DNA of 64,000 bases, taken from positions 17,083 through 81,082 of the forward strand of contig JAVXUO010002840.1 of NCBI GenBank assembly GCA_033065855.1, read 5' to 3'. The notes below the pieces were generated by a model that had not been told where the DNA came from, searched no databases, and saw only the letters and a list, made by a program, of their open reading frames with translations. This DNA is from Escallonia rubra (taxonomy: Eukaryota; Streptophyta; Magnoliopsida; Escalloniales; Escalloniaceae). Each line of letters starts with the position of its first letter. The first letter of the stretch is position 1. The position numbers were made by a program, and so were the translations under genes. Positions 1 to 64,000 of this stretch are shown here, piece after piece.

Positions 1-2220
1 ACAACCTTAAAAGACTGGCCTAATAGTCCTTAATAGCGTCATCCTCTTGTTCTTCCGTTTTAAAAATTCTTCTGCCGTATTATATTTCTTTTACATTTCT
101 GAAAAAATTTATGTCACCTGAAAACGATCGAATGTCAAAGCCAACTCCTTCTCAATTGTCAAAGTTCACTCAACATTTTTCATTATTGGTCAGTCTCACT
201 CTATAATCGGTATACCACGCGTGAGGCCCACCTTTTAATGGTCGGTGATGTTTAGATCATTTTTTCTCCAACAATTAGGCCTCTGCATGTTAATTTGCAC
301 CAGAAAACGCGGGACAGTTTAGGAGGTCAAATGCCCTGATAGTATATGCATTCAACGGGGTAGGTGGGTGCATCTGGGGTTGCCTATGACGGCATCAGTG
401 GCAATATTACCCCTGCGATCCACTCTACTATAGCCTGGACGCGGCAACATAGTTCTTGAGATAGCGAACAACTTATAAGGTAGAAAGTAGAAGTTTTTTT
501 TTTTTTTTTTATATAGTATTTATAATATCTATATCTCATATTATCCCACATCTGATGTTATGTATCACATACAACACGTAATTCGTCCTTTCGGAATGGT
601 CGCATTCTAAGCCTCGTGCTTTTTTAGGGCGGTACAAATTCTTTTTGCTTTTAAGGTTTATTTTCAAGTCAACATCCTTTTGGGGTTGGGAATGATGATA
701 CTAGATCTTGTGTGAGGGGCACAATTCAACCACGTCGTGGTTGATTCTATTTCCGTAGGTAGATGACTTCATAGGGGTTAGAGGAACCCTTTGCTTGAGT
801 GCTTTCTCGACATGTTTCCGGGGAAATACTCTATTAGTGAATGTTGCACTTGTTACTTGACCTTTTTCCTCTTTTTTTTTACTCTAAGTAGGTTTACAGG
901 TTCTAATGTCTCCCATATTCCCATATTTCCATAGTCTTCAGTTGGGCTTGGAGGTAAAATTGCTTGGATCCTTCGTCACTCTACTCTGCAAATACAAGAG
1001 CATCATTTGATTATAATGTCATCATATTGGTTTTTATACTTGGGTCTCAAATAATGGGGTCATTTTGGTGGGTTTTTATGACATGTGCAAGTCTAAAAGT
1101 TTGTTCATTTGCAACTTTTGGCGAATTTGTGTAGTCTGTAGACGACTTTGATTATATTATACCATACGACCTCTTTCTGTATTAAGTACCTTAATGGGGA
1201 TTACATAGCAGCTGCTTCTTTGGTGAGGATCTTGCAAATGATCGAGTCTTTTTTTATCATCTAAGCATGGATTATGATGTGTTTGGAGGTTTAAACGGAG
1301 GTAATAAAGTGTTCTTATGATCAGTTTGTGTCTTTGAGACTGGTGTTTTAATGCTTTGAACGATTGTACACACTTTAGAGCTCTAAACTTGGCATGTTGG
1401 AGTAGAAAATCAACTTGATGTAACATACTAGCAAAGAAAGTATGGCTCGTCTTTGTTGTAATAGTTACAAGAAAGAGAACGGAGAAGGGGAAAAGAAAAA
1501 AGAGAGAAAAAGAAAGAAGAGAGATACATCAAGGCGATTCTTCTTGGTGTCTCTTTCATGTCGTCTATGTTTTATATGGCACGCTCTAGTAGTGTAGGAT
1601 GCATCAACGAGTTACCACATGTGCTTGGTTACAGATTTTGATATTTTTTCACGGCAAGATGGTGAGAAGTTTCTTCAAAAATTACTAGTTCCTTACTATG
1701 GCAGGACCGACGCTCGCTCGCTCGACTAGCTGCATCAAGTTCTTCCCCAAGTGGATCGTCTGCTGGCCCATGAGTTTTACTTTCATTGACCCCTGTGTTA
1801 TTCGGCTCTATCATGGCATGTAATGCCTTTGTTGACTTCAATGTTCGTTTTTTTGTTAGAATTTTGTAAGATTTGGAAAGTAGAGAATCATTTGGGTCTC
1901 ATACTCTTGTAACTAATATGCTATAGTGAATTTTACATGAAGTATAAATCAAGGAAAATAGAACACTATCAGGTTCAAAGCTCAAAACTCTGACGGATAA
2001 TCTTTTATAAGTATTCAAATTCAAGTTACTAGATATATTCTACAAAAATCATCGTCTTCTCCAAAGAGTATCGGTCTGCTCAATCTTAGATCAAGCTCAA
2101 AGACTGTATTGACCTCTTAAAGATCTGCAATATCGTTGTCTCTCTCATTCAAATCAAGAGTTTAGATTCGATCAAACCTGTACTTCTCAAATTGAAATTT
2201 TCAGAAGTGTGGAATCAGAC

Positions 2221-2222
<2 letters not shown>
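1..2222. other. Intergenic stretch with no recognised gene
   Basis: AT-rich sequence with short open frames only, none of which I recognise. There is a poly-T run near 494-511 and a purine-rich stretch near 1470-1530. I saw no terminal repeats or conserved protein motifs. It could be old transposon debris, but nothing visible proves that. Confidence 0.5.

Positions 2223-2272
<50 letters not shown>
2223..2272. repeat. (TA)n microsatellite, left flank of element E1
   Basis: About 25 uninterrupted TA units end directly at the GGGAGCTGATCCC terminus of E1. It is probably the insertion target, since E1 has TA repeats on both sides. Confidence 0.95.
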
Positions 2273-2274
<2 letters not shown>

Positions 2275-2870
2275 GAGCTGATCCCTTGACAGCGTAGGCA
2301 AAATAGGATGTCTTGCCAGCGCGATCTGGCAGTCCACGCGCGATCTGTGGACGGTCCAGATCTTTTTTTTTTTTTTTTTTAAGTTCGTCCGCTACATAAT
2401 GTAGCGGACGATTTTTTTGACAAAAATACCCTTGACAGAAAAATAGTGTATGTCCGATACATTATGTAGCGGACATCAATTCTTGGAACAAGCTATGTAC
2501 CAATTTTATTTGTCCGCTACATTATGTAAAAAAAGGGAATTCCTTTTACTTTATGGAAAAGAGAACCCGTATGTCAGATTTGAAAAAAGAAGGACACCCC
2601 TTTTATTTTCTCTCTCTTCCTCATCTCTCGTCCTCCTATCTTCTCCCTCTCCCTTGTACCCATTCTCTCTGTCATATTATGAAGATGGCAGATCTGTTGA
2701 GAGATTCACGTACCGTTGTTCATTAATTTTTTTCTCCAGATTTTGTTCTATTTTGATTGGACTTAGAGATTCACGTATGGTCAGATTTGTGATTTCTCTT
2801 GTGTCGAGGTTTGGGGGCGGCAAAGGGTCACATGGTGGTCGGGGGATGCGGAGGTTCGGATGGTGGTGGT

Positions 2871-3060
2871 GATGGGTTCAGCGGCGGTGGCAGAGTTTTG
2901 GTGGTTGTGGGTGATGGGTTCAGCGGCGGTGGTGGTTGTGGGTGATGGGTTCAGCGGCGGTGGTGGTGGTGATGGGTTCAGCGGCGGTGGTGGTGGTGAT
3001 GGGTTCAGCGGCGGTGGTGGTTGTGGGTGATGGGTTCAGCGGCGGCGGTGGTGGTGATGA
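2871..3060 (+). repeat. GGT-rich minisatellite in the core of E1
   Basis: Six copies of a 27-39-bp unit built on GATGGGTTCAGCGGCGG followed by GGT triplets. Related sequence occurs in the cores of E2 (about 13150-13250, opposite strand) and E3 (about 4840-4900, opposite strand), so it is a shared family module rather than local slippage alone. Confidence 0.85.
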
Positions 3061-3770
3061 ATTGTGTATTGTGCAAGGTTACTGGGTTGCATGGGATTGA
3101 TTGTATCTGATATGTTCTTAAATCCATCCTGCTCATTCATTTGTCTATGTTCCATCCGTTGTTGCATCATGAACCAAAGGTAGATTACCCCAGATTTTTG
3201 TCTCAGACGGTCAGTTTCCCCCTTCATGGTCATATCTCTATCTGGAAATGCACTCCTCTCCTTGGTTGAGTTTCGCAGCTCAGCTCTTGAAAAGGCTCAT
3301 TCCAAAATGCTTATCTTCTGGGCTCAAAGAGTATATTGAATCTGAGTATACTTTTTCGATCTAGATACTGACATGTCTTGCGATTATTGTGTATAATCCT
3401 TCAGCTTGCTTTGGTTGGTATGTGAATGGTGAAACCATGGTCGACTGCATATATTCTGCAGGTGTTCACTTTGAATTCTCACCCGAGCCGAATCCCAAGT
3501 ATTGTGGTTTAAACGGCCATTAGTTGTTTTAGATGGAAGGTTATTCGAGACGACATCACATTTCATGGTTGATCTTATAACCATTCTGTGTTTTCTCCGG
3601 TGATCTCATTTGCCCGTCATTTGCCCGTCATGGCTCGTATGTAAAGGAGATCTGTGATGGGTGGTGTCGTGTGTCGTTCACGGTCATCAGAATACAGAAG
3701 AGAGAGAAACCCATTTGAAAGTGAAATGAAAGTGTTTCTCTCGGCCTGAAATGAATGAAACCCATTTGCA

Positions 3771-3837
3771 GATATGCCATGTTTTATTTTATGTCCGCTA
3801 CATTATGTAGCGGACATAAAATAAAACATGGCATATC
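3771..3837. repeat. 67-bp perfect palindrome inside E1
   Basis: Two 33-bp arms surround one central T at 3804. The inner 25 bp is the family dyad. An 11-bp direct repeat (CCATTTGCAGA) overlaps both borders, at 3762-3772 and 3837-3847. The arms would form a strong cruciform or RNA hairpin. Confidence 0.9.
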
Positions 3838-4241
3838 CATTTGCAGAGTTTTGGTGGTTGTGAGAGAGAGAGAATGTAAGAAAACCCATCCGCTACATAA
3901 TGTAGCGGATGAGAGAAAGGACAGACCAAAAAGTCAGAGCATTAATGAGAGAAAGGGAAGAGAGAGAAAAAAAATGTCAGAAAACTATCCGCTACATAAT
4001 GTAGCGGATGGGCTGTTTTTAAGCTTGTTCCAAGAATTGCTGTCCGCTACATAATGTAGCGGACATACACTATTTTTCTGTCAAGGGTATTTTTGTCAAA
4101 AAAATCGTCCGCTACATTATGTAGCGGACGAACTTAAAAAAATCGTAAAAAAAAGATCTGGACCGTCCACAGATCGCGCGTGGACGGCCAGATCGCGCTG
4201 GCAAGATATCCTATTTTGCCTACGCTGTCAAGGGATCAGCT

Positions 4242-4244
<3 letters not shown>

Positions 4245-4293
<49 letters not shown>
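4245..4293. repeat. (TA)n tract shared by E1 and E3
   Basis: One uninterrupted TA tract of about 24 units lies between the right end of E1 and the left end of E3, so two elements abut the same microsatellite. Confidence 0.95.
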
Positions 4294-4295
<2 letters not shown>

Positions 4296-5355
4296 GAGTC
4301 GATCTCTGTCTACCGGTGGAGAAATAGCTATTTCTCCACCATCCATCTGGCCATCCACGCGTGAGAGTGGACGGTACAGATTGCTTTTTTTTTATTCTAA
4401 CTTTCCTGACCGCCACTCTTTGTAGCGGTTAGGAATTATGCCCAAAATGTCCCTCACGCGCTCCTCACGTTCTTCTCGCACACTTCATAACACAACAATA
4501 TATGTCTGAATGCCACAAAGTGTAGCGGTTAACCGTTACACTTTGTAGCGGTTAAGATGATCTTCTATGTTCTTTTGTCTCTGTTCCTTTGTGTATCCAG
4601 CCAACCACCACCGTGATAGACGGCCACCACCCAGCACACCAGCAACTCACCATGGCCAAACATCAAAGCCAAATAGTGTATTGGATCTAAAAAGGTTCCA
4701 TTAATTAATTGAAAAGATGAAAAAAAAATTGAAGATGAATTGGTAAAAAAACTTTAATAAAAAAAAAAAATGGGATCCCATCACAGTTTAAGCATCGGCC
4801 GAAATTTTCCCAATCAGTCGCAATACCACGGTCACAGTACACCCAGCATCGTCGACCATCAACGCCCACCACTGAACCCATAACCACCCCCCACCGAACC
4901 CAATCACAGCCACGGTACATCCACTTACCTCGTTGTGTTTATCGAAGCCAAACTCACCGAGATCTACACTAGATCTGAGTCAAAACCACCGAGATGATGG
5001 CGGTTTTGGCTCAAATCTCGAATGGACCTCGGTGATGGCGATGTAGACGCCGAGTTTTGTGTTTTTTTTTGTGGTAGGGATGGTGATGTTGGTGGATTTA
5101 GGGTTTATGACTTTGCGGTGGTACGGGTGATGGTGTTGGGGAAGGAGAGGAGCCTGATGAGAAGAGAGAGAAATTGGACCTGCTGAAGATGAGAGAAAGA
5201 GGGGGGGAGAGGGAGACCCGAATGAGTGATGAGAGTGATTGGGGGCATTTTTGGAAAAAAATGTTAACCGCTCCTCTTAGGGGCAGTTAAGCGAGTTACA
5301 AACAAAAAAAAGCAATATGTGCCGTCCACTCTCACACGTGGACGGCCAGATGGAT

Positions 5356-5358
<3 letters not shown>
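4294..5358. mobile_element. E3: diverged relative of E1/E2 between (TA)n tracts
   Basis: About 1,065 bp. The left end begins GGGAGTCGATCTC. The inner part of the left TIR (GTGAGAGTGGACGGTAC) is inverted at the right end near 5310-5345, but the outermost 50 bp or so of the right TIR is missing, so the right end is truncated. Dyad-like motifs with GTAGCGGTTA arms occur near 4405-4432 and 5270-5290. A near-palindrome of CAAAGTGTA type lies near 4516-4546. The core contains a CCACCGAACCCA-rich segment like that of E1 and E2. It has no transposase. Confidence 0.75.

Positions 5359-5388
<30 letters not shown>
5359..5388. repeat. (TA)n microsatellite, right flank of E3
   Basis: About 15 TA units lie directly after the truncated right end of E3 and before the PMD gene region. 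Confidence 0.95.
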
Positions 5389-5392
<4 letters not shown>

Positions 5393-5495
5393 CCAGCATG
5401 TGAACTTATACTTGCACATGCTAGCGTTGTATGTTTGCGAGCGTTTGATAAATGCTTCCAACCTTGCCGTTTTTCCATAATTTCAGTTGCAAAAA

Positions 5496-7765
5496 ATGGA
5501 TTTTAACCCTGGACCAGAAGATCCCTCCGTATTATACGACCAAGCAAACCATATCAGTACGCTCATATGGGATGGTGGAGTAAGATACTTATTTTATCAA
5601 CTTTCTTATTCTTACGAACGTTGTATACCGTTTTCTTTGCTTAAATTGTATTTATTAATTCGTAGGAAAGAGCACTTCTCAACACAGTAGAAGTATCCGA
5701 TAATTTCAAAGCTTGGAAATTGAACAAATACAAGAAAAGATTACTGCGTGTGATTGGATTTGAGATTTTCACGCATGGGCAGATCTTTCAACACCTTGAC
5801 CGACACTTAATATGTGCCCTTGTTGAAAGGTGGAGAAGTGAAATGAATACGTTTCACTTCTTTCTCGGGAAGATGACAATTACCCTAGAAGATGTAGGGT
5901 TCATCTTAGGGTTACCGGTGACGGGGCGGCCGGTAATTGCTCCTCCGTCGGAAGCAACAAATAAGAGAACTGTTAGGGACTTCTTTACTTCGACACCTGA
6001 GGATCAATTTAGCACTAGTGGTATAAAGTTGAAGTGGTCGCTAGATACCTACAAGGTTTTGCCGGAAAACTACACGGATGAGATGCTTGTGCTGTACACA
6101 CAGGCCTTCCTCTTGTGGGTGATGGGGGCAATTTTATTCCCAACGACGTCGAAGAACACGGTCAGCGTGAAATATTTACCGTTGTTGGGTAACCTGCGGG
6201 AGGTTGGGGATTATGCCTGGGGTGCAGCAACTCTTGCGTACCTGTACCGAGCATTGCACAAGGCAACGAGGCCCGACTCCAAAGCTATATGTGCATGTCT
6301 CTCGCTATTGCAGGTATATCATATAAATCTTGATTACGTGTTCGATTTTTTTTTGTTGAATCGACAATAAATTTTGACGATACTTTATATAATTTGTCTT
6401 TGTTCTCAGGTGTGGTCTTATGAACACCTTGCTACCGGCGCATCCAGGCGTAGGGAAGGAACCGATAACGTGTGGCCCCAGTTGTGCGCTTGGGAGTACA
6501 GCCGGAAGGAGAGCCACTACCCAAGGAGAGACGATCCCCATTACAACATTACGTACTATTGGGGGGAGCTCGACTCGCTATCGTTGGACCAGATGCGTTG
6601 GGCGCCGTACAAATGTTTGGCGCGACGGGTGGGAGAGTCGTTATTTTCACGCTCTCCGGGTTACAATGCACACCCCTGATCCACTTCGAGGTCACGGAGT
6701 GGCAACTGCCAGATCGCGCAATGGGCCATTTTGACTACCTGCAGGGGTTGCCAGCCGATGCCCCGAATATGACGGTTAACAGGAACCCACCGGGTGTCAG
6801 ACGATTTGGCAACGCGAACGCCGACGACTTGTGCACACGAGAAATTGAGGTTTGGAATTCCTAGCAGGACACGCTGGCTGCCATTGTGTCGGAGCCTGAC
6901 CTCGTGATCAACATTGAACAGTATCGTGAGTGGTACTACCACATCAACCGGAGGAGAATAGCCCCAGTAAGGTTTGAACGCGGGGGAGAAGTACCACCCT
7001 AAGGGTCAGATCGATGAACGTATGGCATGTGATCTGGTAAGTTGCCCAACAGGTGCTTTTAATTGAATTTTATGATTCTAAGTGTGTGTTTGAAGTTACT
7101 TATTTATTATCTGTTTGGATGTAGGTTAATGCCTCGCTCGCCTTCTTCCAGAAGTTGAGCGAGCGGAAGGATCTAGTGGATGCAATGGGCGAAGAGCTTC
7201 GCCAACAGACTGATGCGTTGACGTTTGGTTGCGGGAATTTTTTGAGCCAAGCATCGGGACACCCTTCGGGCGTCAGCCCGGGAATGGGTTATCCGGGGTG
7301 GCAGCCTCCTTATGTACATGAGGAATACGGTGATCCCTCGGGACAGGCTTCGGGTGTGAGCCAGGGAGTTGGTGGTCCTTCTGTAGCGGGAATGGGTGGT
7401 GATTGGGGACCGCCAAGCACTGTGGGATAGGCTCAAGCGCCGTGGGACGAGTACAGTGCACCCCCGTTCTCTTTGCTTCCGGACTCGGAACCCCTACCCC
7501 TCCCTCAGAGTCAAGTCACGCAAGACTGGGGTTTCAGAAACATCAGTCTCTCTGAGACACTGCCCATTGTCCCGTGGGCGGGACCATCTGGCACCCCCGG
7601 AGGGCAATATCCCCCGATTGACCCGACCGAAGGGTAATATCGCCAGGTTGACCCCCTCTGAAGGAAGGCAATATCCTCTGGTTGACCCCCGAGGACAATA
7701 TCGCAAAGGGAATACATTGAAGCCCCTAAAGTCGCATAAACGCCAACAAATATGAGATCGTTATT
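5496..7765 (+). pseudogene. Plant mobile domain (PMD, MAIN-like) gene, frameshifted
   Basis: Matches the PMD family (MAIN/MAIL1 and proteins annotated as 'serine/threonine phosphatase 7 long form homolog'). Exon 1 (5496-5579) opens with the typical NPGPEDPSVLY start. Exon 2 (5666-6313) carries the PMD core, including a GKMTITLEDVGFILGLPVTG stretch. Exon 3 starts at 6410 with VWSYEHLATG. All three junctions are GT-AG and keep frame. Near 6600-6650 the family-type sequence moves from one frame to another, continuing as FEVTEWQLPDRAMGHFDYLQG (core residues at about 6690-6750), so a frameshift is present. A probable intron at about 7036-7123 leads to a Gly/Pro/Ser-rich tail, followed by more in-frame stops. 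PMD proteins act in transcriptional silencing or as transposon cargo. The transposase downstream favours the transposon copy. Confidence 0.8.
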
Positions 7766-7800
7766 TTAGCGGGGCCTCCCGAGACAAAGCGTCATATAGT

Positions 7801-8480
7801 GTGGATCACCCAAATGGCATGGATTACTGTTGCTCGTGGGCAGAAATGGCCTCGCTGGCTCCGGGGGATTGGTTAGACAACGGTGTCATCTCGACCTACG
7901 TGGAGATTCTGAATCAAAGGCATCGGGAGCGGTTGAACGAGTATCGGCACGTTTTTATGGTGGATGTTTTTTTCATAGTCTCCTAGTATCTGACTGGCGT
8001 GAGTGGGTCGAGCTAAGGGGGAATAGAAAGTTGAGCCAGTGGAGACCGTCCGTTAACTTACGAGCGTATCTTACTAGGGATAGTCCAGTGAGCGCAAGAG
8101 TTGCCGATGTGTTTCTAATCCCATTTTTAAGGGAAAGCCACTGGTACTTGGTTTGCTATGGACCAACACATAAAATCGTATCAGTCATCGACAGTCTACA
8201 CGACGATACCATCATGATGCCTGTGTTGCGGATGTACAAAGCCCAGTTGGATGCTATGGTAATTTTACGATTGTTGTTTAATGGTTATTGTAACTTGCCA
8301 ATTGTAAATGTTAACTCATGTCTTACGCCGTTTTCTATTTCTCGCAAAATCTATTTTGTGCCATGGTCCACTCTATCCGTGATGTAAGAGTACCGGCGCG
8401 GCCAAAGCTCTAATTCTGACTGAAGAAAAGGAGGCCCAAGCAACATAATACTTTGGACTGCCAAAGCTCCATGATGTAAG
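7801..8480 (+). pseudogene. Ulp1-like C48 cysteine protease remnant
   Basis: Resembles the plant Ulp1/SENP protease domains found in transposons. An N-terminal part (LAPGDWLDNGVISTYVEIL, about 7852-7910) is followed by a frame change near 7975. The catalytic-His segment is visible as FLRESHWYLVCYG (about 8128-8160) and the Asp segment as VIDSLHDD (about 8190). A donor-like GT follows at about 8261. The Cys segment (usually DCGVFVM) is not seen. Only its downstream neighbour VHSIRDVRVPARPKL is found, near 8368-8413. The gene therefore lacks the nucleophile region and is broken. It may once have been fused to the PMD gene just upstream, because the gap is under 50 bp. Confidence 0.75.
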
Positions 8481-8611
8481 TGTTGGAGTTTAGGGAGTCT
8501 GTTGCGTCGTCTACTACACAGTGTAGCGGACGTTCATACTATTAAAATTTTTCTAAGTGTTAGAGTTTAGAGATTCTGATGCGCCGCCCGCTACACAATG
8601 TAACTGACATA
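8476..8611. repeat. 78-bp tandem duplication carrying GTAGCGG-type dyads
   Basis: Two diverged copies start with AAGTGTTGGAGTTTAG and AAGTGTTAGAGTTTAG. Each ends in a dyad: 8508-8532 (one arm GTGTAGCGGACG, the other with one change) and about 8587-8610 (CCCGCTACACAATGTAAC, more decayed). These resemble the 25-bp dyads of E1 and E2. They lie between the convergent Ulp1 and transposase remnants. Confidence 0.75.
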
Positions 8612-8788
8612 ACAGAACAAATAAAAAAAGTGAAATTTAGATTTGATGGCTCTCAAAGGATTATTAGAAAAAAACATTACATACAGGCTCTCAAAAGATA
8701 ATTAGAAAAAAAATTACAAAACAATTATTACAAAAGTCAAACATACTTGATGGTTTATGAAAGATTGTTACAAGAAAAAATCATTAGA

Positions 8789-10596
8789 CTAAAGGTCCAC
8801 TGTAGCTTCTTCTTCCTCATCTTTGGCGTCATCTTCTTCCTTGTCTTGGAAACCCCCTGGACTTATCCTCAGTGCCTTGTAATGGTTCCGCTTGTCATGG
8901 TCGGTCATTTTGTTGCACAATGCATACCTTCTCAACTTTTTAGGTTGAGTTGCTTGTTCAATAGAGCTCTTCATCCGCGTAGATCTCTTGCGGCCTTTCG
9001 TTTGCGATATAATTGGATCCAAAGGCCGGATATCATTGTCGTCTTCCTCCCCCGGCTCGTCATCTTCTGATCCCGTTGTAGGCTCAGTGTCATCCACCGC
9101 ATTGCTGACTGAAGCTACTTCCAAAGTCAGTATACGGGTGCTCCGGAAAGGCAATGGTACCGTGCAACCTGTTTGCACCTTTCATCCACCGTGGCAGGAC
9201 ATATTTATCGGTGATTGTCCTGATATTCTTCTGGGTGAAAAATCGTAGAATGTGTCTACACAGGATGCCATGGAACTCAAACTTCTTGCAAACACATGTC
9301 ACCGAGTTCGTCAATGTGTCATGGCTCACCGCATAAATATTGCGCAACTTCTCAAGGACGAGGTCATTCACTAGTGTATAAACCTTGTACTCACGCGTAG
9401 ACTTTTTTGCCACCTTGTTTATACTGTATCGTCCTAATTTTCACATCTTTACTTGGTATAGCATGAAGATCTCCTTCATATAGACTTTGGCACTGTTCAG
9501 CTCCAGCGGGGTCTCAAGCAACCTTCTCCTTTGTTTGTACGTGGTTGTAAAGTTTGCAGCCCTTTCCATCACTCATAACGAGGCAACCGCTTTTTGTGCG
9601 GATGTGACGAAACTCTTCAAATTGGTAGTTGTACCCACGTAACTATCGAACGTGGCATTCATAGATTCTTTCCCGTCATTTTCATGCCTGCAGAAAAATA
9701 CCTCCTCTTGTAAACGCCAATCCATTGCTCTTTGAGCTCGTACAAGTGCTGGAGCCACTCGTGGTTTTACAATGAGTAATCCTCAACAAGCTTTTCTCAC
9801 CTCTCCTTAAATTCCTCAATCGTTAACGAACTTGTTAACGCACTCGTCAAAAGCCTGTTTAAAGTCTGGATACTTTACATACACGTGATGCAGACGTTCA
9901 GGATATTTGTTGCTTATGTGCCAAGTGCACAAGTTATGTCGAGTATCTGGGAAGACGGTAGACATAGCCTTCTTCATTGACAAATCTTGATCGGTGATGA
10001 TAACTTTGGGTTCTTTGTTGTTCATGGCCTCCAGCCACGCCCTAAACAACCATACAAAAGAACCCGAACAGGATGGAGTGATAATGATGATTGACGCCCG
10101 TGAAAGGAGTGAACGACATCGAGTACTTGTTGGTACGGTATGTGGTGTTGAAAGTCACGACATCTCCAAAATTCTTATAAGCTAGCCTCGAACGACCGTC
10201 AACCCAAAAAATTATGCTAACTCGATGCTTGTCGTTAAGTTTATAATCGAAGGTAAACTGTGGGTCCTTCATCTGCATCTGCTTCAATAGGCTCATTGTG
10301 GATTGAGCATCATTAAGGTCATACGCGGCTCGTCTTTGGGTTCAGACCGCTTTACGAATGTCTGTCGTGTCAAAGTTTAAATTTTGAATTTTCCCAGTCT
10401 GTTCAGCAAGAACATTAACTATGTATGTAGGTCCTATTCGCGCATTGATCATTGTGTGAATTAGGCTCCTTGCGATCTTACCCATCTTCTTGTGTTTATG
10501 CATCTGACTCACCTTAGAAGGGGTTACTAACGGGTGATTGTGTGCCAGTTCCAGACTAGTAATAAGCCAATGATTGTGCGGAGAAAGAAGAAGCAC
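8789..10596 (-). pseudogene. FAR1/FRS-like Mutator transposase, broken
   Basis: In minus-strand order, family blocks are recognisable. The end of the FAR1 DNA-binding domain (LELAHNHPLVTPSK) comes first. The MULE transposase core follows, with FWVDGRSRLAYKNFGDVV, VTFNTTYRTNKY and GVNHHYHSILFGF, then KVIITDQDLSMKKAM and GKESMNATFDSYVG. A SWIM zinc finger follows (CVCKKFEFHGILCRHIL, about 9245-9300), and then an ISQTKGRKRSTRMKS tail with a decayed zinc knuckle. The normally catalytic Asp of FDTTYRTN is Asn here (FNTTYRTN). The blocks fall in several frames with stops between them, and the N-terminal WRKY-GCM1-type domain is missing. FAR1 family proteins are domesticated MULE transposases. The PMD/Ulp1 neighbours favour a transposon copy over a host FRS gene. 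Confidence 0.85.
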
Positions 10597-11035
10597 ATTG
10601 CTGAATATAAATTAATATGTCATTCTTTGACTACGTAGAAAATATTTTTTTTTTGTCAAAATTAAAACTTTTATATGTTAGTAAGGTAGTAACGCGTATA
10701 CCATATTATGCAGGGCCATGGCTGTCGTTTCAGGACAACAATTAGAAGATGTAGTGCAGAAGAAATAGAGTCTAGTTGTTTATTTACGCAATTTTTAGTG
10801 TTACTTATTTAAAAGTCTTTAGGTCTGATACGTAAATTAAAATAAAATTCTTTAGGTGCCGTAATGTTGTATCTACTTTTTTACCTTCGATCACATATCG
10901 CCTAAACAAATCTTCTACCACCTTTATAATAAATGAGTCGCATGTGGCGCCGCGGCTTGTAACTATGATGTGTTAATTTGAGTTCTCTTTCCCTGCACAC
11001 TCAACGTAACAGGTGCAGCAAAGACCCTAAAAAAC
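10597..11035 (+). other. BPG2 upstream region
   Basis: AT-rich sequence between the truncated transposase and the BPG2 start codon. It must hold the BPG2 promoter and 5' leader. A TTTATAATAA stretch near 10922-10931 is a possible TATA-like site, but I cannot place the transcription start. Confidence 0.4.
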
Positions 11036-12628
11036 ATGGCAGTTCTGTTATCTACTGCAATTCTGCCTTCAGCAACGACCACTCTCAACCTAAAGCTATC
11101 GAATCACATCGTTACTGAAGCAACGCAATCACCAACACTTCAGCTTTTCGCAGGTAAGTTCATTTTTCTCCTCCATTTTCCTTCACAGTTTTGAACTTTT
11201 CTCCTTTTAGTCAAAACCCACTTTCAGGCAGTACTGAATTTTCACAGGATTGAATAGGAAACCCAATAATAAATTCAACCAGAAAGTTTTGTATGTTGCT
11301 TCATCAGTAAAGGGTAGTCAATCAACAGCCCAGAAAACAAACAGGATTGAAGGAAGAATCCTAAGAAAAGTTCTTGGAAAACCTGTTCTTAGTGAGGGAA
11401 AAGATGAGGACAAGAATTACGGACCTATTTGTCCTGGTTGTGGGGTTTTTATGCAAGATAAGGACCCAAATCTTCCTGGGTATTATCAAGAAAAGAAGGT
11501 GGAGGTATCAGAAATGGAAGAGGGTGAGGAGGGTTTAGGGGTTGATGAGTTTGAAGAAGAAGAAGAGGGTTTTGTGGATGACATTGAGGGTAGATTTGAG
11601 GAAAATGATGGGGAAGAAGGTGAATTGGAAAACAAAGATGGGATTGTGTGGGATTCAGATGAATGGGATTCGGATTTTGAAGAAGACGATGATGATATAA
11701 AGGAGGATGAGGGATTTTATCCGGCAAGTGTCGGGTATGGGAACATTACAGAGGAGACGATACAAAAGGGGCAGAGGAAGAGGGTGTCGAAAGCGGAAAG
11801 GAAAAGGAGGGCTAGGGAGGCTCACAAAGAGAGAGAAGAGGTAACGGTTTGTGCCCGGTGTCATTCGCTGAGGAATTATGGGCAGGTGAAGAACCAGAGT
11901 GCTGAGAACTTGATACCTGATTTCGATTTTGATAGGCTGATCACTACCCGGTTGATGAAACCGACGGGGAAAGCTGATTCTACGGTTGTAGTTATGGTTG
12001 TTGATTGTGTCGATTTTGACGGATCATTTCCAAAAAGAGCAGCCAAATCTTTGTTCAAGGCAGTGGAAGATAGCAAAGATGGCAAGTTTAGTAAGAAGTT
12101 ACCAAAGCTTGTTCTTGTGGCTACAAAGGTTGATCTATTACCATCACAGATTTCTCCTACGAGGTTAGATAGATGGGTTAGGCATCGTGCTAAGGCTGTA
12201 GGGGCACCTAAGTTGAGTGGTGTTTATTTGGTCAGTTCCCGGAAGGATTTGGGTGTGAGAAATTTGCTAACCTTCATTAAGGATTTGGCTGGCCCTCGAG
12301 GCAATGTGTGGGTAATTGGGGCTCAGAATGCAGGTAAGTCTACACTGATCAATGCATTTGCTAAGAAAGAAGGTGTGAAAGTTACAAAGCTAACAGAAGC
12401 TGCAGTTCCTGGTACAACTCTTGGTATTTTGAGAATTGGAGGAGTACTATCTGCAAAGGCAAAAATGTATGACACCCCAGGACTCTTACATCCGTATCTG
12501 ATGTCTATGAGGTTAAATAGAGACGAGCAGAAGATGGTTGAAATACGGAAGGAGCTACGTCCTCGAACATATAGAATTAAGGTAATTTTTTTTTTGTTAT
12601 TGCCATTTGTAAGTTGGGACCAATTATA

Positions 12629-12708
<80 letters not shown>

Positions 12709-15700
12709 GAGCTGATCCCTTGACAGCGCTGGCAAAATAAGACATTTTGCCAGCGCGATCTGGCCGTCCACGCGCGATCTGTGGACGGTCCAGATCTTTT
12801 TTTTGCATTTTTTTAAAAATCGTCCGCTACATTATGTAGCGGACGATTTTTTTGACGAAATTGCCCTTCAACCCCCAATTGAGTGCCTTATATTATGTGA
12901 GTACAGTATCTATCCGCTACATAATGTAGCGGACGTGTCTTAGGAAAAAATCGACAGAGTCTGTAAAGGCAAACTTTGTTCTGTTTGTTATTTGTTTGTT
13001 CTATTACGTGCTCTTCTAGAAAAGGCAATGGAGTTCCACAAACTAAAATTCAAGTGCAAAATGCTTCTCAAAGGGATGAAGAAAATGTTCAAACAACCAT
13101 TCCCATTGCACTATCACAGCTATGTTGTTTCCGAGCCAACAAAAATTAAACTCAAATGAACCCACAACCACCACCATTTCGCCACCACCACTGAACCCAT
13201 CACCACCACCACCATCCGAACCTCTGCCTCCCCGAACCACCACCATTCAAACCTCCGCCATCCCAAACCTCTATGCAAGATAAATAACTAATCTAAACAG
13301 AGAGAGGTAGAGAGGAGATGAAGAATTAAGTCTCAAAATTCCAAATGGGTTTCAGTTGGAGAGCAACTCCAAAGAAAATAGGGTTGCCACAGCAGGTGGA
13401 TTGCTTCCTTCCTCTGTCGTCGCCGGAAGCGGAGCTGTCGTCGCCGGACGACGACTTTGGGTGATGCCGAGGCTACGGCGGCAGCGGTGATGGCGAGGCT
13501 ACGGCGGCGACGCCAAGGTTACAGATGCGATGCCAATGATGATAGCCGTCGTCGCCAGAAGCAAAGCTGTCGTCGCCGGAAGCAGAGCTGTCGTTGCCGG
13601 ACGACGACTTTGGGTGATGCCGAGGCTACGGCGGCAGCGGTGATGGCGAGGCTACGGCGGCGACGCCAAGGTTACAGATGCGATGCCAATGATGATAGCC
13701 GTCGTCGCCGGAAGCAGAGATGTCGTCGCCGGAAGCAGAGCTGTCGTCGCCGGAAGCAGAGCTGTCGTCGCCGGACAACGACTTTGGGTGATGCCGAGGC
13801 TACGGCGGCGGCGGTGATGCCGAGGCTACAGCGGCGACGCCAAGGCTACTGATGCGATGCCAATGATGATAGATCTGGGGATGAGGAGACGAAGGTGAAC
13901 AGAGAGGGAGAGAGAGAGAGAGAGTGGGTTTTTTTTTTCTAAAGAGAGAAAAGTGAGAAGTGAGAAGTGAGATTGAACGTGGGGGTGTGTTTCCAAAATA
14001 TTGTCCGCTACATAATGTAGCGGACAATATTTTGGGAAATATAACATATGGATATTGAAGGGCAATTTTGTCAAAAAAATCGTCCGCTACATAATGTAGC
14101 GGACGATTTTTAAAAAAATGCAAAAAAAAGATCTGGACCGTCCACAGATCGCGCATGGACGACCAGATCGCGCTGGCAAAATGTCTTATTTTGCCAGCGC
14201 TGTCAAGGGATCAGCTCCCTATATATATATATATATATATATTCGTTGATCTCCTGGAGTACTGATGATTGAGCATAAGCATGGCATGTGAAATTCATAA
14301 CACCTATTGCATGAAATATGCGAATAATGTACTGTCTCATTAAGTATTTCAAGTAATTTTTCAAACTTTTTTTATCCTCTCGTGAATCATTTTGATTGTA
14401 ATGCTTGCTTGTTGATTGGACACTCTGATTTGCCAATTGGTTAGTTTTTTAAGTTTTCTCAGAAATCCTTTCAGATGCTTGCTAGCACCAATATTACTAG
14501 CATATGATTCAGATGCTTGCTAGCACCAATGTTACTAGCATGTGATAGGAGAACTTGCTTCTGTGACGAGCAAAGTAGGAGTATGCATCATTCTAGAGTG
14601 ACCTTCGAGCATATTGCTTCTCTCCGATCGTAGGACTCTTTGGCTTTATTAGTATATAAATTACTGCCTGCCATGCGATACCTCGTATACCCCTCACCCC
14701 GCCCCGCCCCGCCCCGTCTCATTCAAGTCAACCCCATCCTATAATGCCCCATCCACACAAATCCCATGCGTTCACAAACTTCTGACTCATTACAACTGCT
14801 CGTGTTTTTGTGAGATGTATCGTCAAATTAACCAAATGAAAATATCTGTGGAAGTATCTAAACTATATATAGAAGAAGCAAGTGCCTCACGACGTCTAGT
14901 AAGAAGATCACCTGTCCATCCTATGACCTCCAATCACGAGAACCCTTTCCACCCTGACCAAATTTGTTCTGTTTGAGACAGGCAGGGTAGATAGCCAAGT
15001 GCACCATTCCTAGTTTTTTATCATGGACTTTACTTGATTATTCGAGCAACACAGTAATTCTTCTGTCTGTATCTAACATCTGATAAGTTCCTGGGCTCAC
15101 CTTTTGAACCTGCCTATATTACAGTGATACGTGCTGTACAAGGAATACCTCCAGTGCAGTTTGAACTTGTGTGTGTATTCTGATAAAAATCTGCTATCAG
15201 ATCTAATGTAGCATGTTGTACTTGCAGCAAGGTCATACCATACATGTTGGAGGCCTAATGAGACTAGACCTTAATCACGCTTCCGTGGATACAATTTATG
15301 TCACAGTTTGGGCATCGCCAAATGTTTCTCTACATCTGGGGAAGTTAGAAAATGCTGATGAGGTTTGGAGCAAGCATGCTGGTGATAGGTTGCAGGTAGA
15401 TTCCCTGTCTGAATGAGATATCTTACGTTATATGCGCGCGGACACACAGACACAGATACTAGTTAGGTAGCATGTGCGATGCACTTGTAAATGTGACCAC
15501 TTCAAAAGTATTTGTAAAAGAAGCTTAAACAATAGAACTTCAGAATATTCTCATTGAATCATCTGAATTTCTTCCTTTGCTATAAAGTGACGCCAATTAT
15601 AGCAAAGTATTGTGAAATTAATTACGTACGTGACACCAATTAAGTACGGTGAAATTAATTAAAACCCATGATAACATTAATTCAAGTATTGTGCTAAATA

Positions 15701-18700
15701 ATAGAATTTCTACTATCTTTATCCTTCTCGGTCTCTATCCTCTTCTTGGATATGCTTTTTATGATGGTTCCAGTTTTCTTGTCTTCAACATTTTTCTTCT
15801 TCTGAAAGTTCTTTGAGGCTCGTCATCATCGATGATTACTCAGGCTCTTTGGTTGCAACTGCTCCATGGTCTCTTTCTCTGTAACTGTTTTTATTAACTC
15901 TGCAAATGTATTACCTTCGTAACTATAGGAGACTTTCTGTAGTTTTATCAAAAACTTAAACTTTTATTCTGTGGATCCATCTTTCTTTCTGTAGTACGTG
16001 GATTCTTCCTTCTGCATTGAATTGCTAGCGTTAGGATAAAGTGCATAATATATGTAATAAAGAAGTTATGATTAAATAATAGTTGTTTTATGTACCTTAA
16101 TCCTTATAGACTCTTTGTATTCTTCAGTACTGCATCCAATCACCTTTATGGCTAGTTCATCAAAGATGACTGTAGCCCTATATAAGTCATCAACCACTTT
16201 GAGTCTAAAGTTGTACCCTCATATAATTACAAAAATGTTACTATGGTTGTTGTTGGTATAATTTGTCACTATTTATGTAGTATACTATCCTGGGGCTGTG
16301 TTTGATTTTGGCTTTTGGCGATATGTGCATTCAGTGTTGTCCTTATAGCTTACAAACGATTTTCGACAAAGTACACAAGCGTCATAGTTAAGTTGTCTTT
16401 TGTTTTCAACTTCCCAAATTATTGCTTCAAACCAGTTAAAAGTCGATTTATTTGTATATTAAGAGATTGTCATGTACAATTATGAATATGCATTACCAAT
16501 ATATTAATTCTGACTTACGTGCTCTAGAGATATACGTTGTACACAATTTCTCTCAACGCCACTTCTTTTGCTTCATTTATTTGTTTCTTCAAGAACGCGG
16601 AGTTAGTTGTTTTGTTGCCTTTTTCATCCTAACAACACGAACTGTTAGCATATAATACTATTTAAGGAATTTTTTTTGGATAATTAATGAGCATTAAAAG
16701 ATTTACACAATCGGTCGTCCGCAAAAAAAAAAAAAAAAATGAAGTCCTAGCAGTCCGCTTGTTGCAGGAGTGGGCTGCATGTAGGGGTATTTTGGGAAAA
16801 TGGATAGCCTATTGGTTGCGTGAGCAGGCTATGGAGAAGCAAAAAAGAGAAGTGTGATCTCAGTTGTCCGCAAAGCTAGAAAAATAGCGTTTTATGAATT
16901 GCTCGAAATAGATCTGCCCCCTATGTGTGGGTGTGTGTAGTAGATTGATATAATTAAGCTTTCATTTAGTAGCACTTCATGAGTTCATGTACCATCTGGC
17001 ATTTAAAGTATTAAAAACCCTATAATACACCATTTTGTCACTTTTTGGCAGTCAGCATATTAGAACAGCTCGTACAACTTCTTGAAAGAAGTTGTTTACC
17101 GTGGTTATCTTCATTTGATAACCATGGTTCTCACCTTTGACAGGAAGAAAATAATTGGATCTCTCTTTCAAGAAGTTTTCTAGAAAAGCGAGCATGTGTA
17201 ATTATGAGAGGGAGCTTAAAGAGTAGGGGTGTTTCTTCAATATGAAGGGAGAACACAGGTAAATAGGAGAAGCTTTGGAATTATGCTGCACAGTCCTTGT
17301 GTTGGCTCATGGTTAATTTTCGTCATTTGTTGGTTGAATTCCTTTTCTACACCCTTGAGTGTGCAAATTTTCAACACCGGCCCCTCCCCCCTCCCTCTTG
17401 TCTCGGGCCATGTTCTTTTTTCTATACAAGAACATACTCTTGAACTTTCTGGTGGAGATCGGAATGCTTGTTGTCCTAAAATTGTTCTTCCTGGGGCAAT
17501 TTTGACAACATACAATTAGAAGAGATATTATTTGTGTTATACAGGGTTACTTGTGTGACGCAGTGATGAGAGAATAGTCACACGAAAGGTACAACACGGT
17601 GTATTATTACCAGTCTGTTTCATTGGATAATATAGTGTTGGGCCAGTGCTATAACCAATGGAAGATTGTCTCACCACTTTACTCGACGAATGGTCATGAT
17701 ATCTTGTTATAAAAAATGTGGCGAATACTTCTCTTGAATCATCTTATAATTTTGTGGAATTTCCTGACAGTCTAGTAGCTTGTCTTTTATGCTTTTCTTC
17801 TCAGAAATGGGTACTAGTACGAGGAGCATAGTCATCAGTTAACTGGTTAAATGGGTTTTGGGTTGAATAATTTGGATGGATATAAGAATACTCATGGATG
17901 TTGTTAGAAGTGCATAGACTATAAGTAGGTATACTAGCATTTTACTTCAATTTACATGACAATGTATCAAGTAAAAGCTTCTATTAGATCCTGCTGCACC
18001 TTCTATTTGGATATCCCAACTTTATATCTCTATTACCTTAGATAAGCGTTCATCTCCATGTGACTCTCTATACCCCATGTTAAACTATCGTGAGAGTATC
18101 CATAGGATTTCAAATTAGTTTCGCGGCAGTATTTTAATTTAAGCCCCAATGCCAGCCCCAATCAAAAGTAAGAAAATAAGCGTCAAAAGATTATTAGGAT
18201 GTAGACCAAAGGTTCTCTAGTGATTTTTGACTGTAGTCCGGTTGCTGAGTCTCTTGCCAAACATATAATTGGCGGAGGTCTCAACTTCCCTATACTCGCT
18301 CCGACATTTTAGAGCATAAAGGGGATTTCAGTCTTCTGGTCCCAGGCCAGTTAAGTACTTGGCCTGATTCCGCTCTAGTTCTATCCTCCTTGATTTGGTT
18401 AAGTGGTGCCCTGTTCGACCGACCAGATACTTTGAAGGCCGAATCACTTGTTTGTTTTTTCTTTGCCTCATGCAAATGCAATCGATGCCACCTTTTCACC
18501 TTTTTGTTATGACAATAAGAAACATGCTCTAATGCTTGCATGTGTGCTTCATTTGTGAGCATCCACTTGAAGTCTCACCTGTTGATATCACTAATCAAGG
18601 TGCAACCCTATATTCATAATTAGGCTTCTCTTTTAAAATTATTGTGTTTTTAGCGGGTCAAAAGCGAAAATTGGCTACATCACCTGAGGAGTTTCCTTCA

Positions 18701-20143
18701 CATTAAATCCCTCTTGTTGTGTTTTGGATACTCATGGACATGATGTACGTGCATCCTTTCCTTCTGTATGCACTGGTTCCAGCCATAGCCTCTGTACCCC
18801 ATCAATACTACCTCCTTGCCTCCAACTGAGTGCTTATGGTCTTGGACCAGTGGGCTTGCATCCCAGCAATGCTGTCATGTCTTAATCAGTGCTGCCTGTT
18901 TCGTACTTCGCTTCAGTACGTGGTACAGCTACGCGCATGTGGTTCGTCATTTTGTGGTGCGCGGTATGCGATTATATGGTTCCCTTTGGCAGCAGATATA
19001 CGTTCTTATGAGCTATGCACTGATATATGTATATATCACTTTGCTTGCCAAGAAAGGTGAGGAACATAAGAGAGGGTTAGCATCAATAAAAATGGCTAGC
19101 TGACTTCATACTTAATTACCAGTTCAGAAAAATTGGGTATACACATTTTCGGTCCCCTAGATTTGGAGTACGAGTACTATCTTTCGGGTCAGGGGCACCA
19201 GTACCGGGAAAGCTAGGCTTTGAGGGGAATTAGGTAGCTCTGGTCTAAATGGATTAATACTCTAGCATGTAACCTTTGGATTTTGAAATTGATTGCTCCA
19301 AAGTGACGAGGACGTGGTTATCGGTTGGTCCTCAATGCATATCGACCTACTAACTAGCAGAGCTTAAAAGCTTATGAGCTTGGCAATAAGCTGGGTTGAG
19401 TGTAAAAAGAGATTTGACTTGTCTCCTGAGCTCGACCAATCTAGAACACTTCCAAATACCACCACAAGCTTCAACAGCCAAATATTATTTGCCAGAATCA
19501 GGTTTTGAGTGTTTGAGAAGCTGATTCTTTACCCTTGCATGTATTATGTTGGTAAACTTGAGGTTTTAGATCTATAATGATTCTTACTGGTAATTGATAA
19601 ATTGTTCATGCCTCTTATGTCTCCTTCTCTTTTGTTTCTCAAGCTTGTTTTTTACTACTGTGGTTATCATCTCCTTACTGAATGCGAGTTGTAGGATTCA
19701 GTTTTCATTTATACAATTTTCTGTAACTTAACTTTTGCGCAACCATATGACGTTACGCGTTCTTCAATATGTATGACCATTTTTTTCAGCCTCCCATTGG
19801 GGTGGACCGAGTTGCTGAATTGGGCAAATGGGAAGAGAGGGAAGTCAAAGTGTCTGGAACAAGCTGGGATGTGAACAGCGTCGACATAGCAGCAGCTGGC
19901 TTTGGTTGGTTGTCTGTGGGCTTAAAAGGTGAAGCAACCTTGACATTGTGGGCATTTGATGGCATTGAGATAACTTTGCGAGAACCTTTGGTTCTTGACC
20001 GAGCATCATTTCTTGAGAGACCTGGGTTTTGGCTACCAAAGGCTGTATCTGAAGCCATTGGCAAACAAAGTAAGCTTGAAGCTCAAATGAGGAAAAGCCT
20101 TGAAGACGAGGATGCATACTCCCTTACAGAAGCAGCTGCTTAA
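11036..20143 (+). CDS. BPG2: BPG2-type chloroplast GTPase (circularly permuted, YqeH/NOA1-like)
   Basis: Coding exons at 11036-11153, 11248-12581, 15228-15395 and 19790-20143 join in frame through GT-AG introns to 657 residues, close to the Arabidopsis BPG2 length. The N-terminus is Ser/Thr-rich and fits a plastid transit peptide. Two zinc-binding pairs are visible: CPGC (residues 101-104) and CARC (241-244), separated by a long acidic region and a basic stretch. The GTPase motifs are circularly permuted: G4 TKVD (332-335) and a G5-like VSSRKD precede G1 GAQNAGKS (397-404), G2 PGTT (427-430) and G3 DTPG (448-451). In Arabidopsis BPG2 acts in chloroplast rRNA processing and greening and affects brassinosteroid responses. 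Intron 2 (2.6 kb) contains transposable element E2, and intron 3 is 4.4 kb. The reading frame looks intact. A second BPG2-like paralogue is the main alternative. Confidence 0.93.
12631..12706. repeat. (TA)n microsatellite in BPG2 intron 2
   Basis: About 38 TA units start some 50 bp after the exon-2 donor and end at the left terminus of E2. Confidence 0.95.
12707..14219. mobile_element. E2: non-autonomous TIR element in (TA)n, inside BPG2 intron 2
   Basis: A 1,513-bp element with ends identical in type to E1 (GGGAGCTGATCCC, then a TTGACAGCG stretch) and TIRs of about 165 bp. (TA)n lies on both sides. The 25-bp dyad lies at 12821-12845 and 14081-14105, exactly 114 bp from each end. Other dyads lie at 12911-12935 (imperfect ends) and 14002-14026, the latter extended to a 43-bp palindrome (13993-14035). 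The core holds CCACCA-rich sequence shared with E1 and a GC-rich minisatellite. No transposase is present, so it must have been moved by proteins supplied in trans. Confidence 0.92.
13447..13850 (+). repeat. GC-rich 153-174-bp minisatellite in E2
   Basis: Three tandem units each begin near GACGACGACTTTGGGTGATG (13447, 13600, 13774; the third has one change). A nested 21-bp unit (GTCGTCGCCGGAAGCAGAGCT) accounts for the unit-length difference. The array is open in one frame for 131 codons (13457-13852), giving an Arg-rich repeat protein. I do not think this is a gene, since no family is recognisable and the frame is a by-product of repeat units divisible by three. Confidence 0.85.
14220..14242. 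repeat. (TA)n microsatellite, right flank of E2
   Basis: About 11 TA units follow the right end of E2 directly, completing the TA-flanked insertion. Confidence 0.95.
15396..19789 (+). other. BPG2 intron 3, no recognised insert
   Basis: A 4.4-kb intron with only short, unrecognised open frames on both strands. A poly-A run near 16723-16739 lies next to a GTCCGC-containing segment. It may contain old unrecognised transposon debris, but I saw no terminal repeats. Confidence 0.6.
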
Positions 20144-22168
20144 ATTAAAATAAAGAAATGAGTAATATCCACAGCCCTCCCTTTTTTCTCAGCTACAAGT
20201 TCTCTTCTTTAAAGGTTGCTTTACTGTGGTTGTGCACATGGCTGGTTGGGCGATAGAGGTGAAAATTTTGCAGGGTGCTAGTATTGGATTTGATGGTTCA
20301 GAAGTCGGGTTAACCGAATGTGATTGGTTATAATTCCTGTTCGTTCTCCTTGGGCTTGGTCATTGGTAGGAGCAAAAACAGGTATGGTGGGGGTAAACAA
20401 TTTCTGTTGATGCAACGTGAAATGCTAGACGGAATGCATACATGATAGTGGCTTTGCTGATGACTTAGGTACGTACCATTCAACTCTAATTTGTTCTGAA
20501 CTTCAACTAGATGTCCATTATGCGGAAAATATTAGTTCGTTCAAGTTTATGGCACTCGGAGACTAGCCTTTACCTTTCTTAAGTTAGGGCCGTCTCTTAC
20601 CCACCAAACGGGTTGGACCAGAGCGGTCTCTTGCCGGTTTGCAGATCGTTCACAAGACTGTAAAGACACTTGTAATCTTCGTAGCTCGATTTCTTCATTA
20701 AGCATTCGTGTGTAACCTTTTTCAAATTTGTGCCAATACCTTATCCTAGGGCGTTGCTTTCATTCCGAACAGGGTTGAATGTGTCAAAACCAAACAAAAA
20801 CGAGGTAATGAAGGCAGCCAAGTTACCCTGGACCTATATATTCTGCATTTGTCGTAGATCAACAACTGCACCCTAACCTCTTCTCTTCCTGCTGTTGCAA
20901 GTTCACCCTTCCTAATTTTCTTGTCCAAAGTCAGACCAGAAAAGGGATAATGTTGGTTAGGATATAATTATAGTCAATTTCAGCGACTTTCAAAAGCTTA
21001 CATGTCAGACCAGTCGTAACATTTATATCCTTCTGTTATAAATATTTGTATTTGATACACATAAAATTCATATATTGTACTCCGTATTTATTAAGTCTGC
21101 GCGTGTGGGTTTGAATCAATCAGCTTCTGTGTGTGCACGCGTGATTGTACAACACCTTAGCTGGAACAAATTTATACCCCGTTAGCGAAAAAACGAATAT
21201 CATTTAGCAATCCAGTATTTGTGATGTCTGTCGTGCTAAAGCTGTTGTTCCAACCAAAAATGGCAAGTCCAGATTGCTTCCAAAAGAAATAGTTGGAATC
21301 AAGTATGGTCGCGACGGCGTATGAAATTCATGATTAAAAAGTAAAGGAGGTTCTCAGGTAATTCAAGCCTCCTCGCCACTACAAGCAAATGTACAGGCCA
21401 ATAAGTAAAGTGATAGATAATGTCACGTGACATTAAGTTTGTGAAAATAATTTCATTGCAAGTGAACCGATGACACGCGACATTTCAAGTACTAGCGTGC
21501 AAATTTTCAAAATTTTAAATCGAAATTGCCAAGTGATAGATAATTAGAAGATGAAGATATAAAAATTGTCATATTTGTCTTTTATGTTATCACTTGACAT
21601 TTTCTTTTCCAAACTATCCATCCCACGTCTCTTTGAAATTTGAAATAGATTAGACTAATAAAGAAATAATTGAGATAGATGTTTGATCCTATATCAAAAC
21701 TCTTCGTCTCATATTTACAATACGATGCGACTGTCTATGTGTTGGTGTTTTATGATCGGTTATCTTCTTAGTATTTATCTTGTTTTTAGGTTTAATTAGT
21801 ATTATCTTGTAGTTGTTCGTTATGTTACTTGGTTAGGGGGCGTATGTTTATCTTTTTTTGTATTCCAATTTTATAATGATGGCAAAAAAGATACTCTTTT
21901 TTCGTACTTTTATCATTTTGGATACAAAATCCAAATAGTGCCGAAAAAAGGGAAAACACATTATTTCTGTTTTTTTTTTTTTTTGACACAGATGAATTCC
22001 ATGTCAGAGAAAACCACCCAATCTACTGTTCACCCTTTCCCTCATCGTTACAGAGGAAAGGCGATGTTCACCGTCTCTCTCTTCATCGTTACAGAGAAAG
22101 TCACCCCAGTTTCTCTCTAATTTTCAGATCCATTGCCTGGATCTTCAACTCCCTCTCACCCCATCCCT
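20144..22168. other. BPG2 3' flank and intergenic sequence
   Basis: Includes the BPG2 3' untranslated region, whose end I cannot place. The rest is AT-rich with no recognised gene. A short internal duplication around a CATCGTTACAGAG(G)AAAG motif lies near 22043-22100. Confidence 0.5.
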
Positions 22169-22239
22169 TCAAGCTGCCCATACGGCCATACCAACACAAA
22201 CTCTTGATGTGCCAAGGCATAGAAGCAAGAGACGCCAGT

Positions 22240-23165
22240 GCGAAGACCCACTTGAGACACGCAAGAGTGTGTTCGGCTCAGTTGGACTCCACTGCCCGGA
22301 GGTTGGAGGTAATGGAAGTCTGGATTTAGCGGAAGATCCATAGGTCTCAAGAATCATGCGCTTGAAATGCTCAATGAGGCTCTCTATATCAGTTCGGAAG
22401 AGTGGAAGAACATCCCTCACTGTGGTTGAGAATTTATTGATAACATCGGCTGGCAACCCATCTCCATTTGCCCAGTACTAGTGTTGTAAATGAACCGAGT
22501 TATTCATGAACTGCTCGTGGTTCGTTTTCCAAAAACTCGTTCATGTTCGTTTGTATAATATACGAACCGAATATAAACAAAATATTAGAGCTCGTTTATT
22601 AAACGAGTTGAGCATGAACATTCCAAAGTGTTCATGAATGTGTTCGTGAACAGTTGGTCTGGATAATAACTTAATTATAATATATTTAAAATCCAAAAGT
22701 CATATAACTTAATTATAGTATAAATTAACTTCAACTTGGAAGCCCTAAAATCACTTAGACAATTGGATCAAGTAAGATGTAGTTCTGATTTGGAGTAATT
22801 GTTTTGAACGAGAACACAAGTTTTCACGTTCGAGTTCGGTTTGTATAAATAAACAAACGAACTTGAGCCGAACATGAGTTTCGTTAAACGAACCATGAAC
22901 GAGTTCAAACAAAATTTTGAAAATTAAACGGACACGAACACGACACATGACCTGAAACTAAATAAACGAATTTGAACATACCTCTGTTCGGCTCGAATTC
23001 GGTTCATATACAGCCCTACCCAGTACAGATCTTTAAGGGAGTTGAAATCATCCTCTATGATTTGGGAATCCTGCCGGGAAAAAGAACAGGATGGGCCTCC
23101 AGCAAGCAAAACTAACAAGAAACAGTCGAAAGAAGCTTTCATCGTGTCAGCGATGATACGAACTC
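22240..23165 (-). pseudogene. DUF810/PATROL1-like (MUNC13-type) C-terminal fragment, split by a MITE
   Basis: On the minus strand, IADTMKASFDCFLLVLLAGG and SRQDSQIIEDDFNSLKDLYW (about 23020-23160) are followed, beyond a 540-bp insertion, by ANGDGLPADVINKFSTTVRD through SGQWSPTEPNTLLRV (about 22245-22478). This is the C-terminal MHD2-side region of plant DUF810 proteins such as PATROL1, which handle membrane trafficking of proton pumps. The two parts are in the same frame once the MITE and one target-site copy are set aside. Everything upstream of the fragment and the normal C-terminal end (after LLRV) are absent, so it is a gene fragment and not a working gene. It was probably captured or segmentally copied and then hit by the MITE. 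Confidence 0.8.
22479..23018. mobile_element. hAT-type MITE with 8-bp target duplication
   Basis: A 540-bp element with imperfect TIRs (TAGTGTTGTAAATGAACCGA, and inverted TAGGGCTGTATATGAACCGA). It is flanked by the 8-bp direct repeat CCCAGTAC at 22471-22478 and 23019-23026. The interior is rich in AACGAGTT and CGTTTATTAAACGAG-type motifs. The 8-bp duplication fits hAT. It interrupts the DUF810 fragment. Confidence 0.9.
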
Positions 23166-24213
23166 TCTACATTGTCTAATTGAGGGCCTTACGATCGTAA
23201 AAAAAAGAGAGATCCATCAAAGAAGCAGTAAGGGTAATACCGGAAAAAATGGTGGTAACAATAATGAAAACGTTAAACATACAAAAACAACTGAAAAAGG
23301 TAGACACAAAAAAAGTGATGAAAATTATAAAAGTACACAAACATAATTTGCGATTGGATACGAAAATATTGAAAACGAAAACACAATACAAATACACAAA
23401 ACGAAAAGCGTAAAAGTACAGGCCTTTGTCTAGTTTGTTTTTATCTTCGTTTTCGTTTAGCTGCTCACGTGGATGGGAATGTCATCCAGTAATTATCGTT
23501 TACTTTCTTATTACTTCATGTATATTCAGTCTTAAAAAATAAATCTTAGTATATATTCCTAATTTTTATCAAAAAAAAAAAGCAAGGGGTAATATTTTAG
23601 ACAGCTTTCTTGCTTCTAGAGATTTGGAATCTCGAGACGTCTTTTACTTGACTCTCACTCAAGCCTTCGACGTCAAGAGAAGGCCTCAAACCTTTGATAT
23701 CAAGGTGATCGCTGGCTGAAACTCTCGCACATCTCTCATTTTGTTCGGAATCAAATTCTCTTCTATAAATAACATTGTAACCTATATCTAAGGCTAGACC
23801 GTATTACATCTTGCATGGCCTAATTTCAATTCTCACCAAGACTAAATCGAAGCAATTAACTTCCTAATTTGGATCACATTCCTGCTAATCCTGGAGCCTG
23901 TGTAACAAGTTGAGACATTTGCACTACACACACTGGTACTTTTGTACAAACTCTCACCATGTTCCCTGCCATGGACAACATCATAATATCAAGGTACTTC
24001 TAATTTCATTCAAATTCTAGCTTTTCTTTTTTACATTTTGTTCAAAGTTTTTCAGGTTAACTGATACAAAAGACGGTCAGGATATGAACAAGGCTAGGTA
24101 CAAGAGCTGCGACGACCTTGCTCTATACAGAAATTACAGGAAACAAAGACGACTACATTAGGGTTGCTGAGATAGTTGCAAACTTAGGCCAGTGAGGGTA
24201 GAGAAGCAGCCGT
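23166..24213. other. Intergenic stretch with no recognised gene
   Basis: AT-rich sequence with no family motif or terminal repeat recognised. The segment nearest 24213 should include the ERD15 3' untranslated region. Confidence 0.5.
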
Positions 24214-24980
24214 TCAGCGGGGCTGCTGGATGCAACGGGGGCTGTATTTTGGGCTCACGCACTTGGCTGGCTTCTCACGATACTTCGCTGTCTCCACCGG
24301 CGACTTGGGACCTCTTCCTTTCATAGATTTCGACAGAGTGAGGCTCTTTTTCAGGGCCTCAGCACCAACTTCCACGCCTGCATTGAAAGTTAAACGCAAT
24401 GAGCAATTCGTACAATCGTGTCCGACAAGTGGACATAATGAAAGATCCCCCCTCGGATTAATTCTGATGATCACAAAGAACAACATTCTTGCTTTAGAGC
24501 TAGCAAATTGTAGCAACTTTATGAAACATTTGTACACTTGAGGCTCTTTCTTTAATTACAACAACATGATGTAAGTTCTCATCTTAAACTCTACAACTCC
24601 ATGATACTGAAACTTCAAGGCATCATTTCAATACGCAGGTCCAGTTTCTACATACCGTTTTCAGGCATCCCCTTCAGAGCAGATTCGGATGACTGGATGA
24701 ATTGCTCAAACTGAGCTTCCATGGCTGAGAAATCGTCATCAAGATCAATTGTATCAGGCAGCAAGTCAGCAATGTCGTCGCCATCAAAATCATTATCATC
24801 ATTCGCATAAAACCCATCCTCTCCCTGGTGCTGGCTGAGCCAGTAGTCGTGAAACCATGTCGAGGTAGTCACCAGTTGCCACCATTCCGGTGAGAAGTCC
24901 TCCACTTGGCGGACAGCGGCAGGAATAAAGAGCGGGGCATTCGGGTTCAATGTGGACCTTCCTCCTGAAACTAGCGCCAT
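24214..24980 (-). CDS. ERD15: ERD15-like PAM2-motif protein (CID1/LSR1 type)
   Basis: Two coding exons, 24656-24980 and 24214-24377, join through a GT-AG intron to 162 residues, close to the family length. Residues 9-20 ([12 protein letters not shown]) form the PAM2 motif that binds the C-terminal domain of poly(A)-binding protein. It is followed by the family-specific [15 protein letters not shown] segment, an acidic middle with several Asp runs, and a basic tail ending CIQQPR. In Arabidopsis ERD15 responds rapidly to drought, wounding and pathogens and dampens abscisic-acid responses. The start is the first ATG in frame. A non-ATG in-frame extension of 8 codons runs up to the intron acceptor and is probably leader. 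A 731-bp intron lies in the 5' untranslated region. Confidence 0.93.
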
Positions 24981-25008
24981 CTTCACTTTCCAACAGGTGT
25001 GCACTTAT

Positions 25009-25739
25009 CTGAAAAGTCAATGAAATCAAACAGTTTAGAGGATACAAATCTAAGTCAACTCAACGTCAAGATCGAAGTTTCCCTGATTTACAGTCATCAT
25101 CACAAGTTGGATCCAATAAATCACTACATGGGCATGGAAAATCAGATCAAAGTTTGGTACACGTAAGATCAAAACGAACTTGAATAGTAATCAATCTGAT
25201 TAAGTACCGATTCACAGGTAAAAACAATGAGCCAAGTGACCATTTACGTGCGCTAAATCAATCTTAGAAATTCGCAAGAGTCAAAAGAGAATAATCCTAT
25301 GAAACGGAGGGAATAACTAATTATAAGAAGAAAATCTCAAAAACAATGTTCTACTACTTAAACAAAAAACCTATATTCACCAATCCAAAAATCTACATAG
25401 AATGAACGAACAAATCATTTACTACCCACAAAACCCTTAAATCGCAAAACTAGATCTGTGTGCATAAATGAACCACTAAACTCAAAATCGTTCTCCAATT
25501 TTCTGAAATTCAAGCCTACATTAGTAGATCAAACAGCCGATCAAGCCCAGATCGAAGTCGTGAGATTCAACCAACCAGATCTACCCAACAAATGCTTAAA
25601 ATCAACCACAAAAACCCATTATCATTCAAACATTATAGAGAAAAATGATTCCTACCCCCAAAATCCAAGTCAATGAAGCTCAAAATTGACAAACAAAAAT
25701 AAGGAAAACATGAAAACTTGGGGTTAGCGTGTAAATCAC
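25009..25739 (-). other. ERD15 5'-UTR intron
   Basis: On the minus strand a donor (CCGAAG|GTGATTT) at 25739 and an acceptor (TTTTCAG|ATAAGTG) ending at 25009 define a 731-bp T-rich intron 28 bases upstream of the start codon. Leader introns often raise expression of plant stress genes. That role here is inference. Confidence 0.65.
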
Positions 25740-25820
25740 CTTCGGTGAACGTTGAGTAAAGAATATCTGATCGTCAACTGGTGAACGTTGTTTCGGGCCG
25801 TGGGGAGGGGAGGGTGTTGA

Positions 25821-25829
25821 TATTTATAG
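25821..25829 (-). promoter_or_regulatory. Probable TATA box of ERD15
   Basis: CTATAAATA on the minus strand, about 80 bp upstream of the leader-intron donor. The position fits a transcription start near 25790-25800 and a short first leader exon. Confidence 0.6.
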
Positions 25830-26040
25830 GCGGTGGAGTCCGAGCCTGAGAGGTCCGGAGCACCGAGGCAGGGGTTCTAGATGGCCGAGCCAGCCCACTG
25901 ATTGATTGATTGACCGTGGAGGCGGCTTTGTAGCCGGTCATGGACGGGCTGCAGCCGGTGGAGGATAAGCGTGTTGCGTGACAGGTGGACGCGGTCGTAA
26001 CCGGGTGCGGGGTTTCGTCGTTTTGCGTTTGATTAAGCTG

Positions 26041-28168
26041 GTGGGGCCCTTTTAGGACGCCAACCCCCCAATAATCCGCGTTCTTCACATGCGTCGGTCT
26101 GTATGGAAGTAATCCCCCCCCTTTTTAACTAATTAATTAATATAATAAAAAAATGGTGAAAAACCTTCTAACCGAAAAATAACCCAAAAACGAATATAAA
26201 TAAATAAAATTAAGATGGCAATTTGTGGGGCCATATAGGACCTCACTTTGTTCCGGCAAGGTGTCAATTGGTAATGGGACATTTGGGATTTTAACTGAAT
26301 TAAGTCTAAATAAATAAATGGGGTATCTCATCCTCAACATAATTGAGTTTAATTCGTTTGAGCCTAACTTAACTGAAATTCATTTTTGTGATTATTTTTC
26401 TCTTCTCTCTCCCAGAACCCATTGTCGGTCATCACTGCTCGAACCGCCTTCAACAACCGGCGCTGGCGTGCTCCGTCCATCGGTCCCAGGAACCACAGCT
26501 GCCCACAACCTCTAGCAACCACTACAGGCAAACCTTGACAGCGATTGCCAGTCACCACTGTTAAGCCACCATTGTAGGCATGCCACCTCTGTCAACGACA
26601 TCCAGCCACCCCCAGCTGCCGTTGCCAGCTATCTGAGTAAAGAAAATATATTTTTTAATTTGACTAGTTCAAAAAAGAATTATAAACTAAATGGGTTGAC
26701 TCGTATTGAGTTGGGTCAAATGGGGTGGTTGCAAGGGACATGGGATGTTATACTCCCTCCGTCCCACATAAATTGATTACATTTTTTTTCATACAGATTA
26801 AAAGTGGGTTAGGAGAGAGAAAATGTGTTAATTGAGTGTTAAATGTGGAGAGAGAAATATAATTAAAAAGTGTAAGAAAGTGGGCCAAGAGAGAGAAAAT
26901 GAGTTGGTGGAGAGTTAAATGTGAAGAGATAAATAGAATAAATAAAGTGTAAAATGGGTAAATATGTAAAAATACCTAAATTATATTTCTTAATTTAGAA
27001 GTGAGCAAATTTTGTATGATGGTGCAAAAAGGAAATATGACTAATTTTTGTGGAATGGATGGAATATCAAATATAGGGTGGTATGTGGATTGGATGAATT
27101 GGGCTAAGGTGGGGCAGGGTGTGGTTGGTGGGTTAGGATCCCTACATATAAAGCTAAATTTATTTCTTAATTATCGACACTAATTTAAAATATGGCTAAT
27201 ACCAATGTATGTGACAAAATATATGAATTTAGCCGAAAGGTTATAAGTTTAGCTTCACCTATGTAAAATAGAGTTAAATACACTCGTCGTTTCACATTTG
27301 GTTAATGCCGAGACGTGGGGCCCTTTCAAGACGCCAACCGCTGAATAATTTGCATTCTTCACATATGTTAGTCTGTATGGAAGTGAAAACCCCTTTTTAA
27401 CTAATTAATAAAAAAAAGTAGATTACCCCAAAAATGAATATAAATAAATAAATGGAGGTTGTAATGGGATATTTTGGATTTTAGCTAACTTGACTCTAAA
27501 TGGGGTACCTCATCGTCAACATAATTATAGTTTAATTCCTTTGAGCCTAACTTAACTACAATACATTTTTATGATTTTTTTCTCCATTCCGTCCTAGAGC
27601 CCACCTCCATTCATCACTACTGGAACCACCTTCAACCACCAGCTTTGGCGTACTCATGTCCATCACCGCATGGACCACAGCTGCCCACAACCTCGAGTAA
27701 CCATCACAGGCACACTTCGTCTACGACTATCGCCAGCCACCACCATCAGGCCACCATCGTAGGCCGCCACCTCCGGTAACCAAAGCCAGCCACCTCCACC
27801 TCCGTTGTCGGCTACCTGAGTAAAGAAAATATATTTTTTAATTTGACTAGTTAAAAAAAGAATAAAAACTAAACAGATTGAACCGTACTGACTAGGGTTA
27901 AATAGGGCAGGTTGCAAGGGACGGGCAAGTTAAATCAAATATGGGACGTGGATGATATGTGGAGGGGATGACTTGGGTTAAAGCGGGGTAGCGCAGAGTA
28001 GGGGTGGGGATCCCCATATTGTTGTTACCTTTAGAAATAAAGCTAATTTTTTAATTATCGACACTAACTAAAAAAATGACTAATACCTCTATATGTGACA
28101 AAATATACAAATTTAGCCGAGAGGTTATACATTTAGCTTGATATATATAAAATATATTTCAATACACC
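26041..28168. repeat. Diverged direct duplication, two copies
   Basis: Copy 1 (about 26041-27287) and copy 2 (about 27315-28168) both begin GTGGGGCCC and share ordered blocks: CTTCACAT, TTTTTAACTAATTAAT, a CCACC-rich segment with GCCCACAACCTC, and GAGTAAAGAAAATATATTTT. Point differences are many, so the event is not recent. Copy 1 is longer mainly because of a Stowaway insertion absent from copy 2. The first block lies just upstream of the ERD15 promoter. Confidence 0.85.
26753..27064. mobile_element. Stowaway-type (Tc1/mariner) MITE
   Basis: About 312 bp. The left end CTCCCTCCGTCCCACA is matched by the imperfect inverted right end TTCCATCCATTCCACA, with TA on both sides. The other copy of the host duplication lacks it (near 27935), which gives a natural empty site. 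Confidence 0.85.
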
Positions 28169-28420
28169 CCGTCCTCTCCCCCCCCCCCCCCCCACCCACA
28201 AAAAAAAAAGACTAATACATATGTATGTGACAAAATATACGAATTTAGCCGAGAGGTTATACGTTTAGCTTGATATATATAGAATATATTTCAATACCCC
28301 CCCCCCCCCCCCCCAAAAAAAAAAAAAATAATACCTCTGTATGTGACGAAATATACGAATTTAGCCAAGAGGTTATACGTTTAGCTTGATATATATAGAA
28401 TATATTTCAATACCACCCCA
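28074..28420. repeat. Three tandem ~95-bp units joined by poly-C/poly-A
   Basis: Three units (28074-28168, 28211-28307, about 28329-28418) run from CTAATACCTCT to a TATTTCAATAC end. Long C runs followed by A runs join units 1-2 and 2-3. Units 2 and 3 are more alike than either is to unit 1, so the array grew stepwise. Confidence 0.85.
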
Positions 28421-29612
28421 CCCCCCGGCAATAGTTTGATTTGGGGCTTAACGGTTTGAGGACATTTGGTATCTTGACATTTTAAGAACCTTAAACCTAG
28501 GCATTTTGTAATGGATTCAAAGCGTCATTGAACGTTATAAAAGAAATATATCCAACTGGGCCAATTTATTTCACTCCAATTTCGAGGAGGGATAAATGAT
28601 ATTAATTCTAATAAAAAATGACCTGCATAGGAAATATTCCCTTCTTGTCAATAAAAAAATTATTTATTTCTAACAAAAAATAGTATCTCCAGGTGTTAAA
28701 TTATTAGGAAGGGCAAGCGCACGTAAACAAGCCCTAGCTTTAAGATTACGTTTGGTCAGTTTCCAAACGAGCTGAGGAGGGCTTTAAAGTAGCTAAACAA
28801 GAGCTCGTTCAGGAATGACTTGGATCATTTGGTGCCCTATTCATAATTTAAGCTCAGTCAAGAACAAGGATAACATTTGTTTTAGTTTCAAGAATATTTG
28901 AACAATCTCGTGAAAAACTAGAGGGCATTCAAGATCACTTTAATTTTTTTGCTATCTATGACTATAAGGTTGTTAGGTTTTCAGCTTATCAGAGGGAGGT
29001 CGGTCGAGTATGAGACACAGTAAGTGGTACCCGTTCCTTAACCCTCTCAATCACCGATTTGGGTAGGATATACTCGACATGCCTTCTTATGATGCTGAGA
29101 AGCTTTATTAGTTGAAATAGCAAAAAATATCAACTAATTTTTCCTTTTCAATAGTAATTCCAATCCGACTCTGACATTTTCAATTGATTTCTCTTATGAC
29201 GTTTTCCCCTTTTGGTATGTGAATATAATTTATAGTGGACTAGTGAGTTACTCTGATTTTTGATCCTATTCCTTCTTGTTTACCTTATTATATATCCATG
29301 GGGGAGGGGCTCGAAACTTGAATCCAAGAGAATGTGATTCACTGGCCACGTACAACACCATCATAAAAATTAGAGTCTAATAAAGCATTGATGTTGGGAA
29401 TTGAGTTATTCTTCTTTTTCTTTTCAAAAGGCAATTCCTAAGAGCAGGATTCTCCTTATTGGATGGAAAGAGACCCAATGTTTCCAAATATAAATATTCT
29501 ACACCATGTCTTTTTGTGCCCTATGCTAGCTGTTCTATGGACCAAGTTACAAAATAGGTTTAACCAAGGACACTTTGAGTACATTTTAAGAAATGGAGGA
29601 ACTTTTCTGAAA
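28421..29612. other. Intergenic stretch with no recognised gene
   Basis: AT-rich, with no long open frames, no terminal repeats and no family motifs seen. Confidence 0.5.
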
Positions 29613-29622
29613 CAGTTAATTT

Positions 29623-29913
29623 GAGTTTTTGTCCTTAATAATCTGTTTTTAATACTTAATTATTTTTTTATTTCATTTTGAAATTTATTTACCTGTGTAA
29701 CCCATTTTTAAAAATCGTGGTTTCAAAGTAAAATTTCAAAGGAAGAAAACGTGGTTTCAAAAAGAGATTTCAAAAAAAATCTTTGTTTTTTCTTCCCTTA
29801 AATCTCACTTTGAAATCACGATTTAAAAAAATGAGCTACACAGGTAAATAAGGTTCAAAATGGGATAATTAAGTAATTAAGTTTTAAAAACAGGTTATTA
29901 AGGGTAAAAACTC
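29623..29913. mobile_element. Foldback MITE of Mutator type with 10-bp target duplication
   Basis: A 291-bp element that is almost entirely inverted repeat. The ends are GAGTTTTTGTCCTTAATAAT and, inverted, GAGTTTTTACCCTTAATAAC, and the arms are about 140 bp. The direct repeat CAGTTAATTT flanks it at 29613-29622 and 29914-29923. A 9-10-bp duplication and long TIRs are typical of MULE MITEs. Confidence 0.9.
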
Positions 29914-29923
29914 CAGTTAATTT

Positions 29924-31761
29924 GGTAGATTTGAAAGATATAAATCACCTGCTGTCTGCCAAAAAAAACAGTGAAAATCAATTATTTTGACACAGTAGAT
30001 ACAGGGACGCGCAAGGTACAACGAACAACATGAAAAAACCAAAAACTACTTTATCAATGGGCGTTTTCAATTGTTTGATAAAGCAAAAACTACTTTGTCA
30101 ATGAGCGTTTTCATCATTTGATACGCGAAATAATCATGTCTCCGCTCTAAGAACATAATCAGTATGGATGATGGCATGGGCTGGTCCTCATCATAATGTT
30201 GGAGGCATTAGTTTGGTCACCCACCAAAGTTTCAGTGGGGCAGTGGGATATCAAGTGAATCATTCATTCTTTACCTTATTTTAGAAGACTCCTTTTCAAG
30301 TAGAAAATTTGAAAATGAAAGCTGCAAAAATTGGTAGCCAATTCCCAGGCCCAGCCCAAAACATACAGCAAGGGTCTCAAATATGGATCACTGGATGTCA
30401 GTACTACACTCGTGAATGGTTCCAATCCTATACATGGTTTCATAGAGTACAGAGGTACATATAGATGGAACCATTTCCTTTCAGGAAACCTTTACTGGTG
30501 ACCGAATAACCTCAAATGGTCTCCCCATCCTCAAATTGAAGTGTAAACTCTCAGCTCAAACAAGCTCTGATTGTACTTGTCGATCAAGGCAGCGAAACTA
30601 CCCAGACTCAATAAGAAGCGCATAACTCCTCCTCAATGCTTGGTCTGCGAAGGTGAAACAATATTAAGAGCTGCACTTGGTTCACACACAAAAACCATCC
30701 ACCGTCGTTCACCGCAAAACAAATTTAGCTTTTGTACCTCCGTGCTAATCCAAGAGATCTAGCCCATATGCAGGACCCTCGGGAGTAAGCTTTGCCATTG
30801 ATTGCCACATTTAATTTGGGGATGGTACTCATGCTACATCCATAAGATACCAACGACAAGCAGATGATATGTGCCTTTATCCCAAGGAAAAAAAATTGAC
30901 TGCTACCCTGGTTGGAAGAATCTTCTTCCTACCCCTTATATAGCGACAATCAATCGTCTCTAAATATTTCTAGTGGCTTTTATTTAGTGACACTAAAAAA
31001 ATGCTATTAATAATTATCGCTGAAAGTGTTAAAAGAAAAGCAATTAGAAACATTTAGCGACTATTAATTATCAGTATACACGGAGTTGGAAGAACCTTTC
31101 TATAACTCGGGTAGGAGCCAAAGTTTGTTCTATTCCAAGTATGACAGCAGACAATCTGGATTGGGTATATTGGCATATAGACCAATGTACTTTTCTAAAT
31201 AACAACATCCTCTTCGGTCCAAGAAACAGGATTCTTGTGCCCGAGTGTGAACCTACACGACCCTTATGCCTAATAGTGAACCTGGGAGCGAATGAAGCAG
31301 CTATATGCCACACTAGGGCAAGTAAACCAAGATATCGTGAATGCATGAGTCTACAATATCAACCAAAATCCAGCAAACAAAACGAAATATAAACAGGATC
31401 AAAATTGAGGGGTCTGGATTGCGAAGGGTGCAAAAGAGCATCATCAATTTTCTTTGGGCAAAGGCGAGAAGGACCTTTATGCTACAGACTATAATTAGAG
31501 GACAAAAAATTAGAGGACAAAAAACAGTTATTACTTTAAGTCCTCGTATATCATACCATTTCAAACTCGAATAGAATTCCTGTGCGCCAACGAAAACCCC
31601 GAGTACTATCTCCATTTTCCAAGGACCCCGCGGTTTTGCCAACGAACTTTTCCTGTCATGCCAGTGCCACCACAGGCAGCCAAAAAACTGAAGAAGGGCA
31701 TATCGAAGGGACACAAATCCTTCTTAGAGAAACAATGCATTTGAAGTATCAGAGCTAGAAA
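29924..31761. other. Intergenic sequence and GCH1 3' flank
   Basis: No recognised gene. The last few hundred bases should include the 3' untranslated region of GTP cyclohydrolase I (minus strand). A segment near 30940-31075 has GCGAC-type short repeats reminiscent of transposon subterminal repeats, without a definable end. Confidence 0.5.
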
Positions 31762-34700
31762 TCATCCTACAGTAGAAGAGTCTGGAATGCTCTGCAAAAA
31801 GTTTGCCCTTGCCGCAGGATCGGTTAAAAAGCGACCCAACACAGCAATAGTAGCCGTATTACTACCACACTTCTCGATCCCTCTGGACATCATACAAGTG
31901 TGGATAGCCTCCACCACAACCATTATGTCTCTGCCCAACAGCAGTGAAACAGTCTCAGCGATCTGCCTAGTGAGCCTTTCCTGTACTTGGAGCTTGAAAC
32001 CATGAAAGTGTACTACTGACTGTAAAAGAGTTTTCTCCATTGGATCGACCCCTTTAATTCTATAATACCCTATATGCACAACACCATGGAAGGGAAGTAA
32101 ATGGTGCTCGCATTGAGACCAGAACGGTAAGTTTAGTTCAGTGTATATGCGATGTTCAGAGTGACTAACACTCCCATTGCATTTAACAGGATCCACGCTA
32201 TGAGCAAAGCCATTCAGCTTCATCTCCACATTAGAACTTTTGAAGTTAGTCAGCCACTTCACAAAGCGCGCGGGAGTCCCAAGAAGTTCATTTCTTAGTG
32301 GGTCTTCGCCTAAAGAATCGATAATCGAAGCTACTGCGGTTACCATTCTTGAATTTGTTGGACCTACCTTGGTAGAAGAATGAGATGGGCACCAGCATTT
32401 GTCATTAAGGCCATTGCGATGTTTGATATCTATATTTCTAAGAAGACCCAGGAAGTCGCCCCATTCATCTGGCTTCCCATTATCAAAAATTCCTGAACCC
32501 GAAGTGACCAATACCTGTACTGATCTTTGTTGATCTGAGCCGTGAAGTGCTGATTCAATGTTAGGGAAGTGAATGTGGGAACACTGGAGAATGACGACAA
32601 CACCTTTTGGCTTAATCCCATGCTGCAAAGCTGAGCACACTTCATCTGCCAGGCGCTGAGGAGCTTGAAGCCTCTTTGCAAAGACATCGGCCACCCGATA
32701 GAGCTTGCTTAGGCCCACAACTCGTTGCCCAGATGGAACATAACCCAGGTGACATTTAACTTGGAATGGAAGCAAGCAAGACTCACAATACGAGAAGAGA
32801 TCGAGATCTCGAACCATCACAGGCCCACCTTCTCCACCAGCATGGCCAACCCCACTTTCCAATCCAGCTTCAGGAAATAAAGCTCCTTGAACTATGTCCT
32901 TCACCTTTTGTTTGTAGCCTGCACAAGTTACAGTTTCAGCCATTAGTGTTCCACTTATATTTCCAGATCTGGTTAATCATAAAAGGTATGCATGCCATCA
33001 TTAAGTTCAGATCAGACGTGCAGCTATTTTGGACTTATCTTGTACCCGTTAAAAGTACGAAATACCTAGGTACTACATGGTGATAAGGCCCATGTGCTTG
33101 GAAGGTGCTTGGTCTAATAAATGTTCTAGAAAAAAATAATAGAAATTCACCCAGTTAACTCTCGATGTGACTAATTATATCAATCTTCAGATATCACCAT
33201 CATTTGGACAATACCTAGGGACATCTCTGGATATAATCACCAAAAGAAAAGAACTTATTCAATCTTTAATTGAAAAAGTTCCAAAACAATTGTACCGGAT
33301 GGAAAGGTTTTCTCCTCGACAGAGCTCGACGGGCAATTCTTATTTCCTCATATGCAAAGTTTACTTTTCCTGCTTATGTTTGTAAAAAAATTAAATACCA
33401 TCTTTTCTCATTTTTTATGGATTGGCGACCCTTCAAAAAGGGTCTCCATCTTGTAAATTGGCTATCCTTATGTGGACCTAAACAGCAAGGCATATAACGA
33501 CTTCGTGATATCAAACTTTTCAATCTAGCGCTCCTGGCAAAAATCAGCAGGAGGATCGCTCATCTCCCAGATTCTTTACTGGCCAAAGGTCATATTTCCA
33601 AATGTTGCAAGAGCTGCCCTTTCCTTAAATCTACTACTTCTGGCACATGCTCTTGGGCTTGGAAAGGAATCAAAGCAGGAAATCAAACTCTTCTCAAAGG
33701 ACTTAATGGCAAATAGGCGAGGGACATATGACGGATACGTGGGAAGACAACTGGATTTCTTCATATAGTCCACCCAGTTAAAATATACTCCCTTATAAAC
33801 CTTCTGGAAATGCCCCAACTAAAGTTGCAGACCTTAGCTATCTCAACAATCCACATATCATTCTCAGGGTGCAAAGTTAGTGTGACATGGAATCCAGATG
33901 ACAAAGGAGAATTTTCGATGTCCTCAGTTTACAACATTCTCTTCTTGGAGAAAATTAGCCAGATAAACTCTTCTGAAATTTGTTGGCCAAAACATACCAT
34001 CCACTGTGTGGAAATCCCTTTGGCACCTCAACCTCCCTTCCAAAATCTGTTTTTTTATCTGGCAATGGCTTATTGATAGGCTCCCAGTCAAGTCCTACAC
34101 CAGCTCAATTGACCTCCAAACATCTTCTTTATGTCAACCTCTGCAACACCACATATGAAATAACTTTACATCTCTTCCAAACTGCCCACGAGTCTCCCAA
34201 ATTGGGCAAAACTTACAAATGACCGTCTCCCAATCCATTGACTTTACTATTTTCAAAGGAATAGCTCATAGCCAGATTTCAAGCCCTACCTCCTCCAGAA
34301 TTACCTCGGCTCGTAACTTAATTATTATCTCTGGGCTGGCTTGGAAAAATTGTAATGAAGTTATTTTCAGAAATTTCAACTGGGACTCTACCACATTTCT
34401 TTCCCCCCCTCAAATTCCTTTCAGTAAATGCAAAATATCTTACTCAAAACCTTCTTCAGCATCACCCTTTTCAAGTAAAGCTGCCCCTCAATTTGAAGAA
34501 GGATACTAGATTTATTCTTGCCCGAGACTGTTCCTGCCTTCACAATAATCATCATGTTTATTTCGATCTTTTTGGGAAACCTCTATGAAAGAGAGATCAG
34601 AAACTATTTGGACTTCACATTGCCGTCTACAACTCAGAAAACCATCTAACTCACCACTTTGAGGGCTGCTTCAAGGCTAAGAGCCATCATATAGCCTCAC

Positions 34701-35913
34701 TTAAGGGGCTTCTCATGGAGTCTTATGGATTTTGGCATCAAATTGTACACATACATATCTCTTGACTAATGATGCTTACATTATATTACAGTTGGGAGGA
34801 GCTAGAGCACTGGACTGGAAAGACAACGGGATCCTGCAAGATACTTGTTCTGCACTTTTAACGAAATCACAGCTTCCAGCTAGCGTATCATACTAAGGAA
34901 ACATTGAAGCAGGCATAACAGAAAGCTGGGAGTCTCATCACCACCTGAGTAGGATTATCCATTACTTGGTCTAAATGTTTAGGATTTCTTGCCTTTTGTC
35001 CATGCCTTATGATTTGCACATATTTGCTCCTTACTCTCTCATGCCTCTTTCGACTGGGTTGTAAAATAACGAAACTATATTTGGTTTATTAGTGGATAGT
35101 GACCCGGCCACTCTTGTAACTAAGGAAACAAACACTCTATCTATAAATGTTCTCCTGTTAAATTTAAAAAACAAAAAAACCCTTTTGACAGGCCCAGGGC
35201 CGACCCGCTTCACCTTACATGCCTTGTAATGCAAGAAGTAATTACCTTTAGTGAAACTTTCTAGTGCCGATGCTAAATACAGGGATAAGTCTTGGCTGCA
35301 ATCCAAGTTGTAGGAAGGGCCTAGAGTCCCCCTATATAGTGACCATTAAGGCTCTTCCTACGTCCCAGAATGCAGCCAAAATTAATGTAAATAAAGACAG
35401 GAAGCACATAAATGGAAAAATATCCGACCCACAGCAAACTTAAGGCTGCAACTACAGGTATCTCAAAAATCATATCCTTCTACACTAGCTAGCAACTTTA
35501 CAAAGTCTTGTGTTTTGGGTCCCAGCTTGCAAATCTGCTATTACTAGCAGTAACTTAACAATAAAAAGCGGCCTACTGCACAAGTCGCCCCCACTTGGTG
35601 AGAATGAAGCAACATCACCCTCTACACTAAACCAATATAAAGAGACCCAAATATCAAAAGTAACAGATATAGGAAATGAGAACTGCTAACAGCAAAGCAT
35701 ATTAATACCTCTGGTTCCTTCTCGAAGGGCTTTGGCAACCCGATGGGGCGTCTTTCGCAGACCTTCTCGATTAATATCCTCTCCCAAACCCTGCAACAGC
35801 ACCTTCACAGCATCCTCTATGGCCAAAGTCTGTTCTTCTCTCTCAATCTCACTTCCTAGTTTCACCCCATTTTCAAGCTTCACATTGTAACGCCCATCAT
35901 CTAAAGCGCCCAT
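31762..35913 (-). CDS. GCH1: GTP cyclohydrolase I, plant two-domain type
   Basis: Converts GTP to dihydroneopterin triphosphate, the first step of the pterin branch of folate synthesis, in the cytosol. Coding exons 35709-35913 and 31762-32918 join in frame (KALREGTRG-YKQKV) to 453 residues, near the 466 of Arabidopsis. Two GCHI domains are visible. The N-terminal one carries SYCESCLLPF (111-120). The C-terminal one carries CEHHLLPF (338-345) and HTCMMSRGIEK (408-418), which contain the zinc-binding Cys and His residues. In plants the two domains each lack some active-site residues and are thought to work only together. The single coding intron (32919-35708, 2.8 kb) contains a LINE fragment in the opposite orientation. 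The start is the second in-frame ATG, because MGALDDG matches the family start and the upstream codons do not. Confidence 0.95.
33150..34590 (+). mobile_element. LINE (L1-like) fragment in the GCH1 intron, broken
   Basis: On the plus strand, antisense to GCH1, pieces resemble the C-terminal part of a plant non-LTR reverse transcriptase and its zf-RVT domain: FGQYLGTSLDIITKRKELIQ, GWKGFLLDRARRAILISSYA, a HLVNWLSLCGPKQQG-type block, then FNLALLAKISRRI. About 300 bp further on, KGEFSMSSVYN matches the zf-RVT start. Frame changes separate the pieces. The endonuclease and catalytic reverse-transcriptase parts are absent, as expected of a 5'-truncated copy. No poly-A tail or target duplication was identified. 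Confidence 0.75.
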
Positions 35914-36186
35914 TGACAGCACCACCCAAATCCCAAAAACTCGAGATTAGGAAAAAAAAAAAAGGCAGACCCAAATGAACCAAATTCCAAATCTAATTAA
36001 AGAAACCCAAATAACCCAGCAAAGATTTGGCCTAAAGAGTTCGAACCTCAGCTCCCCAGATGAAAAAAAGCCCAAATCTAGAAATGGGTTCTAAGTTCTA
36101 TAGAAATTGGAAAATGGCCAAAATTGAGGGAAGGGAGATAAGCAAAGGGGGTGGAATATATGTGTATACAAATGTATGCGAATAGC

Positions 36187-36195
36187 TTATATAAA
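36187..36195 (-). promoter_or_regulatory. Probable TATA box of GCH1
   Basis: TTATATAAG on the minus strand, about 275 bp upstream of the GCH1 start codon, implying a leader of roughly 240 bases. No other good candidate lies closer. Confidence 0.55.
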
Positions 36196-37310
36196 CGTAG
36201 GGTTACCGCTGGGTCTTGAAAATGTGTGGAGTGCAAAAAGGGTTTTCCTTTGCTTTCTTTGCTAGGTTGGGATTTGCCTCATCGAATATTGGACCCTACC
36301 CAATATAGAGGCTTTTGTACGAAAGCTGCAAGATCTGGGTCGGTAAAACTATCGTTTTCAGGCATATAACGAAGTGTATTGTGTGTGAGAGAGAGACAGG
36401 GAGAGGGAGGGGTCTGTGTGTGTTTTGGGGTTGGTGGTCAAGCTGTTAAAGGGAAGAGGGGGCGTTGGACTAAAAAGATTAACAGAATGGGTTGGGGTTA
36501 GAAGGGTGCTATTTGACCTTTACATGCCACCAACCCACCATGAATGTGGTCCAAGAGGAAGATGCCCACATATTCCGGATCTGATTCAGAGTTGTACTTT
36601 TGATTTAATTTTACATGGAAAACTGTTCTACTTCTTGTAGTAAATATTTGACTCAATGGAAATTTTTGGTAGCATGTTTGGTAACGATTTGGCAATCACC
36701 GAATCGGAGAATATTCTCATGTAGATGCTTGCATAAGCTTTATGTACCGTCACGGATTCAAATACATTTTCACGTAAATACGGTTAAATATACCCACACC
36801 ATTTCTTCAGCGGATTTCTCGGCGTTTAGACAATACTAGGATCCGCATGAATTTCAATGTATTAGACTGGGACATTACACGTTAGGCCCGTTGTCTAATT
36901 CTGCTCCTGTATCTCTATGTGCACTCACTGCCGATACACCCACATAGTATGTCTGTATGCTTATTGCAACTTGACTAAGAATAAGATTTTGTATGAATTT
37001 TGGGTGCATTCACTTCTGCCGTGTCATTGTTGCTGCATAATATCTTCGTGCCTAAACATAATGCTACTGATCTTAATTTTTGGGCTGCGGAAATTTATAA
37101 TTATATTATTTTATTCCTTATTTGTCATTTCCTTTATTACCATCTCTTCTCTCTGCACCGGGAACATGGGCAAATTTCACAAGAAATCAAGGACATCAGA
37201 CCAAAGGTTAGTCAAACAAGAACATTTTGTTTCAACACATAATGATATGTATCTCATCCACTTTTTTGACATCATGAAGATCCAACTAGCATCCATAAGA
37301 GAATCCTTTA
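36196..37310. other. GCH1 upstream and intergenic sequence
   Basis: AT-rich sequence without a recognised gene. A GA-rich stretch lies near 36386-36412. Confidence 0.45.
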
Positions 37311-38161
37311 GAGTTTGTTTGGAATCATGAAATTGATAGAATTTCATTTCAAATCCTCCGATTTTGTTGTTTGGAACATTAAAAAAAGGAATTGGAATTG
37401 GATTTCATGGGATTTGACTGGATTTGTTTCTATAGTGTGAAATCCGATGAAAAATGGTCGGATTTCATGGGATTTCGATTTACTTGAATTAAAAGTAATT
37501 ATTTATATATCTTACCATTTTTCTGGATCTCTCCAACAATGAACCGACCACCACCATCTTCATTGCCGCTACCGCCACACAACTTTTACTACCACCTTCG
37601 GCACCATTACTGCTGCCACCACCACCGGCACCACTCTACCGCCACTACTGTCGCCACCACCACCACCACCACTGTCACCACCACTACCATCATCGCCACC
37701 ACCACCACCACCCCCACCACTACTGTCGCCATCACCACCACCACTATTATCTCCACTGTCACCACTACTGCCACCGGCATCACTATTGGTGTCAGTTGAC
37801 GACCACCAGTTACACCTTGTTACACCTCAATACCACAACTACCATCACTTGACCACCCCACCACTTCCACTGTCGATGTTGCTGTCCCGAGCAGTGCTGC
37901 TGCCACCACCACCACCACCATGTGGTGGCAGTAGCACACTTGAAACTACTTATCGTAATCTATTTTTCATTGTAAGTCAAGGATATAATTGTCTAAAAAT
38001 TTATTACCTTTCCATTTCCTCTGTTCTCCAAATACAAAATTGGAATTCCGTGAGTTGAATTTCCTTTCGTTCCAAACAAAAAAAAAGTGAATTGAATTGA
38101 ATTCTAAATCCAATTCCAAATCTGAAATCCAAATCCTAAAAGAATTGGTTCCAAACGGACC
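37311..38161. mobile_element. Possible TIR element with a CCA-rich core
   Basis: The ends GAGTTTGTTTGGAATCA (37311-37327) and, inverted, GGTCCGTTTGGAACCAA (38145-38161) are similar, and both subterminal regions are built of GGATTT/GGAATT motifs. Between them lies a long run of imperfect CCA/CAC triplets (about 37540-37920). I could not confirm a target duplication, so the borders are tentative. Confidence 0.4.
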
Positions 38162-38507
38162 GTTAGTTTTACAAAATTTTTTTTGCAGTCTCATTTGTCG
38201 CTAAAATTGCATTAACATTACTCTTTCAACGTCATTGCAAAATGAATCAATGAAAGTAAGAATACTTGGGTATGAAAATAGGCGGTCCTATTTATAAATC
38301 CATGATGATACAGTATTTCGTACAATATCTCCGCATCGACATCATCTACTTAAGGTTATACAAAATCTCAAGTACACAAATTCATCAATTACATAACACA
38401 TAGGTCTCATACTTTAATAGCAAATCAATATTTCAGCGCAATCAAGCCGTTAAAGCTCCATTATTCTCTACCACTTGGGCACAGACATATATTGTAATTT
38501 TGCTCGG

Positions 38508-38510
<3 letters not shown>

Positions 38511-38552
<42 letters not shown>
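38511..38552. repeat. (TA)n microsatellite with no element attached
   Basis: About 21 TA units. Neither side carries the GGGAGCTGATCCC terminus, so this is an unoccupied tract of the kind the E1/E2 family uses. Confidence 0.95.
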
Positions 38553-38558
<6 letters not shown>

Positions 38559-40482
38559 AAAGGTAAAAAATCACCACAAAAAAAATTTAAATAATAAAGA
38601 TAGACACCATAGGGAGAGAGCGAGAAAAAAATAGTAGTGATAACGAGAGAAAATAGGAGAAAATAAGTTATAGGTAATTACGAGTAAACGGGGATAGAAA
38701 TAGACAGTGAAGCTAGAAAGTAGGATAACATTAGAATGTTGGTTTTAACTTAAAATTATTTTAGTGACCATTGTTAATATTTATTGGACATGTGTAGAAT
38801 ATTTTCAAAAATTATAATAGAGTGAACAGTTGGCTCAAAAACGGTTTCACGATAAATGTGCTCTCCCTTAGCTATTCCAAAAAATTGGTCATTTTTTTAG
38901 CTATTCCAAAAAATTGACCACGTATCAAATTAAGAAAGATTTCGTGTTTACCCTTTTGAATTTTTTTTTATATTAAACCTCGCTCCGCGATTAATCTTTC
39001 ACCAACCCACTATCTTTTTCATGGCCCACTCCCCCCCCACCCCCTCCCCCCGGTCTCTCTCTAGGAGTAGAATGAAAAACTCATAACATATGACTCATAT
39101 CTTAGATTAAGCAGGTAAGTCAAACCTGATCAAATAATTTTGGACAAATGAAGTACCAAAATATCAAACCTTCCCCCACCTTCCCCTTACTTTCCCTCCC
39201 CCGCCTGCCCCAACCACCACCACTGATATGGCACCGTAGCCACAGTACATCTTAAAAAATTAGTCAAATCTTCCCTCCACAAATGGAATGGATAGCAGGG
39301 GATGCCCAGCACCCGCGAGAGCCGTTAAACTAAAAAGAGCATTTTAAGTTCAACACTGGTTCTTCAAAATTTACTTGTTTGTTACTATTTGAAACCCATC
39401 GCCTTTGCTTTTCCCTCTTTCCCTCCATCTAAACACCAAAAAAATGTTATCACTGCCTTCAACCAAGTTATCATTACTCTTTCCCAAAAAAAAAAATCTA
39501 ATTTGGCAAATTGATTATACTGATCAGCGTTATATACCATCATATACTCTTTCTTAAACCTAAAACAATGATGCAAATCAAGGATTTAAATTTGGTACTG
39601 AGGTTGGAAAAAATAGTGACTGTAACAGTAAGAGAATGGGTAAAATCCGAAGTGGCTGGGGCAGGGATTTATAATGAGGAGGTTTTCTTGAAGTAGGTTC
39701 GATTAAAACCCTTAAGAGGGGATTTCTGAGGATAAATGATGATTCCGTGTGCCTCGTTTTATTTTGCCATTTTCTTTCGCCTCTCAAACAACACTTTTGA
39801 CATGGAGAAGTTGGTGATGATGGTCATATCCAGCATGATTGTGGTAGATATGAGGATGGTGATGATTATTTGTGCATTGTGTAATTTGGATTGGATTGTG
39901 AAGTGGTAGAAGTCTCCAAAAGATTTAGAACGGTTATAATTTGATTTACACGAGAAGTCATTCATATTTTGCCCAAATGGGGACAACTGATTGAGATGCA
40001 AACCCATTGTGCTTTGAATCTTATGTTGCGTTTACACTTTGGAACCGAAGTTCATGTTTTTATCAACGTTGCTACGATTCAAACACCACATTGAGTCCGC
40101 ACGGTGTCTAGACTTTAATGTTACCTTGTCATTATGTTTTTCGTTGTGCAATTGATGTGACTATTGACACATGAATTTTTATTTGTAGGGCATCACATAA
40201 TTCCTCGACCTGCTATGTGCGGGTTATAATGAACAACTCCCCAACATGGACCACACGAGGATGACTATGAATGATGTGGCAATACCTCCTAGCATACTTG
40301 TCAATAGTCCAATGGAACCAGCTTCAGTCCCCTCAATACAACAACGTTATCAACCGTAAAATGGAGCTAACTTCAGCCCGATTTCAAACATGCCCCTCTA
40401 CGATCCTCCCGATAACCAGGTCATAGATTCTACAATGTTGATGATATGCGTTTTGAGAAGGGCAGCGTAATGGAAGATAAAT
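38553..40482. other. Intergenic stretch with no recognised gene
   Basis: AT-rich with C-rich runs near 39031-39050. A short tandem GCTATTCCAAAAAATTG lies near 38871-38916. Nothing else could be identified. Confidence 0.45.
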
Positions 40483-40675
40483 AAATATTTCGATCTTACT
40501 TGTATTTTATTACACTTAACAAGAAATTTAAGTGCATATGGAAGGATAATAGCAAAGGTTACCTCCGGGTGATACGTAGCATCAACGAACGTCTATGGCA
40601 TCTATCTGCAACATGCGACAGGGGCCCAAAATACGTCAAAGTTATAAACTACTACGCGACTCACTCTCACAACAT
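40483..40675 (+). pseudogene. Unrecognised coding-like segment, copy A
   Basis: The plus-strand frame reads KDNSKGYLRVIRSINERLW and then GPKYVKVINYYATHSHN. A diverged homologue lies on the opposite strand at 47995-48206. The similarity is visible at both DNA and protein level over about 190 bp. I do not recognise the family. Upstream (about 40200-40470) there are further coding-like scraps with stops. It is probably a fragment of a transposon or host protein. Confidence 0.5.
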
Positions 40676-41169
40676 CTTTAGGTTGCACCGAGTAACGAAA
40701 ACGTGGTGGACGGTGGAAATATTTTTAAGAAGTTGTAAAAAGCGGGATTTAATTGTGAGAACCTTTGAAACAGTGAATGGCTTAAGAAAAATTCATGTTT
40801 TGCATAATTTAACTTCTTGCCTACCCAAAATAACCCTTTTGACTCATTTTATAAAAATCATTTTTGCCCTTGGTTTAATTTTTATCCCCCACCTTGTTTG
40901 ACGAAATGACCATATGCCCCTTCCCGTCCCCCTTAATTGAAATCCCCCTAATACAGACACCCACGCACACCGATAGACAATTTCCCCTAAATACATGCGA
41001 CCCCCCCTCCCACATTAGATTTTCCCCAAATACATACACTCCTTTATCCCACCCCACCCCATATACACGCGGACACGCATATTATAATTTTTTTTTGCCA
41101 AAAAATTGTTAGTGTACAGAGCAACAAGGGAGGGGATTTCCACTTCATCTATGTTGCCCTAAATTGCTC

Positions 41170-41690
41170 ATTGGAATCTGAAGCCTGGGGATCCGTTGGT
41201 ATTTGGTTTCGTTTGACAAATTTTTTTTTTTTGGTTTTCAGTTTTTAAAGAGCAGCTTAAATTTTTTTTTATTTTTTTTTTTTGGTGTTTGGTAACCCTT
41301 TTTATTTTGATTTTTTTTTGCTGGTTTGCGGTGGCGGTGGTGGGGCGTAGCGGTGGTGGTGGTCGCCGGCGGCCGGAGGTGGCTGCCGGCAGTCTCCGGC
41401 TGTGGTCGCCGGCGGCCGGAGGTGGCTGCCGGCAGTCTCCGGCGGTGGTCGCCTGAGGTGGCTGCCGGCGGTGGGAGGGTGGTGGTGGTGGTCTAAGAAA
41501 AAAAAACCAAAAGTGAAAAAAAAACCAGTTTTTGGAGTTCTTTTTTTACTCTTCATTTTAAAAACTGGTTTTTAAAATTGAAAAAAAATGGTTACCAAAC
41601 GCTCTTTTTTTTCAGTTTTTAAAACTGAAAAAAAAAAGAGGAATTTTTTTTTGTCAAACTGGCCCTTAGTGGCTCGTGTATCAGATTTCT
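41170..41690. mobile_element. Possible TIR element with a GGC/GGT-rich core
   Basis: T-rich left flank (GTTTGACAAATTTTTTTTT) and A/T-rich right flank ending TTTTGTCAAACTGGCCC are roughly inverted. An inner pair, TTTGGTAACC and GGTTACCAAA, is also inverted. The core (about 41330-41490) has 2.5 copies of a 54-bp unit with GTCGCCGGCGGCCGGAGG. No target duplication was seen, so the element call is tentative, but the tandem repeat is clear. Confidence 0.4.
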
Positions 41691-42549
41691 CCCTTTGACT
41701 CGCTGTGGAAGCTTCGAGCTCGAATATCTAAAGTTTCCCTTTAACATCTTAGGTTGGTCTAATTTTGTTTTGGTAAAGTGATTTTCTAGGGCCAAAAACT
41801 GTTTGCTTTGAATTTGCTGGGATTTGGGTATCTTACATGGAAATTTTGTGAAAATGTTCATTATCCACGGATTGAAATTTCAAATGTCGTCCCTAGCATG
41901 CTGCGGGTTGGGGTCGTGACTAAGCATATCCTGCTACTAAGAAGCACGGATTCCGATGCGAATGTGATATGGGTGCGGATACGCAGATACGTCATTTTTT
42001 CAAAAAATAAGACACGGGTGCGGCGGGGATACGGCAAAAATTATTAACATATATTATTTGTATGTAACAAAAATAATGTTATGTTATACAAATAATAAGA
42101 TATTTTGTTAATTTGGTAGGCTGCTTTAGATATATTGGAAGTGCATAGCCAAATATGACAATATTTGTAGAAGTTCTGTTACTTTTTGAAAGTAGTGGGA
42201 CTACTTTAAGAGATTGTCAATAAATGGGACTTAAACAAGATAAAAAGAAAGTTGGACAGAAACCTCGTTTATAAACACAAGCGTTACCCATAGGTTAAAT
42301 TGATCGACATAGAAGGGCCGTCGTCGCTGCTGCCGGACACCCCGGTCACCTCTCCTGCTGATATCGGCGGTCGCCACTACTACCGGAAGACGACCTCTCC
42401 AGCGAAGGTTGTTTCTTCTCTTCTCCTTCTTCTCTGTCTTCTCTTCTCCTTCTATTGCTCTCTACCAAGAAGTCCTGGGTGCGTGTCCTTGCCGTATCCC
42501 TGGCGTGTCCGAGCCGCACCCAAGATCCAGAAAATTAATTAAAAAAAAA

Positions 42550-43310
42550 ATAGTTTTGGTGTTTGATTTGATGGAGTCAATAAAAATGACCGCTACCAAA
42601 ACGTCTGCAATCTCAGACATGGGTTTTGAGTCTTTTCTCAACATAAGCTGTTCAATACTCCCAAGGACTTCATACCCAACCTTATCGAGAGATTTGGTCC
42701 CTACACTCGCAAAATCAGTGTAAACAAGTCTGAAAGGCTACGTGTTAAGGTCGGTGATGTTAGGCTAGTATTAGGTATTTCAAACAAGGCAAACCAGTTC
42801 CTACATGAATTGACGATGATGTCTTGCATCCCATAAAGGCCTTAGGCTCATACGTGGGAAGCATTGACCCGGTTAATACGGGATTTAGTCAGGCCTTTCT
42901 GTTGTTATTATTGAGCACGTTCTCGTGTCCCACAGTTCGCAAGCCATCAATTGACCTGTTTCCTACGTTATTTGTTGCATCGACAGGTGCGTGATACAAT
43001 TGTTCACACAGCTTGTCCTTGATTGGTTGGTGGAAAGTGTGACAAATTTAAAACACGGTAAATATAAGAGTGGTATCGGTGGTTGCGTTACATTCTTGGT
43101 GCTACGCAAGAATTTCAAGATGGAAAATATAGGCATCATGTTTTATGTTATGTTTGCATATAGCGGTGATCCGTCTTGGTGCTTCATGTGTAGCTCTTTT
43201 ACTTCCATAAAGCTCCACTTGGCGTTGTCAACGTCTAAGACGTTTCAAACTCCTTTCATGGCAGCATGGACGTCATGCCACACTAAGAGACGCACTGAAC
43301 TAAAAAAATA
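42550..43310 (+). pseudogene. Transposon-type ORF fragment (PMD/Ulp1-associated type?)
   Basis: Plus-strand pieces in changing frames read SDMGFESFLNISC, then RFGPYTRKISVNKSERLRVK and VGDVRLVLGI, then GSYVGSIDPVNTGFSQAFLL and KPSIDLFPTLFVAS, then LDWLVESVTNLKHGK. This order resembles the N-terminal half of plant transposon-borne proteins that often carry a Ulp1 domain. No Ulp1 catalytic part follows before 43320. The family assignment is from memory of the pattern and is uncertain. That it is broken is clear. Confidence 0.4.
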
Positions 43311-43848
43311 ACGAAAAAAATGCAAAGAATTCCCCCTCCGCCCCTGCTAGTACTCCTTTCACGATTTCAGTTTGTTGTTTAGCGACAAAATGGGCAGAAG
43401 TCATTTGTTTTTTTTTTTTTTTAAATTTAACCATTTGCAATGGGCTGGCAAGGTGGCGAAGATTGTGCCTCATTTACTAGAGTTTGAAACAATTGTAATT
43501 GTAAACAGGGATGTTCACGCTTCTAGGAAAAAACCATAACCTCGGTTTCATTGAGGCCCAAAACTTCGAGCTTGCCCACCGTTATCACCACTTGAGCACG
43601 AGATTTTGAATGTTTTGCTGCGTGCCACTACTTTTACGAGCAAGAAGAAGAAAATGCCCACAACGTAGATCCTCTGCCTTGACTCCTCAAGCCAGAAATT
43701 TCTCATAACCTATACAGTCCTAACATCTCAGCTTTGAATGCGTACCACCAATTCCGAAGGTTGAGAACATTGCTACTTCTCCTCTTGTGGGGAACCTTAC
43801 AGTACCCCTATCAAAATTATTCTTCTTTATAAGCAAGAGGAAAAGCAG

Positions 43849-44112
43849 GCCCACCATTACAAAACGTGATGGTGCTGACTTTGAACCTTGAAACACCCGT
43901 CCATGTCCCAAGAAGAGGTGTTCACATAATGTTAGAGCATTTGCATAACCTTGAGCTGAACCTGAACCCCTCCTCCAATGCTGCCCACCATTACAAAACG
44001 TGATGGTGCTGACTTTGAACCTTGAAACACCCGTCCATGTCCCAAGAAGAGGGTTTCACATAATCTTAGAGCATTTGCATAACCTTGAGCTGAACCCCTC
44101 CACCAATGCTGC
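43849..44112. repeat. 134-bp direct duplication beside the CACTA element
   Basis: Copies at 43849-43982 and 43983-44112 begin GCCCACCATTACAAAACGTG and differ by a few bases, so the event is fairly recent. It lies just outside the left border of the CACTA element. Confidence 0.9.
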
Positions 44113-46122
44113 TTCTGCCCACACACTTTCACTCCATGCCTGATTATAAGACATACAAACACTACAAGAAAAATAACAATTAGCGACGGAAAAATTCCGT
44201 CGTTAAATATGAAAATCCCATCGCTAAATCCTTTAGAAATTCCGTCGGTAAAGTTCCGTCGTCTAGCCCCTCGTCGCTAAAGATTGTACCGCCGGAATTG
44301 GTGTTCCATCAGTGATGGCGTAGTCTTTAGCGATGGACTTGGTCATCCTGTAGCGACGGAATGTCCGTCGCTAAAACTATTTTGCAATTTTCAGAAAATT
44401 AATTTTTTTAAAAAGAAATAAACGAAATATAAATATAATTTTAAAATTTATTTTTAAAAAATCATTAGCGACGGATATTCCGTCGCCAATTCCGTCGCAA
44501 AACCATATATTGGAGCTAATATTCTTCCATCGCTAAAGGAGAATTATTCCGTCGCTAAAGGGAAATATTCCGTCTCTAATTCCCTCTCAAAAATCGTTTT
44601 TCTAGGTACTAATTGATTTTTTCTGTCGCTAATTCCGTCGCAAAAATCATATTTAAGACCTAAAAATTTTGAAAATAAAAATCATTAAATATGCATAAAT
44701 AGATTATACTATTCTTAATTAATGCAACAACTATTGACAATAATAATCCCTCATTAAATAATCCAACGTCAACATCCGATAATGAACTGAAGATAACAAA
44801 TATTCAACATTTGTTGAATACCACCAAAAGTGAACAATAATACATCTAAATCAACCAGTTGCTTGGTTACCAAAATAAATAAATATCTCAACAAACGTAA
44901 CGTCAAATCTGGTCACATAAGGCAATCATCCACCTAGCTCGTCGAATGTTTCATCATTGCCATCCTCAGTAGCATCAGTCGCGCTAACTTCGGCCTGTAA
45001 CAAAGCAATTAAAGGCATGTTAAAGGATGTATTTGGTGCAGATATTAATGAAAAATTTCCTGCCATGGTATTCTCGCTTGAGGATTATTGAATTGGTGTA
45101 TCAAATAGAAATTTTGGCATCTTTAACAGTAATAGTGAAAATGTATGACACATAGCACCACAAGTCCCAACTGATTTTAATAAGGCCCGATGCAGCCTCT
45201 CTCTCTCTCTCTCTCCACCACTTCAAGCCACTACCAAGCTCTAGCCCTAATTCTCTCTTTCCCTCTCTACAATCCAATCGCACCACCCTACCATGGCTGC
45301 CCTTAGCAGCCTCTCCCTCTCCTATTTTCCTCCTTTACATCCATCTAAACATCACAACAACTCACGCACAATGCCCCCAACACAGCTGCCCACTCGGCAG
45401 CCCTTCCTCTTCCCTCTTTTTCCTCAATCGCACACACAAAACACACTACACAGTAGTTCTCCCTTCCTTTTACACTTTTACACACAAAAACACCACAGAA
45501 CCTCACATAGCTGTTGCCCTTTGGCAGCCCCATTACAGCAGGTTTCCCCCTTCCTTTTTAACAATTTCATTCAAATTAATGCAAGAGAATCACTACGATG
45601 CATCAAAGAAAAAAGTACATGAGATTAAAGTACCACAACTGGAGCAGAAGACATATTTCCAACAGGGATAACCACTAAGTCTCCTAAATTCAATTGCACT
45701 TCTTAGTGTATATATAACCCATATGCTACATATTCAAAAGATGGATTCATGGAGATCCAAAATGTAACAAATGGGAACCTTTAAATGGCAGGACAAACTA
45801 TACAACATCATATTTGCAATTAAAAAAAAAGGGCTTGGCATTAAGCCAAATGAACTATTACTGTGAACTGTTGAAAAAAAGGGCTTGGCATTAAGCCAAA
45901 TGAACCTTTAAATAATAACAGTCATTTATGTTTAGTTCCATTCTTAGTATATAAATGTGAACTGTCGAAAAATGATTTCAGTATTCCCTATGAAAGAAAG
46001 ATTCATGACACAGAAAGACCACAACTAAATCTTTAAAAACCCGAAGGAAAGGAAACACAAATGCTTAAGAAAGTAACCACATTACTTGAGGATTCAGTTC
46101 CATATGCATAATAGGAAATTTA

Positions 46123-46428
46123 TCAACAAGAAAGTAACCACATTACCTGCTGCATGTCCTTCTCTTTCATCCGTTTTTCCACCTCAATCTCTACAAGCTT
46201 AGCAATTTCAATCTCTTTCATCTTCTGCACCTCAAGTTGCACAATCTTAGCAATTTCGTCTTTCCAATTTTCGGAGGATGGAAGCTGGTCCAGTGAAATA
46301 TGCATCGATGCCCTGGCATCTCGTGCGGTTTCGCGAGTACCACGTATACGTCCTTTCTTGTCGCGAACCCCAGGCGTTTGTCGCCCCAATTCTGCTGCAG
46401 AGAGAAATCTCAAGAGGTATACGGACAA
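46123..46428 (-). CDS. Short coiled-coil-like open frame inside the CACTA element
   Basis: About 100 codons on the minus strand. The N-terminal part (LGRQTPGVRDKKGRIRG) is basic. The C-terminal part is a charged, heptad-like helix (KIVQLEVQKMKEIEIAKLVE, and so on). The accessory protein of CACTA elements often ends in such helices, so this may be one of its exons. No splice partners or full domain were found, and it could be chance. Confidence 0.25.
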   Translation of the reverse strand: MSVYLLRFLSAAELGRQTPGVRDKKGRIRGTRETARDARASMHISLDQLPSSENWKDEIAKIVQLEVQKMKEIEIAKLVEIEVEKRMKEKDMQQVMWLLSC

Positions 46429-46935
46429 AGAGCAAATACTACTGTGGTAGTAAAATAGAAGAAGAAATAAGCCAGTACCATTTCATGCTATGGGAAGGTT
46501 TAGTTGACAAGAATGCTACACCTAAAATTTCACCACAATAAGGAGAGGTATACTTGACTAACCAAGACACATGACATTCCAGTACTTGCATAAGGTGACA
46601 AACAGTGTGACTGTCCAAAGGTGGGGGCTATTTAACTAATGAAGTAGCCAAAAATGTTCCAGCTTTTTAATATCTAGAATGTCAAAACGAGCAAGTGGAT
46701 ATTCGCACGAGCCCAGGAATGCAAAGATTTGGATTATTTAATCAGTTAAGCTATTAAAAGAACAAGTAATAGCATGACCAGATTCTTGGCCACCAAAAGA
46801 AACAAGTGAGAGTGTAGCAGGTTCTTTGACTAACAACAAGCTGAAAACAAAAGAATGCCAAAGGATTAGAATGAATTGCAGAATGAAAACTACCTACTGT
46901 TATTTGCCCACTAGTATAGCTTAACCAATTAACTA

Positions 46936-47210
46936 CACATGCACTTCCACTATCATCATTTAACCAATTAACTACACATGCAGACTCCCAGCGATCAACA
47001 ACATATGCCTATTCATAGAGGATTTTCTGATTTAGTTTATCTTCCACACAGCAATTAGGGTAGTTAGGGTTACACATGCACTTCCACTGTCATCTCTTAA
47101 CCAATTATAAACTACACATGCAAACGACCAACGACCAACAATAGATGCCTATTCATAGAGGATTTTCCTGATTTAGTTTATCTTCCACACAGCAATTAGG
47201 GTAGTTAGGT
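46936..47210. repeat. 137-bp direct duplication inside the CACTA element
   Basis: Copies at 46936-47072 and 47073-47210 share CACATGCACTTCCACT at the start and AGCAATTAGGGTAGTTAGG at the end, with small indels between. Confidence 0.85.
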
Positions 47211-47994
47211 TTTGTGTCTATTAGAATCTATTAAATACAAACGCAATCTGATGAGACGTGAGAGTGAGAGGAAGAAATTACCTGGCAAGAAGATGAGACT
47301 CAGAGGAAGATCGGAAGATTGAAGACCCAAATGTATTGAAATAAGAACCCTAATTTGATTATACCAAAAATCAAACCGTAACAATTAGTGACCCAAACGT
47401 ACAGAAAACTTCTATCAGTTGGAAGGAGGCTTCGCACAAACCTTCAGAGTGGGAGTGACGGTGGCGCGCGCGAAGGGTTGCTCCACAACGACGACGGGGG
47501 TGGGCGGGACGGTGGCGCCGCTCTCCTGTTCTGTTCTTCGCACAAACCTTCAGACCCAAATGTTCTTTTGTTTTGTTTTTTATGTTTATTATATGTTATT
47601 TTTCTATTTTCAATAATGAGTAAAAATATTTTTCTCTTATAAAAAATTAAAATAATACCTTTACCGATGAAAATATTTCTGTCGGTGAAATCCGTCACTA
47701 AATTTCGTTGCTAAATCATTTGTGACAAAAACTTCCGTCGCCTATTTTTCCTTCCCGCGCATTTTTTCCCTTCAGCATTTTTAGTGACGGAACCTAATTC
47801 CATCGCCTAATTCCGTTGGCAAATGTGGCTTTTAGCGACGGAACATGTTCCATCGCTAAATTCCGTCGCTAAAAGGCATTTTTCTTGTAGTGAAACCTTT
47901 GTGATCTTATATCTTCTTGGGGCTGAAATCAGGGCTAACAACTGTCTTCCTCTGAAACTTTTCCCCAATATATTTTTCCTTCAGAACGGGGACG

Positions 47995-48206
47995 TAATTA
48001 GCATCATCACCCATGTTGTAAGAGTGAGTCGCCGAGTGGCTTATAACTTTGACGTACTGTGAACCCCCACCGTTTGCCGCAGCTAGATGCCATAAACGTC
48101 CGTTGGAGCTATATATCGCCCTGAGGTAACCTTTGCTATCTTCTACATGCACTTAAGTTTCTTGTTGAGCGTCAGGAAACACAAGCAACGCCGAAATATT
48201 TTTCTA
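47995..48206 (-). pseudogene. Unrecognised coding-like segment, copy B
   Basis: The minus-strand frame reads VEDSKGYLRAIYSSNGRLWH and SQYVKVISHSATHSYNMGDD, homologous to copy A at 40483-40675 on the plus strand. It begins about 100 bp outside the right CACTA border. It keeps an open frame of 81 codons. Family unknown. Confidence 0.5.
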
Positions 48207-48972
48207 TCTTCTAACACGTTACTCTTCTAAAAATGCACATCTTTAACATATCATTAACATCACCTGTACTTCTTTCATTAGCTTAGGGTCTTTGAACTCT
48301 TGTCAAAATGCTTTGCTTCGTAAAAGCCATTTCAGTTTAGGTCCCTTTAAGGATCCGCTAACGACTTCAATGCCGCTATTCTCGACTTTAGGGAGGAGTA
48401 GGAGCAAGCTCCCCAAAATTAGTAACTTATTTGGGGCTTCAGTATGCTCCGCACTGATAATTCTTCCTACAATTGCAGTTAAATTATATGGGTGGTCTAC
48501 GACTTAAAGCAAAGGAATGAGCTTTTTACACCTTTTATGGATGTAGAGATTAAGAGGTAAGTCAATGGGGGTGGAAAGAAAATCAGAACGTTTCATTTCC
48601 AACCATTCCGCCAAAGTAGCTCCCCGACTAATGCAGCCTCGGATGCTATTTTCCAATTTTCAATTCTAGTATTGCGCAAATGGTGGAATTCCAAATAACA
48701 TGAGCGAGCAGCTTATGGTCTTGCTACTGGCCAGGGATACTAGGGTAATAAAATTGAAAATACAGAAAAGCAAAAAGAATCTACCTTTACCTTTTATACT
48801 AAAATCTATATAAATCATTCAATTGGGTCGCTATATCTATTGATTTGGTTGACCGCATTCACTCTAAGATGCTGACCTTCTTCGTATAGACAAGACCAGA
48901 CAGACTCAACTCTGACCACCATTGCAGCCCTATGATGCTACTCCAACGGTGTTCTATTCGAGGGTTCCTAGC
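48207..48972. other. Intergenic stretch with no recognised gene
   Basis: No family motif, terminal repeat or long open frame was recognised. Confidence 0.45.
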
Positions 48973-48980
48973 GCTCTACG

Positions 48981-50106
48981 TAGGGGCGGAGCCAGGATTT
49001 CATCCCAGGGGGTGCTAAATATATATCGAAATTAATAATTTTTTTTATTAGTAAAATAGCAACAAAAAAAAAGTACATTTTTCGACAATACACAAAAAGT
49101 TCATTATTGCGTTAACCTAATTTCAACCCACCATTCAACTAAATCACACATTCGATATCTCAATCCAATTGGGTCCCATTCTCCATCAATCTTAATATCT
49201 CAATGCTAAACATTAACCATAATCAATATCTCAATATCTCAAGATTATCCATAATCAATGCTAAACATTAACCATAATCAATATCTCAATATCTAAGATT
49301 ATTCATAATCAATGCTAAACATTAACCATAATTAATGCTCAACATAATCCATAATCAATTGATTCAATTCTCAAGATTATCCATAATCAATGCTAAACAT
49401 TAACCATAATCAATGCGCAAGATTATCCATAATCAATGCTAAACATTAACCATAATCAATGCTCAACATTATCCATAATCAATTGATTCAATTCTCAAGA
49501 TTATCCATAATCAATGCTAAACATTAACCATAATCAATGCGCAAGATTATCCATAATCAATGCTAAACATTAACCATAATCAATGCTCAACATTAACCAT
49601 AATCAATGCTCAACATTATCCATAATCAATTGATTCAATTCAATGCTCAAGATTATCCATAATCCATTCCTAATTTCAGCTATGATACTAAAAAGATAAC
49701 AAACAAATTTTATAGAGATGGCAACTAGATCAAGTCAATGAAAGGTGAAATTAAAGTTTGGAAGTTGGAACATACTTGTCACCGACTCGCCGCCCGCCGC
49801 TCGCCGGAGTTCTTGGCCGCCGGTGGACTGTTGGAGAGTTGGAGTGAAGACCGAAGTCGCCGTCGGCGTAGATCCTGGGTCAGTGGGTCGTCACCGACTC
49901 GCCGTCGGCGTAGATCTAGAAAACGAGATAGCCCAGATCGTGTCGTCAGTCGTGGGTTTGTCGCTGTGCCGTCGCGGTGCCGTCGTGAGTTCGTGGCTGC
50001 CGGAGTGAGGCACCGGCCGCGCCGTGAGAAGCTTAGTCGGTCGGTGTCTCGGTGAGAAGAGACAGAGAGAGAGCCGAAGAAAGTGTGAAAATTATGGAAA
50101 AAAAAC

Positions 50107-50137
<31 letters not shown>

Positions 50138-50241
50138 TTCAAAATCTGAGGGGGGGCTACCTTAAACGTAGAGCCAGGGGCGGAGCCACTGTTGTACGAG
50201 GGGGCATAGCACCCCCTCGTACAACAGTGGCTCCGCCCCTG
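48981..50241. mobile_element. hAT-Tip100-type element, non-autonomous
   Basis: A 1,261-bp element that starts TAGGGGCGGAGCCAGG and ends GGCTCCGCCCCTG. The 8-bp direct repeat GCTCTACG flanks it (48973-48980, 50242-50249). The GGGGCGGAGCCA terminus and 8-bp duplication match plant Tip100-like hAT elements. The interior has a long AT-rich minisatellite, a GC-rich segment near 49780-50050 and a (TA)n tract near 50107-50129. There is no transposase. Confidence 0.92.
49190..49672. repeat. AT-rich ~22-bp minisatellite in the hAT element
   Basis: Many copies of AACATTAACCATAATCAATG and the variant CAAGATTATCCATAATCAAT, arranged in higher-order blocks that include AATTGATTCAATT. The copies are very alike, so expansion is recent or kept uniform. 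Confidence 0.95.
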
Positions 50242-50259
50242 GCTCTACGTTTAAGGTAG
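50157..50259. repeat. Perfect 48-bp-arm hairpin at the hAT right end
   Basis: Left arm 50157-50204 is the exact reverse complement of right arm 50212-50259, with a 7-base loop (CATAGCA). The right arm covers the last 30 bases of the element, the 8-bp target duplication and 10 bases of flank. The inverted copy therefore includes host flank. Confidence 0.95.
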
Positions 50260-50347
50260 GGACATTAAGAGCTTCATTCTTTTAATAATTAGTTGGGAAG
50301 CCTCCAGTAGGTAAGTTATTAAGTCAGAGATGGGCTTTGAGATGGGA

Positions 50348-50498
50348 TCAACTACAGTTGGCCGATCGCTTCTGTAGACTCTTCCTGGCGAGTTGCCTAC
50401 CCGAGCCCTAACTCGCTTAAGGGCTCAACTACAGTTGGCCTATCTCTTCTGTAGACTCTTCCTGGCGAGTTGCCTACCCAAGCCCTAACTCGCTTGAG
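50348..50498. repeat. 77-bp direct duplication
   Basis: Copies at 50348-50424 and 50425-50498 start TCAACTACAGTTGGCC and end ACTCGCTT(A/G)A, with few differences. Confidence 0.9.
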
Positions 50499-52611
50499 GT
50501 ACAAAGAGCAAGCAACTGAAGACATAAGTTTACTGGAAATGCCTCCAAGACTATGCTACCATTCACTTAACATGCTAGCACGCCTAGAAACTATCTTTCA
50601 AAAAGACTGACTGCCTTTCCTTGTCTCCTAGGAAATAGAATTTCCACACCCCGGTCAAATCAAAGTACTACTGAGTTTGCTGCATATAAAATAGCTGCCT
50701 CTATGCCTCCAACATCAATAGCAAGGGAAAAGATTACAGTAGCTGAAACCAAGGGCATCGGCTCAAGCAAGAAAAACAACACTCCCACTAATTGCTGCCC
50801 ATGTTCATCAATCATGCTAGTCGAACTAGAGCTACAAAATAAGACACGCAGGGCCTGAATCGCCTTCTCCACACCCATTTTCCTCAGTTATTTCTCGGAA
50901 ACTCAACAACATCATCTCATACAACCTGTTGTAGACGATATAGCTTTAGATGCTAAAACACCAAAAATAAACTCTTTGGAGTTCTAAATTATTAGTGAGT
51001 CCGAAATCATATGCTATTTATTCACATACCAGGTGAGTGAATACGATAGGCCTAAGAAATACTGAAAGCTTTAAAGCATGTCCTTGCTCAGGATACGTAC
51101 AAAGTTAAAAGAGTAGTGATGAAAATTCTGGCAACTATAGACGTTCTTAGTTTCGTAGCCATGTTATCCCATTTGCTCTTCTAAGTTTTTGAGTGAGTCA
51201 TGCAAATAAGCTAGAAAGCAATGGTTAAAAATGCAGAAAACATCTTTTTGAGATTAAGAAACATCTAAGGAGAGAAGAAAACTTGCCGTCAGATAACCTG
51301 TTCTCTCTCTAGCTTCAAAGACTTCAGCACCACTTCCTGTTAAGCAGCTGCCTCAATCAACAGCAATAGAAGAGGTGCCAATAAGAATAGAATTCCCTAA
51401 TCTACAAATCGCGTTGCAATAGTTTAGAATTGCTAATGGCTTAGTGCACGTTTGCTAACAAAGTTGTTTCAAGTTGATCAGTGTACAACCTTTCCAAAAC
51501 AGTAAAATACTTCAACCTGATGCTTTGATGATTAAGCCACTCAAAACACAGATACAACAGTGAGAGATTACTCATACAACAAGTTTTCTACAATTAGGTA
51601 GCTAAGTCAAAAAATCACCCATAATTATCTAAATTGCAAAGAACGAAAATTTCCATAAAATATCCCAAAAAACATATGACAGCAGTTCACCATAAAAAAT
51701 TTCCATGAAACAATACGGAGCATCCTCTAAACTCGAATCAAAAGCAACAGTTTTTGGCCCTAGAAAAATGGGCAACTCCCAGAGAGTCGATACACGAGCC
51801 ATTGTCACCTGCTAAAACCCCAAGCTTCAGATTCAGATGCACACTTTGAGCCAGATGTTTGAAATGGAAATGCCCTTAGTTTAGCCAAGACAAGCTTCAA
51901 TTTAACTAGGCCTGCCAAAACTATAGGTCGAGACAAAATTTTGATCCATGATAGTGTTCAAGGATTGCAAATACCTATTACCAAAAGAAAAAGGGTGGAC
52001 AATACCAGCAAGGAAACCAATCAACTTGAAGCTTTGAGAAATTAGCAATAGTAACCTGAATTTCTTTTACAATTTACCGGGAAAAAAGACACTTTGACAG
52101 CTACAACTCTTTACCAGAATCTCAAACGGTGTACTAATTCATGGAAAAGAAGAAGAGGTAATAAATTCCAGAGTATAATGGGGCCTTGGTTTAGGTTAAG
52201 ATCGAAAATGGAGGGTCCAAATTCATGGACAATGGTCCAATGCGAATTTTAGAATATTATTTGAGATGGAAATCACATAGCGGAACTTTAATCTTCTTCG
52301 AATCTCACACGGTTATTCTTTATACTAATGCAAAAAGGTCAAGATCTACACTGAAATCAACTCTTAGCAACATATAATAGTACAAGCATCAAAGATGAAC
52401 AACTACCTAGACCAGAATTAGACGAGCCAATAACATAACGACAATCCCCCAAGCTTTCAATTAAGGTGTACATGAAACTAACTACATTATCACAACCACA
52501 GAGGATAGAAAAAAGTTACGGAAGAGGTTCTAAGATGACTACGGCCTATGGTAATATCACATCGAGAAGGAACAACATTCAAATCTTTTGAACTTGTAGA
52601 AGACGGAGATG

Positions 52612-52904
52612 GAACTGGGGAATCCTTAGAACCCAAAACCTTGAACATGTCACCTTTTGCTTGCACAATGATGCCTAAATCTTGTATATTATGCATTTAA
52701 TCATTGAAGAACAACTTCGGCAAATTCATGAGGATCCTTAGTTCAATTAATGAAATTTTGAAACTGGGGAACCCTTAGAATCCAAAACCTCAGACATGTC
52801 ACCTTTTGCTTGCACAATGATGCCTAAATCTTGTATATTTCACATATAATCATTGAGGAACAACTTCGGAAAATTCATGAGGATCCTTGAGTTCAATAAG
52901 TGAA
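52612..52904. repeat. ~148-bp direct duplication
   Basis: Copies at about 52612-52758 and 52761-52904 share ATGTCACCTTTTGCTTGCAC and CATGAGGATCCTT blocks, diverged by roughly a tenth of positions by eye. Confidence 0.85.
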
Positions 52905-55900
52905 TTCTTGTAAATGAAGCTCAATATTTTTTGAGGTAAGATATATATGCATGGAGCATGGATCTAAGAATGATTTCAGTGATGAACTGAAGAGGCAGAG
53001 AAACTTGTTACCTTATTCATTCAAGTGAACGGATACTCTCCGCCTGAATTTATCCATCGCTTTGATTCACGCATGACTTACTTTCATTCTTAACCTAGAT
53101 CTCTTTTTGGGTAATCTCGGATCCAGACCCTCTGCCTAAGATTAGAATGCTGCAAGTATAAACATCGCTAAAGATTCTGTTGTGACGCAAAATCTCCAAA
53201 TGTGCCCCAAAACCTAAGAGCCATAGCAACAAAATAGTATTGACGGCAATTAAAACCCACTAAAGTTCTGACAGCAGGGTATGTGTGTCGTTTACTCACC
53301 CTCCTGTCATTTGTCTTCATTTTTTTCTGGTCATTGATTCGAAGGCCAGTGGGAGTTTTATCATGGAAACAGAAGTGTGAGAGCATAACAGTGATTCCCT
53401 AGAAGAAAAATCAAAATGGTAAACAAAAGTACCAAATCTTTTGATGTAGGCTACGACTTAGGACAAGGTAAGACATGGAGTAGTTGTACGTGGTTACCTT
53501 CCCGTTCATACCATCTCGTCAAACATAACAGATCAACATAATAATTCGACATACTGTTGTATAAGTATCCACATCGGCAAACATGACAGCTAATTTTCTT
53601 GCTGCTTGGGCTGACAGTTTACAGTAAATTTTTTGACAATGTTCCCTCCTCCATCTCCTCACAATTTGTGCATGGATCAAGTTGAATAAATCAGTTGGTG
53701 AGCAAGAAAAATATACAGATGCACATACTATGACCAAAGAAAGGGAGTCACCAAAAGAAAACAAGTCAGTCACCAATTTTCAGTCCTTTTCTAATATTAG
53801 ACTTATATCAGTCACCCATCTATGATACCATGTCTTGACATTTAAAAACCATTTAATTTGTTTTTGAAAGTTATGAAGGTGTTAATCAGGGACCTTGAGA
53901 TTAGATAAGAAACTGGTTTAAAAGTATCAAGATGGGCAAACATGGCAGCATATAAACTGGCACAAACGGCAGCACATAGTTTTTGATATAAACTGAAAAA
54001 CATGGCAGCATAACCTTTTCCTATATATTATCAGCCCAAACTGCTTGTTTTAGATTCATGTAGATAATGAACATTTTCACAACATTCACATATGTGATAT
54101 CCAAAAACCATTAACAGCACTTTAGTCAAAACAAATCCCAATAAACTCAAATCTAAAGCAAACAGTTTTTTGCCCTAGAAATCACTTCGCTGAAACAAAA
54201 TTCGACCAAGTCAAAGGGAGAAAGCCGAAGGGGTACGTTAAGATATTTGAGCTTGAAGCTCCCATAGGCAAGTCAAAGGGAGAAAGCCGATACACGATCC
54301 ACTGACACCGACAAATCACTTCAGGGCAACATGCATGAAATGGAAATGCCCCCCCTTGTCGCTCTATACCCTAACAGCTTTTGGGGGAAATCTGAAGTGT
54401 GGGGGTGGGGGAATCATGCATGGTACTTCTCGTCCAATGGTGCTTCAGAGGGAGAGGTGAACAAAGGGGGAAGCAGAAATTGAGAAAGGGGCATACAATC
54501 AATTTGCCAAACAAAGTGGGGCAAGGAAATTAGACAATGGCAGTCCTCTCTTGTTGAAAAACGAGCGGAGAGGGATGTTGGGTTGGCAAACAGTGAAAGT
54601 ACGAAAAAAACCATTTTCTCATAAGTCATCCCATGGTTCAGAAATTTTCACAACAAAACCCATTTTCTCACAACTTCTTTAAAACTTTTCCACCATCCAC
54701 CAAGCTTTAGCCCAAAAACTGACTTTTTCCTAATATTCCCCTACTGTATTGAATATGCACAGGTTTATCGTGGTTCTTTTTTTTTTAAAAAAGCAATTAA
54801 TTTTTTATTTCGCACATTATCTCAGAAGAACTAAAACAATTTTGGTTCGAATGTACGGGACGCAGCCAAACCTAGCCAAAGCTCGTGCATCATTGGAGCA
54901 TGTCTCGTAAAATTATGCAATGATATCCAATGAGTCTCTTTACTAGTTAACTACTATTTTCACAAAAAGAAGGACAACTATATTCTAGTCTCGCTAACTT
55001 CATGTGATTACAAGGAAAAATTAGACCAGTTGGTGGTCTGAAGCACAATCTGGGGCAGAGAGAAGAAGTAAGAGACTATTATGTCGGCGAAATCAGGCAC
55101 AATTCGACTTGTTTGTACTGCTAGCTAGACTGCACTAAAAGAACTAAATATTTTTAAGTAACTACTATGCCAGAAATCATCATGGGATTCCGCAAATTCT
55201 GATTTCTTAAGGCTAAATCTTCCACATCTGTTGCAGCAGTGATAACAACGGCCTTCAATAAGATTGGGTTATGTGATAGAACTCAAAACATTTAAACGAT
55301 AGACAAATCAATGAAGCAACAGTAAAAGGGTATAGGTTAGTGACAGGATACAGGACAAGTAAAGAATGTAAAAAAACTTAAAATGAGCAATTCATACAAA
55401 TCGATGCGTAGTCGTGGACCAACAGAATAAGATAAGAAACCAGCAAAGAAAATAGAAGTACAGATATCCCTGTCTTCCACCAAATGGTCTACCACAAAAC
55501 TGGAGGACGTGCTTAATATTCGGATCAAAGTGATGCACTTTAATCTTGAAATCACTGACAGACATGATTCTTTAGTTATTCCATGCATACCAATGGCTAA
55601 TACTTCCCAGTGGTAAAAATCAGTGCCAGTTTTTCACTAACAAGTAACAACAGAAATGAATTACACACAACTCATTGCAAAACAGATCCTCAAACAGACA
55701 ACTCACTTCATAACTATAGAAAGTCTCTAATATCAAAAACATTAAATCTCTACCACGAAAAGTTTTGTCTCAGAAATGTAAGCATGTATTTTACCTGGGG
55801 TTGAAATGTTCTCAGCATCGTCCTCAATTCCCTAACTCAGCAAAGTGCAGCTTCACAGCCTTCCAAAGCTGCTTCTTCTTTGACATCATTATCAAGGACC

Positions 55901-56693
55901 AGCCTTAACAGCCAGCATTATTATCTCCATCAAGCCCTCAACAGCCAATTCCTGAGGTTAGGATGAAAAAGGGCGCACTTGACCTCAGATCATGAAGAAT
56001 AGAACGAATACCTAACAAACCAAATATGAAACCCAAAGTTAGACTAACACTGATAATGGAGTCACATCTCTATCCAGTATCTTAACGGAATTGCTATTAT
56101 CCACATCTTAGTTGCACAGAGTGGGGGGGGGGGCGGGAGCTGGAACGGGGGCGGGGGAGCGTAAGCACCAAAAAGAATCTGAGGTTGGGAGCGGCTTGAA
56201 TAAATAAATGCGTAAAGATTATTATCATTTGTTTAGTATAGTTTACATAGCCAGCAACGACAAAAAAGGAGGCTTTAAGGACTTGAAGGATGAGAGAAAC
56301 AAGGAATTGAGTTGAAAAGGGTTTATTTTCAGGTATTCTCTCACTTGTTCCATGCATCTCTATCCAGCTAACGGGATCGAGTTCCCATATTAGCTTGGGA
56401 CGAGATCCCATGGAGCTCCTAACTTGGGATCGCAAAAGCGAGTTTCCGATAGAGAAACGTCACCATATTAGGAGTTTCCGGCAACTAAGATCCACATTGC
56501 TGACCCTCAAAAGAAGATTACTACCCGGAATCCATCTGTATGATTCTGACCCCGAGAGTCAAGAACTTTGCGATCTTCCATATGTGAACCTGAAAATTGC
56601 TAATATTGTTATTTTCTTAATAATTGTCAACCTGAAAAATAACTGCAAACGCACCCACAAAAAGAAGGAAAGAAAGAGAAAATGAAGAAAAGT

Positions 56694-57611
56694 AATGCAA
56701 AGAGAAAATGAAGAAAAGCAATGCATGGGCAGAGTGAAAAATGTTGAAGAGAAGACAATATTGAAAACATTAAGCGGATCAAGAATGGGAATACTTTAGA
56801 AAAATTTTCAAGCATACTTCCATGCGTGAAGAGACATTGCTATAGATCTTACCATCAACGTTTACTCTTGGCGTTCATATATGGTGGCGGTCGATGTCTC
56901 AGGTTAGCAATGAGCATAGTAGGATTTAGAAAACTACCTCATTTTTTATTCTTTGTTTTGATAATATTCTGTATTTTCCTCGGGTTGGGTCTCTTGTATT
57001 TGTAAAAGCGAGTCCTACTTTGGTGCGGTATGGACTTCTTGCATTTTTACCCAACGCTTTTACTGCTTCACCTTTTGTCTTTCGCATGTCTGTTTGTCAG
57101 CTTGTGGACTTGTTCCATAGACATTATCACATCTCTTTGCACTAAGTCAATGCAAAGAGAAAATGAAGAAAAGCAATGCATGGGCAGAGTGAAAAATGTT
57201 GAAGATTAAAGAGAAGACAATATTGAAAACATTAAGCGGATCAAGAATGGGAATACTTTAGAAAAATTTTCAAGCATACTTCCATGCATGAAGAGACATT
57301 GCTATAGATCTTACCATCAACGTTTACTCTTGGCATTCATATATGGTTGCGGTCGATGTCTCAGGTTAGCAATGAGCATAGTAGGATTTAGAAAACTACC
57401 TCATTTTTTATTCTTTGTTTTGATAATATTCTGTATTTTCCTCGGGTTGGGTCTCTTGTATTTGTAAAAGCGAGTCCTACTTTGGTGCGGGGTATGGACT
57501 TCTTGCATTTTTACCCAACGCTTTTACTGCCTCACCTTTTGTCTTTCGCATGTCTGTTTGTCAGCCTGTGGACTTGTTCCATAGACATTATCACATCTCT
57601 TTGCACTAAGT
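56694..57611. repeat. ~455-bp tandem duplication, very similar copies
   Basis: Copies at 56694-57148 and 57149-57611 start AATGCAAAGAGAAAATGAAG and end TCTCTTTGCACTAAGT. They differ by a few substitutions and two tiny insertions, so this is the youngest large duplication in the window. A 25-bp echo of the start lies just upstream. Confidence 0.95.
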
Positions 57612-59223
57612 AAAAAATTCCTAACCCTAACTGTCTAGACATGTTCTTTGCTTAGTCATGCTCCTTGTTGAATCTAAAGGACGTTTACCATCAATCATGT
57701 AATGAATATGATTCAAACATTGTCAAGTTCCTAAATTTACACCATTACCCAATTCCCTCCTCTATCAGACAAATATAAGATATTGACACTTAATAGTGCA
57801 TGTTCCTCGTGAAAATCATGCCAATCTTCCTTGAGTAGAGAGACTAAAGCTACTTCATCATGGCATTATTGGGACCATCATAGAATACATACATGAATGA
57901 CATGTCTATAACCATGTCCTACTAAAACATATGCATGCAAGAGTTTCTCCTTACTCCTCTAACGGGGTCTGAAAGACAGAGCAGTGAAATACTACGCTCA
58001 AAACCGTAGAAGAACAGCTGAATGCTAATTACTTTACAAGCATGCCAATCTTAATACCCCAAACACACACCCCCGCCCCCCAAACACCATACAACTTCAC
58101 CAGGGCCCAGTTAAAACATCGGAGAAACAGGAAAATTTTCTCAACTATCCGATGTGGTCTGAAACAGAAAGTTGAGGATATGATATGCCAATTATTTGGA
58201 AGGAGGGTTACCAGACGGATGACAGCTTTGTTTAAGTACCTCTCAACATTCATTCGCAGACTTGGGATCCTCTCCCAAACTATTTGGTAAAATGTCATTT
58301 TCCAGCTATAAAAACGTAACATGCTGATTCGACTTTGCAGATTTGAACCCTTTATCCCATATTTCAACAATCCTTCTAGCATGCTTCCGGATAATACTGC
58401 ACCAAATGGGTTATGCTTATCAATGTTAAAGAAGGTTACACAATCTAAAGACACCTTCAAGAAGAGAAAAAGAGAAGGTTCTGGAACTGGTTCCAGAATG
58501 GAGAAGCTTTCTGAAAAAAGGTGCAATTCTCGAAGCACTGAAAGGAACTAACATGGGAATCAAAAGCTACTTGTAAGACTCGCTAGAAACATATAAAGAC
58601 ACTAACATTTTAGAGAGCACCACACTATTCAGACTGGTAAATCTTAGCTAAGATATGAAAAGACGACAGTAAACTATTGCACTTGCAACTCCCAGATCCT
58701 AGGGAAGAAACACCTACTATTTATTGTAAATGGAAACAAAATGAGGCATAACAAGGCGGAATTCCTGCAAGGAAGCTAATAAAAGTTATGAGAACTAGTG
58801 ATGACAATAAAAAACTAAAAGCATATAACAAGCACATGCAAAAAGTGATTTCTTTTACCTGAAAAGCTGTATAAGATTTCCACCTTCAAATCCAATGAAA
58901 TTTTAAGACAGTGGCAATACATGCTTGTCTCGAGATCAATTTCATGGTCAGAAGACAATGATACCTGTATACAGTAAATATAAACTCTCCCTTTTGATGC
59001 CCTCAACCCGACCTTCATGGTGAATGCATCACCAGTGCTGTCATACACATCCGATAAAAACTAGAAATCAAACAATCACAATTATAATTAACCACCACGA
59101 TATCTGTCAGATCCCATTGCCAAATTCACCCTTTTATTTCCCAGAAAGCTTATTGATCTGCATCCAGCAGATCAGCGTCCACGGAACTGATTTGGCAACT
59201 ACTCATCAAATCGGTGTTGTTGG

Positions 59224-59610
59224 TTTAACTGAAAACCAAAACACATTCCACCATGGTGCAAACTGTTACTTGGTTACGTAGTTTTATGATTTGTGTTTTC
59301 TTGAAAAACAATATTCTCTTCATAGACTTCTTCTTCCTGTCAAAAAGGATACGTTCTATACATTTTTTGGGACTGTCAAGGTCAGAAAACTTCTCAGCAA
59401 GAATATGTCCCATAACGTTTAACTGAAAACCAACACACGTTCCGCCATGGTGCAAACTGTTAGTTGGTTACGTAGTCTTATGATTTATGTTTTCTTGAAA
59501 ATCAATATTCTATTCACAGACTTTTTTTGCTGTCAGAAAGGATCCGTTCTTTACGTTTTTTGGAACTGTCAAGTCCAGACAACTTCTCAGCAAGAATATG
59601 TCCCATAACG
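59224..59610. repeat. 194-bp tandem duplication
   Basis: Copies at 59224-59417 and 59418-59610 start TTTAACTGAAAACCAA and end ATGTCCCATAACG. They differ at scattered positions. Confidence 0.9.
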
Positions 59611-60599
59611 TGTTCACTCATCCTTTCTGTTATGATATTCTTAGATTCATAATCCCCGACAACAATTAAGTAAAAACAGTTTAGAGAAGTGCTAATTATA
59701 TATCTGTTACATTTATCCAATCCTTAACTATCGCTAAGAGAGAGCATTACACAATGTTCACGTTCTTGGCGGAAAATTGGATGTGTGGGTAATCATAAGA
59801 CAGTGTGCCAACAAGAAATGGGTGCATAACCCAAGTACTCAAGCTGTATACCAACAAAAGAAGAAAAACAAAAAATCTTGCTCGAAGAAATCCTCGGTGG
59901 ACTCTGCTAAGGATTGATCAGTGGGTGACTTAGGCCAATTAGAAGCCAAGTATTTATTCCTGGGAGCAATAATGTCTTCTCATCAGGGAGCTGGACTTAT
60001 TGGTTATACAAGAAGGAGCTGACAACTATGAACCAATCTAGGCATGACTTAACCACGCCAGCCAATAAAGCAAGAGAGGATTCCCAGTACACTCCACTTG
60101 TTGCAGATATATAACCAATTGGTATAATCACTTTACCATCTTCTGGGATTGTCACATTGCCCAAATAGAGCAAGGGGCATCCCCAACCCCCAACATCCCA
60201 CCCCCCGCGCCGGACTCCTCCATCTGCTAATCCACCTAACCATTTTCATTTCAGACATGCTCGCCATATTATGAGTTACAATTCTTACTTTTCCAACATT
60301 CTAAAGCATACAACATACTAGAATCACTCCCGTCCTCCTCCCGCCCTAGAAATCCCAACCAAACTAAGTTCCATTTGTAGCCGAAACTCTAAAAGAAGGC
60401 AATACTCCCACCGTCCCATATTTCTTGTCCCCTTTTGACTTTTTACCTATATCGAGCAAACATCTAGACACATTAAATGGAACTAAAATAGTAATTCCAC
60501 ATCAAACAAGTACTGTTTGAAAAAGCCAAACAGGGCAAAGAGTAAATTCTCGCATGTCCAGATTGTACTCTGCAAAAACCTTTTGTCGGGTGTTGGCGT

Positions 60600-60980
60600 A
60601 ATTTTGGCCAACGAATCCCAAGAAACCCTCCTGAACCGGAGATCCATGATTGCTCCATATAAAAATCAAGAAACAAACAAACTCGATGCATGCATTTACT
60701 CGACACCACATTTTGATTCAGTTGGTCAAACACACAAAATTATCCGATAATATGAGCATTCTAAGTAATTGGATGCTGGTGCACCCGCGAAATTTTGGCC
60801 AACGAATCCCAAGAACCCTCCTGAACCGGAGATCCATGATTGCTCCATATAAAAATCAAGAAACAAACAAACTCGATGCATGCATTTACTCGACACCACA
60901 TTTTGATTCAGTCGGTCAAACACACAAAATTATCCGATAATATGAGCATTCTAAGTAATTGGATGCTGGTGCACACGCGA
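60600..60980. repeat. 190-bp tandem duplication
   Basis: Copies at 60600-60790 and 60791-60980 start AATTTTGGCCAACGAATCCC and end GATGCTGGTGCAC. They are nearly identical. Confidence 0.95.
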
Positions 60981-61288
60981 ACATAGCGGCTTAACTTCCA
61001 GCAAGCCAAAACCAGGGACATTGTGCACAAATTCGATCATATAAACGGGTGAGTGATGAGATATTAAACCAAACAGATGACGGATAGACGAGAGAGGAGG
61101 ATACCTGTTGCAGCCTAAGGCTCCAAACCACCATTGAAAGTGCGTATTCGTCGGCCTGACCGAACTGCAGCAGCCGCAGGAGCAACCGTCTCAAGAATAA
61201 CGGCTACTACAACGGCTATAACAAAAGCCGAGCATTAAGCACAGGGAGTAGCTGGACGGCGTCGTTTGGCTATTAACGAACTGAATTT

Positions 61289-61581
61289 TGTTAGGGAGAG
61301 AGTTAGTGAGTGAGTTGTCTAATTGTCATAGGAAATCGTGCCACGGAGGTGAGTGACGTGGTTCGCCCCTCAATGATTTCATATGCAATCTTGCATTCTA
61401 TTTCACAAATTTTTTTTACGGAGCGTGTAATTTATGACAAATGTGAAATAAAAGTTTCTATCTTGTGATCTCTTCTCTAACTCATATTTTCTATTCTCGT
61501 CTTCCTTCTTCGTCCATTAATTATTTGTGAAAATTTAAAATACCAACCCAAAATAACAGTTGCTCCATCACTTTATTATCA
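61289..61581 (+). repeat. Probable 5' LTR of the gypsy fossil
   Basis: Begins TGTTAGGG and ends ...ATCA one base before a TGGTATC-type primer-binding site at about 61583. No second LTR is in the window, so the borders are inferred from the TG...CA ends and the primer site. Confidence 0.5.
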
Positions 61582-62023
61582 TTGGTATCTCAGAGCAAGG
61601 TTGTGATTCCGAATCCATCGTCTTGGAAAACTTCTCATGTAAAAGCAGACATGATAGGTTCCTGAATAAGTTGGAACATAAGTTTGAATCCTATGACCTT
61701 GGTTAATTCCATGGACGCAACTTTGGCGGATTTTGCAAATAGGTTACTCAGATCTTAAGTTAGATTTGATGTCATTATTTGCTCAAATCAACTCTTGAAC
61801 ATAAGCTTTAGTCCAACCAAAAGCTTAACTGGACATGGCTGGACCTAGTAGACCTAATTTTCTGTTACAGCAACAACAAATCATTGAAATCAGTTTAAAA
61901 ATGACTTGTATCCAAGATTCTCTAATGTTAGTAAGTGATACTAGGGAGTTTAACCAGTTCAAGCAGGTACCTTCTATGGGAGATTATTATAACTATTTTC
62001 AAGAATTAAAGGCCCGATATATG

Positions 62024-62028
<5 letters not shown>

Positions 62029-62062
<34 letters not shown>
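62029..62062. repeat. (AC)n microsatellite
   Basis: About 17 AC units inside the gypsy fossil. Confidence 0.95.
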
Positions 62063-62064
<2 letters not shown>

Positions 62065-64000
62065 AAACAAGTCATACATTGCTCATCACAAACAACACAA
62101 ACTTACCGCGTGTTACTAAAAGGGCCCACGGCTACAACCTATATATATATATTATGATAATAAGAGAATTGCATTGATAATGAATAATACAGAAGTTAGA
62201 ACCATACTGGGTCTTATGGTCTTACAAGCATTAAGAAAGGCTTCATATCGAAGCAAATAAGTAGCTATTGGTACACCCAACACACAGAACTAATTAGACC
62301 AGTACTACATTATTTACAATCAACGGTTACCAAGGGTCAAGTCCTGATGGACGGTAATTCGAGAACAACCTTTCAAGTACATCACCCCTGATGACCATCA
62401 ACTAAAGACAGAACTGCGCTTATGGTTTTAGTGTGATGGGAAATTCACCCCTGGCAACCAAAAGGTGTGTCCAAAAGAGATCTATAACTATAACTATGCT
62501 AATAGTAGATCAAGCCCCGGAGAAGTCGGTTTCACCAAAAATCCCTTGGTAGAAGATAAGCAACAAGGCAAAAAAAAAAAGGACCTACTGAAAAAATCAA
62601 TGAAGTTAGTGTTCATGCCTTAGCTGGCAATGCCATTAACGTTACCTTGAGGATAGCAGGCTGGGTTGGTAACAAGTCATTTACCATATTAATTAACAGA
62701 GGGTCCACAGCAAATTTATGGACCCTGCTGAGAGACTGGGTGTTGCCTCGTACCCATTACACTAGTTACCGTGGGAAATAGAGCAAGAGTGCAAAGTGAT
62801 GCTATTTGTTATGGATTTAGTTGGGTTATGGGAGGGCAGAGATCTATTACAGACATGAAAATCTTGGCTCTTGATTGTGTCCTAGGCATGCAGTGATTCA
62901 AAGCCTTAGACAATGTCAATTCAGTTTTGATAAACATGCAATTGCCTTCAAATATAAAGGCAAAAAGATCTTGCTGAGAAGTAACAATGCAGTTGGAGCT
63001 GCCATTAGAATGATCTCAGTCCAAGCAATGACCAAGCTATTACACAACAATGTAGCCTCATCTTATAGTCAAGTTTTTGGTGTTTCGACCAACTCAATAA
63101 ATGCACTTCCGATATGGAGGTGCAGGAATTGTTAAGTGAATTCGAAGATGTGTTCAAGGAACCTTACGCCTAAGATCGTCATAAGCAACAAGATCAAAAA
63201 AAATTATTGAAGGAAAGTGCCCAACTTGTCAACGTATCATACCTTATAGTGTCTCCTATATACACGAAACTAAAATAGAGAAAATTACTAATGAATTATT
63301 GATGGCATGCATCATAAAACCAAGCAATTCTTCCTTTGCATCCCCTTTGTTATCAGCAGATCAAAGTAGTAAATGGAGATTCACAAGACCGCTTGCCCTT
63401 TGGGCTCACTAGTTCACCGGCCACCTTTCAAATGCTTATGAATGAAGTAATCAAGCCTTAACTAAGAAAGTTTGTTCTGGTTTCTTTTGATGACACCCTT
63501 GTGTACAGAAATGATTTTGACAGTTGAAGAGCATCATAAACTTGTCCTGCAAGTGCTAGGGGATCAATATTTGTCTCCTAAAGTGAGTAAGTGCACCTCG
63601 ACTGCAATCAAATGGTGTATCTTGGCCACATAGTTACTGCCCAAGGAGTTCCTTTTGATCATAACAAGGTAGAGGCTATGCTACACTAGCCTACTTCTGG
63701 GTGTGTGAGTGCCAGGGAGTTTCTTTTGATCATAACAAGGTAGAGCCACACTAGCCTACTTCTGGGTGTGTGGGGGACCTTAAGGTGATTTTTTTGGTTT
63801 GACTGGATACTGTTGAAAGTTTGTAGTCAATTATGGCTCCATAAGCAGGCCATTTTGACTAATTACTCTAGAAGGATGCCTATCATTGGGCACCAGAAGC
63901 TGAGAGAGCCTTCAGTCAACTTAAACAGGCTGCGGTGACTACCCCGGTAATACCTTGCATCTAGTGTTGGGTTTACGATGAATTCTAGCAAATAATTCTT

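Follow-up and report, generated by a model that had tools for sequence, protein, structure and literature searches.

MuTAnT elements of Medicago truncatula and their partner AutoMuTAnT insert in TA microsatellites, show 9-bp target-site duplications (TSDs) in the minority of insertions that lie outside TA, and comprise short non-autonomous copies with an autonomous mudrA-like partner and terminal inverted repeats (TIRs) of foldback modules (accessible text of PMC4486113), all of which resembles the family of Mutator-like elements (MULEs) analysed here in Escallonia rubra. However, the tip GGGAGCTGATCC of the Escallonia family differs from the MuTAnT TIR mask GGGGTTTGCTAGAACA (accessible text of PMC4486113) and does not fit it, and the family was therefore not assigned to MuTAnT proper. 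AutoMuTAnT is 4.9 kb long with a single five-exon open reading frame, whereas a long Escallonia relative on contig C2418 is 9.0 kb long with transposase, B3, plant-mobile-domain (PMD) and Ulp1-like genes, and a dyad at a set depth, which the Escallonia family has, is not mentioned in the accessible text on MuTAnT (PMC4486113). SaTar elements and AgS-MULEs of guayule and rice, including rice Micron, are non-autonomous, flanked by microsatellites or TSDs, and found in end-to-end arrays like the E1-(TA)n-E3 arrangement described below, a likeness by description and not by compared TIR sequences, and palindromes are unmentioned in the accessible part of that source (PMC5907723). The Ac-mMITEs of pineapple are also (TA)n-associated, part of them with 9/10-bp TSDs; their authors found no autonomous partner according to the accessible text (PMC8449440), whereas the Escallonia family has a long relative that shares its ends.

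Two further systems resemble the Escallonia family in their internal repeats. VANDAL MULEs of Arabidopsis, the targets of VANC proteins, have a short motif that recurs in the non-coding stretches between their genes, and VANC21 motifs form same-orientation arrays, whereas the Escallonia sites are symmetric dyads (accessible parts of PMC5735166 and PMC10398659). All 23 dyads of one Escallonia element lie outside the gene spans, a resemblance that is analogous only. Muta1, a MULE of Aedes aegypti, has long TIRs, repeated subterminal motifs and satellites sharing mostly the TIRs, and we count its imperfectly palindromic tip as a likeness; its repeats are 12-bp tandem units instead of 25-bp dyads, and TA targeting was not seen, as far as the accessible text goes (PMC5225508). 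A search of the accessible literature, which included parts of PMC9168764 and PMC6446971, found no description of the dyad or of B3 in such elements. TA-targeting MULEs are already known, and the dyad architecture looks like a variation on them. On balance, we lean towards reading this dyad, termed C, as a candidate binding site with two-fold symmetry, at which a dimeric protein specified by the long relatives would bind.

Results

The window, that is, the whole stretch of 64,000 nucleotides analysed, holds three non-autonomous MULEs, E1, E2 and E3. An earlier note had set E1 (2273..4244, plus strand, 1972 bp) and E2 (12707..14219, plus strand, 1513 bp) exactly between (TA)n tracts, and both placements were borne out, E1 lying between a pure (TA)25 tract (2223..2272) and the pure TA tract that separates it from E3 (4245..4293), and E2 between pure TA tracts at 12631..12706 and 14220..14242. 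The ends of E1 are inverted repeats of approximately 222 bp with 96% identity, those of E2 inverted repeats of 165 bp with 98% identity, and the 5' ends of the two elements are 89.5% identical across 162 bp. E3 (4294..5357, plus strand) represents a related class with a diverged tip and TIR. Its end had been put at 5358, where the right-hand (TA)n tract (5358..5388) begins, and the outermost 45 bp are missing from its 3' end, so that dyad depth is measurable at only one end. At the related C587 locus, only 72 bp separate the E1 left flank from an E3-like element, and E1 is therefore absent from that locus.

The 12-bp tip occurs 3520 times in the 566-Mb genome, compared with 11 matches for a backward control, in agreement with the suggestion of a transposon family with numerous copies. 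Six A/T bases precede 2986 of the 3520 tips, exact (TA)3 stands before 98 of 100 tips among the A/T-preceded matches listed, and TA flanks were found at 40 of 44 ends in loci examined individually. Most copies are thus (TA)n-flanked, as in MULEs that target TA microsatellites, and the earlier note, which had named copies lying mostly outside TA repeats as evidence against itself, was right on targeting. TSDs are unreadable inside (TA)n; in the two insertions outside simple repeats with both ends read, a 9-bp duplication was found, TATATGATT at L017 and ATTAAACAA at C17 (L064/L065), both within the 8–11 bp (typically 9 bp) of MULEs. No duplication was seen at L015, which lies between a CA tract and a TA tract.

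The relative on C2418 is complete and encodes a 782-aa FAR1/MULE transposase frame (PF10551, E 1.5e-33; FAR1 PF03101, E 3.9e-13) together with the B3, PMD and Ulp1-like genes. Its ends form an inverted match of 274 columns, approximately 32 of them TA, with 95.6% identity, and its 3' tip reads GGGAGTTGATCCCTTGA, which ties a MULE transposase to ends of this type. Rather than a separate family of small transposons, as had been supposed, the small elements are satellites of these long MULEs. A Pfam scan of five proteins of this element matched FAR1, MULE, B3, PMD and C48, with one protein giving no match. DUF1985 is the domain of VANC-type proteins, and neither it nor another VANC-type family was matched among the five. 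Near-identical B3 sequences (88–91 of 91 aa) occur at C17, C85 and C53, although the element end beside the C53 copy shares just 70% identity with the C2418 end. The B3 copies differ at 1–6 of 273 bases, and dN/dS is uninformative because they are too alike. Many relatives retain long uninterrupted transposase frames. A decayed relative of the 9-kb element, with PMD, Ulp1-like and transposase remnants, occupies 5389..10578 of the window on the minus strand; neither inverted-repeat ends nor B3 were detected in this copy, and linkage to B3 could not be established at the E3-class locus L024.

From the tip inward, the ends consist of the 12-bp tip, palindrome A (approximately 20–50), palindrome B (approximately 51–95), a T-rich tract, dyad C, most often starting at 113–115, and more C dyads further in; alignment of TIR ends places A at 2292..2322 and B at 2323..2362 in the E1 5' TIR. 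The dyad is thus one among several palindromic modules per TIR. Perfect 25-bp dyads lie near both ends of E1 (2386..2410, depth 113; 4106..4130, depth 114) and of E2 (12821..12845 and 14081..14105, both depth 114), exactly as described from the sequence before. Counting from each end, second dyads follow at 2451..2475 (three mismatches) and 4041..4065 in E1 and at 12911..12935 and 14002..14026 in E2, and E1 has internal dyads at 3792..3816, 3887..3911 and 3986..4010. The first of these internal dyads sits within a longer palindrome that runs 22 bp on each side past the 23-bp core (core at 3793), and the palindrome at 14002..14026 runs 10 bp past its core. At ≤3 mismatches the window contains 11 matches, 7 in E1 and 4 in E2, where at least six and four had been claimed, and 100 shuffles gave none. 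The diverged dyad attributed to E3 is present at its 5' end, with the form GACCGC-N11-GCGGTT (4407..4431, depth 113). The equal depth at both ends of E1 and E2 had been taken as a sign of a functional site, but equality is expected from homologous TIRs and proves nothing by itself; we therefore rejected it as functional evidence within the window.

Across the genome, 20 tip sites chosen irrespective of dyads (the dyad-blind sample) had a dyad within 300 bp of the tip in 19 cases, and the first dyad started at 113–115 bp in 14 and at 109–119 bp in 17 of the 20, which counts for a dimer site. The expectation of a dyad at 110–116 bp even where the TIR differs accordingly held for most ends and for the E3 class, and depth did not vary freely. 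It is not strictly fixed, however: the first dyad lies at 28–29 and 47–49 bp in short MITEs, at 90–107 bp in several TIR groups and at 166 bp in L063, all of which count against a dimer site, and dyads are repeated inside elements as well. For it count an element of 133 bp, flanked by a 9-bp TSD and made up of hardly more than tips and two dyads, and the E3-type family, in which depth is 113 in both E3 and L024 with other dyad and flanking letters. The both-arm variant (CCA..TGG), on contigs to C131, was at depth 113 in 15 of 22 sites among the matches listed, also in favour, with one of these sites at 111, two at 226 and four without an exact tip within 300 bp. Against it, the exact E1-type dyad had an exact tip within 300 bp in 14 of 35 sites among the matches listed, only 5 of these 14 at depth 114–115. 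First-dyad depth had a standard deviation of 9.0 among 11 cluster representatives, compared with 15.9 for the spacing to the second dyad in the 10 having one. Because the TIRs of different ends can be aligned along most of their length, part of the common depth reflects shared ancestry.

Mean identity between 11 greedy TIR clusters, which are not fully independent and derive from ends possessing a dyad and chosen by consensus, was 0.86 for the tip and 0.80 for the dyad, compared with 0.48–0.69 for four other pre-dyad stretches, 0.59 and 0.50 behind the dyad and 0.46 when shuffled. The contrast was weaker in the dyad-blind set (dyad 0.72, A 0.67, B 0.65, T tract 0.56, behind 0.53). The dyad is more alike between TIR groups than neighbouring stretches are, clearly in the 11-cluster set, which speaks for a dimer site, and less so in the dyad-blind set, which speaks against it. 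Half-sites are seldom alone (7 orphans in 268; approximately 2.6 expected by chance), a further point in favour.

Each TIR contains three successive palindromes with 85.9% of cells paired, compared with 29–37% when slid, which is the organization of foldback MULEs, whose TIRs consist of inverted-repeat modules. Evidence for compensatory change is mixed. In all three palindromes, 53 cells were changed on both sides, compared with 24.2 when shuffled, a value reached by 0 of 500 shuffles, in favour of a dimer site; against it, the counts least affected by relatedness, pairs with double change (13 versus 10.0; 49 of 500) and pair types (40 versus 37.7; 95 of 500), lay within the shuffles, two of five measures in all. 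Also against it, matching arms were in clear excess at only two positions among 119 distinct dyads, and the palindrome continued at least 3 bp past the 23-bp core in 33 of 201 distinct flanks (16%, versus 5.5% shuffled), ending within 2 bp in the other 168. A mobile palindrome inserting by itself was not adopted, the flanks reading as no direct repeats, nor was a general palindrome-growing process, because most palindromes stop no more than 2 bp past the core, even if the longer ones are more frequent than in shuffles. The FHY3/FAR1 site CACGCGC, present at 5 of 28 ends, was not adopted as a conserved TIR site.

Discussion

We propose the following scenario for the Escallonia family. E1, E2 and E3 descend, as non-autonomous copies, from a MULE lineage that mostly enters TA microsatellites and leaves 9-bp duplications. 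Either the FAR1-domain transposase or the B3-domain protein of the element would bind the first C dyad within an end complex, and further dyads between element genes may help to mark the element or activate it, the role that VANC sites have in VANDAL MULEs. We infer that a protein binds the dyad, as well as the candidate binders and the effect of binding. FHY3/FAR1 proteins, whose DNA-binding domain is of the same type as that of the C2418 transposase, are reported as DNA-binding dimers, which supports the proposal, and their binding site CACGCGC differs from the dyad, which does not (accessible text of PMC6000157). A simple end-binding transposase would not need internal dyads far from the ends, a point counted against the proposal. 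Nothing in the data tells the transposase and the B3 protein apart as candidate binder.

In a rival reading, the first dyad would be the core transposase site, kept near 113 bp by the geometry of a paired-end complex, with inner dyads as extras or decoys. We regard this as possible but doubtful: the depth peak at 113–115, seen both in the E3 class and among diverged TIRs, a first-dyad depth tighter than the spacing to the second, and the dyads kept by the 133-bp MITE agree with it, but short MITEs with depths of 28–49 bp have evidently moved, and in the 9-kb element dyads surround the B3 and Ulp1/PMD genes, deep in its interior. In another rival, the dyads would be a sequence-specific address for an accessory protein (B3 or PMD/Ulp1) that lifts silencing or drives element genes, VANC-like in action but unrelated as a protein, which we likewise regard as possible but doubtful. 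The three gene spans of the C2418 element cover 68%, and all 23 dyads fall outside them, which also favours the dimer site; dyads flank B3 on both sides, and a near-identical B3 occurs at C17, C85 and C53, although the end close to the C53 copy has diverged. In VANDAL elements, VANC proteins bind short motifs that recur in the non-coding parts (accessible parts of PMC5735166 and PMC10398659), and capture of PMD by MULEs has been proposed as anti-silencing (accessible text of PMC5418596). However, the B3 copies are too similar for a selection test, and no B3 was detected in the decayed relative within the window. A stronger version seems to us speculative: the lineage would use a captured B3 domain with a palindromic address code, the dyad standing at a set distance in both ends and between all genes, so that a single element protein would mark satellites as well as autonomous copies to be de-silenced and transposed.

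The palindromes may instead have a structural basis and lack any specific partner, either as the hairpins or cruciforms that a foldback MULE forms or because template switching has homogenised their arms. The high pairing of three palindromes in succession, the longer palindromes with differing flanks (as at 3793), the threefold excess of extensions of at least 3 bp, and the description of MuTAnT as a foldback of modules (accessible text of PMC4486113) all point this way; the usual stop within 2 bp of the core and the recurrence of the same core sequence, not to be expected if only structure mattered, make it rather unlikely. Common descent from one ancestral end, leaving the dyad without function, would account for TIRs mostly alignable between ends, for the 89.5% identity of the E1 and E2 TIRs and for the modest contrast in the dyad-blind set. 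We consider it improbable, because between clusters identity comes close to the shuffled level in the T tract and behind the dyad but not in the dyad itself, more weakly so in the dyad-blind set, and because the E3 class holds depth 113 despite other dyad letters. The two palindrome measures within shuffles nevertheless make descent alone slightly stronger and the dimer site slightly weaker.

If a captured B3 domain does read a palindromic address, this would be VANC-like self-recognition built on a plant DNA-binding fold that is recognisable and unrelated to VANC, and the E1 and E3 classes would be diverging specificities. The Escallonia family offers abundant copies, a minimal satellite of 133 bp, a candidate site that varies naturally, and two candidate binders whose small size should allow expression, and with it both end recognition and anti-silencing in TA-targeting MULEs become directly testable.

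RESULTS

The MULEs E1 (2273–4244), E2 (12707–14219) and E3 (4294–5357) and the 25-bp palindromic dyads in their ends were borne out as earlier described, with small corrections. The window corresponds to contig C2864, 17083–81082, of the source genome (566 Mb in 3222 contigs), which the B3, FAR1 and plant mobile domains of related elements mark as that of a plant. In this genome, the exact dyad CGTCCGCTACATNATGTAGCGGACG occurred at 1362 places and its backward control at none, and the tip, the outermost 12 bp of the element end, had 3520 matches (1725 + 1795), compared with 11 for its control. The earlier note had expected copies to be flanked by TA repeats, and this was confirmed: six A/T bases preceded 2986 of the 3520 tips, with exact (TA)3 before 98 of 100 listed among them, and a TA tract adjoined 40 of 44 ends in loci cut out of the genome. 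The other four ends lay at a GT tract, at a CA tract and at both ends of one insertion outside simple repeats. In a dyad-blind sample, made up of the first 20 tips in the list that lay outside the earlier loci (L058–L077), exact (TA)3 stood immediately before 15 by manual count. Nine-bp duplications flank a 9.6-kb element (contig C17, 22231–31827; loci L064 and L065; ATTAAACAA) and the insertion outside simple repeats just named, a 133-bp element (locus L017, 3940–4072; contig C80, 61034–61166; TATATGATT). The latter is hardly more than tips plus two dyads, a natural minimal substrate. Among the matches listed, 31 pairs of exact tips faced each other 133 to 12351 bp apart, 16 at 1.1–1.9 kb and eight at 7.1–9.6 kb, though any such pair may combine ends from different elements.

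The proposal that the dyad keeps a fixed depth, counted from element end to dyad start, held for most ends, but not strictly. A dyad lay within 300 bp of the tip in 19 of the 20 dyad-blind ends, the first at 113–115 bp in 14; other depths were 116, 119 and 109 (one end each), 48 (L059) and 166 (L063), and L062 had only a half dyad, at 49. In the loci set, 104 places matched the tip (up to two mismatches in 11), of which 58 were excluded for having no dyad within 300 bp; none of these had a TA flank by a 10-of-12 test, and one (L057:3933) is a true tip truncated by the locus end. Two more were removed by hand, their dyad being explained by another tip, and among the remaining 44 the first dyad lay at 113–115 in 27, the other depths being 28, 29, 47–49, 90–107, 112 and 178, the last (L024:4130) in an end whose dyad at 113, of the related E3 class, fell outside the search pattern. 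Across TIR clusters, formed greedily and with E2's two ends in different clusters, the standard deviation was 15.9 for second-dyad spacing versus 9.0 for first depth. A variant changed in both arms (GTCCGCCA..TGGCGGAC; 637 genome places) was at depth 113 in 15 of 22 sites listed on contigs to C131. The exact E1-type dyad, however, had an exact tip within 300 bp in only 14 of 35 sites listed on the same contigs, and only five of these 14 were at 114–115, which limits the fixed-depth claim; it is common as a second, internal and short-MITE copy. Many ends (L008, L009, L058, L065, L068, L070, L071; contigs C70 and C116) carry dyads close to 113, 168 and 226 bp, the third lying about twice as deep as the first.

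For end anatomy, 54 ends were pooled: those with the first dyad at 85–120 bp, 17 of the 20 in the dyad-blind sample, and two of the E3 class; 29 (<88% alike) were retained and 28 aligned, L015:3079 being omitted as it is without palindrome A. Inward from the tip, the alignment showed palindromes A and B, then a T tract, then dyad C. Cells of the three palindromes were paired in 85.9%, versus 29–37% in a slid control. Cells changed on both sides (53 versus 24.2 shuffled) and the covariation score (0.161 versus 0.106) were each reached in 0 of 500 shuffles, whereas pairs with a double change (13 versus 10.0; 49 of 500) and pair types (40 versus 37.7; 95 of 500) were within the shuffles; compensatory change is thus suggested, not proven. 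Among 119 distinct dyads, arm matching was clearly above independence at only two inner positions (71 versus 53.9 and 71 versus 55.9). The 23-bp core palindrome was prolonged by at most 2 bp in 168 of 201 distinct flanks and by at least 3 bp in 33 (16%, versus 5.5% shuffled), and 261 of 268 exact half-sites had a partner. At 3770–3840 of the window, a dyad is central in a palindrome reaching 22 bp past the core on each side, with flanks unlike those of most other dyads and a near copy at L019 5200. The half dyads in L062 and L007 (around 4035) stop in or close to their centre, and the one in L007 directly abuts a TA tract there, as if the dyad centre were a site of breakage or TA expansion.

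In a Pfam MULE search, 150 of 3309 candidates were scored and 30 loci taken with up to 1.5 kb per side. A dyad (up to two mismatches) was present in 19 of the 30 and in none of 100 shuffles; L051 has more diverged dyads, and ten loci (L026–L029, L031–L036), with frames up to 777 aa, had no dyad in the stretch examined. An element on contig C2418 (123775–132776), with E1-like ends and TA tracts at both ends, has a transposase frame of 782 aa, unbroken, that includes both a FAR1 and a MULE domain. It also has a gene with a B3 domain, and its opposite strand encodes a plant mobile domain (PMD) and a C48 (Ulp1-type) domain. Its 5′ outer bases are an inverted copy of the flank beyond the TA tract; together the two make a perfect palindrome of 54 bp with that tract at its centre (123732–123785; L055 with L045), which suggests template switching across (TA)n. 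In a second copy (L022, contig C85) the frame measures 783 aa and is 97% identical to the first, and B3 is almost identical in contigs C17, C85 and C53 (88–91 of 91 aa). When listings were compared by eye, an exact tip lay within 10 kb of eight of the 17 MULE places listed on contigs up to C125, seven with a 783-aa frame and one with a 577-aa frame; the remaining nine had no exact tip within 10 kb.

In the window, a decayed relative of this 9-kb element lies in reverse between E3 and E2 (5389–10578), retaining remnants of PMD and Ulp1-like sequence on the plus strand and of the transposase on the minus strand; inverted-repeat ends and B3 were sought there and none found. A long open frame directly before E2 (11238–12629), apparently an exon from a host GTPase gene, ends at a splice-like site, and E2 is thus probably intronic. 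GC-rich tandem repeats within E1 (2810–3060) and E2 (13410–13860), seemingly mutually unrelated, are possibly captured sequence.

Contig C1213 carries a 1978-bp element between TA tracts (L080, L081), which in a comparison of ends matched the E1 query at 98% on one side and 100% on the other; its remaining flanking sequence had no match within the window. On contig C587, a copy of the E1 left flank (98%) ends at 19444, an E3-like element runs from 19371 (88%) to 18023 (84%), and a right-flank copy starts at 17884 (93%). Because just 72 bp lie between flank and E3-like element, the 1972-bp E1 is missing there, and no E1-like end on C587 was among the 41 matches listed (40 of 1905 candidates scored). 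The C587 sequence may represent another allele or a duplicated copy.

DISCUSSION

Published work already describes TA-targeting MULEs that make 9-bp duplications, have autonomous partners and foldback TIRs, and stand in arrays joined end to end (PMC4486113, PMC5907723, PMC8449440); PMD within MULEs is likewise published (PMC5418596). Neither a symmetric dyad that keeps a set depth and recurs between the genes of the element nor a B3 gene in a TA-targeting MULE was found in the literature searched, largely open-access papers; against that literature these two features appear new, the kind of MULE itself being known.

The symmetry, set size, recurring core letters and paired half-sites of the dyad, its stronger conservation than its neighbours and its position outside genes point, at the level of sequence, to a putative dimer-binding site, for which candidate binders would be the transposase, through its FAR1 domain, or the B3 protein. 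The depth peak at 113 bp favours a putative role in the end complex, and the inner dyad arrays, which surround the B3 gene and the Ulp1/PMD genes, speak for a possible VANC-like role. The dyads may serve both roles.
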